Source: a virus. Taken from it: DNA of 63,790 nucleotides. Below are positions 1 through 63,790 of the stretch, one piece after another. The DNA is taken from positions 1 to 63,790 of the IMG/VR virus record IMGVR_UViG_3300047546_000805; one strand, given 5' to 3'. Within the stretch, counting starts at the first letter, position 1, and the number at the start of each line of letters is the position of its first letter. The position numbers and the translations under genes were made by a program. The notes beneath the pieces are model-generated. The model saw only the letters and a program-made list of their open reading frames with translations. It was not told the origin of the DNA and did no database searches.

Positions 1-311
1 TTTTCTTCCCCGTACGCCTTCTGGAACATGGCCTGAATTCGGTCATGGACATAATTCCCATTGTCCATGTTGAGGGCTCCGGTGGCGTCCGTATTCTCTA
101 TGTAATCGGCCCCATCAAACGCCATATGCCAGTAGCGGGCACACGTACCATGACCATATCCGACAGCGCTCGGGCTAAAGGATTTCTTGGTCTTGAATTT
201 GGGCTCGTTGTCACCAACTATAGTCTTCTCAATCTTCTCTGCAATGGCATGTGCGTCTAGGACGCCGGGGGCGGAAGGCCTAGTTAGGTTTGCTTTTCTG
301 GTAAAATACAT
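1..311 (-). CDS. Cas4/RecB-like PD-(D/E)XK exonuclease, N-terminal part (runs off left edge)
   Basis: Reading leftward from an ATG at 309-311, an open frame of 103 codons runs to base 1, so only the N-terminus is visible. It contains FSPSAVGYGHGTCARYWHMA and later GALNMDNGNYVHDRIQ, the pattern of phage Cas4/RecB-family nucleases (a conserved Cys, an R-Y-W motif, then a G-x-x-V-H helix). Such enzymes are ssDNA exonucleases acting in recombination or genome processing. The start lies 2 nt after the stop of the upstream gene in a GTGAGTATG context. The catalytic D-ExK residues would lie outside the window, so activity cannot be judged. Confidence 0.65.
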   Translation of the reverse strand, partial: MYFTRKANLTRPSAPGVLDAHAIAEKIEKTIVGDNEPKFKTKKSFSPSAVGYGHGTCARYWHMAFDGADYIENTDATGALNMDNGNYVHDRIQAMFQKAYGEE

Positions 312-313
312 AC

Positions 314-652
314 TCACTTCACAAAATATTTAAGGGCGCTGACCAGTTTGTCGATCTCTTCTGCAATCGTGTAGTAGAGATTCTTCCGGTGGGCATTCGC
401 CTGTACTTCCTCTTTAGTATTACCCTTATTTATTGTCTGGTAAACCTTGGCTTTGATCGAGCACTGGGCGGCGATTGCCTGCAACTTCACCACAAGATTG
501 GGAACCTTGTAGATCGGTACGTCTGGATTCGCTATCAGTCTTATTATATCAGATAGTGCCTCATCGAGCACCTCGTCCTGCATAAACTCATGAAGATCAT
601 TTAGTTCTGTTACCGTACTAATGAGTTCAAGAACGTTCTCTCTGTCAGCCAT
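314..652 (-). CDS. Small helical protein, possible UvsY-like recombination mediator
   Basis: This encodes 112 residues, mostly helical, overlapping the upstream gene by 8 nt and lying 2 nt before the Cas4-like gene. The C-terminal half has the rhythm LQAIAAQCSIKAKVYQTI followed by a helix ending KLVSALKYFVK. That resembles the layout of T4 UvsY (a helix rich in A/K, a linker, then a long C-terminal helix). UvsY loads the UvsX recombinase onto SSB-coated DNA. The neighbouring RecA-like protein, resolvase-like protein and nuclease suit that role. The resemblance is structural and weak, so the safe label is a protein of unknown function in a recombination cluster. Confidence 0.5.
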   Translation of the reverse strand: MADRENVLELISTVTELNDLHEFMQDEVLDEALSDIIRLIANPDVPIYKVPNLVVKLQAIAAQCSIKAKVYQTINKGNTKEEVQANAHRKNLYYTIAEEIDKLVSALKYFVK

Positions 653-947
653 CCCGATCCTTCGTCAATTCGTTGAACACCGTCTCTGATATTACATAGA
701 GACGGACCTTGTTGTTGCCCTCCCCAAGAATAATCTTGAGGGCGGGTTCTACATTGAACCCGCCGACCCGGAAAGCATCAGTACAAATCTTAGCCCAGTT
801 ATCCAGGTTCAAGGTGAAACCCTTAGGGTATTCCTTATAGTCTATCACAAAACCTCGGTAGGTGGCGTCGCCCTTCTGGATCTTGCCCCGGCCAGAATTC
901 TTCTGCGCCTTGGCTCCATCCCGCTTGATTTCAGACTTTTCAGACAT
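645..947 (-). CDS. Holliday-junction-resolvase-like PD-(D/E)XK endonuclease (candidate)
   Basis: A protein of 100 residues with a basic N-terminus. The segment NSGRGKIQKGDA followed by FVIDYKEYPKGFTLN and NWAKICTDA matches the core of Hjc-type/PD-(D/E)XK resolvases: SGxG-KGD supplies the first acidic residue and D-Y-K the D/E-x-K motif. Such enzymes cut four-way junctions during recombination or before packaging. It overlaps the UvsY-like gene by 8 nt, and its start touches the stop of the PGDYG-like gene. The protein is short for the family, so it may be a minimal version. Assignment rests on motif and context. Confidence 0.5.
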   Translation of the reverse strand: MSEKSEIKRDGAKAQKNSGRGKIQKGDATYRGFVIDYKEYPKGFTLNLDNWAKICTDAFRVGGFNVEPALKIILGEGNNKVRLYVISETVFNELTKDRDG

Positions 948-1294
948 CAGTACGGATCCACGAATCCCTGATCTGGCGGGTTCACCATTTGATATGTCTC
1001 TTCGAAAATATCAGGCTTGCACGGATATAACTCGCCCTGCACGCCCTTAATAATCCAGTCATTTTCTCTGCCGACCATAAGCCCCTCTAGGGTCGGAATC
1101 AATAAACCTAGTGTGTCTTCATTTCGATGATGTTGGGGCTCATCTGTTGGCTCACCATTAATATCTATCCAGGTGCCCTCGGGCTTACCATCCACCAACC
1201 TACCAACGTCAACGAAATCGCAAATCTCTGACCAGTTAGCCCATGTCAACTGTACCGCTTCAATGACTACTGGCTTTTTTCTAAACTTAGCCAT
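947..1294 (-). CDS. PGDYG-like phage protein of unknown function
   Basis: Begins MAKFRKKPVVIEAVQLTW and carries GRENDWIIKGVQGELYPC and KPDIFEETY, the hallmarks of a very widespread small phage family whose role is not established. The start is set at 1294 because its ATG overlaps the stop of the zinc-finger gene upstream as TAATG. A start four codons further upstream at 1306 is also open. The protein has 115 residues, is soluble and has no signal peptide. It lies inside the recombination cluster, which may only reflect operon order. Confidence 0.75.
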   Translation of the reverse strand: MAKFRKKPVVIEAVQLTWANWSEICDFVDVGRLVDGKPEGTWIDINGEPTDEPQHHRNEDTLGLLIPTLEGLMVGRENDWIIKGVQGELYPCKPDIFEETYQMVNPPDQGFVDPY

Positions 1295-1470
1295 TACTCC
1301 ATCCATCCAAACTCTAGAACTGTTACAAAGCCGCAGTCCTGGCAGTATGCCGAGAACTTGCTGCCTTTTCTTGTGACGTTAGTCTTGGGGGAGTTGCACT
1401 CTTCGCAAGAAATGCTCACGTCGGAGGGCTCGTCCTCATCTTTCTTTACCAGGTCATAGAACGACGGCAT
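1294..1470 (-). CDS. Small zinc-ribbon protein (58 aa)
   Basis: This 58-residue frame starts MPSFYDLVKKDEDEPSD and contains CEEC followed 18 residues later by CQDC, so four cysteines are spaced for one zinc ion. Its ATG (1468-1470) lies inside the last codons of the RecA-like gene (17 nt overlap) and its TAA overlaps the next ATG (TAATG), so it sits in a fully coupled operon. Short zinc ribbons of this kind in phages can bind nucleic acid or host RNA polymerase. Nothing here shows which. Confidence 0.7.
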   Translation of the reverse strand: MPSFYDLVKKDEDEPSDVSISCEECNSPKTNVTRKGSKFSAYCQDCGFVTVLEFGWME

Positions 1471-2449
1471 AGAGAGCCTCTTCTAATTGCTGCGCCACTT
1501 CTGGATTTTCTCTAAGGTAAGCAGACACCGCCCGCTCGCCCTGAATCTTTTCACCATTAAATGCGAACCAAGCGCCGCTCTTCTGGATCAAGCCGTACAA
1601 CACGGCATACTTGACTAGTTCAGAATACTGATCGATTCCGATGTTGTCGCCCATGAAATAGAAGTCGTATTCTCCGCGCTGGCCGCGCTCGGACTGCTTA
1701 TTGAACTCAACATTCCAGACAACCGGCCTACCAACAGTGCGCTCAATCAGGGCGTCACCGACAGGGATCTTTTGTTTGATAGCCTCAGACTCCGACTCTG
1801 ATGAGAACAGTTTAGTTATCGTGCTACTGTTGTGCTTGATCCGGTTTCCGCCGTGAAAGCCCATCTTCGTATAGGTCGGGTTGATCTCGGTGGTCTGCTG
1901 GCTGATGAAGAGCAGCAAGGTATTCTTATTGACACCCATGAGCATGGACGACATCTTCCCGACATCCTTGGAGAAATTACCGATCTGTCCGGTTTTCTCG
2001 AAGTTCTTCAACTCGTCCTCATCCCAATATGCGGACGGCAGAATCGAAGAAATACTGTCAATCACAAGGATGTCAACGCCAGCCTTGATCATATCTGTAG
2101 CGGTGTTGGTAACGTTGGCAGCAGAGATATCCTCAGAGATAATAGTCTGAGAGGAGTCCATTCCTAGCCTCTCTGCCCATGCCGGATCGAATGTCTTTTC
2201 GCAGTCGAACCATGCGACGGTCTTACCCTCCTGCTGGGCGAGGCCACAGGTTTGCATCAGCATACTTGTTTTGCCTGCGGACTTATTGCCCCAGACTAGG
2301 TGCTGCCTACCATAGACAAAGCCGCCCTTAAGAGCGATGTTGAGACCGAGACTTGCCGTTCGCTGCTTCTCGATTTTTACGTCCTGGGCTAGTTTTAGCC
2401 GGGCCCTTGTCTTTGGATCTAGGCTTGCTAGAAAGTTTTCGTTGCTCAT
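1454..2449 (-). CDS. RecA/UvsX-like recombinase
   Basis: A 331-residue RecA-family ATPase. Walker A is GNKSAGKT near residue 57, Walker B is ILVIDS, and an L2-type DNA-binding loop follows ISQQTTEINPTYTKMGFHGG. It lacks the long C-terminal domain of bacterial RecA and is nearer the size of phage UvsX. It would drive strand exchange for repair and recombination-dependent replication, together with the neighbouring nuclease, resolvase-like and UvsY-like genes. The start has a good ribosome binding site (AGAGGAAAG, about 6 nt before ATG), although the upstream gene reads 122 nt into this one. Confidence 0.9.
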   Translation of the reverse strand: MSNENFLASLDPKTRARLKLAQDVKIEKQRTASLGLNIALKGGFVYGRQHLVWGNKSAGKTSMLMQTCGLAQQEGKTVAWFDCEKTFDPAWAERLGMDSSQTIISEDISAANVTNTATDMIKAGVDILVIDSISSILPSAYWDEDELKNFEKTGQIGNFSKDVGKMSSMLMGVNKNTLLLFISQQTTEINPTYTKMGFHGGNRIKHNSSTITKLFSSESESEAIKQKIPVGDALIERTVGRPVVWNVEFNKQSERGQRGEYDFYFMGDNIGIDQYSELVKYAVLYGLIQKSGAWFAFNGEKIQGERAVSAYLRENPEVAQQLEEALYAVVL

Positions 2450-2627
2450 TTAGGCTTTCCTCTAACTGCTCCACAATCGCATCTACGTCTTTATCCTTGT
2501 AGACCTTGAGAGCCTGAATTATTTTTTCTATCTTCTCTTTGTCGAAACTTCGTACGACGAGGATGTATTCGTTCTCGGATCCCTCCAGGAAATAGGCGCT
2601 AGGCATGAAATCACGCAAGGTTTCCAT
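2328..2627 (-). CDS. Small protein with basic tail overlapping the recombinase gene
   Basis: This encodes 99 residues. The first about 60 form an ordered acidic domain (METLRDFMPSAYFLEGSENE, then a K/E-rich helix). The last 40 are basic and low in complexity (RKLSSKPRSKDKG and onward) and are read in another frame over the start of the recombinase gene. The 122-nt overlap is exceptional for this genome, where 4-20 nt is the rule. Its start overlaps the MazG-like gene by 17 nt. Function is unknown; the basic tail could bind nucleic acid. Confidence 0.55.
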   Translation of the reverse strand: METLRDFMPSAYFLEGSENEYILVVRSFDKEKIEKIIQALKVYKDKDVDAIVEQLEESLNEQRKLSSKPRSKDKGPAKTSPGRKNREAANGKSRSQHRS

Positions 2628-2946
2628 GCAACTTCGGTCTTTCCATATTGACCATCGCCTTGTTCAGTATAGCATCCTCTAGGCTGCCTTGTAACCACCC
2701 GCTCGCCCTCATTCCAGCGTAAAGGTCCAGTAGGCGAATGATGATATCAGCCATTTCTTCTAGAATCTTTTCGCTGCCCTGATCTTTTCTGATTGCTTCT
2801 AGAGTCTCCGAGACTTCGGAGTGAACTAGCGCCAACTTCGCAAGTACAAAATGTATCTCTACGTCGTCGTCCCAGAACCCCTTAGACTTTGCGGTCTGGT
2901 GGAGGTTTAGTGCAAGCCCGTCAATTGACGTCATTGTCTGTCGCAC
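2611..2946 (-). CDS. MazG-like NTP pyrophosphohydrolase
   Basis: 111 residues of all-helical MazG/dUTPase-like type. The metal-binding pattern is visible as HSEVSETLEA and then EEMADIIIRLLDL (ExxE and ExxxD). Members hydrolyse nucleoside triphosphates to monophosphates, cleaning dNTP pools or lowering (p)ppGpp. Start: a GTG at 2946 gives MRQTMTSID and an ATG at 2934 gives MTSID; both overlap the preceding gene. It fits with the ribonucleotide reductase and ThyX elsewhere in the window as nucleotide metabolism. Confidence 0.75.
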   Translation of the reverse strand: MRQTMTSIDGLALNLHQTAKSKGFWDDDVEIHFVLAKLALVHSEVSETLEAIRKDQGSEKILEEMADIIIRLLDLYAGMRASGWLQGSLEDAILNKAMVNMERPKLHGNLA

Positions 2947-3139
2947 CTACCAGGGCGATAACTACCGACTCAAGGTCGTCAGAGAAGTTGATTGACACTA
3001 CCTCTTCCTCGAAATCAGAAATGTAGTTCTCGGTAAATTCTTCTGCGCTGCACTCGAACGGGCCGAACTGCTTAAGAATGGTGAAGAATAGCCGATTAAC
3101 GTCTAGTGGCGGGTTCTCTTCAAGGTTTTCTTCGCTCAC
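2921..3139 (-). CDS. Small acidic protein of unknown function
   Basis: 72 residues, strongly acidic (MSEENLEENPPLD, repeated E and D), no cysteine cluster or membrane segment. It overlaps the polymerase gene by 20 nt at its start and the MazG-like gene at its end, so it is translated with the replication operon. I do not recognise the family. An accessory or DNA-mimic role is possible, but nothing beyond charge supports it. Confidence 0.6.
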   Translation of the reverse strand: MSEENLEENPPLDVNRLFFTILKQFGPFECSAEEFTENYISDFEEEVVSINFSDDLESVVIALVGATDNDVN

Positions 3140-6100
3140 TGTAAATCTCCTTTACAAATAGTGCGCCTGACTTTAGTCTAGCCAGACTCAGCGGTACTGT
3201 CCTTCCTGGGATCATCCGGCCCAGGCCAGTCCTGAATAGGTCTTCGAATACCATGACCTTGCGCATCTCGCCCTCGTCATTGACGATGACAGAATACGCC
3301 ATCTTTTTCTTAGCCTTGGTGATGTATGGGCTGAAAGACACAACATACTGGTATCCGGTCTTATGCTCTATACTACCAGACAAATATTTAACCATCGGAT
3401 TATCCGGGTTGTCCTTGATTTCATGGGCCGGGATCAACTCCTGTACTCGGTTGTCCGAGACGAGCATCAGGTACATCATACCCTTTTCTATCTCGGTGTC
3501 CCCGCTTGTGAATACGGCAGCCTGTCCAGACTCGTCAACGAAATCTGCCAGTTTCCAGCCCTTGCCGATTCTCACGTCCGTCACCATAGCCATGATGAAG
3601 AATGTACCCTCTTCATCGTATTCTGAGGCCGGTGTACATCCCAGCAGAACACCGGCTGGTACAGACGACGTGTCGAATTTCGGAACAAGCATGTATTCGT
3701 AGTAGTGCTGCGACTCTTTGCCTGTTCGTGGGTTGTCTGGGAATTCGGCCGCTCCGACCAGATCAAGCGCCTTGACCATGTTGCTGCTGATTCCGTTACC
3801 AGTCTCATCAACCAGATCAGATAATTGCTTGAACGAGGTAAACGGGCGGTGGCGAATCAGAGCAGGAGCAGAGCGCTCGGTAATGAACTTGATATTGCCA
3901 AGCCCAATCCTGATGGCGTCGCCCTCTAGTTCGTAGGTTAGTCCAGACACGTTTACGTGTGGTAGGAGTACCTTGATTCCTAGCCGCTTCGCCTCAATTA
4001 GGTACCCGGTAATGCTAGGCTTGTCATCCTCGTTGCGCAAAAGCGCACACATGTATTCGTGCTTGTAGTAATACTTGAGCCATGCGGTCCAGTACGAAAC
4101 ACGAGAATACGCTACAGCGTGACTCTTGTTGAACGAATATCCAGCGTGAGCCTCGAAGTCGTGCCACAGTTGCTCGGCCTGCTCCTGAGTAATGTGCTGG
4201 GTAGCGCCCTCGATAAACTTGGCGCGGAACGCATCGAACTTGTGCGGATCCTTTTTCTTTCCGATGATGCTACGAATCTCGTCAGCCTCGGACCAGGAGA
4301 ACCCACCCAACTTCACACAGGCGAGCATGACTTGCTCCTGGTAAATGATCAGGCCATAGGTGTCCTTAGTGATTTCGTCAAGAATTGGGTGAGGGGTCTT
4401 CACCTGCTCCCGCCCCTGCTTACGAGCGATGTAGGACTTTCCTACGGTGTTCTTCGCGCCAGGACGTACCAGGGCGTTAGACACAACTAGTTCATCGAAG
4501 TTGTCGCATCCCATTTCGATGATCAGATTTGTAGACGGGTTTGCCTCGGCCTGGAACACACCCTTAGTAAAGCCCTTGGAGATCATGCTATATACCTTTG
4601 GATCATCCATAGGGATTTGCAGCGGATCGATGTCTACTCCATGACGGTCCTTGATCATCTCTATTGCGTCAGCAATCACAGAAAGCGTCTTGACTCCGAG
4701 CATATCGATCTTGATGAGCCCGATGTCAGCGATTTCCTCCTTATCCAGCGCAATTACTGGAATCTTAGTCTTGGAATCGTCGTTCGGCATAGTCCGCGTC
4801 TCGATAGGCGCGTACTTCTCAATAGGCTTGTTGGAGATTACCAGACCGCCCGCGTGCATTCCACTGGCCCTAATGTGGCCGCGTAGTTTTCTTGCAAGGA
4901 CTAGAACCTCAGGGTACTTATTTCTGAATTCCTGAGTCAGCGGAGAATCCTCGAACTGCTCGAATGTCTCAATTTCCTTAGTCGCCTTGTTCACAATGGA
5001 AACAGGAATGCCAAGAACTCGCGCGGCGTCCTTGATAACGCCCTTGTCAGCAAAGGTGTTGTAGTTCGAGACGGACGCTACGTGCTTGAATTTTTTGGTC
5101 GCGTATTCCTTCACCTCGTTACGGCGGCGACCCTCAATGTCTACGTCGATGTCAGGATAGTCGTTACGGTCCTCGTTGATGAATCGTGCGAACAGTAGGC
5201 CATAGTCGAGAGGGTTGATTTCTGTGATGTACAGACAGTAGGCTAGAAGACTACCGGCTGATGATCCTCTACCCGGCCCGACCATGATATTGTTTTTCTT
5301 GCAGTACGCCACAAGATCGCCAACGGCAAGGAAGTACGCGGAGAAGTTCTTTTTGATGACGATATCGATTTCCATATCAAGGCGCTTACGGGCCTCTGGG
5401 TTCTGGCCCAGCCCACGACTTTCGAGACCTAGATAGGCCTGCTCTTTCATAACCTCGCCAGCATCACGCTTCGGACGTGGCAGGGCGTCTACTCCCTGGT
5501 GGTAGTCGTAGTCACCGATCTTGCTCAGCACGTCAAGTGTGTTGTCGTAAATATCCTCGCGGGTAATCTCCTGCTTCTGGAAATCCGTATAGATGTCGGG
5601 GCGGGACTGAACGAACAACTTAAACTGCTCAAACGTCATGGTACGCTCAGGATATAGAGCATTCAGGCGCTCGAACATATCCTTGAAGCGCTTGGTTGTG
5701 TCGTAACTTTCCTCGTCATTTTTCTTCGGCTTCGTGGACAGGATCAGCAGGGCGTCTTCAATCCACTTATCCTCTTCACGGGCATAGTGACAGTCGGAGG
5801 TTACGATAGGCTTGATAGAATACTGGTCGGCAAGGCGCAGAAGATTTTGATTGGTCACGAGCGGATTGTGAGTCTGGACCTCCATATAGAAGTCGTCATC
5901 GAATTCCTCCTTGAACCAGCGAGTCAGCGCATCAGCCTCTTCGAAGTCCTCCCGCTCGATTGCCTTTGCGATCAGCCCATTAAGGCAGCCACTAAGAACG
6001 ATGATTCCGTCCTTGTGCTGCGCCAGTAATTCGCGGTCAATACGTGGCTTGTAGTAATATCCGTTAGTCCACGCCTCTGTGGACATCTTGTTGATATTCT

Positions 6101-6413
6101 CTACGCCAGTCTGATTCTTGGCAAGCAGGATGATGTGCGAATAAAGATTAGTATTATCGTCTCTAGATTTGACTGGTCTCTTGTCAAATCTATCTGTTGG
6201 AGAAATGTAAGCCTCCACGCCTAAGATTGGAACTATTCCGGCATTCCTAGCAGCCCTCTGCAACTCTCTATGCCCAGAGAGTGTCCCGTGATCTGTCAGG
6301 GCCATGCCCGGCTGCCCCATGTCCTTAGCGGCCTGAATTAACTCAGTTGGAGAGTTGAGCCCGTCCAAAAGAGAGTAGTGGCTATGACTGTGCAAATGGA
6401 TGAAGTCGCTCAC
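3120..6413 (-). CDS. dnaE: DNA polymerase III alpha subunit (C family, DnaE type)
   Basis: 1097 residues, close to bacterial DnaE (about 1160). The N-terminal PHP domain begins FIHLHSHSHYSLLDG with metal ligands in place. The palm carries PDIDVD near residues 417-422 and the third catalytic aspartate in KIDMLG near residue 568. The C-terminal part has the OB-type region expected of DnaE. It is the replicative polymerase of the phage. The start overlaps the homing-endonuclease gene by 4 nt (ATGA). Carrying a full DnaE means replication need not rely on the host polymerase core. Confidence 0.95.
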   Translation of the reverse strand: MSDFIHLHSHSHYSLLDGLNSPTELIQAAKDMGQPGMALTDHGTLSGHRELQRAARNAGIVPILGVEAYISPTDRFDKRPVKSRDDNTNLYSHIILLAKNQTGVENINKMSTEAWTNGYYYKPRIDRELLAQHKDGIIVLSGCLNGLIAKAIEREDFEEADALTRWFKEEFDDDFYMEVQTHNPLVTNQNLLRLADQYSIKPIVTSDCHYAREEDKWIEDALLILSTKPKKNDEESYDTTKRFKDMFERLNALYPERTMTFEQFKLFVQSRPDIYTDFQKQEITREDIYDNTLDVLSKIGDYDYHQGVDALPRPKRDAGEVMKEQAYLGLESRGLGQNPEARKRLDMEIDIVIKKNFSAYFLAVGDLVAYCKKNNIMVGPGRGSSAGSLLAYCLYITEINPLDYGLLFARFINEDRNDYPDIDVDIEGRRRNEVKEYATKKFKHVASVSNYNTFADKGVIKDAARVLGIPVSIVNKATKEIETFEQFEDSPLTQEFRNKYPEVLVLARKLRGHIRASGMHAGGLVISNKPIEKYAPIETRTMPNDDSKTKIPVIALDKEEIADIGLIKIDMLGVKTLSVIADAIEMIKDRHGVDIDPLQIPMDDPKVYSMISKGFTKGVFQAEANPSTNLIIEMGCDNFDELVVSNALVRPGAKNTVGKSYIARKQGREQVKTPHPILDEITKDTYGLIIYQEQVMLACVKLGGFSWSEADEIRSIIGKKKDPHKFDAFRAKFIEGATQHITQEQAEQLWHDFEAHAGYSFNKSHAVAYSRVSYWTAWLKYYYKHEYMCALLRNEDDKPSITGYLIEAKRLGIKVLLPHVNVSGLTYELEGDAIRIGLGNIKFITERSAPALIRHRPFTSFKQLSDLVDETGNGISSNMVKALDLVGAAEFPDNPRTGKESQHYYEYMLVPKFDTSSVPAGVLLGCTPASEYDEEGTFFIMAMVTDVRIGKGWKLADFVDESGQAAVFTSGDTEIEKGMMYLMLVSDNRVQELIPAHEIKDNPDNPMVKYLSGSIEHKTGYQYVVSFSPYITKAKKKMAYSVIVNDEGEMRKVMVFEDLFRTGLGRMIPGRTVPLSLARLKSGALFVKEIYSERRKP

Positions 6414-6916
6414 TGATTCCTTTTCCTTTTTCTATAGTTTCTGCTGTGCTCTCGTGAGCACTCCCTGCACTGCCTTGCTCCGACACTATTAGTGTATTCG
6501 TTTATCGACATATCGTGCCCCCACTTACAGAATTTCATTCTCTCAATTTTTAGCGCTAGATATTCCTCATATGCTTTAAATGTTTTGGAGGCGTCGCTAC
6601 GCTTTTGCTCGGATAGCCAGGGCCACATCTGTTTTATACATGAAGATATCTGATCAGGGGCCTGAAGTCGATACCGAAACGCATTACTATTGCCTGGTAT
6701 ATTACCCTCGACCACTCCAAACCCAAAAATATCTCTAAACTGATCAAGTATCTCTGTGCTATACCACTGTGTAATAGTTAATCTTAGAGACGGATATGAT
6801 ATTCCACTCACTCGCGGCTGCATAGAATAACCAATATGGCCCTCTCCATTGAATATTCCAGCCGCGTATGCTATTTTTGCGTCATTACTTTGTGATAAAA
6901 GATAACCGTTATCCAT
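6410..6916 (-). CDS. LAGLIDADG-type homing endonuclease, free-standing
   Basis: 168 residues. AYAAGIFNGEGHIGY near residues 17-31 is a LAGLIDADG motif, followed by the LRLTITQWYSTEILDQF core common in phage and group I intron endonucleases. The C-terminus adds a cysteine/histidine-rich basic tail (CKWGHD and CRECSREH) that may form a zinc finger. One LAGLIDADG motif suggests a dimer or a degenerate second motif. It lies exactly upstream of dnaE with a 4-nt overlap. Such genes spread by cutting genomes that lack them. Base use is AT-richer than in dnaE, consistent with later acquisition. Confidence 0.75.
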   Translation of the reverse strand: MDNGYLLSQSNDAKIAYAAGIFNGEGHIGYSMQPRVSGISYPSLRLTITQWYSTEILDQFRDIFGFGVVEGNIPGNSNAFRYRLQAPDQISSCIKQMWPWLSEQKRSDASKTFKAYEEYLALKIERMKFCKWGHDMSINEYTNSVGARQCRECSREHSRNYRKRKRNQ

Positions 6917-6937
6917 TTATATCCTATTCATGGTCAG

Positions 6938-6965
6938 GGGAGGGGCAGCCGTAGCCACCCCTCCC
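6938..6965 (-). terminator. GC-rich hairpin behind the SSB gene
   Basis: An 8-bp perfect inverted repeat (GGGAGGGG at 6938-6945, CCCCTCCC at 6958-6965) with a 12-nt loop lies 14 nt after the SSB-like stop, in the gap before the homing endonuclease. The minus-strand sequence after it is not U-rich, so it would be a weak terminator or an mRNA 3'-end stabiliser that lowers readthrough into dnaE. Confidence 0.55.
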
Positions 6966-6978
6966 ACTGTATCATAGA

Positions 6979-7671
6979 TCAGACCCACTCAGTAGAAGGC
7001 GGGGTCGCTGCCTGTGTTGTCTCCACACCAGCGGAATTGAAGAATTCCTCCTGCTCCTCGTAAGGAACGTCACGAACAGCAATCTTGTCAAGGTCATAAA
7101 CCTCGTAAGACTCTGGATCGAAAGTGGTGTCTTCCTTTAGCGAAGGGACCAGCGACCATGCGGTGTCACGGCCAGTGCCCTTGCGAGAAAGGGTGAAAAC
7201 GCGGTCGGTGATCGCACCAGCGGAAATAGCCAGGTTCACGATATCCTCGGCAACACCCTTCGGGCCGAAGCCCTGCGAGAGAATCGCAACGTAGCGGTCC
7301 TCTTCCTTGCCAGTTGGGTCTACCAGGACGTTTGCGTAGAGACGCCCGCGCTTGCGCCAGCGGCCCTTCTTTTCCTTGGGAACGGTGTCGTCCTTGTAAT
7401 CGGCACGGTACTGCTCACAACCATAGCAACGGTCCTCTTCGTCCATAGTACAAAGGGCCTTCGTCTGGAAATTGGTTGGGTGTACGTGCTCTTCGGCTGC
7501 AATTGCTAGCCCGTTAGTCCTAGAGTAGCGGGGAGATCCCGAATCAAACTCCTGCAAAAAGTAGATGTTCACGGACTTGCCGTCGTCTACCTTGAGCCAT
7601 GTGGCCTTTTCGCCACTCTCTTCGCGCTCTGTCATTCTCTTGAGCGCATCTAAACCTTTCTTCACTGCCAT
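6979..7671 (-). CDS. Single-stranded DNA-binding protein, gp32-like (probable)
   Basis: 230 residues. After a basic N-terminus (MAVKKGLDALKRM), an OB-like core includes WLKVDDGKSVNIYFLQEF, and a Cys cluster (CTMDEEDRCYGC) sits where T4 gp32 binds zinc. The C-terminus is acidic and ends EWV, like a protein-interaction tail. It would coat ssDNA at the fork and partner the helicase, primase and recombinase next to it. It has its own leader with a hairpin, a strong AGGAGG site and a terminator, as expected of a highly made protein. No homology search supports the call. Confidence 0.6.
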   Translation of the reverse strand: MAVKKGLDALKRMTEREESGEKATWLKVDDGKSVNIYFLQEFDSGSPRYSRTNGLAIAAEEHVHPTNFQTKALCTMDEEDRCYGCEQYRADYKDDTVPKEKKGRWRKRGRLYANVLVDPTGKEEDRYVAILSQGFGPKGVAEDIVNLAISAGAITDRVFTLSRKGTGRDTAWSLVPSLKEDTTFDPESYEVYDLDKIAVRDVPYEEQEEFFNSAGVETTQAATPPSTEWV

Positions 7672-7690
7672 GTTTTATCCTCCTGTTGTG

Positions 7691-7724
7691 GTGGCCTGTT
7701 CGAGCCACTGATAGATCTAGTATA
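7691..7724 (-). promoter_or_regulatory. SSB promoter candidate and leader hairpin
   Basis: Minus-strand TGGTATACT (-10 at 7719-7724 with an extended TG) lies between the primase and SSB genes. There is no clear -35. Downstream the leader can form a hairpin (GTGGC 7691-7695 with GCCAC 7704-7708) just before the AGGAGG ribosome binding site. A hairpin there would allow translational control; autoregulation as in gp32 is only a guess. Confidence 0.4.
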
Positions 7725-7731
7725 CCACAGA

Positions 7732-8766
7732 TCAATAAAGATCTAGACTTTGGTAAACATAGTTTGGTGTCGCGTTTTTGACGCACTGCTTGATCTGCTC
7801 GTCGGTCATGTCTGACACGTCCTTCGCTCCATCAGGGTACACCATACCATAGTCGTAGGTGCCCCATAGGACTTCCTTGCTGGATAGCCTTTTGGCGATG
7901 TGCTGCCCAAGATCGCGTCCAGCGTTGTGCCCTCTACAAACCTTCGGCATACACTGTGGGCACCGCTCCGGGTTGACGTGACGCTTTTTGACATCGAAGT
8001 CGGTGAAGATCACTATTCTGTTGAAGTACATATTGAGCAGGTGTATCTGCCTGTCCGATATATTGCCCCCAAGGATGGCTACCGCTCCCGGGAACCCCGC
8101 CTGCCACAGACGCATGGCATCGAATGATGCCTCAGTAACGTATGCGGTCTCATTGGCCCGAGCCGAATGAATGTTGAATAGTGTCTCATTCTTGGGCAAC
8201 TGCCACGTATTCTTGAATTCCTTGGAGTCGATGCCCCTACCTATGAAGCCTAGCCACTTACCGTCCGGGCTGCGCAGAGGAATAGTCACCGAGCGCTGCT
8301 TGTGTGAGTATCCGATCTTGAAATGCTTGAGGGTCTCGTCCTGAAACTTGCGCCCGTGCATGTATGCTAGACCGTCAGGCGTCTGTGGATTCCAGAGGTT
8401 CTGCTCTAGTGTTTCAAGGTCGGACTTGTTGTACTCTTTGAATTCTACCGGCTCCAACAGTCCTTCGAGTTCATCCTCAAAGTCTCCCTGGGTGATCTGC
8501 CCGTGCTTGAAAATCAGACGCCTGACCTCGAATTCGTTCTTCCTGGTCATATCCGACACAAGCATGGGTAGCGTGCCCTTTTTCCCGCAGGACGGGGAGA
8601 AGCACAGGAACGTACCCTTAGACTTGGATACTGCCATAGCAGGAGTGTCACGGTTGGGGTGGTAGGGGCAAAGACACTGGTAGTCGTTATGTGTCTCCCC
8701 CTCGATGATTATGCCAACCTCGCGTAGGACAGCCTTTACCTGCCTAGCGGTATAGTTTCCTGCCTT
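7732..8766 (-). CDS. DNA primase, DnaG type
   Basis: About 344 residues from the chosen ATG (MKAGNYTARQ). Upstream starts at 8778 and 8814 are also open. An N-terminal CHC2-type zinc finger is seen as CLCPYHPNRDTPAMAV and then CFSPSCGKKG. The TOPRIM region follows with VTEASFDAMRLWQAGFPGAVA and IVIFTDFD, the acidic metal ligands. A later Cys/His insert (CPQCMPKVCRGH) is unusual and could bind a second zinc. It makes RNA primers for the phage polymerase. It overlaps the preceding small gene and belongs to the helicase-primase operon. Confidence 0.88.
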   Translation of the reverse strand, partial: KAGNYTARQVKAVLREVGIIIEGETHNDYQCLCPYHPNRDTPAMAVSKSKGTFLCFSPSCGKKGTLPMLVSDMTRKNEFEVRRLIFKHGQITQGDFEDELEGLLEPVEFKEYNKSDLETLEQNLWNPQTPDGLAYMHGRKFQDETLKHFKIGYSHKQRSVTIPLRSPDGKWLGFIGRGIDSKEFKNTWQLPKNETLFNIHSARANETAYVTEASFDAMRLWQAGFPGAVAILGGNISDRQIHLLNMYFNRIVIFTDFDVKKRHVNPERCPQCMPKVCRGHNAGRDLGQHIAKRLSSKEVLWGTYDYGMVYPDGAKDVSDMTDEQIKQCVKNATPNYVYQSLDLY

Positions 8767-9019
8767 CATGGACGCCATAGATCTTGTGAGCCTCTTTTCC
8801 GCAATAAACACCATAGACGGAGTACAAGAAATTGTACGTTCCGTCCTGGTGGTTGTAGTCTAGCGAGAAGGCGTCTCCCATGTCAAGTACGTGGGCATAA
8901 CCCTTTTCGCGCATCATATCTAGGAGCAGCCGGTAATACTCATCTTTCAGACGTGGAATATCCTTATCGTCTGATATGACTCCATCTATTTTAAATAGTC
9001 TAACCGGCTGATGCTTCAC
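8744..9019 (-). CDS. Conserved small protein between helicase and primase
   Basis: 91 residues (MKHQPVRLFKIDGVISDD and onward) with mixed alpha/beta character and no recognised motif. Its ATG overlaps the helicase stop by 4 nt, and its end overlaps the primase start by 23 nt. The position suggests a role in the replisome, but the family is unknown to me. Confidence 0.6.
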   Translation of the reverse strand: MKHQPVRLFKIDGVISDDKDIPRLKDEYYRLLLDMMREKGYAHVLDMGDAFSLDYNHQDGTYNFLYSVYGVYCGKEAHKIYGVHEGRKLYR

Positions 9020-10236
9020 TCAGTATGAAATGTTTCTGTCACTACTCCTGAGTTGATGTCCCAATTGAGATACAAACCAAACTCGGAGCCGTGGCGGTTC
9101 TTCCTGCTCACGACCTCCATTGTATCACTTTCTGGTTCTTTATGCACGGCCATAGCCATGTCAGCGTCGTACTCGATAGCCTTTGACCAGGCTACGTGGT
9201 GGAGCATCGGCGGGTCTTTTCTGTCGGACTGCTCTTCCGCCGTCGCAGCGGTAATGTCGATAACCGGAATGTTGTTTCTGGTCGCCAGGCGCTTTAGTTC
9301 TCGTGACACGTTCATGTTACGGACAGTAGCGTTTTCGCTGTTTCTGTTATCGTCCATCAACTGATGGTAGTCAACGATAACGAGGTCTGGCTTGTACTGC
9401 TCGATCTTACCCTGAATAAGGTTCGGGGTGACCGATGCATAGCCCTGGTTAGATACGACGATGAAGTCAGGCTTGTCGGCAAAGTGCTGCTCGCCGTAAC
9501 GCTTGAAGTCATCTATATCTACGTGTCCTCTTACTAGGTCGGAGTTCTTGAATTCTCCCGCCCCGATCACTGTGTAGATTCGGTCACGCATGGTTTCGGG
9601 CGACATTTCAAGACTGACAATTAGCGGCTTGAATCCGGAGCGCCAAGCCTGGGCGGCTACCCAGGCTGTCCACCATGACTTTCCTCGGCCAGGCCAGCCG
9701 ATTACCACGATAAGGTGGCCCGGGGCCATACCAGTAGGATACGAATAGTCGATAGCCTTGATCCCAAGAGGGATACCAACGGAGCCGCCCATAGCGTCGG
9801 CACGCTCTTTTACCTGCTCGTAGTGTCTGGCTGCCGCCTCGTAGTCTGTAATGTTGAGGTCTCGTACGCTGCTGGTGTATCGCTCTAATTCAGCAACGTC
9901 CCTCATCATCTCTTCGATGACTATTTGAGGAGCCTGACCCTTGAGGGACTGGCCGTTTTTTAGCAGAGACGCCCGAATCCTATTTGTCAGGAATTCGTTA
10001 CGTAGTTGGTCTACTAGATATTCTGTCTGTCCAGGGGCGTCGTCGGCAACGAAGTCCGGGTAGCGCTCTTTGACGAGTTCTACGTCTGGTACTGCCTTGT
10101 ACTTCTGGTAGTAGGATTTGATCCCGGCCCAAATGTCTGAGTGCGACTCAAATAAGAAATCGACATTCTCTGAGAAGAGTACGCCGATATCCTTGTTCTT
10201 GCAGATGGATGTTATTACCTGTGCTTCTAGGTTCAC
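9016..10236 (-). CDS. dnaB: Replicative DNA helicase, DnaB family
   Basis: 406 residues. The N-terminal helical domain is followed by a RecA-type ATPase with Walker A GWPGRGKSW near residues 180-188, SLEMSPETM (helicase H1a-like region) and Walker B LVIVDYHQLM. Late motifs include ITAATAEEQSDRKDP and RKNRHGSEFG near the C-terminus, as in DnaB/T7-gp4 helicases. It unwinds the fork as a hexamer and recruits the adjacent primase. Start and stop overlap both neighbours by 4 nt. Confidence 0.92.
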   Translation of the reverse strand: MNLEAQVITSICKNKDIGVLFSENVDFLFESHSDIWAGIKSYYQKYKAVPDVELVKERYPDFVADDAPGQTEYLVDQLRNEFLTNRIRASLLKNGQSLKGQAPQIVIEEMMRDVAELERYTSSVRDLNITDYEAAARHYEQVKERADAMGGSVGIPLGIKAIDYSYPTGMAPGHLIVVIGWPGRGKSWWTAWVAAQAWRSGFKPLIVSLEMSPETMRDRIYTVIGAGEFKNSDLVRGHVDIDDFKRYGEQHFADKPDFIVVSNQGYASVTPNLIQGKIEQYKPDLVIVDYHQLMDDNRNSENATVRNMNVSRELKRLATRNNIPVIDITAATAEEQSDRKDPPMLHHVAWSKAIEYDADMAMAVHKEPESDTMEVVSRKNRHGSEFGLYLNWDINSGVVTETFHTE

Positions 10237-10562
10237 TCGTTATCCCTTTCCTTGACCAGTCGCTCTGTCCGCTCACGAATGCGACGGCGGCGTTCCCGAT
10301 CATCCCGAATTGCTTGAATTTCTACGTAAAGATTGTCAAAGTTATTGAAGAGCCAGCCCGTTGTGTGGTTTGCGCGGGCAAGTCCGAAGTAGTGCTTGAT
10401 GACCTCTACGGACTCATCATACCCTATGGACTCTATCATGTCCAAGAACCCCCACCTAAGTTGATACTTGTTCACGACCGGCTTTTTGCCGTACTTCTCG
10501 CTATAGAGCAAGGCGTACAGATCAATTAATTGATAGGGTCGTCTGTCCTGCTTCGCTGTCAT
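10233..10562 (-). CDS. Helicase-adjacent protein, candidate helicase loader
   Basis: 109 residues with conserved-looking aromatic stretches (QLIDLYALLYSEKYGKKP, YQLRWGFLDMIESIGYD, WLFNNFDNLY) and a strongly basic, Arg-rich C-terminal helix. It directly precedes the DnaB-type helicase with a 4-nt overlap, the usual place for a helicase loader or fork accessory. I do not recognise a loader motif, so the function is inferred from position only. Confidence 0.5.
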   Translation of the reverse strand: MTAKQDRRPYQLIDLYALLYSEKYGKKPVVNKYQLRWGFLDMIESIGYDESVEVIKHYFGLARANHTTGWLFNNFDNLYVEIQAIRDDRERRRRIRERTERLVKERDNE

Positions 10563-10761
10563 CGTGGTAAAAACCTATCCTCTGCTTAGTCTCTGCTGAT
10601 GTATCCGGGTCTAGGAGTGCCGCTATGATCAACCACCCGTTCGCCGCCTCCAATGCTACCTTACCATCGTTGGTGACCTTGGCTATCTTTAAAGCCTCGT
10701 CTAGCGTGGATGCTGCGCGTGCTAGAGCCTCTGCGGTGTCTAGCGTTTTCTTGGCTGTCAA
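10522..10761 (-). CDS. Small helical protein, TTG start
   Basis: 79 residues from a TTG at 10761, chosen because GGAGGAAC lies 8 nt upstream and the TTG overlaps the previous stop (TTGA). A longer frame from 10776 would leave that site inside the gene. It is alanine-rich and helical (TAEALARAASTLDEALKIAK), without cysteines or membrane segments. It is part of the replication operon; function unknown. Confidence 0.55.
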   Translation of the reverse strand: MTAKKTLDTAEALARAASTLDEALKIAKVTNDGKVALEAANGWLIIAALLDPDTSAETKQRIGFYHDDSEAGQTTLSIN

Positions 10762-11276
10762 AACTTGTTCCTCCAAATAGGAATCATCTCGCCGTCCACT
10801 TCCTCATAGAGGATCGTGGCCTTGTTTATTTTTGCCTCTAATTCTGCTGCGGTCGGCAGTGAACTTCTAGGTGTAATGATACCATCCTTCCTAGGTCTGC
10901 CTCGGTGAACCTCTGACATTGCGTCTCTGATTTCTCGAACGTGGTCCTCTGAGAACAGGCGCATTTGTCTTTTTGGTTCATAAGACCGATCAAACCCCGC
11001 CCAGCGGGGGGCGGGGCTGATCAAGCCTTCTCGCTCATACTTCATGATATTGCCAGGTCGTACGCCTAACATCTTGGCTACCTGACCAATCTTGAATGCT
11101 TGCTGAGCGTGCTTTCTGACATCGCTAAAGAGAAACTGCTTGTACTCGCCAGTCTCAACATCCATAACGGATATTATGTTTGTTCTGCTATTAGCATAGA
11201 CAGACCTGTATAAACGGCCATTCAGGAAAAAGAATCGGTACCGTTTAGATTTGTAATCTCCGCTCGTTGTAGCCAT
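10758..11276 (-). CDS. MerR-type helix-turn-helix protein
   Basis: 172 residues. The middle holds a MerR-like winged helix (FKIGQVAKMLGVRPGNIMKY followed by EREGLISP and a recognition wing ending RLFSEDHVREIRDAMSE). The N-terminal 75 residues form a separate beta-rich domain, and the C-terminus lacks the long coiled coil and effector domain of classical MerR regulators. It could be a regulator of middle or late transcription or an excisionase-like DNA-bending protein. With no integrase visible, a regulator is more likely. Confidence 0.75.
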   Translation of the reverse strand: MATTSGDYKSKRYRFFFLNGRLYRSVYANSRTNIISVMDVETGEYKQFLFSDVRKHAQQAFKIGQVAKMLGVRPGNIMKYEREGLISPAPRWAGFDRSYEPKRQMRLFSEDHVREIRDAMSEVHRGRPRKDGIITPRSSLPTAAELEAKINKATILYEEVDGEMIPIWRNKF

Positions 11277-11416
11277 GTCGTAAATGAATTACCCTTGTTT
11301 GTTGGTAGGAACCATCTGGTTCCGCATAGAAGACAGAATGTTTCTATCCTCTTATCTTGTGGGTAGAGGCGGTCAACAAATACCGCCCCTCCGCACTTCC
11401 GGTGTGACATTATCAC
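11222..11416 (-). CDS. Small zinc-finger protein (about 62-64 aa)
   Basis: Starts MIMSHRKCGGAVF, with MSHRK at 11410 as an alternative start. It has a CG pair and then CLLCGTRW, a plausible split zinc knuckle. Its start overlaps the holin-like stop by 4 nt (ATGA) and its end overlaps the MerR-like gene by 55 nt, more than usual. Function unknown; zinc ribbons of this size recur in this genome. Confidence 0.5.
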   Translation of the reverse strand: MIMSHRKCGGAVFVDRLYPQDKRIETFCLLCGTRWFLPTNKGNSFTTWLQRAEITNLNGTDSFS

Positions 11417-11760
11417 TCGTTGCCGTCCTCTGGTGCCGGTGGCTCCTCGTCTGGCGGTGTAATTCCTCTGTCACCAACAGACTGAAGAGCGCTGTCAATG
11501 AAGTTCAGCGGCTTGCCCTCATCGAACAAGAACTGGTAAATACCCTGCTGTAGACCGTAGACTACGAAGATCGCTCCCGAAATGTCCTTGACGCTGGAGA
11601 AATCTCCTGTCACGACGGCGGCTACTACACCACCAACTACGGAAACAACCAAGGCGATTACCTGCTTTACAGTCGTGCTCAGCCAACTAAACTTTAGAAG
11701 GCCTGTGGCTAGAACGGCAATGGCTGCCGTGGCTAGTAGTGCAATTGTTCCTATATCCAT
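11413..11760 (-). CDS. Membrane protein, holin candidate
   Basis: 115 residues. There are two or three hydrophobic segments: residues about 5-22 (IALLATAAIAVLATGLL), about 32-52 (VKQVIALVVSVVGGVVAAV) and a weaker one near 60-78. A charged C-terminal tail follows (DEEPPAPEDGNE). Size, topology and tail fit phage holins, which permeabilise the membrane at lysis. It is far from the M15 endolysin at 52 kb, and a second holin-like gene lies at 41.2 kb, so which of them sets lysis timing is open. Confidence 0.55.
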   Translation of the reverse strand: MDIGTIALLATAAIAVLATGLLKFSWLSTTVKQVIALVVSVVGGVVAAVVTGDFSSVKDISGAIFVVYGLQQGIYQFLFDEGKPLNFIDSALQSVGDRGITPPDEEPPAPEDGNE

Positions 11761-11772
11761 TATACCCTCCTC

Positions 11773-12588
11773 TCAGCCCTTGAAAACTTTCCCGTCCACT
11801 ACACAGGTGTAATCCTGTGTGATGTGGATTGTTTGTATGTGGGGGTAGAGCCCATCCTTGGTACCCGCCCCGCTTACGACGTGCGCTATGGCAAATCCTT
11901 TCTGCCAGTTCTTCACGTTCGTATACATCATTTTATCATTGGTCTCGTCACTAAGATGCCCGATCTCGTATCCTCGCACCGTTTCTGATCGCAGTTCGTA
12001 GGTTTTGAAGTAATCTCCGATACGGTGGCTGTGTCCTCTGACCAGCGACACATTCCAGTTCTCCACGTCTTTCTTGACCGACTCTCCTGAGTTCTGAGAG
12101 ATAGCGACTCCGTGGTGTACAAAGATGTCACCAAAACGGTGCTTGGGGAGTTGGTCGTAGTAGGTGTACGTAATGCCTAGGTTATCCAGGCCCCACAAAG
12201 ATTCGGGGGTGATGTACTGGGCATACTCTGGAAGTTTCTTATCAAAGTAATCAAAGACCCTAATGTCGTGATTGCCTAGTGACGAGTGTACGTCTGCATT
12301 CGGCGCGGTCTTCCTCACTTGTTCGTAGAAGTCTCTAGCGCCTGCCGCCTCGACCTGGGCGGCGGGGAGGATCAGGTGACCGTCACCTAACTTGTGATGG
12401 TTAGCAAACTCTGCTGGTCGTCCCTCTGTGTATCTGGAGTAGCAGTCCTGATCATCGATGTCTCCAACCAAGTCTACCGCATCTGGCTTGAACCACTTCA
12501 TAACCTTGAAGAAAAGGTCAACGGCGCGGGCGTCATGGTAGGGGAACTGGGTGTCAGACCCTAGCATCCATTTCATATCGTTACTCAT
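11773..12588 (-). CDS. Calcineurin-like metallophosphoesterase
   Basis: 271 residues. The metal-binding motifs appear in order: GSDTQFPYHD (D-x-Q replacing D-x-H), VDLVGDIDDQD (GDxxD), SSLGNHDIRV (GNHD), VHHGVAISQ and RGHSHRIGD (GHxH). Phage members act on phosphodiesters or phosphoproteins; the substrate is unknown here. The first motif carries Gln in place of His, which occurs in part of the family. It lies between the HNH gene and the holin-like gene. Confidence 0.8.
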   Translation of the reverse strand: MSNDMKWMLGSDTQFPYHDARAVDLFFKVMKWFKPDAVDLVGDIDDQDCYSRYTEGRPAEFANHHKLGDGHLILPAAQVEAAGARDFYEQVRKTAPNADVHSSLGNHDIRVFDYFDKKLPEYAQYITPESLWGLDNLGITYTYYDQLPKHRFGDIFVHHGVAISQNSGESVKKDVENWNVSLVRGHSHRIGDYFKTYELRSETVRGYEIGHLSDETNDKMMYTNVKNWQKGFAIAHVVSGAGTKDGLYPHIQTIHITQDYTCVVDGKVFKG

Positions 12589-12602
12589 AGGTCACCAGTC
12601 TA

Positions 12603-12860
12603 TCACAGATGAGCCTTCTTGTGCTCATCCTCAGAACAAACGAAAAGGTTACAAACCCTGTTGTCGGTTTTTATCTCATTGATGTGGTGTACGGTTTCCC
12701 AGGTTTCTAGCACTCGCTTAGAATCCTTTTCCATGACAAGGCGGTGTTCGTAGTACCAGCCTTTAAAATTCTTTGGGTGTTCTGGAACCCATACAAGGAC
12801 GTAGCCATCGTAGTGCTTCTTCTTGCGACCGTCCCACTTTTGTAGAGGAAAGTATATCAT
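12603..12860 (-). CDS. HNH endonuclease
   Basis: 85 residues. The segment YEHRLVMEK, then ETVHHINEIKTDNRVCNLFV and a final DEHKKAH, is the NUMOD/HNH_3 type of phage HNH homing endonuclease (HH catalytic pair, Asn, then His). Its ATG overlaps the upstream stop by 4 nt. It is probably a selfish element or a late-acting nicking enzyme. Confidence 0.8.
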   Translation of the reverse strand: MIYFPLQKWDGRKKKHYDGYVLVWVPEHPKNFKGWYYEHRLVMEKDSKRVLETWETVHHINEIKTDNRVCNLFVCSEDEHKKAHL

Positions 12861-13273
12861 ACACCCTGGACGGAGTGCCAGTAAAGAATTGCACTTGTCT
12901 GCTTTGTCTTATCTAGCGCTACGACGCGAACCTTGGCGGCGCGGTAGCCTGGCGTCCATCCTGTGATAAAAGCAAAGGTCGGGTACCTGCTTTGAGTTGT
13001 CAAGGTGATGATCGGTGGCCCAGGATCGGCCGCGCTCGGCATCTTGATCTCGTAGACATCGCTAATACCCTTAAACTTTTTAGGGAGTGGAAACATTCCG
13101 GCGAAGATTCTTGTCTGATCGTTTGACGATGTAGCAACGACTTTACCATTAGGATATCTTATGCGAATCCTAGGCATTACGTCCGCTAGCCATTTGTCAT
13201 TATCGACCAGTCTGTTAAGACTGTCGGCATCTGGGTATACATCAGAGCCGAACCTTGTTGCATTAATTCCCAA
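12857..13273 (-). CDS. Unknown protein, possibly secreted or virion-associated
   Basis: 138 residues beginning MGINATRFGSDVYPDAD, rich in beta-prone segments (GGWTPGYRAAKVRVVALD-like strands) and proline. No membrane segment or cysteines. It overlaps the HNH gene by 4 nt and the upstream gene by 11 nt. Not recognised. It sits between the fibre block and the metabolic block, so either role is possible. Confidence 0.55.
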   Translation of the reverse strand: MGINATRFGSDVYPDADSLNRLVDNDKWLADVMPRIRIRYPNGKVVATSSNDQTRIFAGMFPLPKKFKGISDVYEIKMPSAADPGPPIITLTTQSRYPTFAFITGWTPGYRAAKVRVVALDKTKQTSAILYWHSVQGV

Positions 13274-13682
13274 TTGGGTCTCCGTCCTCGTGAATGTTAA
13301 TCTCAGCCTCAGAAACTAGCAGGATCTCTAGCCCTAGAGAATCCAGAATATCTGGATCCGTGACTAGTCTTTTCCTGCTGTCTGACACTAGGTATATTTT
13401 ACCATCAACTATGTTCTGAATCAAAGTGCCGTCTCTGAACCCCACCGGCCCCGAGATTACCCAGCCAGCGACCCACTTTTTCTCGATCTTGATTGCTGGA
13501 AGAGACCACGACTCGAAGGCTCTATCGGAAAAGAACTTCATGAGAAGCGAGCGGGAGCGGTCAGTCCGCGACCGCTTCACCAGATATCGTACACCATCGA
13601 ATTCCACGACGATGCCGTTTGGCGGTGTAAAAGGCACAACCCGCTTATTAGTATCTACAGTATCTTTTCTCTTGAAGAACAT
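13263..13682 (-). CDS. Unknown protein with a cell-wall-repeat-like segment
   Basis: 139 residues, basic N-terminal half. Residues about 85-115 read FRDGTLIQNIVDGKIYLVSD followed by SRKRLVTDPDILDSLGL. This resembles the short repeats G-T-L-h-x-x-x-D-x-x-V-Y-L-h-x-x-x-K-K-R found in secreted bacterial wall proteins and some lysins. It is the first gene after a consensus-like promoter and an AT-rich leader with AAGGATAC before the ATG, so it opens the metabolic/replication operon. Function not established. Confidence 0.55.
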   Translation of the reverse strand: MFFKRKDTVDTNKRVVPFTPPNGIVVEFDGVRYLVKRSRTDRSRSLLMKFFSDRAFESWSLPAIKIEKKWVAGWVISGPVGFRDGTLIQNIVDGKIYLVSDSRKRLVTDPDILDSLGLEILLVSEAEINIHEDGDPIGN

Positions 13683-13723
13683 ATGTATCCTTATAGTATA
13701 TATTATTATATATGTATATATAG

Positions 13724-13752
13724 AGGGTAGCAGTCGCTAGTTTTCTTGTCAA
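13724..13752 (-). promoter_or_regulatory. Consensus-like promoter for the leftmost operon
   Basis: On the minus strand TTGACA (13747-13752) is separated by 17 nt from TACCCT (13724-13729), with an extended TG (TGCTACCCT). It lies just after the stop of the repeat protein and is followed by about 35 nt of AT-rich leader before the ATG at 13682. It differs from the TTGCnT boxes of the structural blocks, suggesting host sigma factor use and earlier timing. Confidence 0.6.
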
Positions 13753-13755
13753 GCA

Positions 13756-13953
13756 TCATAGCGGAATACCCCAGCCAATAAAGTTTGTTTGCACGTTTTC
13801 AACCGACGCCAGTACCTCTGCTGCTACAGTTGCTACGCGAGCCTTCGGCGTGACATTGATCAGAACTTCCGCCGCGCCTGCGGCGACTCGCAGTTTTGGT
13901 GTAGCATTGATCAGAACTTCTGCCGCATTTGTGGCTACCCTTAGAACGGTCAT
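13756..13953 (-). CDS. Small tail-fibre-associated protein with three internal repeats
   Basis: 65 residues made mostly of a 19-residue unit repeated three times (LRVATNAAEVLINATPK, LRVAAGAAEVLINVTPK, ARVATVAAEVLASV), ending FIGWGIPL. Its ATG overlaps the stop of the LamG-like fibre by 4 nt. Beta-strand repeats of this kind fit a trimeric appendage tip or a fibre chaperone. The function is unknown. Confidence 0.6.
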   Translation of the reverse strand: MTVLRVATNAAEVLINATPKLRVAAGAAEVLINVTPKARVATVAAEVLASVENVQTNFIGWGIPL

Positions 13954-14948
13954 ACTGTTTCCGCACCGATTTGTAGACTGTCCACGTTGGCGTTAGTCCA
14001 TGCAACACCGCTGTTTGGGTTTGTTTCATAAATCGTCATGTATGAGTCATATGCGGTGGACAGAGCAGTGGTAGCCCCGTTGTACGTCGTGCCGCCGATC
14101 TTGATGATTGGCTTAATAGATCTAGCACCAGCATCGTCCTTCGCAGCAATAACAGTATTCTGTACTGCAAAGATTGTGGCCGGAGTGCTGCCTAGACTCT
14201 GAATGTTGTATAGATCACCCTCTGCTGCCACGTCACCATCAACGTAATCTGCTGTAGAATACGGAACCTCGTCTACAAGCAAGTAGTTGTCTGTAGAGTT
14301 TCCATCAGATCCAGTCATTTCGCTGCGGTCACCGTTAGCGTTTGGCATTAATGTATATACTCTAACATCTCCAAGGAAGTTGTTGTTTGTTGATCCAAGG
14401 GAGTTTAGTACATACAGGTCGTCAAAGTTCATGTTTGTTCCAGCACCAGAAACTCCAACCCTCACCTGATCTATGGTGCTATTTGTTCCAGCATTTTTTG
14501 TGTCTCCGGAAAAATTAATAGAGTTTGTTGTGGAGCCGTCGAATCTCACCTTTGCTATTCCGGTAGAATCATTAACCTTTACTTGAGCCTCTATATAGTG
14601 CCACCCAATGCCGAGTGTCCCGGCAGCAACAGACCCAAGTATGGTTCCAGACGTACTGCCCCTCCTGGCCGTAACACTACCATCTGTTTCTAAAACTATA
14701 CTGACATGCTGAGTGGTTCCACCATCACCATAAAAATATATTACTCCGCGATCATCACCTATCCTTGCTGCGACTCCGACCGTAACGGTGTCCGATGCCG
14801 TTATATTTACGTTTCCTACGCCGCCGTTTTGCCCTCCGAACGCCCTCCCATAACTAAATCTGGTGCTTGTATTAGTGCTTCCAACAGAGTTAGCAAATTT
14901 TAGGTCTTCATCGCCAAGATCAAAACCATCCATATGTAGTAATGTCAT
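13950..14948 (-). CDS. Minor tail/fibre protein with lectin-like fold
   Basis: 332 residues. The N-terminal about 210 residues have the strand pattern of LamG/concanavalin-like jelly rolls (MTLLHMDGFDLGDEDLKF, GWHYIEAQVKVND, DDLYVLNSLGSTNNNFLGDV). The C-terminal part is a second beta domain. Such proteins bind sugars on the host surface. It is well led by AAGGGAAAC 1 nt before ATG and coupled to both neighbours. Confidence 0.65.
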   Translation of the reverse strand: MTLLHMDGFDLGDEDLKFANSVGSTNTSTRFSYGRAFGGQNGGVGNVNITASDTVTVGVAARIGDDRGVIYFYGDGGTTQHVSIVLETDGSVTARRGSTSGTILGSVAAGTLGIGWHYIEAQVKVNDSTGIAKVRFDGSTTNSINFSGDTKNAGTNSTIDQVRVGVSGAGTNMNFDDLYVLNSLGSTNNNFLGDVRVYTLMPNANGDRSEMTGSDGNSTDNYLLVDEVPYSTADYVDGDVAAEGDLYNIQSLGSTPATIFAVQNTVIAAKDDAGARSIKPIIKIGGTTYNGATTALSTAYDSYMTIYETNPNSGVAWTNANVDSLQIGAETV

Positions 14949-16282
14949 GTTTCCCTTATCCTTACGTAAACTGTTAGATCTTTAGCCGCCCCCGCGTCAC
15001 CCTGGTCGATATCTACCGTAAGGTAGTCTCCTGCGGCTAGCGAGGTAACGTCCATATTCGTTACCGCCCCGGATGTAAAGTTTGAGGTGGTAATCGTTGG
15101 TCTGTTTCCCTGTGTGGTGAATATCGTAGTCCCGTTCTTGTTTATGTCGCAAATCACGCTCGATGTAGTCGGTGCCACACCAAGTCCGGTTCTGACCTCA
15201 AGCAGAGTTCCGGCTTTCGACACGTACCTTCGGTGCGTTCCGGAGTATGTTGAGTTGACGAGGCCGGTATATGAGAACTCGTACTCTATGATATTGTCAA
15301 TATCTACCGTAACATCTACACCGCTGTTTGTTGCTACAACGGCTGACCCGGTGAAGTTGATAGATTCTGCTGCTGCTGTTAGACTGCTACCCTCATCAAA
15401 TATCTCTAGCGCACTACCACTACCGCCAGGAATTGTTACAATTACCTCCCCGGTTCCGGAGGTTACGGTTACCCCGGCACCCTGGAAATCAATTTGCGTT
15501 ACGTCAGTAGAAACATTTGCGTTCTCATCTTGGACGACTAAGCCGTCAACAGTTACATCAACAGTAGAACTATTAGCCAGTACAAAATTTACACTATATT
15601 CGTTATGAATACTGACTGCGCGTATTTTGAAGTATTTTGTATCTGTTCCACCAGACCCGGATGTCCAAACAAAGGAGTCGTTGTTGGTGACCGCTATTCT
15701 GTTTGTGAATGTTGCTGTGTCCGGTGTAAAACCTGACGTATCACCAGCATATATTTCATATTCTTTGATTGCTACATTTGTAACTCTGTTCCATGCTAGT
15801 CTAATAGCCCCGACAGATCCGGTAGCGGTGAATCCAGTAACGTCAGACGGTGATGGGGCGCTGACGTTCGCCGTGCTTGGAGTGGCAGATTCATTACCGC
15901 TAAGATCGACTGCGATTACTGAAATAGATACATTATCCCCGACCCCGAGCCTGCTGAGGAAGTCGTCAGATGTTACTATGTATTCGTTATCTGATGTTGT
16001 AGCAGTGTACGAGTTTGTTCCGTCGCTTATGGTAACTTCATAGTTTTTGATGTCATAGGCCGGGCTAGCGTCAGCATTTGTTGTTACGTCAGGCCATGTA
16101 AATTTGAATGACTGGTTAGTGTATGTTGCCGTCACCGTCCCGACGTTTGCTGGTATGCTGGTGTCGCTAGGGATGGTTACATAGAATGCTGGTGACCAGT
16201 CTGATGTTTCTTCTTCGTTATAACTACGAATCTGGAATACGTATCTGGCACCGGGCCGGAGTTTGTCTATGCGATATTCCAT
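14945..16282 (-). CDS. Tail protein with fibronectin type III domains
   Basis: 445 residues. The first about 230 contain two to three FNIII-like domains (YVFQIRSYNEEETSDWSP; FKFTWPDVTTN; IRLAWNRVTNVAIKEYEIY). A linker with VTQIDFQGAGVTVTSGTGEV follows and recurs in the fibre at 44.7-47.1 kb. The C-terminal about 110 residues form a jelly-roll-like head (ICDINKNGTTIF and onward). This is a typical siphovirus adsorption protein, attached to the baseplate and touching host glycans. It overlaps both neighbours by 1-4 nt. Confidence 0.75.
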   Translation of the reverse strand: MEYRIDKLRPGARYVFQIRSYNEEETSDWSPAFYVTIPSDTSIPANVGTVTATYTNQSFKFTWPDVTTNADASPAYDIKNYEVTISDGTNSYTATTSDNEYIVTSDDFLSRLGVGDNVSISVIAVDLSGNESATPSTANVSAPSPSDVTGFTATGSVGAIRLAWNRVTNVAIKEYEIYAGDTSGFTPDTATFTNRIAVTNNDSFVWTSGSGGTDTKYFKIRAVSIHNEYSVNFVLANSSTVDVTVDGLVVQDENANVSTDVTQIDFQGAGVTVTSGTGEVIVTIPGGSGSALEIFDEGSSLTAAAESINFTGSAVVATNSGVDVTVDIDNIIEYEFSYTGLVNSTYSGTHRRYVSKAGTLLEVRTGLGVAPTTSSVICDINKNGTTIFTTQGNRPTITTSNFTSGAVTNMDVTSLAAGDYLTVDIDQGDAGAAKDLTVYVRIRET

Positions 16283-17211
16283 TACAGATCCAAGAAGTAT
16301 TCGATATCCATTTCGGAACCAGCCGTCTTGGTCTTCGGAACTCCGAGCACCGAGCGGCTAACTAGTACGATATCGCTGTCTGAACTGTCGGCATCATCTA
16401 CTCTGATTCCGTCTATTGCTATCGCTGCTACACCAGCCGAGCCCACATTAATTCCGATTGATGAAATGTTCGCCCAGTCAGGTGTTCCTGTAGCGGTGAA
16501 TAGCGACTTTGTGTATGAGGAGACGGTGTATGTATTAGCCGCCCCGCCAACAATTGTTGCTACCGCTGGGCTATACGCGAAGTAGTTGGAGTCGTCCGTA
16601 TAGAATCTAATGGCGACTGAGGTTACAGTACCTGTCGTATAGTATGCTGCAAAAGTGAACTTGTCGGTAGAGGTGTACATGCTGAGGTCCAGATTACCTG
16701 TGTTGAGGCGGTAGTTTGTAGTGGCCGCGTTGGTTTCTAGTTTCACCGCGTCCGTTCCAATTCTTGCATAGGTTGTGTCCGCTACCGTGGCAATGTCGAT
16801 CCAACTACCACCCGAATATACCTCCCAGTCCTCTTCAAACATTCCCGCTAGCAATTGAGCGGAAGCAGAGCCAGAGACATTAGCGGCTACGGAATACACA
16901 CCTAATTCCCTGATGGACCCAGCAACCTGTGCGGGAATAGTGGCTTTGGCTATGATCCTGTGACTTCCGCCCGCCCCGCCCCCATAAAGTACCGCCATAG
17001 CAGTGACCTCTTGGCGATCAAACTCCATTACTAAGATTTCATCTGCTGCTGCTGGAAGAACAGTGCCAGAACCAATGGCTATAGCGCCAGCCCAACTTGG
17101 TACCAGGCCAGCAAGGTAGGCGGCGATTGTCTTTTCGCCCTCTGTTGTGATGAGGTTTTCATATCGGCCAACCTCTTCGCCGTCAACTTTTAAAACGTAT
17201 GTTCCGCGCAT
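16282..17211 (-). CDS. Minor tail protein
   Basis: 309 residues, Ala/Gly/Thr-rich and beta-prone, no cysteines. The first about 100 residues (YENLITTEGEKTIAAYLAG, AIAIGSGTVLPAAADEILVM) resemble N-terminal docking domains of phage fibres. The rest looks like a carbohydrate-binding jelly roll (KLETNAATTNYRLNTGNLDL). It has its own candidate promoter 7 nt upstream. Confidence 0.65.
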   Translation of the reverse strand: MRGTYVLKVDGEEVGRYENLITTEGEKTIAAYLAGLVPSWAGAIAIGSGTVLPAAADEILVMEFDRQEVTAMAVLYGGGAGGSHRIIAKATIPAQVAGSIRELGVYSVAANVSGSASAQLLAGMFEEDWEVYSGGSWIDIATVADTTYARIGTDAVKLETNAATTNYRLNTGNLDLSMYTSTDKFTFAAYYTTGTVTSVAIRFYTDDSNYFAYSPAVATIVGGAANTYTVSSYTKSLFTATGTPDWANISSIGINVGSAGVAAIAIDGIRVDDADSSDSDIVLVSRSVLGVPKTKTAGSEMDIEYFLDL

Positions 17212-17217
17212 AATTGT

Positions 17218-17246
17218 ATGTTACCACCAAACACGGTTTAACACAA
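17218..17246 (-). promoter_or_regulatory. Promoter candidate before the minor tail protein
   Basis: Minus strand TTGTGT (17241-17246), 17 nt, TAACAT (17218-17223) with extended TG (TGGTAACAT). The start codon lies 6-7 nt downstream, so transcripts would be nearly leaderless. The -35 departs from the TTGCnT consensus, so confidence is lower. Confidence 0.4.
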
Positions 17247-17248
17247 GG

Positions 17249-18196
17249 CTACGACACAGTGAAGTATACTGTTGCGCCCTCTCCAGCCCCGTCTATTCCT
17301 GTTATAACCATATCAAAATCTGTATGAATATTACCGTCTGCCATGGCGTAACCAACTGATGCACCGACACCTTGTCCGTAGAAAACTCCCTTTATGCTGC
17401 GAATATAGTCACCAGAGAACCCGTAGTCGGTTTTTGTAGAATCGGGGTGATAAGAATCCAGTCCATCATTTTCTCCGGCCACGGCGGTCACTACAAGTTT
17501 TCCGGCCGGTATAGATACAGTAGGTGTGCTTGCTGGATTGGGCGGTGGATTTCCGGGGGCTCCATCTAACACGCCAAATGAGCCGCCCTCGTAAATTATA
17601 CCATTTTGCAATCCGTGGACAACTATAAGAATAAATTGCCCATCATCTGTTAAACTGCCTGTGTCATCGTGACTTATCGTTGTTGATACACCAACACCGG
17701 AACCAATCCAGACAGCAACAAGTTTAGAGTCCTCATGAACACTAATACCGGCACCGAATCCATCAACTTTTGTCCAGGTGTCAAAGCCGCCGTAGACCCC
17801 GTTCAGGTGGCCCCGTGTTATGATAATTCCGTAGTCAGTTTCTAGTGGTAGAGAGCCCAGGACTATTTCATTTAGCCCCGGGTTTACATAATCTGATGTG
17901 TAAAGATCATAGTCATATGTAATTAGTTCATACTGGTTGTCGTCGGCCACAAGATCCATTCTTACCTGATAGCCGCCCGCTCCTGATATTTCGTCAAATT
18001 CTATAATCAGGTTCGACCATGTTTCTCCGGTAACATCTTTTTCCGCTGTCAGCGATTTGATAGTAATGGGCCAGGGGAAATCGAGACCACCTAGAGCGTC
18101 CTCGATTTCCTCTATCTCAAAACTCGACGCGCCGAGAAGCCTTTCTAGTTCTTGAAGAGCATTTTCAGTCCAAATTATCTTTTTAGCATCTGTCAT
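17249..18196 (-). CDS. Adsorption protein, paralogue 3 of the tandem trio
   Basis: 315 residues. Residues 1-90 (IIWTENALQELERLLGAS, LGGLDFPWPITIKSL, LIIEFDEISGAGGYQVRM) are shared with the two genes upstream. The remaining 225 are unique, Gly-rich and beta-structured (GFGAGISVHEDSKLVAVWIG). The common module probably docks to the baseplate or assembles the fibre, while the tail recognises receptors. It overlaps paralogue 2 by 4 nt. Confidence 0.65.
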   Translation of the reverse strand: MTDAKKIIWTENALQELERLLGASSFEIEEIEDALGGLDFPWPITIKSLTAEKDVTGETWSNLIIEFDEISGAGGYQVRMDLVADDNQYELITYDYDLYTSDYVNPGLNEIVLGSLPLETDYGIIITRGHLNGVYGGFDTWTKVDGFGAGISVHEDSKLVAVWIGSGVGVSTTISHDDTGSLTDDGQFILIVVHGLQNGIIYEGGSFGVLDGAPGNPPPNPASTPTVSIPAGKLVVTAVAGENDGLDSYHPDSTKTDYGFSGDYIRSIKGVFYGQGVGASVGYAMADGNIHTDFDMVITGIDGAGEGATVYFTVS

Positions 18197-18477
18197 GCCA
18201 AAACCTCGTATTGATTGTCATCATCTAGCAGGGTCATTCTTATTTCGTATGCTCCTGCCCCGGATATTTCATCAAATTCTATTATCAGATTTACCCAGGC
18301 AACTCCTTCTACGTCAACCTCAACAATCAAATCCTTAACAGTAATAGGCCATGGGAAATCTATACCGCCTAAACTATCCTCAAGATCAGCAACATCTATT
18401 TCTGGTCTAGCGCCCAGCAGTCTCTCCAACTCCTGTAGAGCGTTTTCCCCCCAAATTATCTTTTCAGAATTAATCAC
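18193..18477 (-). CDS. Adsorption module alone, paralogue 2 of the tandem trio
   Basis: 94 residues consisting only of the shared N-terminal module (IIWGENALQELERLLGAR, LGGIDFPWPITVKDL, LIIEFDEISGAGAYEIRM) and ending right after it. Both ends overlap the neighbours by 4 nt, so it is a true gene rather than a remnant. It could be a cap or spacer subunit, or a truncated paralogue that still assembles. Confidence 0.7.
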   Translation of the reverse strand: MINSEKIIWGENALQELERLLGARPEIDVADLEDSLGGIDFPWPITVKDLIVEVDVEGVAWVNLIIEFDEISGAGAYEIRMTLLDDDNQYEVLA

Positions 18478-20051
18478 GATACCGCCTCTGGAACTGTGTC
18501 GAAGATCATGAAGCCCTCACGAATATAGTAAGTTCTTGGGTCAAGTAGTTCAACGTACGTTCCGGCAATTGTGTATGACACCATATTAAAACCATTGACA
18601 AGTGTTTTAAAGTAGTAGTCACCATTATTCAACTCTTGAAACGAGTTTGTTTCTGTTGCGCCCATACCGTACATATTAGCGTGAGACTGCACTTGACCAA
18701 CTGTGAATGGATCCTTTAATATGTGCTTCACATAAAACACATCTCCGCCGGTCTCATCAATTCTATAGTTTATGAGATATGTGTTCGTAGCAATCTTTTT
18801 CAGGAGTCCAGATGTTGATACGCTGTGACCAGATGTGTAATATGGTAGTGTAGAGCCCTTATATATTAGTGGCTCGACCTTTGACTCATCAATTGAAATC
18901 GTTCCTGACACACAACTTAATTCAAATAGAACCATAGCGTCTAGTGATGGTTCACCAACCTGCTCGTATCTAACTCCTAATACTATCACCTTGTCTGTGG
19001 CAGACTTTATATATCCAAGTCCGTCATTCAGGTACCTATAGTCTAATGAAACATCTGGCTGGAATGAATTGAATGCACTGGTAATGTCTGCACCTGACCT
19101 TGACGCTACATGGTACTTGATATTTGTAGGTGTCAATTCTGTTACCACATAATAGTTATCGAATATAATTGTGGAGAAGTATTCTGTGTCCGGCTCGGTC
19201 ATTGTCGGCATGGCGTGTGTTCCGTTGTCTATTATAGTATCGCCAGATAGGTAGAAACTATAAACAAGGTCATCTACGACAGATGCTATAAATATTTCAC
19301 CAGTATCAGTTATTTCCACCTGAGGTCTGGAGTTGTACTTAAAACCAACAGTTTTTGTTTCTTCGCTAAGATTTGTTCCTGATGAGTTAATCAATCTAAT
19401 GGTATAGTCTGTGACAGCATTTGGGAATGGTCCGTTATATCTTTCGGACTCTACAATTAAGATAAACCTATCAGACCCCACCTTTTTTAGTATAACGTCC
19501 AAAGAGCGGCTATCGGTCGGAATTATTGAATCTATTAGTGCTCGGTTGCTTATAGTCATGTGGTTATCTATTGTAACTTTTTCTATATATATATCTGAAG
19601 AGATGATATCTGTAAAGCCTGTACCCACGCTGTCTATTGAGTAAGCAATCAGGCCCTGCCCATTTCCGATCTCTGCTGCATCTACAGATGTATAGTAAGA
19701 AACCCATGTATTTAGCCCTGATTCGTACTCCGAAAGGTCTGGCCCAGTCCAGGTTGCGGCCCTCGGCACTCCCATTTCATAGTTGTCTGCGTCTTCCAAT
19801 ACACTCATCCTCACTTCATAGGCCCCGGCCCCGTTGATTTCATCAAACTCTACAATTAAATTAACCCAGACACGACCCTGAGTATCTGTTTCAGAAGCAA
19901 CACTTTTAATTGTTATGGGCCATGGAAAGTCAAGGCCACCGAGGCTTTCTTCTAGTTCCCCTATTTCGATTTCTATTTTTCCTCCGAGCAAGCGCTCCAA
20001 CTCTTGCAGGGAGTTTTCCGTCCAGCGTATCTCGCCAGCGTTTAGTCTCAC
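18474..20051 (-). CDS. Adsorption protein, paralogue 1 of the tandem trio
   Basis: 525 residues. The N-terminal 90 are the shared module (IRWTENSLQELERLLGGK, LGGLDFPWPITIKSV, NLIVEFDEINGAGAYEVR). The other 430 are beta-rich with repeating blades (for example RFILIVESERYNGP, KVIVLGVRYEQVG), as in a propeller or solenoid. It follows the baseplate hub-like gene with a 4-nt overlap, so it is probably the first distal tail component built on it. Confidence 0.65.
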   Translation of the reverse strand: MRLNAGEIRWTENSLQELERLLGGKIEIEIGELEESLGGLDFPWPITIKSVASETDTQGRVWVNLIVEFDEINGAGAYEVRMSVLEDADNYEMGVPRAATWTGPDLSEYESGLNTWVSYYTSVDAAEIGNGQGLIAYSIDSVGTGFTDIISSDIYIEKVTIDNHMTISNRALIDSIIPTDSRSLDVILKKVGSDRFILIVESERYNGPFPNAVTDYTIRLINSSGTNLSEETKTVGFKYNSRPQVEITDTGEIFIASVVDDLVYSFYLSGDTIIDNGTHAMPTMTEPDTEYFSTIIFDNYYVVTELTPTNIKYHVASRSGADITSAFNSFQPDVSLDYRYLNDGLGYIKSATDKVIVLGVRYEQVGEPSLDAMVLFELSCVSGTISIDESKVEPLIYKGSTLPYYTSGHSVSTSGLLKKIATNTYLINYRIDETGGDVFYVKHILKDPFTVGQVQSHANMYGMGATETNSFQELNNGDYYFKTLVNGFNMVSYTIAGTYVELLDPRTYYIREGFMIFDTVPEAVS

Positions 20052-23000
20052 TTCTCAACCAATCTCACGGATGCTTTTACTACGTCTTCCCCGCCCTTAT
20101 CTATTGCGAAAACGATGAAGTTTTTGTCGATGCCCTTTTCTGGAATCTTCACAAGCACTTCGTCTCCGACCTGTAGAACGTGCGGTGACCATACGTCTAG
20201 GTCTAGTTCTAGTCTTGGGTCTGCCGCCCGAGACACTACAAAATTAGCAAGTTTCTTTGCCGAGTCAGAATTGTTGATCCAGCGGGACGTGAACTCGTAC
20301 TTCTTTTCTCCATTCCTGAAGATTGAAGATTCGTCCTTCCACTCGTATCTTGTCTCTCCAAACTCCTCTACTATATTACCATATATGTATGGGTATAGTG
20401 TTGCTGAGTTGTTTGCGTCAACATAAGCAACTACGAGCGGCCTTGACGATATATTAGCAATTGTAACCGTGGCCCCAAACGGGGTCGCTCCCCAGACAGC
20501 ACCGGCTAGTTCACTACCGAGCGCAACGTTCTTTCCATTTCTGGCGTCACGAACAGTAGTTGGTGTCAGGGTGTATAGAACGTTTGTTGCTGGACCGCGC
20601 TCAAATCTAACGTCTTCTACATACATTTCTCGCACATAGTCATCAAATCTCTCAAAGCCGACCGCTTTCAGTGATGGAATCGCTCTTGCTGGTAATTGCC
20701 CACGGTCCCTCTTCACCACGTCATTGACATAGTTTTTTAATTGGCCGTCTAGTGCTGTTTGATTGTTGCTTTCAGAAGCCCCGCGCCCACCGTAGATGTA
20801 GTCGAATCTTGCGCTGGTATCACCAGCAGCCGCAACGCCAACCTTTCGTGTAAGGGTGAGATTGGTGCTAATGATTCTCCTCAGAACTCTTTCTCCGTCG
20901 ATAAACACAGATATGGTGCGCTTGTCCGTTCCAGGGGCCTTATTATAAAATACTGATAAATTGAATGGCTTGCCCTTCGGAGTTGAGACCGCCACGGGGT
21001 CAGTCAATGGGCTCTTTCCGATCACAGAGTTATTTACTCTGTACACAGATAGCAGACCGTTTTTGGAGTTGGTGCCCTGAGAAACCTCTACATAAAGCCC
21101 GGTAACTAGACCAGACGCCACGGTAGCAGATACAATTATTCCAGCACTACGGACCTTGGTATTGATGTTATCAATACTCATTCTTGTGTTAACCCAATAC
21201 GAGTCAGCATCTATTACCTTGACAGCATATGCCAAACGCTTTGGTCCGTTGGTTGTTGATCGAATCTGTAAAAATCCATTTCCGTCAGGAGCCTTGGTTA
21301 GTTTTGCGGCCGGGCTCTTGTTCCAGCCACTAAGTGCGAGGGTATGGGCCTCCGCCACTGTTCCAAACTGACCTCTTTCTACGTTGCATAGTTTTCCTGT
21401 GAATGTCACCGCCCCGTTTGCATAACTAACAATTTCTTGGAACTCCTGTACGTTCTTGGCGACCCTCGGGCTCGCTGGCGCCCCACTCTTCGGTGTATAC
21501 GCAAATTCTAAACCGTCGAACTTGATAATTTCTGAATCGATCAGGGCGTATCCAGAGTAACTCCCCCATGCTGGTGGGTCACGTCTAGCAGTACGATCAA
21601 TAAAGATAGAGGTGTCGTTAACCCCTATATCCTTAATGTGGCTGACACAGCCAAGTAGTAGCGGATCTGTTGGACGCCACAAGTCGAGGGTGATCCTCCT
21701 ACTGTATGCAACTTGGTTGCTGGTTTTAAATGCAGTTTCCGCTGGGTCGGGTGCGCTAGAGTCAAGGAGCGGGCGGTAGGTGATGTTGGCAGAGTTGATT
21801 ATCTCAGAATATGTGTCGCTATAACTGGAAACGTTCGGAATGTAGTCAATGCCGGAATCGGTGTGGTTTGTGGTTGTCAGCACATACTTGTTTGTCTTTG
21901 TTGCGAAAATGTAGCCCTTTGTGAGGATGACGATATTATCGTCCTCATCAACGGTTACGGCGTACTGGTGAGCGCGGCACAGTTCTTGTATCGCGTCGAA
22001 TACTGTTTCTTCTTTGTTGGAGTAGAAGTACGTCAGTTTTGGTTCCGAACTGGCGTCGTGCTTGATCTTTATTGGGCCTAACCCAGCCAGGTCTAGTAGT
22101 GTGTAGATAATAGCAGTTGGGGTGTGATTTCTCAGAAGCAGGTCATGCGCTGGTATGTCCTGAGCGAACTTAAGTTTATCGAATAGATTCAGCGTTACTG
22201 ATTCGTATACTCCATCGCTATTCGGTGTTTCGATATATCCAGTGAACTGGTTGACCCATGATGAGCCTGCGGTAGAGGCTTTGTACTCGACAAAAACTTT
22301 ACCGTATTTGCGCATAAAGTATCCGTAACTTGGGCTGGTTGCGTCAAGGTCCGGCTCTAGCAGGCCGTCGTTGTTGTTGAGAACAACGCTTCCTGAATTA
22401 GAACTTGTTGATCCAATAGGTAGAATGGTGTCCTTTTCAGCAAGGTTTGCCGACCAGTCCCATGACTGTAATCTGTCGGTAAACGCAAGTAGGGCTCGCG
22501 GCGACATCTCGATGATCGACACATATGCGTTGTTGTCGTTGACGTTAGAGGCTGTAGCCATCTGATTTACGATCACCTTTATACCGCGCACGTTCACCGT
22601 GTTTGCCGGGATGAGCAGACTGTCAGCGGGCTGGGTGGTAGACCAGGATGTTCCGTTATAGTAGAGGATTACTTCACCATTACTGTTAACTGCTGATACG
22701 TTGGAGAATGTTCCAATCGTTACCCATCCGCCCGAGTTCTTGATCTGGATGGAGAAGTCCTTCGGGATTCCTGCCGTTCGCTGGAATGTTACGACGACCT
22801 TGTTGGCGTAGAGGTTGTTACTCTGATACTCAATATAGGGATCTACGAATGCCGCATCCGATGGTTTTAGAGGTGACTCATAATACTTGAACTGAGAGTT
22901 ATCCAGGGCAAGGTAGTTCCTTGTCTTTAGAGTATATTCGTTATTGACAGGCGTGTTACAGGCAATACTCAGGTTGCTTCTATCTGCCGCTGTGGGCCAA

Positions 23001-23251
23001 CGCAACTGATACTTTCTGAACGCTCCGAGCCGGGCCCTAAAGGCTCCGGCTGGTGGTCTCCACCCACGAACAACTTCCTTTAGCGGAAAGAATCGCTTGA
23101 AGAATTCCGTGTCGATGGTGCCGTACAGAGTATCTAGCGGCTCGACAATATCGAAGTAGTAGTTCATATTCCACTCCGCTATACAGCGACGGTCGTACGA
23201 CGTGACAACGTTTTCGGCGGAATATGTCTTGTCTGTTGTATTGCCGAGCAT
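20048..23251 (-). CDS. Large baseplate hub-like minor tail protein
   Basis: 1067 residues. The N-terminal region (LYGTIDTEFFKRFFPLKEVV) and the middle segment (LNLFDKLKFAQDIPAHDLLL, TPTAIIYTLLDLAGLG, VFDAIQELCRAHQYAVTVDE) resemble tail hub/Tal proteins of siphoviruses. A lectin-like insert lies near residues 650-820 (IFVDGERVLRRII). The C-terminus has the hub pattern LQVGDEVLVKIPEK and VVKASVRLVEK. It would close the tail tube below the tape measure and carry the fibres. Start has AGAGGAG 6 nt upstream. Confidence 0.75.
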   Translation of the reverse strand: MLGNTTDKTYSAENVVTSYDRRCIAEWNMNYYFDIVEPLDTLYGTIDTEFFKRFFPLKEVVRGWRPPAGAFRARLGAFRKYQLRWPTAADRSNLSIACNTPVNNEYTLKTRNYLALDNSQFKYYESPLKPSDAAFVDPYIEYQSNNLYANKVVVTFQRTAGIPKDFSIQIKNSGGWVTIGTFSNVSAVNSNGEVILYYNGTSWSTTQPADSLLIPANTVNVRGIKVIVNQMATASNVNDNNAYVSIIEMSPRALLAFTDRLQSWDWSANLAEKDTILPIGSTSSNSGSVVLNNNDGLLEPDLDATSPSYGYFMRKYGKVFVEYKASTAGSSWVNQFTGYIETPNSDGVYESVTLNLFDKLKFAQDIPAHDLLLRNHTPTAIIYTLLDLAGLGPIKIKHDASSEPKLTYFYSNKEETVFDAIQELCRAHQYAVTVDEDDNIVILTKGYIFATKTNKYVLTTTNHTDSGIDYIPNVSSYSDTYSEIINSANITYRPLLDSSAPDPAETAFKTSNQVAYSRRITLDLWRPTDPLLLGCVSHIKDIGVNDTSIFIDRTARRDPPAWGSYSGYALIDSEIIKFDGLEFAYTPKSGAPASPRVAKNVQEFQEIVSYANGAVTFTGKLCNVERGQFGTVAEAHTLALSGWNKSPAAKLTKAPDGNGFLQIRSTTNGPKRLAYAVKVIDADSYWVNTRMSIDNINTKVRSAGIIVSATVASGLVTGLYVEVSQGTNSKNGLLSVYRVNNSVIGKSPLTDPVAVSTPKGKPFNLSVFYNKAPGTDKRTISVFIDGERVLRRIISTNLTLTRKVGVAAAGDTSARFDYIYGGRGASESNNQTALDGQLKNYVNDVVKRDRGQLPARAIPSLKAVGFERFDDYVREMYVEDVRFERGPATNVLYTLTPTTVRDARNGKNVALGSELAGAVWGATPFGATVTIANISSRPLVVAYVDANNSATLYPYIYGNIVEEFGETRYEWKDESSIFRNGEKKYEFTSRWINNSDSAKKLANFVVSRAADPRLELDLDVWSPHVLQVGDEVLVKIPEKGIDKNFIVFAIDKGGEDVVKASVRLVEK

Positions 23252-23661
23252 TAAATCTCCTCTAGAGTCATGCTTATATCAACGAGGTCAAAGTTGCCCT
23301 GGCTGCGCTTCTGGACATTATAGGAGAATGAGGTTATCAGCATCTCCATGTATGTGTCTGTGCCGTCATAAATAAGCCAGGCATCAACTGTGCCGGTGGT
23401 TGAGTCGTAGAAGTCCTTGATCCACTTAGCGTCTTTGCCGTTATCTGCAAGCATGTGCGCTGCTGTCGGCACCATAGTCCATGAAATATCTAGTGTGTAT
23501 TTGTTTGCTACGAACCCGGCCCTCATGCTGCCATTCAACATACGCTCTTTGCTGCCGATGCGCTCTACTGACATGCTCACCGGCTCCCGCCCATGCTCAG
23601 TAAGGTGGCCGCTTAACGTTCCATTATCTAAGAATATGAATGAGCCTCTGGGCAGTATCAT
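23251..23661 (-). CDS. Minor tail protein (distal tail candidate)
   Basis: 136 residues, beta-rich (MILPRGSFIFLDNGTLSGH, NKYTLDISWTMVPT, TYMEMLITSFSYNVQ). It lies between tape measure and hub, the place of Dit-like proteins, although it is shorter than typical Dit (about 250). It overlaps both neighbours by 1-4 nt. The start ATG follows AAAGAGGTCC. Confidence 0.65.
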   Translation of the reverse strand: MILPRGSFIFLDNGTLSGHLTEHGREPVSMSVERIGSKERMLNGSMRAGFVANKYTLDISWTMVPTAAHMLADNGKDAKWIKDFYDSTTGTVDAWLIYDGTDTYMEMLITSFSYNVQKRSQGNFDLVDISMTLEEI

Positions 23662-26600
23662 CTATTGGACCTCTTTCGCTTATTTGTCTGCTCGATCAAG
23701 GCCACCACCTCGCGGGCTAGTTCCTTAGCAGACTTCTGATCACCGTATACTGTGAAATTATACTGGTTTCCGCCGCCAGAAGCAAGTCCGTGCTTAGGTC
23801 CAGACTGGGTGACAAGCCCGCCCTTGTGGTATGTCTGCTGGTTGATGGCGTTAAGGAAGCCCTCTCCGTAGTGCTGTACCGCCTCCTTCTGGACCATGAA
23901 CTCACCAGGCTCGATCATTCCAACTAGACCACCGCGAGCATAGTTTGGCTTGCGGGTGTCGTAGTTGATTGGGCGACCAGCAGCGACATAGTTGGCCCAG
24001 TCAACTGGCGAGATAATTGTACCCTTCTGCTTGTTAGCCGCGTGGACCATGTTTCCGCCACCCATGTATAGACCAACGTGGTTAATTGGGTTCTGTAGGT
24101 TAACCCCGTTTGCGTACTTGAAGAATAGAAGGTCACCAGCGGTGATTTCGTTGCGGTTCGGGCGGGACTTAATAGCGTTGTACTGGCTGTTAGACACCGA
24201 ACCACCAGGAAGGTTGAATCCGAATCTCTGATATACCCAGCGTACGAACGGAGCACAACCCCATCCGTCCTCAGGGCTTCCACCAGTGTATGAATAAGGC
24301 ACTCCGACGTAGCGGGCTCCAAGTGCTGCGATCTGTGCTCCGAGTCCGGTTCCTGTTACGCCGCCTCCGCCTGATTGCGCGCCAGGCATTCCAACATCAT
24401 TGGTGACTCCAAATCCGTCAGGGGTCATAGCCCCGTACGCTTGCGCAACCTTATCCACAGCACCTGCCATCACGCCCTTCATCATGGCACGACCCATTCC
24501 AGTTACAAGCCCTCCGGCAGCAAACTTCCTCTGGTTAATAGCGTCCATGAAGCCCTTGCCGTAGTAATTCACCGAAGCATTCGTCATAACAAATTCACCA
24601 TTAGATAGTTTAGCATCAATATCATCAGAGGTTCCGTGCCCGGGACCAGTCGCTAGTCCACCAGAACTGTAGCGTGATGGAGAGTTAGACGGGGCTCCGC
24701 CATCAGAAACACCAGCCCTGTTCTGGAATTTCTGCGTCTCCTTATCGGTAAAGTCGAATGTTTCAACCCAAGCGTCGAGGTTCTTTTGCAGGGAAATAAC
24801 CTTTTGTGTGTCTCCCATCGCCTTAGCCGCAGCAAGGTTAGCAACAAGATCCCACGGTGCCTTCGCTAGGTTTCCACCAACTGTATCGAAAATTCTCTGT
24901 GCTGTTCCCTGAGAGGTAGCAGTTCCGATGGCCTCCTTCATCAAATCACCAATGTTAACTCCGGCCGCTGCAAAGATTGGGCCCTTTTCCTTTAATGCCG
25001 CAGCCATACCCTCGAAGTCTCCTGGGTATTCAGCGATAATTGCGTCCCAGGCAGCCTTCGCGTCCTCCACGGCTTTGATCTCTTGTGCCTTTCGGCCATT
25101 CGTTCCGGTGGTTACGGCATCATTCATAGCCGCCTGGTTCGCACGCATTGCTTCTAGTTTAGCCTGCTCGGCCTCAATTGCTGCGTCGCGCTCCTTCTCA
25201 ATTGCCTCAATACGACTTTCGGATGCCTTGTCAGCGATTCGCTCCTTATCTTCACGAGCCCACTCCGCCTTGGTGTAGGCCACCTCGTTCTTGATTAGTG
25301 CAGCAGCACCAAGATTTCCAGAAGAAATAGCCTCGTTGTAGGAAACCTGTAGGTCGCGTAAGGTCTTCTGACGGCTTAGGCGACGCTCTTCCGCCTCTTG
25401 TGCTTCATCAAGAGCCTCCTGCTTTTTCTTCTCGGCCTCGATCTGGTCGTCATACTTCTTGCGCAGCGCATCAATGTGGTCTTCCTGCGCCTTGATTGCG
25501 GCATCATTCGTTGCTTTGGTGTCAGTGGTTGACTCGCTATACGCCTTATTGATTGCTGCCATTCTATCTGCAAAAGCGCCAGTCCCACCGGCGGTGATAG
25601 CGTCCATAATCGCTCTATCTCCAACCGTCTCCCTGAAAACAACATCTACATACCACGGATTAGCAGAGATCTTGTCGAGATTCAGAGCAATTCCTTGCGC
25701 ATTTAGGTTAAGAGCCTTGAGAACAAGTTCGGCGCTGCCACCATTGTCTAGAATAGACTGTGCTACGCCCTTCATGCTCTCAGGAACAGTGTCCATCACA
25801 TCCTTCAGCGATGGCAGATCCCCACCAATCTCATTCAAGAACTTTTGCAGATCAACTGGTGCTTTTGTTGCTGATATATCAAGCATGGTACTGTATACTG
25901 CTTTGGCCGCCTCTAGTGTTTCATCGGAGAATAGGCCACCCGGCGTTCCATCTCCGCCTGCTAGTGCTGCCTGCTGCTCGCTCTGTGGAAGCGTGAGAAT
26001 TTCATTAGCGATCTTTCTAGCCGCAAGGTAGTCCTTTAGTTGGTTCTTTAGATTGCCAGCCGCAGAGCCCTCTGCATAATTCATGATATCTGGAATCAGA
26101 CCTGCTGCATCCGTCCCTCTACCAGAAGCGGTAAGTGCTGCAAGTATGTACTCCTTAATCTTGGTCATCTCTACCCCGGCAGCCTGCAACTCCACAACCT
26201 TGTCCTCTAGCAGACCACGCATATTGCCCATATCGTTCTCGCCCTTGAGAAGTTCAATGAAGTTTGCGTCCACGGAGCCTTCTGGTGCATTTTTGAAGGA
26301 CTCTATCAATTCGGCAACGGCCGACCCAGACTTTTCTAGTCCCTCGTTGAACGGGATAAGCGCAACGTCCTTGGCGCTCTTGATCGAAGCGCCTAGTTTG
26401 TCAAATGCTGTTTCTCCAACCTCCTGAACGGATGCTAATTCTGCCTGCGCCCTTTGCATGTTTGAGATGATTAGGGGGATCGCTGATGCAAGACCGCCGA
26501 CTGCGGCACCAATTGCCGTTCCAATTACAGGGGCGAACATACTTCCGATCATTCCACCCGTCATTGCTCCACCGGCTACTGTTCCAGCCGCCCCCAGCGC

Positions 26601-29600
26601 TCCGTCTCCGGACATTCCGGCAGACATTAGGCCGACACCGGCAGCAACACCGGCACCCTGAACCCATCTATTACCCATCAGGCCACGGAATCTTCCCCTC
26701 TTAGGCTCTCCTGCGCCCGAACCACCAACAATTACTCCAGTTCCTCCGCCAGCACCACCAGCAGCCCCACCCAGTTCCGCTGTTTCTGCCTCTACGTTCA
26801 TAACGGCAGCGACACTTTGTGTCTTGGCGGCCTTGGACTGCTCTTTGGCGGCGTCTGCTTGCATATCGGCTGCATCGTCTAGTTTCTCTACAATATCTTC
26901 ATCGAATAGACCGGCCTGATAATATTGCTGCTGTGGAACTGCTACGCCAAGTTGCGCTGTTCCTCTGTTGTTACCAACTCCGGGCGCTACACCAGTAAGT
27001 CCCGTTCCAGACACTACACCAGCAACAGCGGCGCGGGCGCGGGCCTCTAGTGCGTCCAACTGCTGTCGTAATTTGAGAAGCATCTGCTCTGCTGACCCAC
27101 CGCTTGCCAGGATATCTTCGTACGCCTTGATTGCGTTGGTGTACATCTCTCTAAATCCGGAGTTTGGATCATTCATGACCTTCTGCATCAGATCAGCGTA
27201 AGCATCCATCTGGGATACACCGTTTTTAACTGCTAGTTTGTATTCCTGGGCGTACTGCTTGGCCCTTGCTTGCACTAGAGCCTTCTGCTGTGGGTCTCCT
27301 GCAAAGGTGCCCTCGGCCATGTTTGCGTAGGACTGCATAAACGCCAAATACTTGAGGTTAACCTCTTTGAATGCCTGCTTGCTAGGTAGCAGTCTAGCCA
27401 TAGCATCATTACTCATGGCGTCTAGTTTAGCCTGCAATCCGGAAACTATTCTGGCCCGATCCGCCGAAGTCTCTTTTCTCTGAAGTGGCCTAGCAGCAAA
27501 CTTATCGAGTTCGGCCTGCAACATGACACGCCTCTGCGTTGCTATATCCTCCATTGACTCGTCAAGGCTGACTATGGACGCTGCCGCAAAATTGGTCTGT
27601 AGTCCGCGCTGGAATTCTGCCTCTGGAGTCCCAGTATTTAGCATAGATGACATAACAACAGCCTTGTCGCCTTTTGTCCTGGCCTCCTTTTCGGCGTCCG
27701 TACTTCCAGTATATGTTAGTGCTGTTGGGTATAGGTGGCTTACTTCTACTCCGCCCATTCCGCTCTTAGTGCTAAACTTTAGTTTATCCTCATCGATAAG
27801 CCCTCTACCCCGGCCTCCGACAAATGCTTGCTTTGCTTTTTCAGCAGTGGTAGCAGCCCCGGTCGATACAGAGGTTGATGCCGCTTTGCCAGCACCGGCC
27901 AGTTCAGTAAGGCTGGCAATCAACTTGTTGATTCCAGCGTCCAGTGCTGTTACAGCCTTTGCCTGGTCGTAGAATGACTTCTCTAGTGTCTCACCGGCCA
28001 GTTTTGCGGCAACCGATTCTTTGGTGAGGTGATCGTATGCAGTCACACCTGATTTCCCGAATGTCTTGAACCAAGCAACACCCTTTACCAGATATCCAAG
28101 TAGGTTTCCGAGCACACCAGTTGTCATGATGATAGGACCGATAATGGCGGTCACAGTAAGAACTCCACCAATTCCAGTCTTTACGAAATCTGGTAGCATA
28201 TCAAATTTCTCGAATAGCCAGTTAATAGCGTTAAGGCCCTTGGTGGCTAGTTGTAAGAAACCCTCACCAATACCAGCAAGTTCAACCTTTACCTGCTCTA
28301 GGGCTCTCGTGAACTGACCGCTGATACTTTCCTGTAGGGCTCCCAACTCTCGGTCGGCAATAGAGGCTAGTTCTCCTGCTTCCGCCCCCATTAGTTTCAT
28401 AACCTCTACTGTCTGACTTCCGTCACGACCAAGGTTAGCGAACAGCGCACCCATTCTGGCGAACTGGTACTTTCCGAAGATCTGCTCAATTACCTTTTGT
28501 CGGCTGAACTCGTCAAGTTTATCTAGTTCTGCCTGGAATCCTGTGATCATCGGGAGTAACTTACCCTCCGAGTTAGCAATCACAGCATCAATATCGATGT
28601 TGTAACCCTTAAGCATCTCTCTCGCCTGCTTTGTCGGGTTAATCAGGGAGGCTAGACCAGACTTTAGGGCGTTGGCCGCTTCTGCCGCTGGAATTCCACC
28701 CTCACGCATAGCAACGACTAGGAGCGAGAGTTCCTTGATGTCTCCGCCCAGACCCTTGACAATAGGTCCGGCCTTAGGAATCGCTTCTACTAGGTCGTTC
28801 AGTGTGGTGTTTGTCTGGTTTTCTACCGCGTTCAGGAAGTTGATGGATTCGGCTAGTTCTTCTGTATTCGACTTGAATGCTGTCTGAATAGCCAGGGTTG
28901 CCTTCATCGCCTCGGCGCGATCAACCTCACCAAGTGTCGCCAGACGAGTGGTTTGCGTAACAGACTGCATCAGTTCGTCTCCCTGCTTTCCAGCAGCAGC
29001 AAATTCGGCTGCCAGGCCTAGTGTTTCCTGAGCAGACTGACCATATACCTTAGCAAGATCTCCTGATAGACCCATAAGGTCTTTTCTCAACTGATTTACA
29101 GTCGCTGGGCCCATCATAGTATTCATGGTGTTTCCGTACACCTTGACGATGCGTGTCATTTCCTTGTCAAGGTCGTAGGCTAGTTTTGCTGCCGCCCCGC
29201 CCAGCAGGGTAAGCGGAACGGTAAGACCAACGGTCAACTGACGACCAGCCCACTGCGTATTCTTACCCCAGTTAATCATAGCGGTAGCGCCATCGTTAAG
29301 AACCTTGTTCATAATCTGAAGTTCTTTACGGGCCACCGCTGCGCGGGTTGCTAGGGAATTGTCAAGTCCGGTGGGGGTTATTACATCAGCAATGGCCTGG
29401 CCCTTGGCGTCTCGTCCACGAGTAACTACCATAGAGCGCTCAAGCATGGTCTGCTGGCGAGCAAGTTCTGTGATCATGCTCTTGCGTCCACTTACGAAGT
29501 TGCGGTATTCGCGGTGGTAGTCACGTAGTTCTAGGCGCTGCTTGTGTAGAGCCTCCCCGAATTTCTCCGCCTCGTTGCGGAGCCTTACTGTTTCTGTAGT

Positions 29601-29783
29601 ATATTGACGGGAAGCGGCAAGACCGCTGGAAAACTCTCGTACCAGATCATCTATCCCGCCGCTCTTACCCATCATTGCAAATGACGTGTTGAGGTTCTTA
29701 ACTGCGGCATTAGCGGCATTGACCTGAGCAATCAGGTCTGCGAAGTTTGCGTTTGCTCTAAACTGTACGTCTACTAATGCCAT
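23658..29783 (-). CDS. Tail tape measure protein with NlpC/P60 peptidase domain
   Basis: 2041 residues. N-terminal coiled coil; TMP core around residues 190-500 (KLAYDLDKEMTRIVKVYGN, GLAAEFAAAGKQGDELM); hydrophobic Gly/Ala segments near 570 and 1080-1150; a coiled coil near 1440-1540. The C-terminal NlpC/P60 domain has Cys near 1843 (DGWGCAPFVRWVY) and His near 1903 (NHVGLYMGGGNMVH). Flanking it are two GGL-x-x-G/EF repeats (SNGEFVMTNASVNYYGKGF and EPGEFMVQKEAVQHYGEGF). It sets tail length; the peptidase probably opens the wall during DNA entry. Confidence 0.93.
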   Translation of the reverse strand: MALVDVQFRANANFADLIAQVNAANAAVKNLNTSFAMMGKSGGIDDLVREFSSGLAASRQYTTETVRLRNEAEKFGEALHKQRLELRDYHREYRNFVSGRKSMITELARQQTMLERSMVVTRGRDAKGQAIADVITPTGLDNSLATRAAVARKELQIMNKVLNDGATAMINWGKNTQWAGRQLTVGLTVPLTLLGGAAAKLAYDLDKEMTRIVKVYGNTMNTMMGPATVNQLRKDLMGLSGDLAKVYGQSAQETLGLAAEFAAAGKQGDELMQSVTQTTRLATLGEVDRAEAMKATLAIQTAFKSNTEELAESINFLNAVENQTNTTLNDLVEAIPKAGPIVKGLGGDIKELSLLVVAMREGGIPAAEAANALKSGLASLINPTKQAREMLKGYNIDIDAVIANSEGKLLPMITGFQAELDKLDEFSRQKVIEQIFGKYQFARMGALFANLGRDGSQTVEVMKLMGAEAGELASIADRELGALQESISGQFTRALEQVKVELAGIGEGFLQLATKGLNAINWLFEKFDMLPDFVKTGIGGVLTVTAIIGPIIMTTGVLGNLLGYLVKGVAWFKTFGKSGVTAYDHLTKESVAAKLAGETLEKSFYDQAKAVTALDAGINKLIASLTELAGAGKAASTSVSTGAATTAEKAKQAFVGGRGRGLIDEDKLKFSTKSGMGGVEVSHLYPTALTYTGSTDAEKEARTKGDKAVVMSSMLNTGTPEAEFQRGLQTNFAAASIVSLDESMEDIATQRRVMLQAELDKFAARPLQRKETSADRARIVSGLQAKLDAMSNDAMARLLPSKQAFKEVNLKYLAFMQSYANMAEGTFAGDPQQKALVQARAKQYAQEYKLAVKNGVSQMDAYADLMQKVMNDPNSGFREMYTNAIKAYEDILASGGSAEQMLLKLRQQLDALEARARAAVAGVVSGTGLTGVAPGVGNNRGTAQLGVAVPQQQYYQAGLFDEDIVEKLDDAADMQADAAKEQSKAAKTQSVAAVMNVEAETAELGGAAGGAGGGTGVIVGGSGAGEPKRGRFRGLMGNRWVQGAGVAAGVGLMSAGMSGDGALGAAGTVAGGAMTGGMIGSMFAPVIGTAIGAAVGGLASAIPLIISNMQRAQAELASVQEVGETAFDKLGASIKSAKDVALIPFNEGLEKSGSAVAELIESFKNAPEGSVDANFIELLKGENDMGNMRGLLEDKVVELQAAGVEMTKIKEYILAALTASGRGTDAAGLIPDIMNYAEGSAAGNLKNQLKDYLAARKIANEILTLPQSEQQAALAGGDGTPGGLFSDETLEAAKAVYSTMLDISATKAPVDLQKFLNEIGGDLPSLKDVMDTVPESMKGVAQSILDNGGSAELVLKALNLNAQGIALNLDKISANPWYVDVVFRETVGDRAIMDAITAGGTGAFADRMAAINKAYSESTTDTKATNDAAIKAQEDHIDALRKKYDDQIEAEKKKQEALDEAQEAEERRLSRQKTLRDLQVSYNEAISSGNLGAAALIKNEVAYTKAEWAREDKERIADKASESRIEAIEKERDAAIEAEQAKLEAMRANQAAMNDAVTTGTNGRKAQEIKAVEDAKAAWDAIIAEYPGDFEGMAAALKEKGPIFAAAGVNIGDLMKEAIGTATSQGTAQRIFDTVGGNLAKAPWDLVANLAAAKAMGDTQKVISLQKNLDAWVETFDFTDKETQKFQNRAGVSDGGAPSNSPSRYSSGGLATGPGHGTSDDIDAKLSNGEFVMTNASVNYYGKGFMDAINQRKFAAGGLVTGMGRAMMKGVMAGAVDKVAQAYGAMTPDGFGVTNDVGMPGAQSGGGGVTGTGLGAQIAALGARYVGVPYSYTGGSPEDGWGCAPFVRWVYQRFGFNLPGGSVSNSQYNAIKSRPNRNEITAGDLLFFKYANGVNLQNPINHVGLYMGGGNMVHAANKQKGTIISPVDWANYVAAGRPINYDTRKPNYARGGLVGMIEPGEFMVQKEAVQHYGEGFLNAINQQTYHKGGLVTQSGPKHGLASGGGNQYNFTVYGDQKSAKELAREVVALIEQTNKRKRSNR

Positions 29784-29784
29784 A

Positions 29785-30398
29785 TTATTCTTCTACTTCG
29801 TAGCCAAGTCCATGACCAATTCCGAAAAGGTCTCCCGCTTCTCCGACAATTGTGGAATCTGTAATGTCGTCTTCTGATTCCTCTGCGTCCATGTTGATTC
29901 CGACGCTTGCCATTATTATTTTGTGAAGTCTGTTTTCCTTTTCCCGTCCGGCATCTACGATGCCGAGTAGTTCATCGACTGTTAAGTTATCCTCCAACTC
30001 TTCAAAGTTTTTCCATGCTCCGGTGAGCATGACTTCCGACTCGTATTTCAGAAGGTCTAGTTCGAATTCTGACCACTTCTTGCCGCCACTGCTGTCACCA
30101 TCGCCTGATCTGGATTTAAATCCAGGCCTGCACACACCTTGATGATGTAATTGATTGCCTCTGAATCTAGTGCTTCCTCTAACCACTCAACGTCGTCGGC
30201 CTGCTCGCCAAGTGGCTTACGTAGGCAGATCTGTACCAGTGAAACTAGAAAATCTATTTCTGGTCGCTCGTCCTCGCCCTTTACGTATGCATCCCAGGTT
30301 TCCTGAAAAGCCCTGTAGTTTTTGATGTTTAGCGGACGTAGTTCTACCTTCGTACCGTCCTGTAGTTCAATAGTCTCTTTTGTCGAAACCTTGCTCAT
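29785..30398 (-). CDS. Tail assembly chaperone, -1 frameshifted long form (gpGT type)
   Basis: The second open frame (29785-30186) has no ribosome binding site and overlaps gpG by 130 nt. At TTTAAAT on the minus strand (30114-30120) codons T-TTA-AAT can slip to TTT-AAA and continue SRSGDGDSSGGKKWSEFELD. The joined product would have 95 residues of gpG plus 109 new ones, 204 in all. Such pairs chaperone the tape measure in almost all siphoviruses, and this one lies directly upstream of it. The slippery site lies in a perfect 16-bp palindrome (CTGGATTTAAATCCAG). Confidence 0.85.
30057..30398 (-). CDS. Tail assembly chaperone, short form (gpG type)
   Basis: 113 residues starting MSKVSTKETIELQDGTKV. 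The ATG at 30398 is preferred over an upstream codon at 30434 because AGGAGG lies 5 nt before it. Middle motif RPLNIKNYRAFQETWDAYV is typical of this family. It is expressed from a promoter directly behind the tail-tube terminator and is the substrate of the programmed slip described for the long form. Confidence 0.85.
   Translation of the reverse strand: MSKVSTKETIELQDGTKVELRPLNIKNYRAFQETWDAYVKGEDERPEIDFLVSLVQICLRKPLGEQADDVEWLEEALDSEAINYIIKVCAGLDLNPDQAMVTAVAARSGQNSN
30114..30120 (-). promoter_or_regulatory. Programmed -1 ribosomal frameshift site TTTAAAT
   Basis: In the gpG frame the codons are GAT TTA AAT, so the heptamer reads T-TTA-AAT, a canonical X-XXY-YYZ slippery sequence. Slipping back one base enters exactly the frame of the downstream reading frame. 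Nothing else in the overlap fits a slippery motif as well. Confidence 0.85.
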
Positions 30399-30424
30399 GC
30401 ATTCCTCCTGTTGATCATGCTGAA

Positions 30425-30453
30425 ATTGTATCAAATCGATCCATAAAACGCAA
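30425..30453 (-). promoter_or_regulatory. Late-type promoter for chaperones and tape measure
   Basis: Minus strand TTGCGT (30448-30453), 17 nt, TACAAT (30425-30430) with TG one base upstream. The -35 box lies in the T-rich end of the preceding terminator. Leader of about 20 nt to the AGGAGG site. Confidence 0.65.
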
Positions 30454-30454
30454 A

Positions 30455-30476
30455 AGCCAGCCGCGAAGGGCTGGCT
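30455..30476 (-). terminator. Intrinsic terminator behind the tail-tube gene
   Basis: Minus-strand AGCCAGCC-CTTCGC-GGCTGGCT (8-bp perfect stem, 6-nt loop) followed by TTTGCGTTTTATGG. It lies 17 nt after the tail-tube stop and limits its mRNA to one gene. Confidence 0.85.
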
Positions 30477-30492
30477 CAGCGTTGATCAGAGA

Positions 30493-31116
30493 TCAGTACG
30501 AACGGTCGATAATTCTACCGTAAGCGTTCGAGGTTGATGCTAGAGGAAGTAGACGGAAGTTAACCGCAAACTTGGTCTCCTCATTACGACGTAGCGAGTG
30601 AGTTGAAGACTCGACATTCATAACGCGGGCTGTGTAATAAATACGCTCCGTGCTCTTTGCCGGATCTACAGTTGCTCGTGGCGCTCCACCAACAGCGATC
30701 AACGAACGCTCAGGTGGGTACTCACCAAGAACTCCACCCTGAATTTCAAGAGTGGCGTTGTCAGCATCGGTGCGTGTTAGACCTGTGTTCTGGTTGAATG
30801 CCAGGTGCAGGTTCTCTAGTGTTGCCTCGCTCATTGTCGTACGAAGGGAAACCTTCATAGACTGCTTGAACAGAAGAACAGCGTCGAGTGCCTGGTCTAC
30901 AACAACCTCACCGTACTGAGGCTCGTACATAACCTCAAGACCATCAGTTGTGTATCCTACGTCGCGCCAGTCTGATGTCAGACCGGCTAGGGTTGTCTTT
31001 GCGGACACACCTGCTGACCATGTAGGAAGAGGCTCTGCGGCCGTACCATCCTTGGTTGTGCCTACAGAAAGGAAGATCTGAGCGGCACCAACGATGACGT
31101 TTCTAGATGTTGCCAT
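30493..31116 (-). CDS. Major tail tube protein
   Basis: 207 residues, beta-rich (EVMYEPQYGEVVVDQALDAV, RRNEETKFAVNFRLLPLAS), in the standard position between tail terminator and chaperones. It is a monocistronic unit with its own promoter and terminator, as expected for one of the most abundant virion proteins. Its leader contains AAGGTAGGTGAAAA, shared with the major capsid gene. Confidence 0.85.
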   Translation of the reverse strand: MATSRNVIVGAAQIFLSVGTTKDGTAAEPLPTWSAGVSAKTTLAGLTSDWRDVGYTTDGLEVMYEPQYGEVVVDQALDAVLLFKQSMKVSLRTTMSEATLENLHLAFNQNTGLTRTDADNATLEIQGGVLGEYPPERSLIAVGGAPRATVDPAKSTERIYYTARVMNVESSTHSLRRNEETKFAVNFRLLPLASTSNAYGRIIDRSY

Positions 31117-31179
31117 GTGATATTTTCACCTACCTTAAGAGTTTTCGTGTGCTGGCTAGGCGCTTTCGTCGTTGCCCAC

Positions 31180-31208
31180 AGCATATCTTCGAAAACATTA
31201 AAATGCAA
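31180..31208 (-). promoter_or_regulatory. Late-type promoter for the tail tube gene
   Basis: Minus strand TTGCAT (31203-31208), 17 nt, TATGCT (31180-31185). It begins just after the tail terminator stop codon and leaves a leader of about 57 nt ending in the AAGGTAGGTGAAAA element. Confidence 0.7.
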
Positions 31209-31209
31209 A

Positions 31210-31731
31210 TTAAACGTATAGTCCGTCAGAGTCTTCTATTCTGACGTAGTTATAGCATATTTGGATGCTTGCTGATAACCGCCCGGCCTCGCTCTTAGAC
31301 GGTTCTGCCTCTTCGACCCATTCTACGCTCACCGTCTGGAACCAATACTTACCAGAAATTCCAGAAGTTCTATTCACCTGTTTAGCGGATTCGTCCATTC
31401 TGCGGCATGATTCCTTGATCACGTTGATCATCTGTTTGATCTTATTGAGATCTGGGCCATAGATGACGTAGGTCAGTTCATCTCGCTCGACCCACCATGC
31501 GTCCGATGAACTGGTGCTGTTCTGTGTCGTCAATACATCGAATACGAAGTATGGGTTGTCGTCAAAGGTGTTAGCGATCAGTGGCTCCTCCTGTGCTGGG
31601 GTGAACGGCAGGATCACCCCTCCAGTTATTCCGCTGATATAACTAGAAGATGACAGAACGCCGCTAGCGATCAGTTTATTCCAGACATAGCGGTTGATAT
31701 CTGCACATGCCGAATCTGAGTAATCAGTCAT
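31210..31731 (-). CDS. Tail terminator protein (probable)
   Basis: 173 residues with the helix-then-sheet layout of tail terminator/tail-completion proteins (N-terminal INRYVWNKLIASGVL; central YFVFDVLTTQNST; LTYVIYGPDLNKIKQMINVI; C-terminal WFQTVSVEWVEE). It sits between the connector genes and tail tube, where this protein normally is. It would cap the tail for joining to the head. Overlaps upstream gene by 8 nt. Confidence 0.65.
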   Translation of the reverse strand: MTDYSDSACADINRYVWNKLIASGVLSSSSYISGITGGVILPFTPAQEEPLIANTFDDNPYFVFDVLTTQNSTSSSDAWWVERDELTYVIYGPDLNKIKQMINVIKESCRRMDESAKQVNRTSGISGKYWFQTVSVEWVEEAEPSKSEAGRLSASIQICYNYVRIEDSDGLYV

Positions 31732-32500
31732 CTTCTCTTGTCCATTCCTTCTCTACATTTGTTCTTGCTAGTCCCTTTACAGCCGCCCGGCTCATGCTGG
31801 ACCTGGCTGTGGCTCCGCGAATAGCGGAAGGGATATTCTCTCCTGCGCGCTTAGTAATCCGGGCAGTGGTTTGTAGAGCCCCACTGTCAGACAATTGCTT
31901 TACAGCAAGGCCTGACGAGAAGTATCCGGAGAACGTTCTAGCAAAGGAGTATCTTACGTTTGTTCCGCCGGGATTTCTCACCGTCACCGGCCCCTTGCTG
32001 AACTTGATATTACCCTGCCCAGTAAACTCATACTTAACTGGAATGGCAAGCCAGCGAGCCTGCTTACGACGAACCGTTACAGGAATTCCCTCTTCCATTA
32101 TATATGCCTTGCGACGGAATACCGCAGAGCGCTTTACTGATTTACCAGAAGGCCCTGGGATTGCCAGGCTGGGGTGGATGTCAGCAACTCTTCGGCTGTT
32201 GATGAAGTTGTACTTGATTCTCATTCCGGATGTACCATTCTGTGTCCGGGTCATTCTCCATAGACGGTCGTTCTTGTTTCCGACCCCGCGCCACTCGTAC
32301 ACATGGTGATACTTCGACTTCTCTAGCCGAGCCTTGGCGTCAATGTATTTTCCGAAATTGCGCTCGACATGACGAAAGATCTTGTCGTTGTATCTGCGCA
32401 TGGATTTCTCATCAACGTTGGCGTACCAGAATACATCTAGTTCGTAGTTGAGTGTTCCTGTCACGACTTGATTCAGGTTAGTGTCAATGTCAATCCTCAT
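31724..32500 (-). CDS. Head-tail joining protein (HK97 gp10-like position)
   Basis: 258 residues, very basic (R/K-rich throughout, for example TARITKRAGENIPSAIRGAT), 11-nt overlap with the upstream connector. The order connector-connector-this-terminator-tube matches the minor tail/neck protein of HK97-like phages. Individual motifs are not diagnostic, so the role is taken from position. Confidence 0.55.
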   Translation of the reverse strand: MRIDIDTNLNQVVTGTLNYELDVFWYANVDEKSMRRYNDKIFRHVERNFGKYIDAKARLEKSKYHHVYEWRGVGNKNDRLWRMTRTQNGTSGMRIKYNFINSRRVADIHPSLAIPGPSGKSVKRSAVFRRKAYIMEEGIPVTVRRKQARWLAIPVKYEFTGQGNIKFSKGPVTVRNPGGTNVRYSFARTFSGYFSSGLAVKQLSDSGALQTTARITKRAGENIPSAIRGATARSSMSRAAVKGLARTNVEKEWTREDD

Positions 32501-32912
32501 CTTGGATTTCCACCCGCTTCGCCATAACCTGATACTCCAGAACTCGACCGAACGGATCTAGAATTGGCTTACAGCCCTGTACCTCGAAAACCATGCTTCT
32601 ATCTGGGCGCTCGCCCTGCGGCCATAGAATCTGACCATCGGCACCACGAATATTCGAGATCCGGAGACGCTTCGACAGGAACTTACCAACCTTAATGTTG
32701 ATTAGTTCGTACTCGGTAAACTCGTCAGCAAAACGCTTTCCAGAAGCAACATCGGATGCGGAATCGGTAAGGATGGACTCAGCATAGCAACTGATGGTTT
32801 CACAAACAGAATACTCGCGCTTCAACTGGAAGGTTTTTGGATCCTGTGTCACGGTCGCCTCAAGAATGTCTGCTGTCATTCTGTAATTGGCAGATGTTAG
32901 GCAGCCGTACAT
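32490..32912 (-). CDS. Head-tail stopper/connector protein
   Basis: 140 residues, beta-rich (REYSVCETISCYAESIL, EYELINIKVGKFLSKRLRI, MVFEVQGCKPILDPFGRVL). It follows the adaptor gene directly and corresponds in position and size to head-closure (stopper) proteins. Overlaps the next gene by 11 nt. Confidence 0.6.
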   Translation of the reverse strand: MYGCLTSANYRMTADILEATVTQDPKTFQLKREYSVCETISCYAESILTDSASDVASGKRFADEFTEYELINIKVGKFLSKRLRISNIRGADGQILWPQGERPDRSMVFEVQGCKPILDPFGRVLEYQVMAKRVEIQDED

Positions 32913-33839
32913 TTATACCACCCAGGCGTCGAAAACTTTGTACTTCTCTAGAAGGGTGTTCGCTGCTGCATTTCCGGTCCCGGCATAGGCGCGGTCATCA
33001 AAACTGAACTTCCAGTCCTTGACCTGAATGTGGTTGATGTAGCGGTTGCGGTAGACCGAATCCTGGCATAGTAGATCGTAGATGATGTAGTACATTGCCT
33101 CTTTAACATCGGAAGGAACAAATAGGGAGCCGAACTCGCCGTATACATCATACCTGTATCCGTAACGGAAACTGCCATATGAGTATACGAGTGATGGTCG
33201 CTCTTCCTCGGTGTAGTCGATTCCCGGCTCAGATATTCTCAATCCAAAGCCTGAGTTGGACGCCTTAAAGGTAACGCCCCACTCGTTAATGTCGTCGTCA
33301 ACGTCATAAATCAGTGTGTCATTCTCGTAGATCTTTTTGAGGGTGATCAGTGGTTCTGGGAGGGTGAGCACGTCTACCTGCTGGCCCACCCCACTCTTTG
33401 TCTCGTATGCTCTACCGAAAGAACTATTTGTGAACCTATCCACGTATGCTCGGGCCACCTTTTCAGCGGCAACAATTCTATCCAATGGCTGATATCCAGG
33501 GTCAGATGATGAAGTGAACTGGTATCCAAGCCTGGAGCAAATTTCTGATGGTGTCAAGTAGGGGGTCACTACCTCGTGGTAGTCAGTAATGGTATAGGCG
33601 TCTCCGCCAGTATCAATTGTCCAGACAACCCTTACCAGGGACTCAGCGAATGTCTCCTCCACTGGAATCTCTGCGGTCCAGGTCTCTGTTGTCGCTGGCG
33701 CAGTTGGGTTCTTCTGCGAAACAACTAGTGGTAATTGTGTACCGTCCGCCCGCACCAAAATCGCGGTCGGGTCTACAGAGGTCGGCTGACCAATATTAAT
33801 AGATACAGATGTCTCTGTATTCACATAGATTTCACTCAC
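32913..33839 (-). CDS. Head-tail adaptor protein
   Basis: 308 residues. An N-terminal Ig-like beta domain (SVSINIGQPTSVDPTAILV) is followed by a helical adaptor domain (TPSEICSRLGY, IVAAEKVARAYVDRFTNSSF, VKEAMYYIIYDLLCQDSVYRN) of the HK97 gp6/SPP1 gp15 type. The fusion with an N-terminal Ig-like domain makes it longer than usual (100-200). It binds the portal in the mature head. Confidence 0.7.
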   Translation of the reverse strand: MSEIYVNTETSVSINIGQPTSVDPTAILVRADGTQLPLVVSQKNPTAPATTETWTAEIPVEETFAESLVRVVWTIDTGGDAYTITDYHEVVTPYLTPSEICSRLGYQFTSSSDPGYQPLDRIVAAEKVARAYVDRFTNSSFGRAYETKSGVGQQVDVLTLPEPLITLKKIYENDTLIYDVDDDINEWGVTFKASNSGFGLRISEPGIDYTEEERPSLVYSYGSFRYGYRYDVYGEFGSLFVPSDVKEAMYYIIYDLLCQDSVYRNRYINHIQVKDWKFSFDDRAYAGTGNAAANTLLEKYKVFDAWVV

Positions 33840-33855
33840 AGGCCAGCCGCCCCCA

Positions 33856-34281
33856 TCATGCGTAGTAGTCTCTCAATTCCTTCGGAGTGGCTAGTCTAAA
33901 ACCGAACTCCTCAAGGATCAGGTCTGCGTCATCTGCGGCAACAATCTGGTATGGGTGCTCGTAGGTGAAGGTATAAACTGCTCCACTATCTCCGTATGCG
34001 TCCCAGCGACGGTTATTGCGCGTCATCTTGATAACGTATGTCTCGCCACTCAAGTTAGGCTTTTGGCTCTGGACGGTACGCTGAGGGGCAACTACTGCCT
34101 CTGCCTCTGCCTCCGGCTCGGGATCTGGGAAGACGTGCTCCTTCACCATCCCTAGCGTAATACCGTTAGCGTCTAGTTCGTCCAAGATTTCTGCCTTCTT
34201 GGTCAGGCTACCAAGGTCTACGCCAAGTTCCTCAGCGATGATCTTGAGTTCATTTACCTTGTAATTCTCTAGTTCAGACAT
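33856..34281 (-). CDS. Small capsid-associated protein with HeH/SAP-like N-terminus
   Basis: 141 residues: an N-terminal helix-extended-loop-helix (YKVNELKIIAEELGVDLGSL), an acidic Pro/Glu/Ala linker, then a compact C-terminal domain (TYVIKMTRNNRRWDAYGDSG, FTYEHPYQIVA). It follows the capsid terminator and has a near-perfect promoter. HeH-type peptides are common in capsid-region proteins. A decoration or adaptor role is likely but unproven. Confidence 0.6.
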   Translation of the reverse strand: MSELENYKVNELKIIAEELGVDLGSLTKKAEILDELDANGITLGMVKEHVFPDPEPEAEAEAVVAPQRTVQSQKPNLSGETYVIKMTRNNRRWDAYGDSGAVYTFTYEHPYQIVAADDADLILEEFGFRLATPKELRDYYA

Positions 34282-34307
34282 GTGATTCCTCTCGTCTAGT
34301 CCTGACG

Positions 34308-34336
34308 ATTATAGCAAACGCCAGAATAAAAAGCAA
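34308..34336 (-). promoter_or_regulatory. Late-type promoter for the connector block
   Basis: Minus strand TTGCTT (34331-34336), 17 nt, TATAAT (34308-34313) with extended TG (TGCTATAAT). The -35 box overlaps the T-tract of the capsid terminator. Leader of about 20 nt with GAGAGGA before the ATG. Confidence 0.8.
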
Positions 34337-34360
34337 GGGGGCCGGTTTGACCCGGCCCCC
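34337..34360 (-). terminator. Intrinsic terminator behind the major capsid gene
   Basis: Minus strand GGGGGCCGG-GTCAAA-CCGGCCCCC, a 9-bp perfect stem with a 6-nt loop, followed by TTGCTTTTTATT. A textbook rho-independent terminator 20 nt after the capsid stop. Confidence 0.9.
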
Positions 34361-34380
34361 TACACTTGTGGTGCGTTAGA

Positions 34381-35355
34381 TCAGACGCTTACCTTAACGT
34401 CCTTCACGATCACGAATGCGTCTGCATTCTCGATCTGTACACCTACGCGAACGTAGGCAACGAATTCAGTTGTGTCCTTCTTCATTGCGAAGTCGGAGTA
34501 AACCTTGACCTCTCGCTTGATTCCCCAGATACGGTTGTCTGGGAATGTCAGTTCTACGTGACCGTGGTCACCTGTAGCGCCGGAGTATGTACCGTCAAGA
34601 GTTTCATCGAATAGAGGAACCTCCTTGACTGGAATACCGAACGCGTATGGACGGATAGATCCACCAGGAGCCGCTGGGTTACCGCTAAGGACAGCCTCAG
34701 CGATAGACTCAGGAGCCGTAGAAATGTCAGTCAACTTGTACAGCCAATCCTGCTGTAGGTTGGATCCGGTGTAGAAGCGCAACTGGTTGCGGCGCTGTAG
34801 GTACTTGCGAGGCATAGCCTTGATGGCCTTGTTGAAGATGGCCTTGTCAAGCGCTGCACCTGCACCAGCAACTACGTGTCCGTTTGTCAGAGCCAGTTTC
34901 TTGAAGCCATCGAATGCTCCAAGTAGCGGGTCAACGGATGTGTCATCACCGTTAATAGCCAGATCCTCAATGTCGTTACCGAACTGAGTAGCCATTAGGC
35001 GGGCGATGTGATCCTGAATACCAGACTCTAGCGCATCCTCAACAGACTCGGTGGAAACCTCCCAGTCTAGACGAAGTTTCTTTGTTGTGATAGAAATCTT
35101 CGTGAACGTTGGGATCGCGTTAACACCGTCGTCAACTGCCTCTGTAGCCTGGCGTGCTAGACGCTGGCCTACGGCAACCTTGTCGATGTCAACTGTGTCA
35201 GCCTTCATTCTCTTTACGAAACCTTCCTGTGCAAGAACGGTAGCGTCCCAGATGTAGTCGATGAAGCGGTCAGACTGCTCTGCGTTTAGCAGACCACCAC
35301 CACCCGCGCCAACTACGCTGGTTGTTGTTACCTTCTCAAGAAGTTCATTGCTCAT
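34381..35355 (-). CDS. Major capsid protein, HK97 fold
   Basis: 324 residues. Order after protease-scaffold and before connectors, with HK97-type features: N-arm, E-loop region (TKISITTKKLRLDWEVSTES), spine helix (ALESGIQDHIARLMATQFGN), P-domain and a C-terminal strand (KDTTEFVAYVRVGVQIEN). There is no cleaved delta domain at its N-terminus because the scaffold is on the protease gene. It has an AAGGTAGGTGAAAA leader and a strong terminator. Confidence 0.9.
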   Translation of the reverse strand: MSNELLEKVTTTSVVGAGGGGLLNAEQSDRFIDYIWDATVLAQEGFVKRMKADTVDIDKVAVGQRLARQATEAVDDGVNAIPTFTKISITTKKLRLDWEVSTESVEDALESGIQDHIARLMATQFGNDIEDLAINGDDTSVDPLLGAFDGFKKLALTNGHVVAGAGAALDKAIFNKAIKAMPRKYLQRRNQLRFYTGSNLQQDWLYKLTDISTAPESIAEAVLSGNPAAPGGSIRPYAFGIPVKEVPLFDETLDGTYSGATGDHGHVELTFPDNRIWGIKREVKVYSDFAMKKDTTEFVAYVRVGVQIENADAFVIVKDVKVSV

Positions 35356-35392
35356 TTGTTGTTTTCACCTACCTTTTCTTTGATTACATCTT

Positions 35393-36592
35393 TCAGCGAA
35401 CGACGAAAGAACTGCCCCAGATGTTGTTGTTATTTTTTGGTTCTGCATCCCCGCCAAGGTCAGCAGACTTCTTTACAGCAGATGATTCGTCAATTTCCTT
35501 GAGAGACTTCTGTGTGCTCTCAACTTCATCTGCTACGGTCTTTAGGTTCTCGGCTACCGCCTCGAACTTCTCATTGACAGACTTAGCAAACTCGGCCAAC
35601 TGGTCGGCGGTTGCTGCTGCTGTCTCTGCTAGTTTTTCGTTGAATGTCTTTAGTAGAGACTCGCTAATCTCGCTAAGCGCCTTTTCCAGGTCAAATTCTG
35701 GCTCTACTGTTTCTTCGACGGTGGCAGCCTTCTCAGTTACTTCCTCTGCTACAGGCTCTTCAACCGTCTCGGCCTCAGCCTCTACGGTCTCCTCAACCAC
35801 GTCTTCTACAACTACTGTTTCTTCAGACACTTCATTACCTCCTTCGCTGTGGGCTTCCCCTGTAAGTTCACCCTTATGGTTCTTTATTAGTGCTCCAACA
35901 GTTTCCGCCTTTTCAGCGTCAGTACGCTCAACCCATCCAATGCTCTCCATTTCAGAGGAGCATACTGGGCAGGAGGCGCTGTCAGAATCTTTAGTTACGG
36001 CAATTTCATCCTTGCCGCACCAAAAAACGCTCTCGGTCTCAATTTCAGAGACCATTCCCTTCATTGCCATCCCTCCGTCTACCTTGACGATGGATAGAAT
36101 ATTCGCCAGTTGATTCGCTGGGTTGTCAACCACGGATAGTTCGATCAGCGAATACTTGGTGATGACTCTGATGGTCTTGTCGGCTGACTTATCGAATACA
36201 TTATCGGCTTCGTGAATCTCTCCACCGATAGAAAACCCTGATAGTGTGCCGTCTAGAACCTTTTCCCATGTATCTGCCGCGCCCTTGCTGATGTACGCCG
36301 TAACGAAGATTCCGCTGTACATCTTCTCGTCAACCGGGTCATACATTTCCTCTACTGAGAAAGCAAGAACTCTACCGACAGCCTTAGCCTGGTGCATCTC
36401 TCTAAGATTTCCGCGGAACTCCTGAAATGCTTCCAGGCTGGCCTGTGTCGAAACAACATCTCCCTGCTTGTCGATATTGTCAAGCGTCGCAAATCCTGAA
36501 ATTGTTCGGGACTCGCGGTCAACCTTAACAATAGGGACGGCAAAGCGGAGATTGCTTCCGTCTAGGTCAAAGTGTGCTTTCTCGAATATCAT
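35393..36592 (-). CDS. Prohead protease fused to scaffold, with zinc-ribbon insert
   Basis: 399 residues. The N-terminal 170 residues are an S78/U35-type protease: SGFATLDNIDKQGDVV, His in REMHQAKAVGRVLAF and Ser in GTLSGFSIGGEIHE. An insert near residues 185-215 has four cysteines and a His-poor zinc ribbon (FWCGKDEIAV, SCPVCSSEMESIGWVE). The last about 180 residues are acidic then coiled coil (EETVEAEAETVEEPVAEEV), a scaffold removed during maturation. Its start lies 9 nt from a -10 box. Confidence 0.88.
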   Translation of the reverse strand: MIFEKAHFDLDGSNLRFAVPIVKVDRESRTISGFATLDNIDKQGDVVSTQASLEAFQEFRGNLREMHQAKAVGRVLAFSVEEMYDPVDEKMYSGIFVTAYISKGAADTWEKVLDGTLSGFSIGGEIHEADNVFDKSADKTIRVITKYSLIELSVVDNPANQLANILSIVKVDGGMAMKGMVSEIETESVFWCGKDEIAVTKDSDSASCPVCSSEMESIGWVERTDAEKAETVGALIKNHKGELTGEAHSEGGNEVSEETVVVEDVVEETVEAEAETVEEPVAEEVTEKAATVEETVEPEFDLEKALSEISESLLKTFNEKLAETAAATADQLAEFAKSVNEKFEAVAENLKTVADEVESTQKSLKEIDESSAVKKSADLGGDAEPKNNNNIWGSSFVVR

Positions 36593-36601
36593 AGTGTTTT
36601 G

Positions 36602-36630
36602 ATAATAATTGTATTTATCTTAAAATGCAA
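36602..36630 (-). promoter_or_regulatory. Late-type promoter giving a leaderless protease/capsid mRNA
   Basis: Minus strand TTGCAT (36625-36630), 17 nt, TATTAT (36602-36607), then 9 nt to the ATG at 36592. No Shine-Dalgarno fits in that space, so translation is probably leaderless or nearly so. Confidence 0.75.
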
Positions 36631-36631
36631 A

Positions 36632-38206
36632 TTATTGTGTAGTTCTTCCGTCACCCTGCGCGTTTCTGCCCTCTCCGGCAGAGTCGGATGATCCGGCTGA
36701 GCGGTCGGCATCACGGGTTCTTGACTGCTGGGCCTGGGCCCTTTGCTCCGCCGCCTCCTGTGCCCCGAGAGATACCGGCTTGTCTCCGCCCTCTAGTGGT
36801 GGTAGGCCGTGGCGCTTGCGAATCTCGTTCGGAACAATGGTCTTCATTCTCAAGTAGCGCTCATCGATCTTGCTCTGGGTGTCCTCATCGGATAGGGTCA
36901 TTTCTAGCAACTTGAACTTGAAGTTATCGGTAACGCTCTTGATGATGAGGTCAATACGCTTTTCTAGCATGTCCTGGCGTGGGCGGGTTACCTGCTCCTT
37001 GAATCCCTTGTCCGCGTCTCTGGCTGCCGCCAGGCCGACCCCATCCATATATCCTGACTTCGACTTAGGTGTTCTGTGGGCCATGAAGATCTCGTCAATA
37101 TTCATCTTGCGGTATGTGTTGAAACTGCTGTCCTGGGCCTTAGCCTCAATTGCCTCCATCTTGAACTCGACCTTGTTTCCGTCAGAGTCGGCTGGGAGCG
37201 GCAGGAATACGCTACGGTGGTGCTTGCCCTTTACTCCCGTCTGAAACAATTCAAGGATCTTGCGCTGGTTGGCCTCAGATATAGAAGCACCCTTTAGATA
37301 GATTACATAGCGCGGAACAGCCTTGTGCTCGAAATAGTCAAGGTTGTAGCGGCTGGCGAACTCGTCACCGGCTAGCGCTTCTGTGGCGGGGATGATGTCT
37401 GGAATTCCGTAGAAACTGTTGGTCGGAGTGTAATTCTTTACGTGAATTACCTCGTTCGGGTTCCTGTCATCGGTCAGTGGGTTCTCTGTCTTGGTGTCCC
37501 CAAAGTTCCTGAAGAATATTACTCTAGTTCCAACTAGTTGTACGAATCCGTCCCTGTCTCGGCGGACTCTCATGGTCACGGATGGAATGTGACCTACAAA
37601 GTTGATCTTGCCACTCTTTGTCCGCCCGATTTCGATATAGGCGTTTCCTGTAGACTCAAGGTCTACCGCTACGGCATGTAGGGTGTCGGAGAATGGCTGT
37701 AGCCAGTTCAGGCTATTTAGCCATTCCAGTACCGAGTTCTTCTCGTCTTCTGCCTGGCGCTCAAGTCTGTCTCTAGTCTTATCTGTGTTTGCCCGCTCGA
37801 TCTGTGACTTCAGTTTATAGGTCGGCTCTAGGTCATATCCAAGATCAACTATATTAGCGACTTTGGACTGAACGGCGGCGTAGTGAGGGGCGGACTTCTC
37901 GTAGACCTTAGCAAGATATGTTGGGTTGTAATCTGGAACCACTACCCCGAAGTTGTCGTAGGCAAAGGTGTATCCGACCTCTACCGCCTTGCTCTTCGCC
38001 ACCTCGGCCTTGTGAATCTTGCGGCGCTTGAAATTAGGGGCGAGGCCGGTAAGTGAACGATACTGCTCATTTGTCAGTACGAATGGGTCATTTGATGGAT
38101 TGGTTGTGTCAATCTCTGAGGCTACTGTTACCTCGATCTCGTGAGCCGCTGCGGGCTCAACTTTCGTCACCCGACGACTAGCCGTACGCTTAGTATCCGA
38201 GGCCAC
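36632..38206 (-). CDS. Portal protein
   Basis: About 524 residues from a GTG at 38206 (GAGG 9 nt upstream); a longer frame opens at 38227. Stem and wing motifs include YAAVQSKVANIVDLGYDLEP, FSDTLHAVAVDLESTGNAYIE, IPDIIPATEALAGDEFASRY and LDYFEHKAVPRYVIYLKG, all typical of PBSX/HK97-type portals. The C-terminus is a Gln/Arg/Ser-rich tail. It forms the dodecameric DNA gate. No terminase gene lies upstream of it, which is unusual. Confidence 0.88.
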   Translation of the reverse strand: MASDTKRTASRRVTKVEPAAAHEIEVTVASEIDTTNPSNDPFVLTNEQYRSLTGLAPNFKRRKIHKAEVAKSKAVEVGYTFAYDNFGVVVPDYNPTYLAKVYEKSAPHYAAVQSKVANIVDLGYDLEPTYKLKSQIERANTDKTRDRLERQAEDEKNSVLEWLNSLNWLQPFSDTLHAVAVDLESTGNAYIEIGRTKSGKINFVGHIPSVTMRVRRDRDGFVQLVGTRVIFFRNFGDTKTENPLTDDRNPNEVIHVKNYTPTNSFYGIPDIIPATEALAGDEFASRYNLDYFEHKAVPRYVIYLKGASISEANQRKILELFQTGVKGKHHRSVFLPLPADSDGNKVEFKMEAIEAKAQDSSFNTYRKMNIDEIFMAHRTPKSKSGYMDGVGLAAARDADKGFKEQVTRPRQDMLEKRIDLIIKSVTDNFKFKLLEMTLSDEDTQSKIDERYLRMKTIVPNEIRKRHGLPPLEGGDKPVSLGAQEAAEQRAQAQQSRTRDADRSAGSSDSAGEGRNAQGDGRTTQ

Positions 38207-38606
38207 TTTGCATCGCCTCAATCTCACCCATTAGTGCCGGAACGTCATATGGGTCCGGAACATATCCGTCCATCATGCGCTCGACCTGGTGCCAGAATTC
38301 GTTCTCGCTGATCTTTCTAGAACCAGCGTAGAACACTGCAAATCCGTCCGGGTATCCGTGGTGTGCTGCGGCTTCCTGTAGTCTGCGGATACGCTCTTTA
38401 TCTCCCTGCCTCGAAGCAATCGAAAGGAAGTTGGCGTCGTCGTCGGTAAGGAAGTTTCCGTCAGGCAACTGCCAGACATATACTCCGATATTGGTCTCTT
38501 GGACGATTTGAACCCGTGGTTTTGTGTTCTCCCAGGTCTTTTTGACCGGCTCATCGGGATCTACGTCTGTGCTTAGCACTAATTCTGGTGTTTCCTGCTC
38601 GCTCAT
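38190..38606 (-). CDS. Unknown protein directly upstream of portal
   Basis: 138 residues from the ATG at 38606 (MSEQETPELVLSTD). An ATG at 38615 overlaps the -10 box and cannot be the start. It contains YVWQLPDGNFLTDDDANFLS and FAVFYAGSRKISENEFWHQV, mixed alpha/beta. Translation is predicted leaderless (7 nt after the -10 box). It is coupled to the portal gene and may act in portal assembly; the family is unknown. Confidence 0.65.
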   Translation of the reverse strand: MSEQETPELVLSTDVDPDEPVKKTWENTKPRVQIVQETNIGVYVWQLPDGNFLTDDDANFLSIASRQGDKERIRRLQEAAAHHGYPDGFAVFYAGSRKISENEFWHQVERMMDGYVPDPYDVPALMGEIEAMQSGLGY

Positions 38607-38613
38607 GTCACTC

Positions 38614-38642
38614 ATAATACCATTTCTGTCTACTTAAAGCAA
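38614..38642 (-). promoter_or_regulatory. Late-type promoter opening the head block
   Basis: Minus strand TTGCTT (38637-38642), 17 nt, TATTAT (38614-38619) with extended TG (TGGTATTAT). The predicted start site coincides with the ATG at 38606, so the mRNA would be leaderless. Confidence 0.75.
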
Positions 38643-38649
38643 AAACTTG

Positions 38650-41016
38650 TCATACCGGGATCACATTTGTGTGCCATGCGGGGGCATAGATGTTCGGGGC
38701 CTTGTTCTGGGCCACGCTGATCGAGTCCGCCACGTCTGCGGAATACTTGTAGCGGCCAAGGAAGGCTGAGTAGTGCTCGGTGATATTGTCTGCGCTGAGA
38801 ATATAGTCGTATGCTGCGAAGTTCTGTATTCCTACTCCGTTTACATAATTGGTCGAGTTGTATCCGCCCCCGATATATACCTGTCGGTCAGTCAGATCAG
38901 CCGGTAGAACCGCGTACACATGCACCCACTGGTTGTACAAATTGGTGATGTTCTTGCCGGACATGTTAACGTTGTTTATATAAACGGTAGTGAAGTTGTG
39001 GCTGAGCGCGTTGCCCGCCTTGTTGATAGATATGTATCGCTCGGTGGACCCGTCATAGATCGATATCACCCGGCCAGAATTGACGGTATCGAAATCGATG
39101 TATAGCAGGAACTCGAAGGAGCGGTACTCGTAGTGAGTGGTCACACCATCAACATTAACGTCAGACACTACGCCTCGTACAGATCCCGAGTCGAAGAACA
39201 GCCCATCGTATTTGTTTCTGGTGAAATAGTTCGGTTCTGCCGCGCTGATCCATGCCTCTCCGGTTCCGGTTAGGTTTATCTCGGCCTCGGAATTCTCGGA
39301 AATGATCTTCCGGTCGGTGATTGCTCTAACCACGATCTTGGAGAATGATGGGTAATTTGCCTCTCCGCCATATGGGGCAGGTGCTGCCCAAAGATACGGG
39401 TTGACCGTGATTTCCTGGTTGATGCCGACCCCGGGCGTAACGTTCTCTGGAATAGATGAAATCGGAGTGATAAACCTGTTTAGATTGGAGGCGGTGGAAT
39501 CGCTAGTCGTAATAGATAGTTCCTTGTGAGCCCCGTAGTTTATGGCATAAGCGGTCTTGATCTGCTCGTCGTCCGGAAGCAGCACCTTTGCCACCAAGTA
39601 GGACTCGACAAATCCTACGTTCTCATTGGCCGTGTTCAGCGGCCATATTCCTGTGGCAATCCATGAATCGTAGTAACTCTCATAATTATTTCCGAGTTCT
39701 GCGTCTGTACGAATGCTGTTATGTGTTGCTAGGTAGCCTATGTTTGGGATCGCCGCTCCGCCGTACGTTCCATCTGCTCCAATAACTAGTTTTGTAGTTT
39801 CGTCAACGACGATGTTGATGGAATACTTGCTCTGCCCTCCGACTGGGTTCAGCGTAAATACTGGATCACCAGTTTTGATGAACAACTGGCCGCTGTCGTA
39901 CATGAAGACGAAATTTCCAGTTGCCGTATTAACGGCATCATCGAAGGTGATGTTGGTCGGCGTCTCAGTTCCGTCTGGCGCAATATCTGTAACGTCTATA
40001 TGAATGTCGTTGGCCGAGTCAACGTAGCACTCTAATCTCTGTACATCACCTATTAGGGAGAAGAGGTATTCGTCTCCAGCCCGCGAGTTGTCGTCTGATG
40101 TCTCGATGTATATTACCCACTGGTCACTTCCAAGGTAGCCTAGGGCGTTTGTATACAGGTACTCACCGGCCCCAATTGTGACACTTGTTGCGTTCCAGCC
40201 CGGCTCAACATCATACGACAGAGCATCCACCACCTTGTTCGAATATAGTCCATCCTTATCAATATTGATGTTGTAACTGTCAGTCGATCCAAATTCCTGG
40301 TCTAGTTCTATGTCGTAGTAGGATGTATTCGAAATACGCATCGGGAAAACCTGCCCGTTGTCATTGGCGCAGGCGTCTACATGGCTGATCGGTACGGCGG
40401 CGTTGAATTTGTCAAGGATGTTCTGCGGCGTCAGAGCACGGTCGTATACGCAAACATTCGAGGCGAACTCGGCGTTGATGGTCAGGGTGGTAGAAGAGTT
40501 GGTGAAGGCGAATCCCGCCGGTGCATCTTCTACGAATTTGTTCTCCCCGTCGATATATATAGACACAGAGTTTCCGGTCCAGGTCAGAGCGAAGTAGATT
40601 CGTGAGTCATAGTCGTCAATGTTGAAGTGGTGCTGCAATACACCAGGGAAATTCACGTATAGATTGGAGTTCTGGACTCCGACGACATTCGTTCCGAGTG
40701 ACAGTAGGTTCCTGGTGCCGTAGTCTGCGTAATCGTTATTGGGGTGGATCTCGAACCATCCATCTATGGTGAACGGGAGTGGTTCTTTACCTGCTGTTCC
40801 GAATGCCCGCCCCAGCGTAGAAGTCGAGCCATTACATACAGAAGCATGAAATCCTGGGACTAGCGGCTGGTAGGTTTTTGGCGCGGTGCCAGTGGCGGTC
40901 GGGGTATTGATGCTGGCGAAAGTTCCAGATCTTCCCATTACATCTACCGCTCCGTGAGTTATGTCCAGCGGCCAATAACTGTAGGGGTTTGTCGAGATTA
41001 CGTATTCTCTATACAT
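38650..41016 (-). CDS. Large virion protein with repeated LamG/lectin-like domains
   Basis: 788 residues starting MYREYVISTNPYSYWPLD. At least three concanavalin-like jelly rolls are visible (residues about 1-200 with FTIDGWFEIHPNND; about 250-460; about 590-770 with RSFEFLLYIDFDTVNSGR and QVYIGGGYNSTNYVNG). Such domains bind cell-surface glycans. It lies upstream of the head genes, far from the tail fibre block, so it may be a capsid-borne fibre. Its ATG lies 8 nt behind a -10 box. Confidence 0.7.
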   Translation of the reverse strand: MYREYVISTNPYSYWPLDITHGAVDVMGRSGTFASINTPTATGTAPKTYQPLVPGFHASVCNGSTSTLGRAFGTAGKEPLPFTIDGWFEIHPNNDYADYGTRNLLSLGTNVVGVQNSNLYVNFPGVLQHHFNIDDYDSRIYFALTWTGNSVSIYIDGENKFVEDAPAGFAFTNSSTTLTINAEFASNVCVYDRALTPQNILDKFNAAVPISHVDACANDNGQVFPMRISNTSYYDIELDQEFGSTDSYNINIDKDGLYSNKVVDALSYDVEPGWNATSVTIGAGEYLYTNALGYLGSDQWVIYIETSDDNSRAGDEYLFSLIGDVQRLECYVDSANDIHIDVTDIAPDGTETPTNITFDDAVNTATGNFVFMYDSGQLFIKTGDPVFTLNPVGGQSKYSINIVVDETTKLVIGADGTYGGAAIPNIGYLATHNSIRTDAELGNNYESYYDSWIATGIWPLNTANENVGFVESYLVAKVLLPDDEQIKTAYAINYGAHKELSITTSDSTASNLNRFITPISSIPENVTPGVGINQEITVNPYLWAAPAPYGGEANYPSFSKIVVRAITDRKIISENSEAEINLTGTGEAWISAAEPNYFTRNKYDGLFFDSGSVRGVVSDVNVDGVTTHYEYRSFEFLLYIDFDTVNSGRVISIYDGSTERYISINKAGNALSHNFTTVYINNVNMSGKNITNLYNQWVHVYAVLPADLTDRQVYIGGGYNSTNYVNGVGIQNFAAYDYILSADNITEHYSAFLGRYKYSADVADSISVAQNKAPNIYAPAWHTNVIPV

Positions 41017-41024
41017 GATTATTT

Positions 41025-41052
41025 AGTATATCATTTTGGGCGGTAAACGCAA
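41025..41052 (-). promoter_or_regulatory. Late-type promoter, leaderless lectin-like gene
   Basis: Minus strand TTGCGT (41047-41052), 16 nt, TATACT (41025-41030) with extended TG (TGATATACT), then 8 nt to the ATG at 41016. The -35 box directly follows the hairpin at 41056-41077. Confidence 0.7.
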
Positions 41053-41053
41053 T

Positions 41054-41165
41054 CACCCCGGCCCAGCGGGACCGGGGGATCACGGTAACTTCCACCCTAA
41101 AGCACGGGACGCGAAATTGCTGCACTCCCCGTAACGACTAGGCGCTCCCAACTGGGACTACCAGA
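41054..41165 (-). ncRNA. Putative structured small RNA between two gene blocks
   Basis: About 110 nt lie between a double -10 element (41170-41181) and a hairpin (41056-41077), with no open frame of note. Stems that can form include ACGGG/CCCGT (around 41103-41133), TCCCA/TGGGA (41146-41157) and the terminator hairpin. Promoter, structured core and terminator give the layout of an independent small RNA; an attenuated leader is the alternative. No known RNA family recognised. Confidence 0.4.
41056..41077 (-). terminator. Terminator hairpin in the 41-kb gap
   Basis: Forward strand CCCCGGCCC (41056-41064), loop AGC, GGGACCGGGG (41068-41077): a 9-bp GC-rich stem with one bulged A. The sequence after it on the minus strand (TGATTGCGTTTACC) is moderately T-rich. 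Confidence 0.6.
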
Positions 41166-41169
41166 CGTT

Positions 41170-41181
41170 AGTATAAGTATA
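41170..41181 (-). promoter_or_regulatory. Double -10 element upstream of the putative small RNA
   Basis: Minus strand TGATATACTTATACT holds two direct TATACT hexamers (41176-41181 and 41170-41175) with an extended TG. It lies at the stop codon of the holin-like gene. No clean -35 at 16-17 nt. Confidence 0.4.
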
Positions 41182-41418
41182 TCATAGACCGAATATATGA
41201 AGCACGAACCAAGACACTAGACCGAAGGCGGTGGCTGCAAAGACCGCTGCTCCTACCGCCCGCTTTTTAGTGTCCTGTGACAGCAGCCCAATCCATTTAC
41301 GGGTATTCTCAGAAAGGGTGTCACCCTTTTGCTTATTTATCAGTGTAGCGCCCTCTATAACTCCAAAAGACGCTATTACTGTAATCAGCCAAACTATCCA
41401 GGTTGGTTCGAAGTTCAT
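41182..41418 (-). CDS. Two-helix membrane protein, holin candidate
   Basis: 78 residues. Hydrophobic segments at about 7-26 (WIVWLITVIASFGVIEGA) and 55-77 (VGAAVFAATAFGLVSWFVL), with a charged polar loop between (NKQKGDTLSENTRKW). This fits class II holins or small phage membrane proteins. It is in the appendage block about 11 kb from the M15 endolysin in the same direction. ATGA overlap with its upstream neighbour. Confidence 0.6.
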   Translation of the reverse strand: MNFEPTWIVWLITVIASFGVIEGATLINKQKGDTLSENTRKWIGLLSQDTKKRAVGAAVFAATAFGLVSWFVLHIFGL

Positions 41419-41711
41419 GTGCCGTTTGTAGAGTTTAATTGCCTAACTGTAAGCCTGATCAGAGCGTTCATCTGACGGGTTAGTGATCTGACCTGAGCAA
41501 CTACCTGGGCATTTGTTGGTGATGCTAGGTCTAGGAATGCTTGATTAGCGGCAAGTGCTGTTACTGCTTTATCTTTGAGTGCTTTTTCGTTAACACTCGC
41601 CGCCCCCTCGGGGGTGGCAGAGATAAGAGCCCTAGCCTCTGCTGCTGTTATGCTCACACCATTATTATCAAAATAAACTAGTGATCCGTTTTCGTTCTTA
41701 ACTGTAACCAT
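41415..41711 (-). CDS. Small fibre-associated protein
   Basis: 98 residues from the ATG at 41711, which overlaps the previous stop as TAATG. N-terminal beta hairpin (MVTVKNENGSLVYFDNNGV) then a helical C-terminus (VVAQVRSLTRQMNALIRLTV). Such helices can trimerise with fibre shafts. Function unknown; likely part of the fibre complex. Confidence 0.6.
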   Translation of the reverse strand: MVTVKNENGSLVYFDNNGVSITAAEARALISATPEGAASVNEKALKDKAVTALAANQAFLDLASPTNAQVVAQVRSLTRQMNALIRLTVRQLNSTNGT

Positions 41712-42094
41712 TAGACTTCCGCTCTCCATGAAATAACTGCTGCCGCTAATGCTACTATATCAGCCGGTGGATTGTCTAGTTCTCTAAATGCTGATAGCGC
41801 AGCCGAGACTTGTTGGTCGATGATCACCGTTTCTTCTGGCGTTGGTGCTGGATAGAGTGCAGATAGCGCTAAAGCATTAGACAACGCTTCACGATTCTGT
41901 TGAAGGGCGGCATTAGTAGCATCTAGTGCGGCTGCCGCCGCAGCGATAGCCTGGTTGTACTCAACCACCTGGGACTCTGTAGGAATCGCAGCATCTTCTT
42001 CGGGCGTCATTGGCCTCTCGACCCCGCCCTCAATTATTGTTCTTGTCGTAACGTTTATTGTGATGTCGCCTAGTGGCGCTAGGTAATCTGGCAT
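41711..42094 (-). CDS. Fibre-associated protein with Ala-rich coiled coil
   Basis: 127 residues. A short beta N-terminus (ITINVTTRTIIEGGVERPM) and then Ala-rich heptads (AAAAAALDATNAALQQN, VSAALSAFRELDNPPADIV). It shares its first and last bases with the neighbouring genes. Possibly a tail fibre chaperone or connector; not recognised. Confidence 0.55.
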   Translation of the reverse strand: MPDYLAPLGDITINVTTRTIIEGGVERPMTPEEDAAIPTESQVVEYNQAIAAAAAALDATNAALQQNREALSNALALSALYPAPTPEETVIIDQQVSAALSAFRELDNPPADIVALAAAVISWRAEV

Positions 42095-44277
42095 TATCCG
42101 AAGAACCTCACTTGACCAATTCCTCCATTTGTTGAGTTAGAGCCTATACCAACGGCCATTGTTCCAAAAATGTCTGGGAATCCGTTGAGAGGCGGACCAA
42201 CACCGGCCATGTACTTTCCTGCCGAATTGGCCTTGGGCGCTCCCTGCATTCCGGAACCAGAAGTAATATACCATTCCCAAGTGGTTCCAAACTTTGTCAG
42301 CCATATAGTATCACCGGCAACCACTGACGCGCCACACGTTGCTAGCACGGTGTTAGAAGAAGATGCGTCGTAAACAACAAACTGCATGGTTCCCGCGCTA
42401 TCCACTCTGAGGCCGTAGCCATAAAATGACCCTCCCTGTGTTGCAATCTGTCCAGCGTTAATAAATGTACCGGCTTCTGGAAGCGTCCACACAACGGCAC
42501 TCATTGTGAAGAACGCAAGCGCGACGGCCTGGTAAGATCCGTACCTTACCCCCAGGCCCCAGGGCTGCCCGCCACTTGTCCGGGCGTGGTATCCATTAGC
42601 ATCATACTTAAGATTATGGAAGTTTCCAACTTGCAGATTAACATTGATGGGTGACATGACCATAGAATTAGCGCTAGCAGCGGTAATTGTTTCATCTACA
42701 CCGGTATTTGCATAGGTAAATGTTGTTGTTGTTGGCACAGAAGCAACGGTAACTGTTGGGAGCGTTCCATACCCGGACCCAACATTAATTACTGTCAACC
42801 TGTCACCAACCGCGAGTTTGTGGGGCCGGTTTGTTGTCAGCGTAGCAATGTTTGATGATCTGGATCTGTTTGTAATTAGGAGGGGGGTGAGTGATGCTGA
42901 CGCATAGGATCCAGCAGCCGTACTACCAATGTCGCTGCCCGTATTAGAATAAGTAAATGTTGTTGCTCCGGTAACAGTAATGGTGGCATTAGTTGTATTA
43001 AATCCCGCTGCTCCGGTAATAGCATAGAGGTCAACTATATCCCCGGTTGCAAATCCGTGTGACGACGATGTGGTTATTGTAGCAACATTCGAAGTCCTCG
43101 ACACGGTAGAAATATATTTATATGCTTGGTGATGATCCCACGCAGCATTGCCAGATCCTATATTTTTAGGTCTTACAATTTGCTGATCTTCATCTATACG
43201 CCATGACCATCCGGGCGACGGCTGTGGTCGAAGAATCATCGGCTGAACCGTCATCAACCTCCATAACCTATCTCTTGTAGGAGACGGCCATGGAGAACTA
43301 ATAGTTCCTGAGGTTGCCGTGCTATTTATTGTTCCACTAACAAGGCAAAGGAACTGTACTGTGTAGCCATCAACATTGAGAACTATTCTATCTCCGTCAG
43401 CATCGACGTGAATACCGGCAACAGTTATTATGTCTCCTGGCTCTAAACTATGACCACCGGGAATAACAATTGAAAAAAAATTAGTAGATCTTGAGTAGGA
43501 GGATGCTGTCCACCTAGTCACACCGTTTACACCATCGGCCCCCCTTGGGCCTTGTACCTGTGCATATCCAAAGTCGGCGCGTAGGGATGATCCGAAGGTG
43601 TTTGAGTCAGTAGACTCGATAATTCTAAAGTCACCGGCCGACCCGGAACTTGCAGGTATGGGCGCTGAACTAGCGTTGTTGTTTGCCGCCCACATTTGAG
43701 ATTGCTGAACCTTGTTAACGCCAGATCCGGTTTGTGCAAGAGAGACTATTCCGGCCGCAGTTGCAGTAGGCGCAACCCATGTACCGTCAGCGCGCAAAAA
43801 CTGTGTCGTATTATTCGGAGGTACGACTACACCACGAACGCTAGCCGCTGCGGTTGGTAGTATTGCTGCTACTTGAGTACCAGTTAGGTCTGTTGGGTTT
43901 CCTGTTCCCGTTCCTGCGGCCCGGCCCTTGATTGTCTGCTCGGAGACTGTTGCTAACTTTGAATTAGTTACAGCGTTGTTATCAATGGTGAGCGTAGTTC
44001 CGCTACCACCAACAGTAATGTCGCCCTTATCGCCGTCTGTTATGTGAATACCGTGGCTTGTTGCTGCTTTACCAGCAAGGTCGGTTGTCAGGTTTGTTAC
44101 TTGTGACTGTGCTATTGTTACTGGGTCTGAGCCCGCTGATCCATGTGATGCTGCGTGGGCTGCCGGGGTTGGGGCGGCTGTCACAGGCTCCCATCCGGTT
44201 CCGTTCCATTTCCATGTACGGCTACCGTAGGTATATTGCTGATCTAGCGTTGGACTTGATGGAAAATTAATTGGCAT
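42094..44277 (-). CDS. Tail fibre-like protein
   Basis: 727 residues. The N-terminus (PSSPTLDQQYTYGSRTWKWN) is a common phage fibre docking motif. The shaft contains Gly/Thr/Ser repeats (LTTDLAGKAATSHGIHITDG, GRAAGTGTGNPTDLTGTQV) and two duplicated blocks (SRTSNVATITTSSSHGFATG and NRSRSSNIATLTTNRPHKLA). The C-terminal about 180 residues form a lectin-like tip. AGGATAACC precedes its ATG. Confidence 0.75.
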   Translation of the reverse strand: MPINFPSSPTLDQQYTYGSRTWKWNGTGWEPVTAAPTPAAHAASHGSAGSDPVTIAQSQVTNLTTDLAGKAATSHGIHITDGDKGDITVGGSGTTLTIDNNAVTNSKLATVSEQTIKGRAAGTGTGNPTDLTGTQVAAILPTAAASVRGVVVPPNNTTQFLRADGTWVAPTATAAGIVSLAQTGSGVNKVQQSQMWAANNNASSAPIPASSGSAGDFRIIESTDSNTFGSSLRADFGYAQVQGPRGADGVNGVTRWTASSYSRSTNFFSIVIPGGHSLEPGDIITVAGIHVDADGDRIVLNVDGYTVQFLCLVSGTINSTATSGTISSPWPSPTRDRLWRLMTVQPMILRPQPSPGWSWRIDEDQQIVRPKNIGSGNAAWDHHQAYKYISTVSRTSNVATITTSSSHGFATGDIVDLYAITGAAGFNTTNATITVTGATTFTYSNTGSDIGSTAAGSYASASLTPLLITNRSRSSNIATLTTNRPHKLAVGDRLTVINVGSGYGTLPTVTVASVPTTTTFTYANTGVDETITAASANSMVMSPINVNLQVGNFHNLKYDANGYHARTSGGQPWGLGVRYGSYQAVALAFFTMSAVVWTLPEAGTFINAGQIATQGGSFYGYGLRVDSAGTMQFVVYDASSSNTVLATCGASVVAGDTIWLTKFGTTWEWYITSGSGMQGAPKANSAGKYMAGVGPPLNGFPDIFGTMAVGIGSNSTNGGIGQVRFFG

Positions 44278-44284
44278 GGTTATC

Positions 44285-44674
44285 CTATTCTAACACACCG
44301 CTCGCAAAAAGTGCAGCGGAGTTGATTTCGTTTACTCTAGAATTTATCCACATAATGTGCTTGTCGCAAATAGCGTCGTCTATATCAGAATCTCTATATT
44401 CTAACACGGCCTGCTGCACAATCGATAGGGCCTGCGGATAGGTCGGTCCTTGTGGAGTTCCGTAAGATAGCAGAATCTCACGAGCATTGGCAAGGGCGTC
44501 CCTGTGCGCTACCGCCCCAGACTCTCTGAACTGCTCGGCATCCATAGCATCCATTACTAAAAGTTCTTCTGGTGTAGCGTCTCGTACTTTTTCAAGTGGG
44601 TCACCGACCCACAGACCAGTTCTGTCGAGTTTTTCTACCAAAATGCCACCGTCTACATATGACTCTCTATACAT
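44285..44674 (-). CDS. Tail-fibre accessory protein
   Basis: 129 residues, mostly helical and acidic (EKVRDATPEELLVMDAMDAE, ALSIVQQAVLEYRDSDIDD), between two fibre genes, sharing one base with the upstream stop. Position and composition suit a fibre assembly protein, but the family is not recognised. Confidence 0.5.
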   Translation of the reverse strand: MYRESYVDGGILVEKLDRTGLWVGDPLEKVRDATPEELLVMDAMDAEQFRESGAVAHRDALANAREILLSYGTPQGPTYPQALSIVQQAVLEYRDSDIDDAICDKHIMWINSRVNEINSAALFASGVLE

Positions 44675-47091
44675 TAAGCGCTTCTCCTTGCTTGTAACCT
44701 TGGTACTACGGTAGGTCTTGTTCCACCGGCCCAGGTGCCAATGGAGATCGCTGCGAGGCTAGTTTGCCCAGTCACTTTAAATGGGGCCGGATTAACTAAG
44801 TCTCCATAGTAATAAAATGGGCTGTTTTGCTGTGCCTGTATCAGAGAACCAGCACGGACTGTCATTGACGAACCTAGGGCAAGTATGCATAGGAAGAAAA
44901 ATGAGTTAGCAAACTCTGCTTGCGCGGTAAAACTATAGGCAGAAGAAAAAACTCCGTCTTTAAACCCTGTAGACGCTGTTGATATTCCAGTCACATGCCT
45001 TTGAGCGTTCGATGGAAAAGTAACATTTGCATTATACAGGGCCACCTCCGCTGTGCCACCACCAGATATTACCTCGAAACCAATTCTGTCTAGGGACATT
45101 ATTGACTGAGATACAATGAATGGTATAGCGAATGCCTCTCCCGCTGCAATCACCAGATCTGCTGCACGCACATGTGTCGGTTCAAGACCGGCCCCAATGT
45201 TATCACCAGTTGCCTGTGGATCAGCATAGGCCCCGCCAACTACCACTCTAGTTTCGGTGGTCCCAGCCCTGTCCCTTAGGTTGACGCCAACACCAGAGAA
45301 GTTTAGTGTAGGCCTTTGTGTAAGGGCTACCTCGTTTCCAGGCTTAACGGTCTGATAAAACGATCCACCGCCAGAAACAGTTACAATTACTTCTCCGGTT
45401 CCGGCTGTTGCTGCTACACCGGCCCCTTGAAAGTCTATCTGGGTTACACCAGTTGCGATGTTTCCGCTTTCGTCCTGAATGGTTAGCGATCCACCACCTC
45501 CACCGCTTCCGCCAGCGTCGGTCATAACCCACTGTGTAGAAGTTCCGTCGTTCAGCCAGATGTATTCGTTTCCAGTTTCATTACTGATCCATCTATCACC
45601 GATATTTGGCGATCCTGGTGGGGTTGTAGCGTAAGTAGTTGTGCTGTGGCTGCCGTGGCTTGTTGCTGCTGCGCCCACGTCTGTAGCGTCAAGGCTCACC
45701 GCCCCCGTTTCGCCATTAACAGAAACTACCGGAGATGCCGGGTAGGTCAGAGCAGTCCATGACGCTAACTGTGTAGGATCATCACCCGTAATAACCCAGT
45801 TTGTTCCTAGGTCTGTGCGAGTACACCAGTCTCCTTTTTGGCCTACAAGGGCTAGCATGGCTGCTTGATTGGCTGCCGCCCCGAGGTATTCCGTAATAGC
45901 AATTGCTGGAATCTGTGCGGCTGGAACTTGCCCTCCGCTGTCTAGGCTCGCGTAACCATCTGCTACGCCCTTTTCTGATTCCTTCTGGTAGCCTACGTGT
46001 GGGTCTGCTGCGCCTTCGTGCGCCGATACGGCTGACGCTGCCGCGCCAGCGGTCTCTTTTCCAGACAGCAGCGTATCAATTTCTGACTCTGTGTAATATC
46101 TGTCATCGTGATTGTGTGTTGATGGAGTACCACCAAGTGCTGCTATATTCCAAAGGAGTAGGACTTCGGCGTTGTTTGAAATCTCCGGCCCGACTGGTGC
46201 TACGGATACGGAAACAGGAATTTTCCAGTAGCCGGTCCCGTCTACCGCCGGGCCGGTTACGTTGTAGCGTACTCGACTTGATGCATCAGACTTTGGCTGA
46301 ATAAATACCTGATCACCAACTGCTAGAAGCGGTGTGAAGTTAGAGATATTAAGACCGGCAAGCGTCTGGTTGTCGATGTACAAGAATGTAGCATTGGCTC
46401 TCAGCGCATCATTCAGTTTGAACTTACCGTTTGATGGGTCTGCGTCTGTTACTGATGTTGAAAATTTCCAGTATGAGTCGGTTGGTGATCCTCCACCGCC
46501 CGGCTGCCAACCTGCGCTACCGAGACCGTCAGCGGTCCATACGTAATTCTCTGCTGCCGCTGTTGGGTCTGGGATGTCTGTGTGATCGTATGTGGATTCG
46601 TGTGTCGCTACCGCTCCGGCTGGCTCCGCGCCTACGTCTGCTGCGCTTAGGCTTACCGCACCAGTTTCTCCATTTACCGAAACTACTGCATCTGCTGGAT
46701 ATGCCAGAGCAGTCCACCCACCAATTACTGATGGGTCTGATCCGGTGATAACGTATACTTTATTCTCATCTGAGCGAATTACCCAGTCGCCTTTTTGACC
46801 TACCGCCCCAAGCATCGCAGCCTGATTAGCAGCAACTCCAAGGAACTCTGTAATTGCTATGTCTGGTATCTGTGCCGATGGGATTTTTCCTGATCCGTCC
46901 AGGCTTGCGTATCCGCCCGCGACTCCCTTTTCAGACTCTTTCTGATATTGGGTGTGTGGATCTACGCCGAGGTGGGTATCTGCAAATTCCACGGCAGCAT
47001 CGATACCGGCCTCCATACGGTTAAGTTCGGCGGCGGTAATCGGCGTGCCTACGGATGGTAGATCTTCCCAATTAGTTGGCGTATACGGCAT
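44674..47091 (-). CDS. Tail fibre protein with duplicated shaft module
   Basis: 805 residues. A module of about 120 residues occurs twice: YQKESEKGVAGGYASLDGSG plus IAITEFLGVAANQAAMLGAV, and YQKESEKGVADGYASLDSGG plus IAITEYLGAAANQAAMLALV, each ending VVSVNGETGAVSL. Next comes VTQIDFQGAGVAATAGTGEV, shared with the FNIII tail protein at 14.9-16.3 kb, then a jelly-roll tip. Late-type promoter and a GTGGAG ribosome site precede it. Confidence 0.8.
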   Translation of the reverse strand: MPYTPTNWEDLPSVGTPITAAELNRMEAGIDAAVEFADTHLGVDPHTQYQKESEKGVAGGYASLDGSGKIPSAQIPDIAITEFLGVAANQAAMLGAVGQKGDWVIRSDENKVYVITGSDPSVIGGWTALAYPADAVVSVNGETGAVSLSAADVGAEPAGAVATHESTYDHTDIPDPTAAAENYVWTADGLGSAGWQPGGGGSPTDSYWKFSTSVTDADPSNGKFKLNDALRANATFLYIDNQTLAGLNISNFTPLLAVGDQVFIQPKSDASSRVRYNVTGPAVDGTGYWKIPVSVSVAPVGPEISNNAEVLLLWNIAALGGTPSTHNHDDRYYTESEIDTLLSGKETAGAAASAVSAHEGAADPHVGYQKESEKGVADGYASLDSGGQVPAAQIPAIAITEYLGAAANQAAMLALVGQKGDWCTRTDLGTNWVITGDDPTQLASWTALTYPASPVVSVNGETGAVSLDATDVGAAATSHGSHSTTTYATTPPGSPNIGDRWISNETGNEYIWLNDGTSTQWVMTDAGGSGGGGGSLTIQDESGNIATGVTQIDFQGAGVAATAGTGEVIVTVSGGGSFYQTVKPGNEVALTQRPTLNFSGVGVNLRDRAGTTETRVVVGGAYADPQATGDNIGAGLEPTHVRAADLVIAAGEAFAIPFIVSQSIMSLDRIGFEVISGGGTAEVALYNANVTFPSNAQRHVTGISTASTGFKDGVFSSAYSFTAQAEFANSFFFLCILALGSSMTVRAGSLIQAQQNSPFYYYGDLVNPAPFKVTGQTSLAAISIGTWAGGTRPTVVPRLQARRSA

Positions 47092-47118
47092 TTAAATTCT
47101 CCACAAACATTTGTATAG

Positions 47119-47147
47119 ATAATAACATGATTATGGTCCTGAAGCAA
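47119..47147 (-). promoter_or_regulatory. Late-type promoter for the fibre block
   Basis: Minus strand TTGCTT (47142-47147), 17 nt, TATTAT (47119-47124) with extended TG (TGTTATTAT). A leader of about 20 nt carries GTGGAG. Confidence 0.75.
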
Positions 47148-47472
47148 TCGGGAATGTGTTGCTTGATGGGAAGGTGTTGACGCTTGGGTATCCGCCCGGA
47201 GGTGTCCATAGGTCGAATCCTGCTATGCTGTACCAGCCGCCCGGACTTCCACCGATAAAACAGATCCAGAGCACTCCGTCTTCGGCAAAGCGCATGTCGC
47301 CAGGAATATATGTTTCTGCGTATGATGGTTCCCAGCCAGCATCTACTATTTCTGGGTTGGCGCTTCCTCCACCGCCCGTTCCTGGCGGACCAGGCGGGCC
47401 GGGGCTACTAACAGTAACCTGATTAGGTTGAGGTCTTACCGTTACTAGATACTCTACTTCATCAACGGCCAT
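47131..47472 (-). CDS. Short collagen-like appendage protein
   Basis: 113 residues. A brief collagen-type stretch GPPGPPGTGGGG near residue 27 links an N-terminal strand to a C-terminal domain rich in Trp, Gly and Pro (WICFIGGSPGGWYSIAG). Its end overlaps the promoter of the downstream fibre gene. Probably a trimeric virion fibre. Confidence 0.65.
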   Translation of the reverse strand: MAVDEVEYLVTVRPQPNQVTVSSPGPPGPPGTGGGGSANPEIVDAGWEPSYAETYIPGDMRFAEDGVLWICFIGGSPGGWYSIAGFDLWTPPGGYPSVNTFPSSNTFPIASGP

Positions 47473-47984
47473 TACTTAATACCCCAACTTGTAGGAAGTA
47501 GGTCTCGTATACGCTTACCAAAGGTGTTCGGAGTGACGTGGCTGGACATATTCCTGTCCCACACCGCTTCAGCGATTTCGTTGTAGTCCACAGATCCGCT
47601 ACCGCCAGAAGCGCTGACATAAGACGCAGCACTACGCTGGAATGAGAACAGAACCGTATAATCACCAGTAGTTGTGATGATGTACGGAGTATTAGCGTCT
47701 GCTGGGTAGAGGTCTCCGGAGATGTTGATTTGATAGTCGAATTCTGATGGCTTGATCCTCCATCCCAAGTCGTTACGCAAGAAGTAGTAACCTGCCAGCG
47801 CTACCCCGCCTCCCAGGTCGTTGCCACCTACGGATTCAGCGAATGCCTGGTCGAATTGTGCGTTACCGGCAGCAACCCAGTCCTTCCAGCGGGAATAGAT
47901 ATCGGCAGCGGACACGCTTGTCAGTGGTCCGTCGTATCCGATAGTGATGGTTTTGGCCGGGCCATTAAAAGTAATACTAGGCAT
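47472..47984 (-). CDS. Minor structural protein
   Basis: 170 residues (MPSITFNGPAKTITIGYDG, ADIYSRWKDWVAAGNAQFDQ, YYFLRNDLGWRIKPSEFDY). The layout matches a family of appendage proteins repeated in actinophage structural regions, with a final helix like EIAEAVWDRNMS. It overlaps the upstream gene by 8 nt and shares one base with the downstream one. Exact role unknown. Confidence 0.6.
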   Translation of the reverse strand: MPSITFNGPAKTITIGYDGPLTSVSAADIYSRWKDWVAAGNAQFDQAFAESVGGNDLGGGVALAGYYFLRNDLGWRIKPSEFDYQINISGDLYPADANTPYIITTTGDYTVLFSFQRSAASYVSASGGSGSVDYNEIAEAVWDRNMSSHVTPNTFGKRIRDLLPTSWGIK

Positions 47985-49431
47985 TTCCGTACTGCCTGTC
48001 TATCTGCTGCTGTACCGGAATGGTAAGGTCAGCCAGGCTGAGCGCCTGGTTCAGCAGACGAATATTTTGACGATTTAGGCTGATAATGCTGATATCTACT
48101 GCTGGGTATTCTTCTGGGTCGAACTGCCAAGTGAAGGTTCCTGAGGTTACATTCTCCTGCCCCGCCACCTCAGTAGTAGTTCCGGCGTCGTAAATGCGAA
48201 TCTCTGTTGGGTTCACTAGTCCAGTAATTGTCAGCGTTGGCTCGTATTTTGGCTCTACGTCGTATGTTATGGCAATATGCCAGGATGACCAGCCGGAGAG
48301 ACCGGCAGGGTTTGCTCCGGCGGCAGTTTCAGCAGCGGATACAAGGGCGAACCCTTCACCCTCTCGCACTGTAACACCGGCCCTTCTAATGCCAATATCA
48401 ACATGCTCGTGGCTCATGCCGTAACCAAGAGAATCTGGTAATCTAAGCGTGGATGCAGAGGCGAACTCTGGAAAATACGCCCTATACTGTGGCCCGATGA
48501 AGTCCTTCGCTTTTAGATAATTGCTACCCTTTGGAGAACCGGCGGAGGCCTCTGATAGTGCATTTTCTGGAAGTCCGTATGGGAGAATGGCGACATCTTT
48601 ATAGACCTTTACCCATGATGTAGGGTCTGGTGATGCCGTATCCATCTTTAGCGGCGCTATTTGTAGCAGGCTGTCGCTAGCAGAGGTTGCGTCTAGCGAT
48701 CCAACCGGAACAGCCTGGAAATATGGGGAGTCGTACGTTCCTACCTCTGTCACTGATATGTCAACTACACGTATTGTCTCGCCGGACCCGGCCTGGTTAT
48801 CTATGGCAAGAATGGCGCTGTTAGCAGAAATGATCTGGGTAAAGTAGTTTACCGTGAATGTTCTGTTCGGAGACCCGTTTCTTATGATTGTTGCCTGAAC
48901 TCTCACAGGTACCGGCACCTCTACACCTGCATTCGGATAAACAGCAAACTCTTCCCCGGCGCGAATAGTATAGTTTTCTACCGGCGTTGCAGCATGGCGC
49001 TTTGGTCCTATTCTGATTCCACCGAATCTGTTTTGGGGGAGTTGCATGTTGTACCAAGACTGTGACGCCAGAACCATTTGTTTGGCGACGGTCACTCTTC
49101 CCAGCACAGTACCAGCAGTTATTACACTAGAATTTGTGCTAATAAATACTGTGGACGGCCATGCAGAGGCATTTGTATCAGTTGGGACAGGTGTTATTTG
49201 CGCCCCAGCCGTGCTTAGAACAGGGTCTCTCTCGACCCTAAGAATAATTGGCAGGTTTGATGTAATAGTTCCAGTGGTAGCGTTGTTGGCATAGGTAAGA
49301 TTGGTTAACTCTACAGATCGTATAGTTATTTTTTTACCTGAGCCTGGCTGGTTCATAACGGCCAATATAGCATTCCCCGAGTTGCTCATCCAGTCGAATG
49401 TTCCGGCAACCCTGTACTGATATCTAGCCAT
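47977..49431 (-). CDS. Minor structural protein with two copies of a GSG module
   Basis: 484 residues. Two copies of a beta module are seen: SNSGNAILAVMNQPGSGKKI near residues 16-35 and SANSAILAIDNQAGSGETI near 197-215. A third version is in the next gene upstream. The C-terminal about 90 residues form an Ig-like domain (LTITGLVNPTEIRIYDAG). Probably a virion surface protein; no family name recognised. Confidence 0.6.
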   Translation of the reverse strand: MARYQYRVAGTFDWMSNSGNAILAVMNQPGSGKKITIRSVELTNLTYANNATTGTITSNLPIILRVERDPVLSTAGAQITPVPTDTNASAWPSTVFISTNSSVITAGTVLGRVTVAKQMVLASQSWYNMQLPQNRFGGIRIGPKRHAATPVENYTIRAGEEFAVYPNAGVEVPVPVRVQATIIRNGSPNRTFTVNYFTQIISANSAILAIDNQAGSGETIRVVDISVTEVGTYDSPYFQAVPVGSLDATSASDSLLQIAPLKMDTASPDPTSWVKVYKDVAILPYGLPENALSEASAGSPKGSNYLKAKDFIGPQYRAYFPEFASASTLRLPDSLGYGMSHEHVDIGIRRAGVTVREGEGFALVSAAETAAGANPAGLSGWSSWHIAITYDVEPKYEPTLTITGLVNPTEIRIYDAGTTTEVAGQENVTSGTFTWQFDPEEYPAVDISIISLNRQNIRLLNQALSLADLTIPVQQQIDRQYGNA

Positions 49432-49955
49432 TATGTGTTCGCTAGGGTGTACTCCACGTATACGTCACAAAGTCCCACAGCAGATGATCCAGAGTGATGA
49501 ACGGAGATTCCCTGGCCCTCTCGTAGAGTAATAGGCTCAATGTTTGAATCGCCAGTTGAGTCCCAAACACAGTTAAGCGGAACAAGTGTTTCAAATTCGT
49601 CGGAAGTTGCTGATGAGGCTGCTGGCTCGTCGTTTGACCATACCCAAGTCCTGAAAGCAACATCTGAGGATAGTGTTACGGTTCCACCAGTGGCGCATAG
49701 CACCTGCGCTGGGGCCGTTTCTGAGTTGGTGTCGTGCTTTGTCGGCGTGATAGAGGTACCACCGGACTGAGCGGTTGTTCTGCGAAGCGACCATGTGGTA
49801 AGAACACCAGTTACACCGGCAGTCTGGTTGTTTAGAACCCAAACTCGGTATACACGAATGACACGACCAGAACCGGCCCCGTTGAATAGTCCAAGCATGG
49901 ACTTGTTGTTAGCGAACGTGGCACCAACCGCGCCTGCTGTATATGTCTGTGCCAT
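49431..49955 (-). CDS. Minor structural protein, single-module paralogue
   Basis: 174 residues, a single-copy relative of the previous protein (NNKSMLGLFNGAGSGRVIRV, then TTWSLRRTTAQSGGTSITPT and KHDTNSE). It looks like the unit from which the two-module protein was built, or a partner subunit. It shares one base with its neighbour. Confidence 0.6.
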   Translation of the reverse strand: MAQTYTAGAVGATFANNKSMLGLFNGAGSGRVIRVYRVWVLNNQTAGVTGVLTTWSLRRTTAQSGGTSITPTKHDTNSETAPAQVLCATGGTVTLSSDVAFRTWVWSNDEPAASSATSDEFETLVPLNCVWDSTGDSNIEPITLREGQGISVHHSGSSAVGLCDVYVEYTLANT

Positions 49956-49972
49956 TTATCAATTACTCCTTA

Positions 49973-51400
49973 TCATGGGTTAGCGTAGTTTCTCTCAAGC
50001 GGAGCAACGAGGGCTACGCTGTTGGACTTTGATCTTTGAATTGTTCCGGTCGCCTTCACGTACTGTCCGGTTGCCAGTCCAATTGCTACTACTGTGATGT
50101 TTGCGTCCGTTCCTGCGGTTCTACCGCCCTGAACGTTCCCATCATAGTCGAATGTCTTAGTGATGCTTGATCCACTTATTACACCAGACATATCTGCTGC
50201 GGAGGCATCATCTACAATTATAGCACCTGTCTCACCAAAGTCGTTACCGGCACCGGGCAATGTGGTGAAGTAGACCCAATACTTGCTAGATGGGTCGGAC
50301 ACCAAGTTGTCGTTGAACGTCAGGGTTAGGGAGGCGGTGTAGGCGTACTGCCTTGTCGCCCCTGTGTTATCAACGAAGAACACGGAGTTAACGTCTGCGC
50401 TGGCAAAGTTATCAATAAATACTCCGGTTCCACCGCCCTGGGTGTTATCTGAAATAAGAGTATACAGTGTGTCTCCAACGTAGCGCAGTAGCGGTGCCGC
50501 TGTCTTTCCGGTTACGGTTCCGGCGTCGGCGTCAATGTCTGCGTTCTGGCGAAGAGCGTACTGTACGAATTCGTAAACCTTCTGTAGCGTTTGTCCATTA
50601 CCGTTAATAATCACACCGAAGTTGTAACTGCCACCCTGTAGGGCACGGGACTGTGGGGTGGTGTGGTATGTAATTGACATTCCGGAGTATGGAGCAACGT
50701 CCGCTGGGTATCCGGTTCCAGACACCTTGATTCCGGTATCTGCTACAGAAATCTTAAGATCTGTGCTTGTAGAAATAGGGAATCGATAAGCAATCGAGTC
50801 CATTGTTGTTACACCGATGTCTGTTAGAGAGGCCTGACCGAACGCCTGCCCCTGCTCTCGTACATACAGTGTCAGTGAACTTCTACGATCAAAGTCCGAT
50901 CCCTCTGCATAGTTGCCGTCACCGTCATCGTCCTTTAGAATCTGGATAGCCTGGTTTACCTGGCCTGTTAGTTGGAAGTTTACCGGGCCGGTACCCTGGT
51001 TGTAGTAAAGTTGGTCGTTTGACTCGATAGAGCCCAGACCAATAATACCCGCCCACTTCTGGGTTACGTTTCCAGAGGTATTTCTAACCGTCCATCCACC
51101 TGTACGGATCAGGTAGCGGGCTGTGTCGTTAAGGAAGTCCCATCCGTCAACAAGTTCAAAAGACTCGTCGGTAATAGGGACCATTGGGAATGGGAAGGCT
51201 GGGAGGTTTTTAGTGTTTGGATCATTCTTCCACTCTTCCTTTAAGAAGGAGTAGAGAGCCTTCAGGGTTACACCATCAGTTGACAGGTTTCCTGTTGTGT
51301 TAAGTTTAATTGTTTTTGATGTGGTGTTGATAAAGACTTCGGTCGTTCCGTTGTCTAGCGCACCATCATTAAGTTGATCCGGGTCCGTAATCAGGGCCAA
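49973..51400 (-). CDS. Virion structural protein
   Basis: 475 residues, beta-rich, acidic, no cysteines (SKTIKLNTTGNLSTDGVTLK, DDDGDGNYAEGSDFDRRSSL, VQYALRQNADIDADAGTVTG). It is of the size of capsid-fibre or appendage proteins. A late-type promoter lies 36 nt upstream with a GAATGGGAAGTG leader. Function unproven. Confidence 0.6.
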   Translation of the reverse strand: MALITDPDQLNDGALDNGTTEVFINTTSKTIKLNTTGNLSTDGVTLKALYSFLKEEWKNDPNTKNLPAFPFPMVPITDESFELVDGWDFLNDTARYLIRTGGWTVRNTSGNVTQKWAGIIGLGSIESNDQLYYNQGTGPVNFQLTGQVNQAIQILKDDDGDGNYAEGSDFDRRSSLTLYVREQGQAFGQASLTDIGVTTMDSIAYRFPISTSTDLKISVADTGIKVSGTGYPADVAPYSGMSITYHTTPQSRALQGGSYNFGVIINGNGQTLQKVYEFVQYALRQNADIDADAGTVTGKTAAPLLRYVGDTLYTLISDNTQGGGTGVFIDNFASADVNSVFFVDNTGATRQYAYTASLTLTFNDNLVSDPSSKYWVYFTTLPGAGNDFGETGAIIVDDASAADMSGVISGSSITKTFDYDGNVQGGRTAGTDANITVVAIGLATGQYVKATGTIQRSKSNSVALVAPLERNYANP

Positions 51401-51435
51401 CTACTTCACTTCCCATTCCATAAGATTCTCTACTG

Positions 51436-51463
51436 ATTATACCGCTTGATTTTTAAAAAGCAT
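51436..51463 (-). promoter_or_regulatory. Late-type promoter in front of the 475-aa structural gene
   Basis: Minus strand ATGCTT (51458-51463), 16 nt, TATAAT (51436-51441). The -35 differs from the TTGCTT form at one base. Confidence 0.65.
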
Positions 51464-51465
51464 AA

Positions 51466-51843
51466 TCATGGTCCGTAGGATAGAGAAGTTCTGTCATCCC
51501 ATACATTTACAAAGTCTGATGATCCACCGGCCCAATCTATGCTGGTTTCTGTGCCGGATTCTGTGATGCGCTTGATGCGCCACAAGGCTGCTGACTTAGC
51601 CGTTCCTGGCTGAGCCTGTCCCACATATACAACTAGTGGGTTGGTCTGGTCAATTTCTGTATCTAGCATTTCTTCCTCCACCCCGGCCCCCGGCTCTCCG
51701 GCGGGGCCGGGCGGACCAGGAGTACCAATAACTACGTCGTTACCGTTGCTGCTCTCTTTAACATAATAGAGAGATCCAGATGCCGGAACGCCTATATTGA
51801 TGCTGTTTCCGCCACCGCTCACAAATAAACGGCCACGGCTCAC
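51466..51843 (-). CDS. Collagen-like appendage protein
   Basis: 125 residues from a GTG at 51843, which overlaps the previous stop by 4 nt (GTGA) and follows GGCGGGAG; a longer frame opens at 51888. It has a short collagen stretch GTPGPPGPAGEPGAG, then DTEIDQTNPLVVYVGQAQPG and a compact C-terminal domain. Likely trimeric fibre tip, similar in plan to the 113-residue protein at 47.1 kb. Confidence 0.65.
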   Translation of the reverse strand: MSRGRLFVSGGGNSINIGVPASGSLYYVKESSNGNDVVIGTPGPPGPAGEPGAGVEEEMLDTEIDQTNPLVVYVGQAQPGTAKSAALWRIKRITESGTETSIDWAGGSSDFVNVWDDRTSLSYGP

Positions 51844-52208
51844 GACTCGGTTACTCCCGCCTTTACCTCGAATTTGCCTTCCGCCCAAACATCCTTGTCA
51901 CCAATGGTGTCGGTCATGCGAATGTCGTACCAACCAGAGTTGAACGTCCAGGTCGCTATTTCCGCTGGCTGGATCTTTAGGTTTACCTGACCATTGGGGC
52001 CATCAATAGTGAAGCCGTCTCCGACAGAGAATGAGGCAAGTAGCGCTCCACCCGGAGCATCCCTAAATTCCATATCAACATCCCACCCGGTAATATTAAT
52101 AGCAGCACCAGTTGAAGGATTGTTGTAATTGAACGTCATTTTGAAAGTGGCGTTCTTGCGAATAATGAAGTCTACTCGCTCGACTTTACCAATAACACCG
52201 TTAGCCAA
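51840..52208 (-). CDS. Appendage base protein, BppU N-terminus-like
   Basis: 122 residues with an Ig-like fold pattern seen in baseplate upper proteins (VDFIIRKNATFKMTFNYN, INITGWDVDMEFRDAPGGAL, GQVNLKIQPAEIATWTFNSG). Probably anchors the adjoining collagen-like fibre. It follows the endolysin gene without spacer. Confidence 0.65.
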   Translation of the reverse strand: MANGVIGKVERVDFIIRKNATFKMTFNYNNPSTGAAINITGWDVDMEFRDAPGGALLASFSVGDGFTIDGPNGQVNLKIQPAEIATWTFNSGWYDIRMTDTIGDKDVWAEGKFEVKAGVTES

Positions 52209-52979
52209 TTACAGCGCCACCTTGAAACCGTACTTGTTTCCAAGTCTGACCAAAGAGTCGTAGTCTGGGTTTCTGTTCGGTGTCTTCCAGCCTAGGCGAC
52301 GCTCCCAGGCAATCCAGGCGGTTTGTGCGCCAGCACCGAACTTTGGGCTGGTCACATCCATCTTGATATTAGGGAATTCCTTATGAAGGGCTTTCTTCAC
52401 AATGACGCACTGATTGTTGCTCTTATCTGGCTGGACGTTTTTAACATAAACGGTTGGCCGGGCTGCCCAGGTTGTCCCGTTAGGCTTAATCCCCAACTTA
52501 TTCATCTGGCGGTGAATCTGGTACGACTGGCTACCAGGCGAAAATGCCCAGTGCATCCAGTCCCAGTAGCGCATCTGTCGGTAATCTCCACCTAGAGACT
52601 CAGCGCCACCCCAAATAACGTACTTATACTTAGCCTTCAGTCTACGGGCCTTTAGAGCGCGGTAGTTAGACTTCCACCATGAATACGGACCCGATCCCAT
52701 GCGCCCCTCTTTGGTGGCGTTCAGGTCAATCGCGGTCGCTGATGCGTGATCGCTATACTGATTAGCAAAGCGGGCCTCTCTATAGGCATACGACCAGTCG
52801 TCAAAAGTCCCGGTGTCGATTGGGGCAATTGTCTTGTGATATTCAGCAGCGAGTGCGACAAGCAGCGGGCCAACATCGCCACGAACCTCTAGATACCTGT
52901 TCGCTCCAGGTACTTTGAACCTCTTGATGTTTGGGTTACCCGGTCTCAGCACCGGCCAGCCATTAATACTTGTTGCCAT
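52209..52979 (-). CDS. Endolysin, M15 (VanY-type) peptidase
   Basis: 256 residues. Zinc ligands of M15 peptidases are present: SDHASATAIDLNAT (H-x6-D) and DWMHWAF (second His). The C-terminal about 90 residues (CVIVKKALHKEFPNIKMDV) resemble a peptidoglycan-binding domain. It would cut stem peptides of the host wall at lysis. No signal peptide, so export needs a holin. Its ATG overlaps the stop of the 29-residue gene as TAATG. Confidence 0.82.
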   Translation of the reverse strand: MATSINGWPVLRPGNPNIKRFKVPGANRYLEVRGDVGPLLVALAAEYHKTIAPIDTGTFDDWSYAYREARFANQYSDHASATAIDLNATKEGRMGSGPYSWWKSNYRALKARRLKAKYKYVIWGGAESLGGDYRQMRYWDWMHWAFSPGSQSYQIHRQMNKLGIKPNGTTWAARPTVYVKNVQPDKSNNQCVIVKKALHKEFPNIKMDVTSPKFGAGAQTAWIAWERRLGWKTPNRNPDYDSLVRLGNKYGFKVAL

Positions 52980-53068
52980 TACTCATCCTCCTGAATTTGT
53001 AGCGCTATAAACTCGTCAGAAACCTCCATATCAGTAAATTCTCCTGTAATAAAGTTCCAAATCTGCAT
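52979..53068 (-). CDS. 29-residue peptide gene before the endolysin
   Basis: MQIWNFITGEFTDMEVSDEF plus nine residues (IALQIQEDE). It has a late-type promoter, a strong AGGAGG site 6 nt before the ATG, and a TAATG overlap with the endolysin start, so it is probably translated and may set the rate of endolysin translation. Acidic and amphipathic; no membrane segment. Confidence 0.6.
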   Translation of the reverse strand: MQIWNFITGEFTDMEVSDEFIALQIQEDE

Positions 53069-53086
53069 AGCGACCTCCTGACATCA

Positions 53087-53114
53087 ATTATACATTTTTA
53101 CGAAGATGATGCAA
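53087..53114 (-). promoter_or_regulatory. Late-type promoter for the lysis/appendage block
   Basis: Minus strand TTGCAT (53109-53114), 16 nt, TATAAT (53087-53092). The -35 box lies within the last codons of the ribonucleotide reductase gene. Confidence 0.7.
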
Positions 53115-55035
53115 CATCGACTAGTTCACACTGGCCGCTTACGCAGGCTAGTTCCTGTGCTCCGCTCGTGGTGTCCTCTGTCTCGTATACAGACAGGAGA
53201 GACCAGTCGATGTGGCTTGGCATCTTCGCTACCAGGGCGTCGTACTTGTCCTTGTCGATAGCCTGGTAAGGTGCTTGTGGATAAACGTGATCATCAAATG
53301 GTAGGAACGAGATTCCGGACACGATGTCCCAATTCTTGTAAACCCAGTCAGCGACCTCGATCCACTCTTCGTCACGGACATTTACTGTGATGCTTGGGTT
53401 GTGCTCTGTCCAGTGCTGCTTGTATACCTTCCAGATTTCCAGGTGGTCGATAGCGGATAGGTCGTCTCTGGTGATAGCACCGGGAGGGGCGGCGATTGGG
53501 AACGAGAACACGGTTGTAGTTCCAGGCTTGTTGATGTCTGGCTCATGAGGAATACCCATATCCTTCATGAATTGCGTCATTGGATCCTTGTTATCCGCCC
53601 GAACCGTACGAATGTAGTATTCGCTCCACCAAGGGTGCATCCCGCTGGATACACCGGCCAATTGGCTGACTGTTCCAGATGGCTTTACTGTGGTAATGGC
53701 AACGGACTGGTTGATCCCAAATGTCTTCGCCCAGCGCTCGTTACTTGAAACAGCATACTCACGAAGATCGTCAAGCCAGGCGGCTGTTGTTTCCAGTCCG
53801 TTTGATCCGGAAAGGGTCGGGTGGCCGAACTGACCAGTCAGGCTCACACCCAATAGGCGTTCCTCTTCACAGTTACGCTTCCAGACATTACGAAGGTACT
53901 TGAAATTGGTGAAGGTTGACTGCAACGTACCAAGAAACACCGTAGCCTCTACCTTTTTACGTAGGCGCTCAAGGTCGTCACCATAGCGAACAACGATCTC
54001 TGTCAAATTACAGAATTCGTATGCTCGTAGGTTGATTTCTCCACAGGGGTTGGTTCCAGCAATTTGGCTGGCGTCGCGGCGACCGTGGCGCTTTGCTTCC
54101 TTGCGTACAGTTTCTAGGTTGAAGATGCCGCGCTCGCCAGACTTCGAGGCGACGAGTGACTGCCACTCTTTGAGGAATCTCTCTGCCGAAGGCTTGTCGT
54201 TATACACGGCTGAATTATTGGCTAGGACTCGTTGTGGCTCTACCGCCCAAAAGTTACCCATCTTGGCAGTCTGCATATCGTAATCGTCAAGGTCGGATAG
54301 GGAAATGAGAGCAGACCTGCGGACACCACCAACGACTACTACGTCCCCGATCTTGCACATAAGGTCGTGAGCCTCAATTGGGCGTAGTTGTCTACCTGCC
54401 GCCCCCTTGAATGTCTTGATGGCAAAGTCGAATAGATCAACTAGGGGCTGTGGGCCAGAGGCTCTACCGCCGAAGGTCTTTAGGCGGGCTCCTGCTGGGC
54501 GAACGTTAGTGATGTCGATTGATGGAATCTGGCCCTGCCATAGCAGCGCTAGTAATTCCTTGAGGGCCTTCGCCCATCCGTACTTGCTGTCCTCGACTAC
54601 AATAACCGTACTGGACTTGTGGAATGACTCAGCGACCTGAGGCAACTTGTCAACGTACTTGCCCTCAACAGAGAACCCTACTCCGGTGCCGCACATAAGA
54701 ATGTACATAGCCTCATCGAAAGAGCGGGGCGAGTCAACAGGGATGAATGAGCAGTTGTATCCTGCTACATGGTCGCGGCTGAGGGCTGGTCCTGCGGTCA
54801 TGGTTGCGCGCATGGAGCCTAGGGCTTCTCTATCAAAAAGTAGTTCACGTAGTTCTGCGCGCATGGCATCATCTACGACAACCCCATATTTATCTTTGGC
54901 GTACCCTAGCATATAATCAAGGTAGCGGTCTACTGTCTCGCCCCACGTTTCTCTGCGACCTTCGTCTTCGATCCACCGTGCGTATCTGCTCAGAGCAATA
55001 AAGTTCTCGTAGTAGTTGTCAATGCTTTGCTTCAT
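53098..55035 (-). CDS. nrdJ: Class II (B12-dependent) ribonucleotide reductase
   Basis: 645 residues, the monomeric RTPR type. The thiyl cysteine is in GTNPCGEINL near residue 331 with the second cysteine 11 residues on (EFCNLTE), as in the Lactobacillus enzyme (C408/C419). An N-terminal redox cysteine is in GYNCSFIPVDS near 93, and the C-terminal shuttle pair is CVSGQC. It makes deoxynucleotides without oxygen or a partner subunit, but needs adenosylcobalamin from the host. CGGAGGAG precedes the ATG. Confidence 0.93.
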   Translation of the reverse strand: MKQSIDNYYENFIALSRYARWIEDEGRRETWGETVDRYLDYMLGYAKDKYGVVVDDAMRAELRELLFDREALGSMRATMTAGPALSRDHVAGYNCSFIPVDSPRSFDEAMYILMCGTGVGFSVEGKYVDKLPQVAESFHKSSTVIVVEDSKYGWAKALKELLALLWQGQIPSIDITNVRPAGARLKTFGGRASGPQPLVDLFDFAIKTFKGAAGRQLRPIEAHDLMCKIGDVVVVGGVRRSALISLSDLDDYDMQTAKMGNFWAVEPQRVLANNSAVYNDKPSAERFLKEWQSLVASKSGERGIFNLETVRKEAKRHGRRDASQIAGTNPCGEINLRAYEFCNLTEIVVRYGDDLERLRKKVEATVFLGTLQSTFTNFKYLRNVWKRNCEEERLLGVSLTGQFGHPTLSGSNGLETTAAWLDDLREYAVSSNERWAKTFGINQSVAITTVKPSGTVSQLAGVSSGMHPWWSEYYIRTVRADNKDPMTQFMKDMGIPHEPDINKPGTTTVFSFPIAAPPGAITRDDLSAIDHLEIWKVYKQHWTEHNPSITVNVRDEEWIEVADWVYKNWDIVSGISFLPFDDHVYPQAPYQAIDKDKYDALVAKMPSHIDWSLLSVYETEDTTSGAQELACVSGQCELVDVASSS

Positions 55036-55044
55036 AAAAAGGGT

Positions 55045-55106
55045 CTCCTCCGGCGGGGCTCACCGGCCCCTATCTGATGTGTAGAGTTCTACTCTACCAC
55101 GTTCCA
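55045..55106 (-). promoter_or_regulatory. Inverted repeats in the reductase leader
   Basis: Between glycosyltransferase and reductase the minus strand has GTAGAGT-AGA-ACTCTAC, a 7-bp perfect inverted repeat, and GGGGC-CGGTGA-GCCCC just before the ribosome site. These could be an operator and a leader hairpin. Nothing resembles a cobalamin riboswitch or an NrdR box. Confidence 0.4.
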
Positions 55107-55123
55107 GTTATGGGGCGGCGACT

Positions 55124-56107
55124 TCAAGAGAACTTTTCTACTATATGTGCGAATGCTTTTTCTGTTCTGTTCAACCAGTTGTATTCGGCACGAAATGTCT
55201 CTGCCTGATCGTAGAAGTCGTCCGATAGTCGTTCGAATTCGTTGTATGCCTTTAGCATCTGCTCGCGCAGCGAATCCTCTTCTGGCATATACACATTTCC
55301 AGGGTGCATGGCCTGCCACGGAGAGTAGACCGGAATGGAACTTACGCCAAGATCACGAACATAGTCACGGTACGGAGCCCAGACAGTAGTAGAGATTGTT
55401 GGCATACCAGTTGCGATGGCCTGGGCCGGGATAAAACCAAAGCCCTCTCCCCAGGATGGATAGATAAGAACATGACTGGTGTGATACAGGCTCAGCATTT
55501 CCTCTGTGCTGAATTCCCTGCTGATCAACTTTACATTAGGTAGTTTGTCTGGGGTACAGATGATCGATCCGTACTTGTCGTATACGCGCGTAGTGTTGAT
55601 GTTGTGAGCCTTCATGATCAACTCTACATCCTTGGAGTGCCCGAACAATTCAACAAAGGCGTCTAGGACCATTTGTCCAGACTTGCGTGGGGCTGGCTCC
55701 CCGATGTGAAGGAAGCGCAATTTGTCTCGCCGCTTGCGCTTTTTAGGCGTCCAGATTTCATCTACACCGTGTTCGTAAATATAGAGCGGCTTTGTTACCC
55801 CGGCCTTTTTGTAAACGTCGGCAACCCAGTCACTCGTGGCCCACACCTCGTCGCACTGCTCCATGTGTTCAAGCCACATTTCTGGAAGTTCTGTAGATTC
55901 CCACGGTGTGTAGCCGATCTTGTACTGGTGATCGTAAAAGCCGTAGTATTCCGGCTGGACAAAACTCAACTGGACTGGAGCGGTGTCGTCATCAAAGGGC
56001 ACCTCGTGTCCGAGTGCCACCAGCGACTTACAGATGTTATACCCGGCCACACCGTAACCGACAGTCGTGTTCAGGTTACCTAGGTCCGTATGGTACGATA
56101 TACGCAA
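55124..56107 (-). CDS. Glycosyltransferase, GT4-like
   Basis: 327 residues from a TTG start (AAAGGGC 6 nt upstream) giving MRISYHTDLGNLNTTVGYGV. The GT-B fold signature is seen as LRFLHIGEPAPRKSGQMVLD and the donor-binding EGFGFIPAQAIATGMP (EX7E-like). It may modify phage DNA, virion proteins or host surface; the acceptor is not evident. It is the first gene of the leftward arm. Confidence 0.8.
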   Translation of the reverse strand: MRISYHTDLGNLNTTVGYGVAGYNICKSLVALGHEVPFDDDTAPVQLSFVQPEYYGFYDHQYKIGYTPWESTELPEMWLEHMEQCDEVWATSDWVADVYKKAGVTKPLYIYEHGVDEIWTPKKRKRRDKLRFLHIGEPAPRKSGQMVLDAFVELFGHSKDVELIMKAHNINTTRVYDKYGSIICTPDKLPNVKLISREFSTEEMLSLYHTSHVLIYPSWGEGFGFIPAQAIATGMPTISTTVWAPYRDYVRDLGVSSIPVYSPWQAMHPGNVYMPEEDSLREQMLKAYNEFERLSDDFYDQAETFRAEYNWLNRTEKAFAHIVEKFS

Positions 56108-56185
56108 TATATTGCCCTTTGTTAGATATTGTAGATATTTCTTATACTCTACATATCTCTCATATCTTTCTCTAGTATAAAGAAC

Positions 56186-56214
56186 ATCGTACAGCAGGTT
56201 CGCCTCTGACGCAA
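56186..56214 (-). promoter_or_regulatory. Leftward promoter at the divergent junction
   Basis: Minus strand TTGCGT (56209-56214), 17 nt, TACGAT (56186-56191) preceded by TG. Leader of about 75 nt, rich in repeated ATATCT, to the TTG start at 56107. Confidence 0.6.
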
Positions 56215-56221
56215 CTGACGG

Positions 56222-56326
56222 AAAAGTAACACAACTAGCGCCCAGATTTATGTTACTTTTGACTGATCAGTGACCTCCGTCACCTCTAGACAACCTAAAG
56301 TTCATGTGCTAGACTAGTCAGGTTGT
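56222..56326. promoter_or_regulatory. Operator-rich divergent control region
   Basis: Between the arms lie: a perfect 10-bp inverted repeat AAAAGTAACA (56222-56231) / TGTTACTTTT (56251-56260), about 29 bp centre to centre; the palindrome ACTGATCAGT (56262-56271); GTGAC-CTCC-GTCAC (56270-56283); and ACAACCT (56290-56296) / AGGTTGT (56320-56326) flanking the rightward promoter. Such density suggests regulator binding that switches the two arms. Confidence 0.55.
56287..56315 (+). promoter_or_regulatory. Rightward promoter for the early arm
   Basis: TAGACA (56287-56292), 17 nt, TAGACT (56310-56315) with an extended TG (TGTGCTAGACT). The -10 part matches the right-arm cassette promoters. CGGAGG precedes the ATG at 56346. 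Confidence 0.55.
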
Positions 56327-56345
56327 TTCCGCCACGGAGGTCAAC

Positions 56346-56906
56346 ATGACGACAGAAACCAAAAGGGTTTTTACCCTGGGATTCATCGGTGGAGTTATCG
56401 GCTCCCTTTTAATGAGTCTCGTCCTGTGTATAACGGGACAGGGCACTAACCCTCAGGCTTATACTAAGTCTGAAACTCCGAAGGCGGCGCAGAGCGTCAC
56501 TGAGCCTTCACTCAAAGTGGCATCACAAGTAAATAACGTGGCACTCAAAAAGAAGCCAGAAAGTAAGCCACTGCGGGCGGTCAAGAAAAAGGCCACCCGT
56601 TCGGCTTCCAGAGAGTACCGGGGTAAATACTATAACCCACGATGGGAGAGTGTGCGAAAGTGCATTGTCCAGAGGGAATCCGGCGGTAATTACCAGGCCA
56701 AAAACAAATGGTCTACTGCTGCTGGGGCCTATCAGTTTATTCTCGGCACATCAAATGCCGTAGCAAGGATGATGGGCAGAGGCGATCTAGTAGGAACATC
56801 TGCTAGGTACTGGTCCAAGTTCGATCAAGACCGGGCCTTTTGGACTCTCTTTAATCATGGCAGAGGCAAGTATCACTGGAACTACCCACCTAAACAGTGT
56901 TGGTGA
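56346..56906 (+). CDS. Membrane-anchored or secreted lysozyme-like (Rpf/transglycosylase) protein
   Basis: 186 residues. Residues about 8-30 (FTLGFIGGVIGSLLMSLVLC) are a signal anchor. A basic, Lys-rich linker follows. The C-terminal 90 residues are a lysozyme-like domain with the catalytic-type glutamate in CIVQRESGGNYQAKN and STAAGAYQFI, as in Rpf and transglycosylase-like proteins of actinobacteria. It would act on peptidoglycan outside the membrane. Being first in the early arm, it is unlikely to be the lysis enzyme. Confidence 0.8.
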   Translation: MTTETKRVFTLGFIGGVIGSLLMSLVLCITGQGTNPQAYTKSETPKAAQSVTEPSLKVASQVNNVALKKKPESKPLRAVKKKATRSASREYRGKYYNPRWESVRKCIVQRESGGNYQAKNKWSTAAGAYQFILGTSNAVARMMGRGDLVGTSARYWSKFDQDRAFWTLFNHGRGKYHWNYPPKQCW

Positions 56907-56912
56907 TATAAT
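56907..56912 (+). promoter_or_regulatory. Extended -10 for a leaderless gene
   Basis: TGATATAAT ends 6 nt before the ATG at 56919, and no ribosome binding site fits there. Transcription from it would start at or next to the ATG. No clear -35 was found. Confidence 0.4.
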
Positions 56913-56918
56913 GGGTCT

Positions 56919-57155
56919 ATGCTGGCCCAAGTTGTTAATGCCTACCTAGAAAAGATGGACGAGGGGCGGGTTCCCTATATAAAATGCGGAAACGACGCTG
57001 ATCATACCCGCCCCTTTGTCCGTCTTGACACAGACGACGAGCCCATGCTATTCTGTTTGGCGTGCGACTGGACCATGACCATTGGTGCTGGTGCCTACGC
57101 TGAGATGAAAAGATGTCTGTCGATCTTCGACATTGGATGGTTGGAAGTTGATTGA
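56919..57155 (+). CDS. Small zinc-ribbon protein (78 aa)
   Basis: MLAQVVNAYLEKMDEGRVPY, then CGNDADH and CLACDWTM, a possible Cys-His-Cys-Cys zinc site. Predicted leaderless from the TATAAT box upstream. Its family is unknown to me; early zinc ribbons often bind host transcription factors. Confidence 0.65.
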   Translation: MLAQVVNAYLEKMDEGRVPYIKCGNDADHTRPFVRLDTDDEPMLFCLACDWTMTIGAGAYAEMKRCLSIFDIGWLEVD

Positions 57156-57264
57156 TCGCGTACTTGACTATATCAACCTCGCTCGTGTAGTCCTTGTCAC
57201 TTTGTACAAGGATATCTTTATCGACATAGTTATTCAGAAACTTTTTAAGGGGATTCAACCTTGA
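57148..57264 (+). CDS. 38-residue hydrophobic peptide gene
   Basis: From a TTG at 57148 it reads MIDRVLDYINLARVVLVTLY then 18 residues ending FKGIQP. It overlaps the previous stop by 8 nt and ends in a TTGA overlap with the start of the macro-domain gene, the coupling style of this operon. GGAAG lies close upstream. Amphipathic and possibly membrane-associated. Confidence 0.45.
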   Translation: MIDRVLDYINLARVVLVTLYKDIFIDIVIQKLFKGIQP

Positions 57265-57701
57265 CGCTTATTGAGCAGCGCGGAGATCTTATGGATTTCT
57301 GGCGCGAGGGTAATCTTATTGGCATTACCACCAACGGCTTTGTAAAGAAAAACGGGCGGGCGGTGATGGGTGCGGGGATCGCTAAGACCATTCGTGATGC
57401 CTGCCCCGACCTAGACCTAGAACTAGGTGCTCGCCTGCGCGCCCACGGAAACATCCCCATGATCTTCCCAGATCACAACATATTCACTTTTCCGGTGAAG
57501 CATAACTGGTGGGAAGACGCCGACATAGACCTTATTGCTGAGTCCGCTCAGTATATTCATGACCGCTTTGCTGAGAGTGGCAAACACCGCATCGACTTCC
57601 CACGCCCCGGCTGTGGAAACGGTAAACTGGACTGGGCTGACGTAAAGCCAGTTCTAGAAGAAATCTTTGTAACCAATCCGACCTACGTTTGGACGTTCTA
57701 G
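57261..57701 (+). CDS. Macro-domain (ADP-ribose-binding) protein
   Basis: 146 residues from a TTG start with AAGGGG 9 nt upstream. ITTNGFVKKNGRAVMGAGIA is the macro-domain Asn-containing loop and the G-A-G substrate loop; PRPGCGNGKLDWADV is the second phosphate-binding loop. Macro domains bind or remove ADP-ribose. In phages this may reverse host ADP-ribosylation defences such as DarT, or process NAD-derived products. ThyX follows directly. Confidence 0.82.
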   Translation: MTLIEQRGDLMDFWREGNLIGITTNGFVKKNGRAVMGAGIAKTIRDACPDLDLELGARLRAHGNIPMIFPDHNIFTFPVKHNWWEDADIDLIAESAQYIHDRFAESGKHRIDFPRPGCGNGKLDWADVKPVLEEIFVTNPTYVWTF

Positions 57702-58399
57702 TGACGAAAGTTTTAGACAAGGGCTACGTGCGCCTTGATGATGTTATGGGCGATGATCTTTCTGTGGTTAACGCCGCCCGCGTCTCGTATGATAAGCAGT
57801 CATATGACTTTTCAGAGAATGACGAGCGTCTACTGAATTTCCTGCTTCGTGAGGGCCACACCTCGCCACTCCGTCACGCCGCCATGACTTTTGAGATCTA
57901 CGCCCCTCTTCTGGTAGCGAGGCAGTGGTGGAAGTATGCTGTGGCCTCGTCTCATATCGATGATCAGAACGGGTGGAACGAGTCCAGTCGTAGGTATATC
58001 ACCGAGGATGAGCAGTTTTACATTCCTGACGCAGACGAGTGGCGACAGGCTCCAGAAAACTCTAAGCAGGGATCTGGTGACCCCGCTAATCCGTGTCTCG
58101 GGCTCATCTTCACACAGGCACTAGAAGAGTATGTTGATAGGGGCCTAACCCTGTACGACAAAGCGCTTGATTCAGGTCTAGCCCCTGAGCAGGCCCGCCT
58201 CTTCCTACCCGCCTATGGAATGTATGTGCGCTGGCGCTGGACAACCAGCCTAGCGGGTGTGCTACACTTCCTATCACAGCGTCTAGAGCATGACGCACAG
58301 TACGAGATTCAGGAGTACGCGCGGGCGGTACAAGAGTACGTCCAACAATACTTCCCTAACACTTGGAGAGCATATGAGAGTAACACTAAGTCTGCCTGA
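57701..58399 (+). CDS. thyX: Flavin-dependent thymidylate synthase ThyX
   Basis: 232 residues from a GTG at 57701 whose first base is the last of the macro stop (TAGTG); a TTG at 57689 is also open. Core motif RQWWKYAVASSHIDDQN followed by ESSRRY corresponds to RHRxxSxNExSxRY, with GHTSPLRHAAMTFEI before it. It makes dTMP using FAD and methylenetetrahydrofolate. Together with NrdJ and the MazG-like protein it feeds phage DNA synthesis. Confidence 0.9.
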   Translation: MTKVLDKGYVRLDDVMGDDLSVVNAARVSYDKQSYDFSENDERLLNFLLREGHTSPLRHAAMTFEIYAPLLVARQWWKYAVASSHIDDQNGWNESSRRYITEDEQFYIPDADEWRQAPENSKQGSGDPANPCLGLIFTQALEEYVDRGLTLYDKALDSGLAPEQARLFLPAYGMYVRWRWTTSLAGVLHFLSQRLEHDAQYEIQEYARAVQEYVQQYFPNTWRAYESNTKSA

Positions 58400-58667
58400 G
58401 CGGGCTACAGCAGAAGAACTGATCGAGGAAGCCGCCTTCATGAAGGAAGTGCTGGATACTATTGTAGAGCACGGAGAGGAAATTGTTGTGCATCTAGCAA
58501 TTGACCCTGCGACTGTTGCTGAATCCAGCAAGCCGTGGGACCGCAGCGTTATCAGCATTACGCAAAACAGCAATCGGCGTGGGCAACTTGCACCTGATCT
58601 GTATGCCGTAAGGGAAGAGGATATCCTACTCAAGACAGCAACTCCTAGGATTTACGACTACGAATGA
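58374..58667 (+). CDS. Unknown early protein (97 aa)
   Basis: Start at 58374 (MRVTLSLPERATAEELIEEA) is preferred because TTGGAGAG lies just upstream; frames open further back lie over thyX. It overlaps thyX by 26 nt. Helical N-terminus, beta C-terminus (EIVVHLAIDPATVAESS). Not recognised. Confidence 0.6.
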   Translation: MRVTLSLPERATAEELIEEAAFMKEVLDTIVEHGEEIVVHLAIDPATVAESSKPWDRSVISITQNSNRRGQLAPDLYAVREEDILLKTATPRIYDYE

Positions 58668-58870
58668 TGGAAGAGCGCGAGATAGACGACGTAACCGATC
58701 TGCTAACTGCTATCTATATCCAGCAGTCACGAATGTACGATATACTTGTACGTATGTTGATGTTGCAGGACGAAAAGGTCGCTATTGATATGTTCGAGGC
58801 TCATGCTAGGGGGGAACTCTATGGGCCTCCACCCGCTCTGGTTGGCGAAAATGAACAACCTTCTGAGTAA
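58664..58870 (+). CDS. Unknown early protein (68 aa)
   Basis: MMEEREIDDVTDLLTAIYIQ, two acidic amphipathic helices, 4-nt overlap with the previous stop (ATGA). Possibly a helical dimer. No motif recognised. Confidence 0.6.
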   Translation: MMEEREIDDVTDLLTAIYIQQSRMYDILVRMLMLQDEKVAIDMFEAHARGELYGPPPALVGENEQPSE

Positions 58871-59051
58871 GTTCAGTTTTGACGGTCATTGGTGGCGTTA
58901 TTCCACCCCCGGCATCTCAATAAAAATGTCGCTTGGTGAGGTCTTCTATATCGAAGCCACACAGCATGGTAGGCAGTTCGTATACTGCGACGATAACTAC
59001 GAGAAAACGGTAAACGTCCTTGAAAATCTCATCACCTACGAGTCGATCTGA
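58821..59051 (+). CDS. Unknown early protein (about 76 aa)
   Basis: Start at 58821 is chosen for AGGGGGGAA 6 nt upstream; ATG 58851 (MNNLLSKFSFDGHWWRY) is the alternative. Beta-rich core (GISIKMSLGEVFYIEATQHG). It overlaps the upstream gene by 50 nt with this start. Not recognised. Confidence 0.5.
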   Translation: MGLHPLWLAKMNNLLSKFSFDGHWWRYSTPGISIKMSLGEVFYIEATQHGRQFVYCDDNYEKTVNVLENLITYESI

Positions 59052-59301
59052 TACCGCTCAATATCAACGCGATCTGATAGATCTGTATAAGACTACTATC
59101 GGTTGCTCCCATTGTGGGTATAATGAGCATCCTAGGGCATTGCAGTTCGATCACCGCCCCGGGTCCGCAAAGCGGACGAATATAGCGGATATGCCAGGAC
59201 GCTATCCGACACAAACAATATTGCTAGAAATAGTGAAGTGTGACGTGCTGTGCAGCAATTGTCACGCCGTTGAGACGTTCAGGAGACGTAATGATCAGTG
59301 A
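59020..59301 (+). CDS. HNH endonuclease (early arm)
   Basis: 93 residues, TTG start at 59020, overlapping the upstream gene by 32 nt. Zinc pair CSHCGYN, then LQFDHRPG (HNH core Asp-His) and CDVLCSNCHAVETFRR (second CxxC and final His). Complete HNH-Zn endonuclease motif. The poor start suggests low expression, as for homing genes. Confidence 0.75.
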   Translation: MKISSPTSRSDTAQYQRDLIDLYKTTIGCSHCGYNEHPRALQFDHRPGSAKRTNIADMPGRYPTQTILLEIVKCDVLCSNCHAVETFRRRNDQ

Positions 59302-59539
59302 AATCAACCTAGATATCGGCCGACCTCATGAGTATATTGCTCAATTGAGGCGGGCGGCAGATGAACTAGAAGCCCAACAGTCTTTGCTAGAAATGCTCGG
59401 TGCGGAAACTTGCCGTGTCGTAGGATTCGTAGATCTAGAAAGCAAGACTATCTATCTGCGCGTCACCGAAGGGGACGGGGCCATAGGAATCAACGTACGA
59501 CCTATTGAGGAGGATTTGGAATGGTTCAGGGGTCTTTGA
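59291..59539 (+). CDS. Unknown early protein (82 aa)
   Basis: Start at 59291 (MISEINLDIGRPHEYIAQLR) with CAGGAGACGTA upstream. A helix (AADELEAQQSLLEMLG) and a beta domain ending IEEDLEWFRGL. Overlaps HNH by 11 nt. Not recognised. Confidence 0.6.
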   Translation: MISEINLDIGRPHEYIAQLRRAADELEAQQSLLEMLGAETCRVVGFVDLESKTIYLRVTEGDGAIGINVRPIEEDLEWFRGL

Positions 59540-59745
59540 GCCTATATGATCGGTTAAGCCAGCCAGATGCCTGGACTGCTCCACACGTAGCATGTCGGGG
59601 GCGGTCTAACGCATACGCCGTATCTGATTCAGTTATCTGGATAGATGGGCAGTTCTGGTTCATTCCGTCACTTGCAGGTGTTTGGCAGTATCAGGCGGCA
59701 TATCAGGTAAAGCCAGTGACAAAGATCGGATGGGATCCGGTATGA
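59521..59745 (+). CDS. Unknown early protein (74 aa)
   Basis: MVQGSLSLYDRLSQPDAWTA, with four Trp and beta character (VIWIDGQFWFIPSLAGVWQY). GAGGAGG lies 7 nt before its ATG. Overlaps previous gene by 19 nt. Not recognised. Confidence 0.6.
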   Translation: MVQGSLSLYDRLSQPDAWTAPHVACRGRSNAYAVSDSVIWIDGQFWFIPSLAGVWQYQAAYQVKPVTKIGWDPV

Positions 59746-60038
59746 AAGCAGGACAACGAGTAAAAGTAGAGTTTGAAGGTATACTAGATGAGGTATACGA
59801 AGGACACGTATTTGTAAAAAACACCACGGTTGGGGAGTGCTATAGGAGCCTTGTTCATCCGTCACAATGCACGGTATTGCCCGATCCGGAGCCCGATGTA
59901 GCGATTGCTGATGGAAAGCCTTGGCTGAGGTTTACAAATGGATTTTATTGGTGCGGAGATAATGCCCACGATACATATACATGGCAAGAACTCGTAGACG
60001 AACTCGGGGCGGTACCGGCAAAGGCAGTCCCAGCATGA
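59742..60038 (+). CDS. Unknown early protein (98 aa)
   Basis: Start 59742 (MKAGQRVKVEFEGILDEVYE) sits in an ATGA overlap. SH3-like beta N-terminus, then a Trp/Gly-rich domain (WLRFTNGFYWCGDNAHDTY). This looks like a small KOW/SH3-type fold, perhaps binding RNA or protein. Function unknown. Confidence 0.6.
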   Translation: MKAGQRVKVEFEGILDEVYEGHVFVKNTTVGECYRSLVHPSQCTVLPDPEPDVAIADGKPWLRFTNGFYWCGDNAHDTYTWQELVDELGAVPAKAVPA

Positions 60039-60199
60039 CCACTAATGTCAAAGCAGCACTAGCAACTATGGGTGCGCTATTATTCTTTATACTGTTGTTT
60101 CTCTTCCCAGAAACTGTCGTTGTACTTGCCATGATAACCTTGATAATTTTTAGCATAGCGCTAATATTTGAACTGTTCAGGATAATGTTTGATGGGTAA
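60035..60199 (+). CDS. Small two-helix membrane protein (54 aa)
   Basis: ATGA overlap start at 60035. Almost the whole protein is hydrophobic: residues about 8-25 (LATMGALLFFILLFLFP) and 27-48 (VVVLAMITLIIFSIALIF). It probably inserts as a hairpin in the membrane. Early membrane proteins of this kind can mediate superinfection exclusion; this is only a possibility. Confidence 0.65.
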   Translation: MTTNVKAALATMGALLFFILLFLFPETVVVLAMITLIIFSIALIFELFRIMFDG

Positions 60200-60356
60200 A
60201 TACAAAGACGGCGATAAGGTTGTCATACAAACCGAAGCAATAGTTGTCAGTGAATCGCCGCTAGATAACGTCATCTATGTCTATGACGTACGTGGTGGAC
60301 AGTCATATCTAATCAATACCAAATATATTGTAGACCATATACCGAGGGAATCATGA
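60192..60356 (+). CDS. Small SH3-like early protein (54 aa)
   Basis: MGKYKDGDKVVIQTEAIVVS, then YVYDVRGGQSYLINTKYIVD, ending PRES. It overlaps both neighbours by 4-8 nt. Five-strand beta barrel likely. Compare the small beta proteins of the right-end cassettes. Confidence 0.55.
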   Translation: MGKYKDGDKVVIQTEAIVVSESPLDNVIYVYDVRGGQSYLINTKYIVDHIPRES

Positions 60357-60502
60357 TATTGCACGCTCAGGGCACAGTGCTCTATACAGACGAAGAGCGA
60401 AACCTAGCATTGTTCGAAGCGGGCGGGTGGAGAGGCTGGGTACCCCTAGAATACATATACAGTAAAGACCTAGATTGGTACGACAAGACAGTATTATGCT
60501 GA
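60353..60502 (+). CDS. Small early protein (49 aa)
   Basis: MILHAQGTVLYTDEERNLAL, rich in Trp/Tyr (GGWRGWVPLEYIYSKDLDWY). ATGA overlap with the previous gene. Function unknown. Confidence 0.55.
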   Translation: MILHAQGTVLYTDEERNLALFEAGGWRGWVPLEYIYSKDLDWYDKTVLC

Positions 60503-60694
60503 ATGACGGAGATACTGGGCGGCTTTTGCGAACTTGTAAATTTTAGTAATTTTTCAAATTTCAAAATATGGGACGGTTTCTGGGCGGTTTTTTTTGTACC
60601 ACAGATATTCCGGTTTTTGCGAAAGTGCAATTCTGAGTATTTTTCTCAGAAGAACGATTCAGAAAACCTAGCCCGCGAACATGCGTTCGAATAG
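60503..60694 (+). CDS. Doubtful 63-residue Phe-rich frame
   Basis: Follows the previous TGA directly. Its composition (VNFSNFSNFKIWDGFWAVFF) is odd and the DNA is AT-rich, with a T8 run and a hairpin (TTCTGAG 60631-60637 with CTCAGAA 60645-60651). It could be the untranslated end of the early operon instead. Kept only because the frame is open and adjacent. Confidence 0.25.
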   Translation: MTEILGGFCELVNFSNFSNFKIWDGFWAVFFVPQIFRFLRKCNSEYFSQKNDSENLAREHAFE

Positions 60695-60757
60695 TGCGCA
60701 CATACGTAGGTAACGTTTTGGTCACGGAATCGTGGAGCATGCCCGTAGGCCCCTCCA

Positions 60758-60780
60758 TTGTCAGACCCCTCTGCTATGCT
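60758..60780 (+). promoter_or_regulatory. Cassette promoter 1
   Basis: TTGTCA (60758-60763), 11 nt, TATGCT (60775-60780) with TGC before it. First of six elements with an identical 11-nt spacing. Marks the change from the AT-rich operon end to the GC-rich cassettes. Confidence 0.65.
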
Positions 60781-60808
60781 AAGGGTATCGAAAGAGAGAG
60801 GCAAGACA

Positions 60809-61012
60809 GTGAGTATCAAGATCGAAGCCCGTGAGGTCACCCCCGGTATGGTGATCGACAACCCGTCCGCCTTTGCTGTAAAGGGCGCCTTTGGGCCTCT
60901 GTCCATCACGGTACAGTCAGTGTCTACCGTGGTGCGTACTCGTCGCATCGTAGTCGTTGGTGGGGGTCAGCGTCTCACCCTTGCGCCTAACCGCTCCATC
61001 ACCATCCGATGA
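60809..61012 (+). CDS. Cassette 1 protein a (67 aa), small beta protein
   Basis: GTG start at 60809 with GAGAGGCAAGACA upstream, the spacing used by the other cassettes. MSIKIEAREVTPGMVIDNPS, then IVVVGGGQRLTLAPNRSITI. Distant resemblance to the cassette 3 protein (TVTLAPAYRLTY). Basic; possibly nucleic-acid binding. Unknown. Confidence 0.6.
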   Translation: MSIKIEAREVTPGMVIDNPSAFAVKGAFGPLSITVQSVSTVVRTRRIVVVGGGQRLTLAPNRSITIR

Positions 61013-61143
61013 AGGTGCGTAAGGTGCGAGGGGATCACCCCTATGTGGCACCGGGCCTCTGGGTTGTTGAGGTTGATGGCCTTATTGTGAATGTCTTTGC
61101 GACTAAGCGACTAGCCGTTGACTGGATGCGCTACCACCGCTGA
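61009..61143 (+). CDS. Cassette 1 protein b (44 aa)
   Basis: MKVRKVRGDHPYVAPGLWVV followed by EVDGLIVNVFATKRLAVDWM, ending RYHR. ATGA overlap with the gene before it. Basic, beta then helix. Unknown. Confidence 0.55.
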   Translation: MKVRKVRGDHPYVAPGLWVVEVDGLIVNVFATKRLAVDWMRYHR

Positions 61144-61177
61144 GATCCCTTCTCCCCCAACGTTTTCCGGCTGTGCT

Positions 61178-61206
61178 CGAAATCCCTTCTCGCACAAGGG
61201 TTTTCG
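61178..61206 (+). terminator. Hairpin ending cassette 1
   Basis: CGAAATCCCTT (61178-61188) and AAGGGTTTTCG (61196-61206) form a 10-bp stem with one T-T mismatch and a 7-nt loop. It is followed directly by the AAGATCTT-type palindrome copy a. Confidence 0.55.
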
Positions 61207-61209
61207 GGT

Positions 61210-61232
61210 GCGGGGTAAGGTCTTGGCCCGCC
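61210..61232. repeat. AAGATCTT palindrome, copy a (diverged)
   Basis: GCGGGGTAAGGTCTTGGCCC plus GCC. Most diverged of five copies. Followed by CTTAAGAATGTGGGTTACGT, which also recurs before cassette promoters. Confidence 0.55.
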
Positions 61233-61301
61233 ATTTCTAGTTTGTCAAGTCTTAAGAATGTGGGTTACGTCACATGGAAATATGCCTCTAGGGGGTAGCG
61301 G

Positions 61302-61324
61302 CTGTCAGTGGTTCATGCTAGTCT
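61302..61324 (+). promoter_or_regulatory. Cassette promoter 2
   Basis: CTGTCA (61302-61307), 11 nt, TAGTCT (61319-61324), TGC before the -10. Leader with AGAGGGAGC before ATG 61353. Confidence 0.65.
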
Positions 61325-61352
61325 AGGACTACCAACAAAGAGGGAGCACGAA

Positions 61353-61487
61353 ATGAGCGGCATCCAGGTCCACGACAACGGCAACGCAGCCTGCCTCACC
61401 TGGCGCGTGGTGAACGAGGATGGCACCACCGGCCCGTGGCACGCTGGCCCCGTGCCTGCCTACCTATCCATGCAGCCCTCTAAGTAA
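61353..61487 (+). CDS. Cassette 2 protein a (44 aa)
   Basis: MSGIQVHDNGNAACLTWRVV, then NEDGTTGPWHAGPVPAYLSM, ending QPSK. GC-rich codon choice unlike the left arm. Own promoter and AGAGGGAG site. Unknown. Confidence 0.6.
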   Translation: MSGIQVHDNGNAACLTWRVVNEDGTTGPWHAGPVPAYLSMQPSK

Positions 61488-61495
61488 GGAAGATC

Positions 61496-61732
61496 ATGAA
61501 CATCTGGATCACCGTAGTCGAGCACTATGGCTCTCGTTCCGTCTCGCTCTTTGACGTAGAGCAGACTAAGCCTGGCTGCCTTCCGCCCCAGGTTGCACGT
61601 TTTGATTACACCGACCGCTCGCTCTCTAATGAGGAGTTGGTTGGAAGGTCGGCCCTTGCCCATCTCGGAGAGGGTGACTACATCATCCGTCCCGGTGACG
61701 TGAAAAACTTGTGGTCCTGCCAGTTGGCTTGA
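61496..61732 (+). CDS. Cassette 2 protein b (78 aa)
   Basis: MNIWITVVEHYGSRSVSLFD, later ELVGRSALAHLGEGDYIIRP. AAGGAAG lies 4 nt upstream. Mixed alpha/beta; no motif. Unknown. Confidence 0.6.
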   Translation: MNIWITVVEHYGSRSVSLFDVEQTKPGCLPPQVARFDYTDRSLSNEELVGRSALAHLGEGDYIIRPGDVKNLWSCQLA

Positions 61733-61735
61733 CCG

Positions 61736-61768
61736 CCCGCCCCTGGCGGGGCAAGATCTTAGCCCGCC
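61736..61768 (+). repeat. Competing hairpins and AAGATCTT palindrome, copy b
   Basis: GGCGGG at 61745-61750 can pair with CCCGCC upstream (61736-61741, 3-nt loop) or with CCCGCC downstream (61763-61768), where the palindrome GGCGGGGC-AAGATCTT-AGCC is centred. The two folds exclude each other, a layout seen in attenuators. It may instead be a two-sided terminator. Confidence 0.65.
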
Positions 61769-61847
61769 TCCCCCACCTGTCAAGCCCTTACGATGTGGTT
61801 TACGTCACCACTGGATGTTACCCTACCGTTATCAAAAACGGCCTCCA

Positions 61848-61870
61848 CTGTCAGACCCCCGTGCTACGCT
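61848..61870 (+). promoter_or_regulatory. Cassette promoter 3
   Basis: CTGTCA (61848-61853), 11 nt, TACGCT (61865-61870). Preceded by CTTACGATGTGGTTTACGTC about 50-70 nt upstream. AGAAAGGGAAAGACA leads to ATG 61895. Confidence 0.65.
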
Positions 61871-61894
61871 ATGAGTAACAGAAAGGGAAAGACA

Positions 61895-62089
61895 ATGGAT
61901 AAGGGTCGCTTCACTACCTCCCGCATCAACGCCTCGCGCGTGCGTGTGGGTACCGTCCTCTACCACGGTGGGCAGGTCACCGCTGTTGGTCGCAACACTG
62001 ACGGGAGCGTGTCTATCACGCACCAGTGGGGAACCGTTACCCTGGCCCCTGCCTACCGTCTCACCTACTACCCGCGTCTCGGGGGCTGA
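61895..62089 (+). CDS. Cassette 3 protein a (64 aa), small beta protein
   Basis: MDKGRFTTSRINASRVRVGT then VLYHGGQVTAVGRNTDGSVS and GTVTLAPAYRLTYYPRLGG. Six beta strands likely (SH3-like). Basic, as cassette 1a, and possibly related to it. Unknown. Confidence 0.6.
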   Translation: MDKGRFTTSRINASRVRVGTVLYHGGQVTAVGRNTDGSVSITHQWGTVTLAPAYRLTYYPRLGG

Positions 62090-62090
62090 C

Positions 62091-62276
62091 ATGATCGTCA
62101 CTATCTGGACCAAGCCCGATCAGGGCAACATTCAGCGTACTTGCCGTATCTGTGGCGAGACCTATCAGGGCTGGAATTTCGTTCGGTGCGCCGCTTGCGC
62201 CCATATTCCTGTCGAGGTTGCGCACGTATGGCGCGACTACGTTCCTCCTACTGCCGCAACGGGTTTCGGTCGCTGA
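62091..62276 (+). CDS. Cassette 3 protein b (61 aa), zinc ribbon
   Basis: ATG at 62091 with CGGGGG upstream. CRICGE and CAACAH give four cysteines 15 residues apart, a classic zinc ribbon. Early phage zinc ribbons of this size can bind host RNA polymerase. Unknown here. Confidence 0.65.
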   Translation: MIVTIWTKPDQGNIQRTCRICGETYQGWNFVRCAACAHIPVEVAHVWRDYVPPTAATGFGR

Positions 62277-62319
62277 AATCCCTTGCGCCACAAGCCATTT
62301 CGGCGCTGAGAAACCCAAT

Positions 62320-62346
62320 CCTCTGAGGACTTGTGACCCTCAGGGG
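62320..62346 (+). terminator. Hairpin ending cassette 3
   Basis: CCTCTGAGG (62320-62328) pairs with CCTCAGGGG (62338-62346), 9 bp with one G-T pair and a 9-nt loop, just before palindrome copy c. Confidence 0.6.
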
Positions 62347-62347
62347 T

Positions 62348-62369
62348 GCGGGGCAAGATCTTCCCCCGC
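62348..62369. repeat. AAGATCTT palindrome, copy c
   Basis: GCGGGGCAAGATCTTCCCCC plus GC: 22 nt, self-complementary except for one C-C pair. The most perfect copy. Confidence 0.65.
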
Positions 62370-62427
62370 CTGGTTCGAAATAGCAAGTTACGAGCCGAAG
62401 AAAAATCCCCCGGTTTTCGACTTGCGG

Positions 62428-62450
62428 CTGTCAGACCGCCATGCTACGCT
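62428..62450 (+). promoter_or_regulatory. Cassette promoter 4
   Basis: CTGTCA (62428-62433), 11 nt, TACGCT (62445-62450), TGC before the -10. GAGAGGACC leads to ATG 62480. Confidence 0.65.
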
Positions 62451-62479
62451 AGGGCTACCAACCAGCGAGAGGACCAGCC

Positions 62480-62653
62480 ATGACCACCGCCCTTTCCTTC
62501 ACCGCCGCCCACGACGCGCTCCGCGCGGCTGGGATGCCCGACTACATCGCTGAGGACGTGGCCCTCACCCTCACGGGCGGCGACCGCTTCGTGCCCGAGG
62601 ACGTGCTGTGGTGGACGTTCAACTCCGTTATGCGCGAACTCGCGGAGGCGTGA
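62480..62653 (+). CDS. Cassette 4 protein (57 aa)
   Basis: MTTALSFTAAHDALRAAGMP followed by DYIAEDVALTLTGGDRFVPE and DVLWWTFNSVMRELAEA. Helical, acidic, strongly GC-rich codons. Single-gene cassette. Unknown. Confidence 0.65.
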   Translation: MTTALSFTAAHDALRAAGMPDYIAEDVALTLTGGDRFVPEDVLWWTFNSVMRELAEA

Positions 62654-62659
62654 GCCCTT

Positions 62660-62697
62660 GCGCCCCTCCGGGGGCGCGGGGCAAGATCTTAGCCCGC
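62660..62697 (+). terminator. Strong hairpin plus AAGATCTT palindrome, copy d
   Basis: GCGCCCC (62660-62666), loop TCCG, GGGGCGC (62671-62677) is a 7-bp perfect stem 6 nt after the stop. It overlaps the palindrome GCGGGGCAAGATCTTAGCCC (from 62676), so the two folds compete as in copy b. Confidence 0.7.
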
Positions 62698-62790
62698 CGT
62701 GCCTGCCTGTCAATGGTTACGACTGACTAAAATATTCCCCCGAAAAATAGTCACTTAGGGCTAGGAAAAATGTCCGTTTCTAGGCCCTCA

Positions 62791-62813
62791 CTGTCAGACC
62801 CCTATGCTAGACT
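62791..62813 (+). promoter_or_regulatory. Cassette promoter 5
   Basis: CTGTCA (62791-62796), 11 nt, TAGACT (62808-62813). AGAAAGGCAAGAC leads to ATG 62843. Confidence 0.65.
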
Positions 62814-62842
62814 GAGAGCAACAGCAAACAGAAAGGCAAGAC

Positions 62843-63040
62843 ATGAACGACCTCTACCCCTCCGCCGCTTACTGCCCCATCTGCGACAACGGCGTGATCG
62901 ACCACGGTCGCGGCGTGGTCGATGTGTTCTACGCCTGGGAGGGTGAGGACGACTTCCTCGCCGCGCTCGCTGGCCTCGGCATTGAGGCCTTCGGTGAGAT
63001 CCCGTGCTCGCCTGAGTGTTACTACCGTTGGGACTGCTGA
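62843..63040 (+). CDS. Cassette 5 protein a (65 aa), zinc finger
   Basis: MNDLYPSAAYCPICDNGVID with CPIC, and a C-terminal CSPECYYRWDC. Four or five cysteines suit one zinc. Acidic helix between (GEDDFLAALAGLGIEAFGE). Unknown early protein. Confidence 0.65.
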   Translation: MNDLYPSAAYCPICDNGVIDHGRGVVDVFYAWEGEDDFLAALAGLGIEAFGEIPCSPECYYRWDC

Positions 63041-63044
63041 TATC

Positions 63045-63233
63045 ATGTTCTACGTGTTCATCGAGTTTGACGGCCCTAACGGTCGCACGCGCTTCACGCG
63101 CGGATTCACGTCCGCCGCTGCTCGGGAGGACTGGGCTTCTGGTGTCAAGCCGCTCCCCGGTGACGAGTGGAGCGACTACGAGGAGTGGGAGGCCCCTCAG
63201 TCCGAGTGGGCTCACGTTCCTATCATCGGGTAG
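63045..63233 (+). CDS. Cassette 5 protein b (62 aa)
   Basis: ATG at 63045, 4 nt after the previous stop, without a clear ribosome site (coupled). MFYVFIEFDGPNGRTRFTRG, then acidic, Trp-rich C-terminus (DEWSDYEEWEAPQSEW). Unknown. Confidence 0.6.
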   Translation: MFYVFIEFDGPNGRTRFTRGFTSAAAREDWASGVKPLPGDEWSDYEEWEAPQSEWAHVPIIG

Positions 63234-63235
63234 GA

Positions 63236-63255
63236 CGGGGCAAGATCTTCCCCCG
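63236..63255. repeat. AAGATCTT palindrome, copy e
   Basis: CGGGGCAAGATCTTCCCCCG, 20 nt with one mismatch, 3 nt after the cassette 5 stop. Followed by CTTACGACTGTGACTTACGT, the same spacer element as before promoters 2 and 3. Confidence 0.65.
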
Positions 63256-63338
63256 CCAGGACGATCTTCGCAACCCTTACGACTGTGACTTACGTCTCCC
63301 TGAAACCGTTACCTCCCCGTTACCAAAACCGGCTCTCG

Positions 63339-63361
63339 TTGTCAGTAGTCCATGCTAGGAT
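63339..63361 (+). promoter_or_regulatory. Cassette promoter 6
   Basis: TTGTCA (63339-63344), 11 nt, TAGGAT (63356-63361). GAAAGG leads to ATG 63386. Confidence 0.65.
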
Positions 63362-63385
63362 CGTACTAACGAAAGGATGAGAAAC

Positions 63386-63649
63386 ATGATCGGTCAGATC
63401 TTCCAGCAGACCCGCCGCCCCGTGGGCGAGTTGCCCGAGTTTTGCCGCCTGGTGGGTGCCTGCGGCATGGCGATCCCCGTGCGTATCCGCCGTGGTGAGC
63501 GTACTGGCATGATGATCGTGCTTGACCTTGCCACCGGCAAGGCTGCCGTGTTCGAGCCTACCAAGATCGTGGACGCTCTCGTTCCCGAGTCCTGGGAGTC
63601 CGCCCGGCTCGACATTGAGTTTGACCTGATGATGAGGGGTGTCCTGTGA
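63386..63649 (+). CDS. Cassette 6 protein a (87 aa)
   Basis: Start at 63386 (MIGQIFQQTRRPVGELPEFC) is chosen because GAAAGG has the cassette spacing to it; the ATG at 63377 would touch that site. Core IPVRIRRGERTGMMIVLDLA, KIVDALVPESWESARLDIE. Unknown. Confidence 0.6.
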   Translation: MIGQIFQQTRRPVGELPEFCRLVGACGMAIPVRIRRGERTGMMIVLDLATGKAAVFEPTKIVDALVPESWESARLDIEFDLMMRGVL

Positions 63650-63790
63650 CCAAGCGCATGAGCCGAACCGATATCATGTTCTACGCCATGAGCATTGGCC
63701 TGACCTACGCCGAGGCGGAGGATATCGCCCACACACTCTCGCCGGAGTGTCGTGGCGTTGCCGAGTGGCACGTCTACCGCTACATCGACC
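63646..63790 (+). CDS. Cassette 6 protein b, N-terminal part (runs off right edge)
   Basis: GTG at 63646 overlaps the previous stop (GTGA); ATG 63658 is an alternative. Reads MTKRMSRTDIMFYAMSIGLT then YAEAEDIAHTLSPECRGVAE and onward to the edge. Helical. The array therefore continues past the window. Confidence 0.55.
   Translation, partial: MTKRMSRTDIMFYAMSIGLTYAEAEDIAHTLSPECRGVAEWHVYRYID

Follow-up and report, generated by a model that had tools for sequence, protein, structure and literature searches.

In actinobacteria, the DNA-damage promoters served by PafBC (RecA-NDp; recA P1) carry the published motif tTGTCRgtg-8 nt-TAnnnT, which leaves 11 nt between TGTCR and TA (PMC5656591), and PafBC inserts between the promoter and domain 4 of sigma-A, with single-stranded DNA (ssDNA) as its activator (PMC11804915). 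We found no report in the open-access literature of phage genes placed directly under actinobacterial PafBC or sigma adaptation. The direct terminal repeats (DTRs, 11–12 kb) of Streptomyces cluster BE phages (Stanwilliamsviridae; Genie2, Mildred21, StarPlatinum) hold numerous small genes that have individual promoters and hairpins, together with AAGATCTT palindromes. Small early genes are likewise clustered in the terminal redundancy in the host-takeover module of Bacillus phage SPO1 and the pre-early region of T5, and the early genes of SPO1 use host sigma-A promoters, not a DNA-damage activator. Known phage strategies include redirecting host RNA polymerase with factors of their own, as is common in large phages (for example MotA/AsiA in T4), and reacting to the SOS response by way of repressors. 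In T4 middle promoters, the MotA box lies about 12 nt upstream of the -10 element and replaces the -35 element.

The stretch of phage DNA analysed here (the window, 63,790 nt) is a linear 63.8-kb fragment without end repeats, in which one copy of a terminal gene array is visible. Based on its sequence, we consider it likely, at roughly three chances in four, that this array is the start of a DTR made of separate transcription units on PafBC-type promoters that would be driven by host PafBC. Like the host promoters, it has TGTCR at -26 and TAnnnT 11 nt further on, lacks a -35 box and shows the same two flanks; unlike them, it lies on a phage genome in multiple copies with an extended -10, has a phased CRP-like site in half of the window's cassettes and serves tiny phage genes instead of repair genes. 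With the cluster BE DTRs it shares the small-gene plan, the palindromes, the ribonucleotide reductase (RNR), glycosyltransferase and ThyX neighbours, the end signal and, within the clade, orthologous genes, but those DTRs have ordinary TTGnnn-17-TAnnnT promoters and neither PafBC-type arrays nor CRP-like sites. The SPO1 and T5 modules show no sequence relation to the array. A putative activator box just upstream of the -10 in place of a -35 resembles T4, but T4 encodes its activator and co-activator, whereas no PafBC-like gene was found in the 22 phage records searched here. No candidate for a T4-like activator was found.

Layout of the array

The initial annotation described cassettes of promoter, one or two ORFs of 44–87 aa and palindrome in a GC-rich region, and this plan is real. 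There are six TGTCA-N11-TAnnnT promoters, in which TA always follows TGC, and each is followed by one or two ORFs (67+44, 44+78, 64+61, 57, 65+62 and 87 plus at least 48 aa by cassette, the last ORF being open at the record end), with 24–29 nt between the -10 box and the start codon and a G+C content of 57–61% against about 50% elsewhere. The start had been placed correctly; the end is merely that of the record. Four of the five proposed palindromes match GGGGCAAGATCTTnnCCC exactly (0 in 2000 shuffles), and the fifth is degenerate. A third element, said to precede several promoters, occurs in three of the six cassettes and is a CRP/GlxR-like site; its literal form CTTACGAnTGTGGnTTACGT is found only once (61787), with variants at 61255 and 63276. 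The features are as follows.

60657–60704 (+): predicted genome terminus or inner DTR end; cut near 60657 (between ..GAACG and ATTCAG..), end signal ATAGTGCGCACATA at 60691–60704
60759–60780 (+): PafBC-type promoter 1, TGTCAGACCCCTCTGCTATGCT; motif scan and host matrix; TGTCGG in L021
60809–61012 (+): ORF 1 (GTG, 67 aa); homologue in L021, similar ORF at the same place in L001 and G001
61009–61143 (+): ORF 2 (44 aa); homologue in L021, similar ORF in L001
61212–61229 (unstranded): palindrome 1, degenerate, GGGGTAAGGTCTTGGCCC
61259–61274 (unstranded): CRP/GlxR-like site, TGTGGGTTACGTCACA, 44 nt upstream of TGTC
61303–61324 (+): PafBC-type promoter 2, TGTCAGTGGTTCATGCTAGTCT; motif scan and host matrix; identical in L021
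61353–61487 (+): ORF 3 (44 aa)
61496–61732 (+): ORF 4 (78 aa)
61748–61765 (unstranded): palindrome 2, GGGGCAAGATCTTAGCCC
61794–61809 (unstranded): CRP/GlxR-like site, imperfect, TGTGGTTTACGTCACC, 55 nt upstream of TGTC
61849–61870 (+): PafBC-type promoter 3, TGTCAGACCCCCGTGCTACGCT; motif scan and host matrix
61895–62089 (+): ORF 5 (64 aa)
62091–62276 (+): ORF 6 (61 aa); two pairs of Cys, with a zinc-ribbon resemblance that stays below cut-off
62350–62367 (unstranded): palindrome 3, GGGGCAAGATCTTCCCCC
62429–62450 (+): PafBC-type promoter 4, TGTCAGACCGCCATGCTACGCT; host-matrix rank 10
62480–62653 (+): ORF 7 (57 aa); homologue in G001 behind the same promoter type
62678–62695 (unstranded): palindrome 4, GGGGCAAGATCTTAGCCC
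62792–62813 (+): PafBC-type promoter 5, TGTCAGACCCCTATGCTAGACT; best site of the window by host matrix
62843–63040 (+): ORF 8 (65 aa)
63045–63233 (+): ORF 9 (62 aa)
63237–63254 (unstranded): palindrome 5, GGGGCAAGATCTTCCCCC
63284–63299 (unstranded): CRP/GlxR-like site, imperfect, TGTGACTTACGTCTCC, 56 nt upstream of TGTC
63340–63361 (+): PafBC-type promoter 6, TGTCAGTAGTCCATGCTAGGAT; motif scan and host matrix
63386–63649 (+): ORF 10 (87 aa); alternative ATG at 63377, similar ORF at L001:926–1246 (-)
63646–63790 (+): ORF 11, open at the record end

Likeness to host PafBC promoters

TGTCAG-N10-TAnnnT occurs six times in the window, against a mean of 0.0055 and a maximum of 1 in 2000 dinucleotide shuffles. 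In the window scan, the stricter TGTCR-N8-TGnTAnnnT has a single match outside the array (42635, -), and other spacings give 0–2 matches. All six array sites combine the TGTCR core with the spacing of the published PafBC motif. The same TGTCR-N11-TAnnnT lies upstream of recA in 44 of 48 loci grouped as actinobacterial (among them L151, labelled Proteobacteria yet with a Cellulomonas-like recA) and in 1 of 31 others, a group that includes the motif-less deep-branching actinobacteria L168 (Acidimicrobiaceae) and L172 (Rubrobacteraceae). These loci are database sequence, the RecA query having served as bait only. A second recA set, mostly from small-genome actinobacteria, has the motif upstream in 19/20 cases, against 0/20 for the reversed motif. 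The comparison is with actinobacterial recA promoters in general.

The resemblance extends to natural variation. Both host flanks, TGTCRGTGG and TGTCRGACC, are present in the phage, and promoter 1 of the close relative L021 has TGTCGG for TGTCAG in an otherwise identical box, a change at the R of TGTCR. A matrix built exclusively from 41 host recA sites ranks five array promoters first to fifth and the sixth tenth in the 63.8-kb window; in the related contig G001 it is less decisive, with array sites at ranks 1, 2, 6 and 8 and a top reversed-matrix score (12.3) above some of them. The initial annotation had credited the region with its own regulatory code, a view that finds no support in this match in sequence, spacing and variants, nor in the CRP/GlxR-like nature of the third element.

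The array sites could also be ordinary extended -10 promoters of sigma-A, with TGTCAG a leftover or minor upstream contact and expression constitutive from entry. TGnTAnnnT is indeed found in all six, related Streptomyces phages keep the same cassettes with ordinary promoters in them, and deeper G001 cassettes have TTGAC-N17-TAnnnT promoters. However, TGTCAG is conserved as strongly as the -10 box, is found precisely 11 nt away across hundreds of sites and is six nt too close to serve as a -35 hexamer, and we regard this explanation as very improbable. In a promoter scan, the array showed no sigma-70-type promoter in the forward direction (a proper -35 hexamer is lacking at 17 nt), and AT-rich relatives keep a weak TTGATA-like stretch at the -35 position. 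Since most host recA promoters lack the extended -10 (TGn) of the phage promoters, the latter may fire partly independently of PafBC.

Alternatively, a phage-encoded activator might bind TGTCAG at -26 and redirect host RNA polymerase, the likeness to the host being convergence or ancient borrowing. G001 encodes a MerR-type HTH protein, so an activator from a family other than that of PafBC is conceivable, and most genes of this phage have no assigned function. Against this, the 22 phage records searched contain no WYL (PafBC-like) gene, and core, spacing, TGTCR variation and both flanks (GTGG, GACC) are so host-like that a host-trained matrix finds the sites, which exceeds the needs of a phage-specific box; we therefore think such an activator unlikely. 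As no PafBC-like protein is encoded by the phage, host PafBC would drive the array genes, and a tandem WYL pair (pafB-pafC-like) was present in 8/8 actinobacterial genomes tested. Host PafBC loaded with ssDNA from the ends of the infecting genome, early replication or host-DNA damage would bridge the -26 element and sigma-A domain 4, recruiting the ordinary RNA polymerase to each unit of promoter, one or two tiny genes and hairpin or palindrome.

A second input is suggested by the CRP/GlxR-like sites (TGTG-N8-CACA), of which the window has one perfect and two imperfect copies at -44, -55 and -56 from TGTC. There are 57 CRP-like sites in the 26.8 kb upstream of PafBC-type promoters, whereas the remaining 707 kb contain 125. 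Their positions upstream of the promoters are helically phased at 10.5 bp (R 0.86), a pattern that other contigs reproduce (R 0.64). An activator of the host's CRP family, bound to the same side of the DNA, would reinforce activation by PafBC.

Predicted genome end and related phages

In seven complete Stanwilliamsviridae records (DTRs of 734–12,432 bp), the distance from the DTR end inward to the signal ATAGTGCGCCCATA is exactly 34 bp. The window signal at 60691 differs from it by one C-to-A change and has a matching junction; signal and G/AT junction are common to the window, L021, G001 and the AT-rich relatives. Because the array starts about 100 bp inside this conserved genome end, with the signal about 67 nt before promoter 1, it can be placed in the terminal repeat, and we predict that it begins the DTR of an actinobacterial phage related to Stanwilliamsviridae. 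The earlier comparison with terminal-repeat gene clusters is supported by this position and by the cluster BE plan. The array might instead be an accessory or middle-gene region near the contig end, as its single copy and the lack of end repeats would allow. This seems quite unlikely given the signal, an array gene whose orthologue lies in the DTR of BE phages, and the GC-rich G001 block of about 13 kb, which lies in mid-contig between two unique arms as expected of a collapsed repeat. Adjoining the repeat are RNR (53098) and glycosyltransferase (55124) genes in the window, and ThyX was read in G001.

Nucleotide searches of the array and main body against cultured phages gave no match, and searching viral contigs with the ORF 10 protein alone found no relative; relatives were therefore sought by synteny through the glycosyltransferase. 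In related metagenomic phage contigs, PafBC-type sites form same-strand blocks. The 11-nt spacing accounts for 113 and 327 unique sites, whereas almost every other spacing has just a few; these counts overstate the evidence as the contigs are not independent. The real pattern often gives 2–7 matches per stretch, the reversed pattern always 1. The 138 unique sites in glycosyltransferase-linked contigs have a median of 34 nt from -10 box to start codon and a median ORF of 61 aa. Substitutions relative to the L021 homologues, by codon position, are 10/5/21 in ORF 1 and 1/1/11 in ORF 2. No PafBC-type promoters were seen in the regions read of cultured Gordonia, Arthrobacter and Rhodococcus phages with a DUF932 gene.

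Taken further, a large actinobacterial phage group might keep chromosome-end take-over genes under the host ssDNA sensor PafBC and use a phased CRP-family site as another input; infection would then trip the host's damage alarm, and the alarm would set off the take-over. Within one lineage, ordinary sigma-A promoters would have been swapped for the PafBC-type code, with cassettes and genome ends unchanged. We offer this wider reading tentatively, as slightly more doubtful than credible. If true, infection itself would turn on the array genes through ssDNA, PafBC would influence phage success, DNA-damaging agents would modulate infection, and a sequence rule would be at hand for locating early genes, applicable to hundreds of contigs of uncultured actinophages. 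The end signal, in turn, offers a conserved genome-end marker in a major phage family.

Array proteins and palindromes

Searches of the array proteins against Pfam and PHROGs gave nothing above cut-off and no family of known function. By analogy with SPO1 and T5, a role in host take-over is plausible, and the tiny proteins are probably early take-over or counter-defence proteins, which makes many small uncharacterised proteins candidates for host inhibition or counter-defence.

The palindromes are candidate terminators or operators. A reading as classical terminators finds no support in the window: the promoter and hairpin scan placed no T-run hairpin at them, and the window copies do not outdo shuffled sequences in folding (z 0.3 to -1.6). 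Reverse-strand promoters (TTGACA-16-TAAGAT) that overlap two palindromes are an unsupported side observation. Two palindrome copies in G001 fold well (z -2.6 and -5.8).

Array promoters and the host recA motif

All the elements that the initial annotation ascribed to the array are present in the sequence, with minor corrections: four of its five palindromes are exact copies and the fifth is degenerate, and the third element, said to precede several promoters, occurs once in its literal form and in two variants. Pattern matching places the six promoter-like sites as follows.

60759, + strand, promoter-like site
61303, + strand, promoter-like site
61849, + strand, promoter-like site
62429, + strand, promoter-like site
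62792, + strand, promoter-like site
63340, + strand, promoter-like site

Across 2000 shuffles of 60658-63790 that preserved dinucleotides, TGTCAG-N10-TAnnnT occurred 0.0055 times on average, against six observed, and the exact palindrome (four copies observed) never. Together with hairpins, the palindromes probably divide transcription units, as terminators or operators. TTGACA-16-TAAGAT occurs on the - strand at 61756-61783 and 62686-62713, running into two palindromes; these sites are possible antisense promoters. Coding by the ORFs is supported by the codon-position pattern of changes relative to the close relative L021 (10/5/21 in ORF 1; 1/1/11 in ORF 2). ORFs 1, 2, 7 and 10 have similar ORFs in the related 115 kb viral contig G001, the likeness of ORFs 1, 2 and 10 being judged by eye. 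By analogy, the array proteins may serve in host take-over.

The LexA/RecA-independent mycobacterial DNA-damage promoter consensus is tTGTCRgtg - 8 nt - TannnT (PMC5656591), which therefore places 11 nt between TGTCR and TA; the array promoters have the same distance. This RecA-NDp motif is the route of PafBC action (PMC6789036) and lies ahead of many damage-response genes in the Actinomycetales, including Streptomyces (PMC5087735). TGTCR-N11-TAnnnT was found upstream of recA at 44 of the 48 loci placed in the actinobacterial group, versus 1 of 31 others. Another draw of 20 actinobacteria, most with small genomes, had it in 19 (reversed control, 0). Two flavours, TGTCRGTGG and TGTCRGACC, are common to host and phage sites. 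With a weight matrix built solely from 41 host recA sites, five array promoters took the top five places among window sites, with the remaining one at rank ten; the result in G001 was weaker. Promoter 1 differs between the window and L021 solely at the R of TGTCR. The array had been credited with its own regulatory code, which is wrong: its promoters match the host PafBC (RecA-NDp) consensus, spacing and flavours.

Spread among related contigs and CRP/GlxR-like sites

Among 80 viral contigs fetched through the glycosyltransferase, most of the AT-rich members have 2 to 13 PafBC-type promoters each, nearly all on a single strand in a single block; G008 has none, and Streptomyces phages show 0-2 scattered matches. 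The 138 unique sites give the consensus AA-TGTCAG(T/A)(G/C)...TGnTATA(C/A)T, with a start codon a median 34 nt downstream and a median ORF of 61 aa. An independent pattern scan returned stretches with up to seven strict matches, and the reversed pattern one match per stretch in all 80 listed. The 11-nt spacing was found at 113 and 327 unique sites in two sets, against few at other spacings; a secondary peak at 6 nt is taken to be overlapping ATGCTA within the same promoters. The glycosyltransferase is missing from 31 of 45 pattern-scan contigs, some of them short fragments. G048, G051, G055, G061, G066 and others behind loci L198-L277 are 67-113 kb long and have no related glycosyltransferase; they carry 1-6 PafBC-type sites per locus read, and the code may extend to further phage lineages. 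CGGCGTGTCG, on either strand, recurs in AT-rich arrays (L046, L051, L061, L062, L071, L072, L082, L094), often 18 nt before TGTC, and also near host recA, on its upstream side, in L142, L149 and L152.

The third element overlaps TGTG-N8-CACA, which we take to be CRP/GlxR-type half-sites. Upstream of the 138 sites it has 50 matches, against 0.2 in shuffles, with starts clustering at -44, -54, -65 and -76 from TGTC, at intervals of one helical turn (Rayleigh R 0.86); the phasing was replicated in other contigs (R 0.64), its p values being nominal because the contigs are related. Phased sites lie upstream of PafBC-type promoters in L046-L099 and L198-L277. Assuming a start site 7 nt past the -10 box, the centres fall near -64.5, -74.5, -85.5 and -96.5, which resembles the placing of class I activators. 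In the window, one site is perfect and two are imperfect; none was found in the terminal repeats of Streptomyces cluster BE phages. Judged from sequence, the phased sites would supply phage genes with a second input from the host.

Proposed control by host activators

PafBC inserts itself between promoter DNA and domain 4 of sigma-A, reads the -26 motif through PafB and is activated by ssDNA binding (PMC11804915). No WYL (PafBC-like) gene was found in 22 phage records searched, nor a CRP-type HTH in 17; a tandem WYL gene pair was present in 8/8 actinobacterial genomes tested. Both activators would come from the host, and the cassette transcription units would be triggered by ssDNA that infection produces; the extended -10 may lend them basal, PafBC-independent activity. 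The phage end-genes are thus likely wired to the host DNA-damage activator, an arrangement of which we found no report in the literature searched and which is directly testable.

Predicted genome end and cassette homology

The window record is linear and, at 63,790 bases, the entire IMG/VR virus record. Its ribonucleotide reductase is ~60% identical to cluster BE counterparts, and its glycosyltransferase is 71% identical to the G001 enzyme and 52% identical to the one in Streptomyces phage Genie2. BE1 phages are described as having direct terminal repeats of ~11 kb (PMC5764925). In Genie2, the genes adjoining the ribonucleotide reductase and glycosyltransferase fall within a direct terminal repeat that is exact over 12,432 bp; there, UUCG hairpins, AAGATCTT palindromes and promoters stand between small genes.

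ATAGTGCGCCCATA lies just ahead of the first cassette in nearly all relatives. In seven complete records with repeats of 734-12,432 bp, the TAG of this sequence begins exactly 34 bp inward of the repeat end, whatever the length of the repeat; two of these records (G020 and Genie2) share repeat length and junction and so are not independent. The terminase probably recognises genome ends by this sequence.

12,385-12,398 of Genie2, ATAGTGCGCCCATA, 34 bp inside the genome end
60691-60704 of the window, ATAGTGCGCACATA, counterpart of ATAGTGCGCCCATA

The window junction matching that of the relatives is at ~60657, and promoter 1 begins 67 nt past the end signal, which puts the start of the array ~100 bp inward of the predicted physical end. 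The modular plan first proposed, and a place in a terminal repeat, are both supported.

A DUF932-type protein behind a PafBC-type promoter is ~50% identical to a BE phage gene present in two copies, in the terminal repeat; given this orthology, the cassettes are homologous although their promoter class differs. G001 holds both classes: the 3 kb closest to its terminus have PafBC-type promoters, and deeper cassettes of the same repeat (52-62 kb) have TTGAC-17-TAnnnT. Its homologous GC-rich block (52-65 kb) is mid-contig, flanked by two gene arms of opposite polarity, an arrangement consistent with a collapsed terminal repeat; the window region would likewise be present in duplicate. The terminal-repeat block of G001 also holds a 263-aa gene (L016:18839-19627, - strand), probably the one GP88 (PF17338) protein detected in a scan of that contig.
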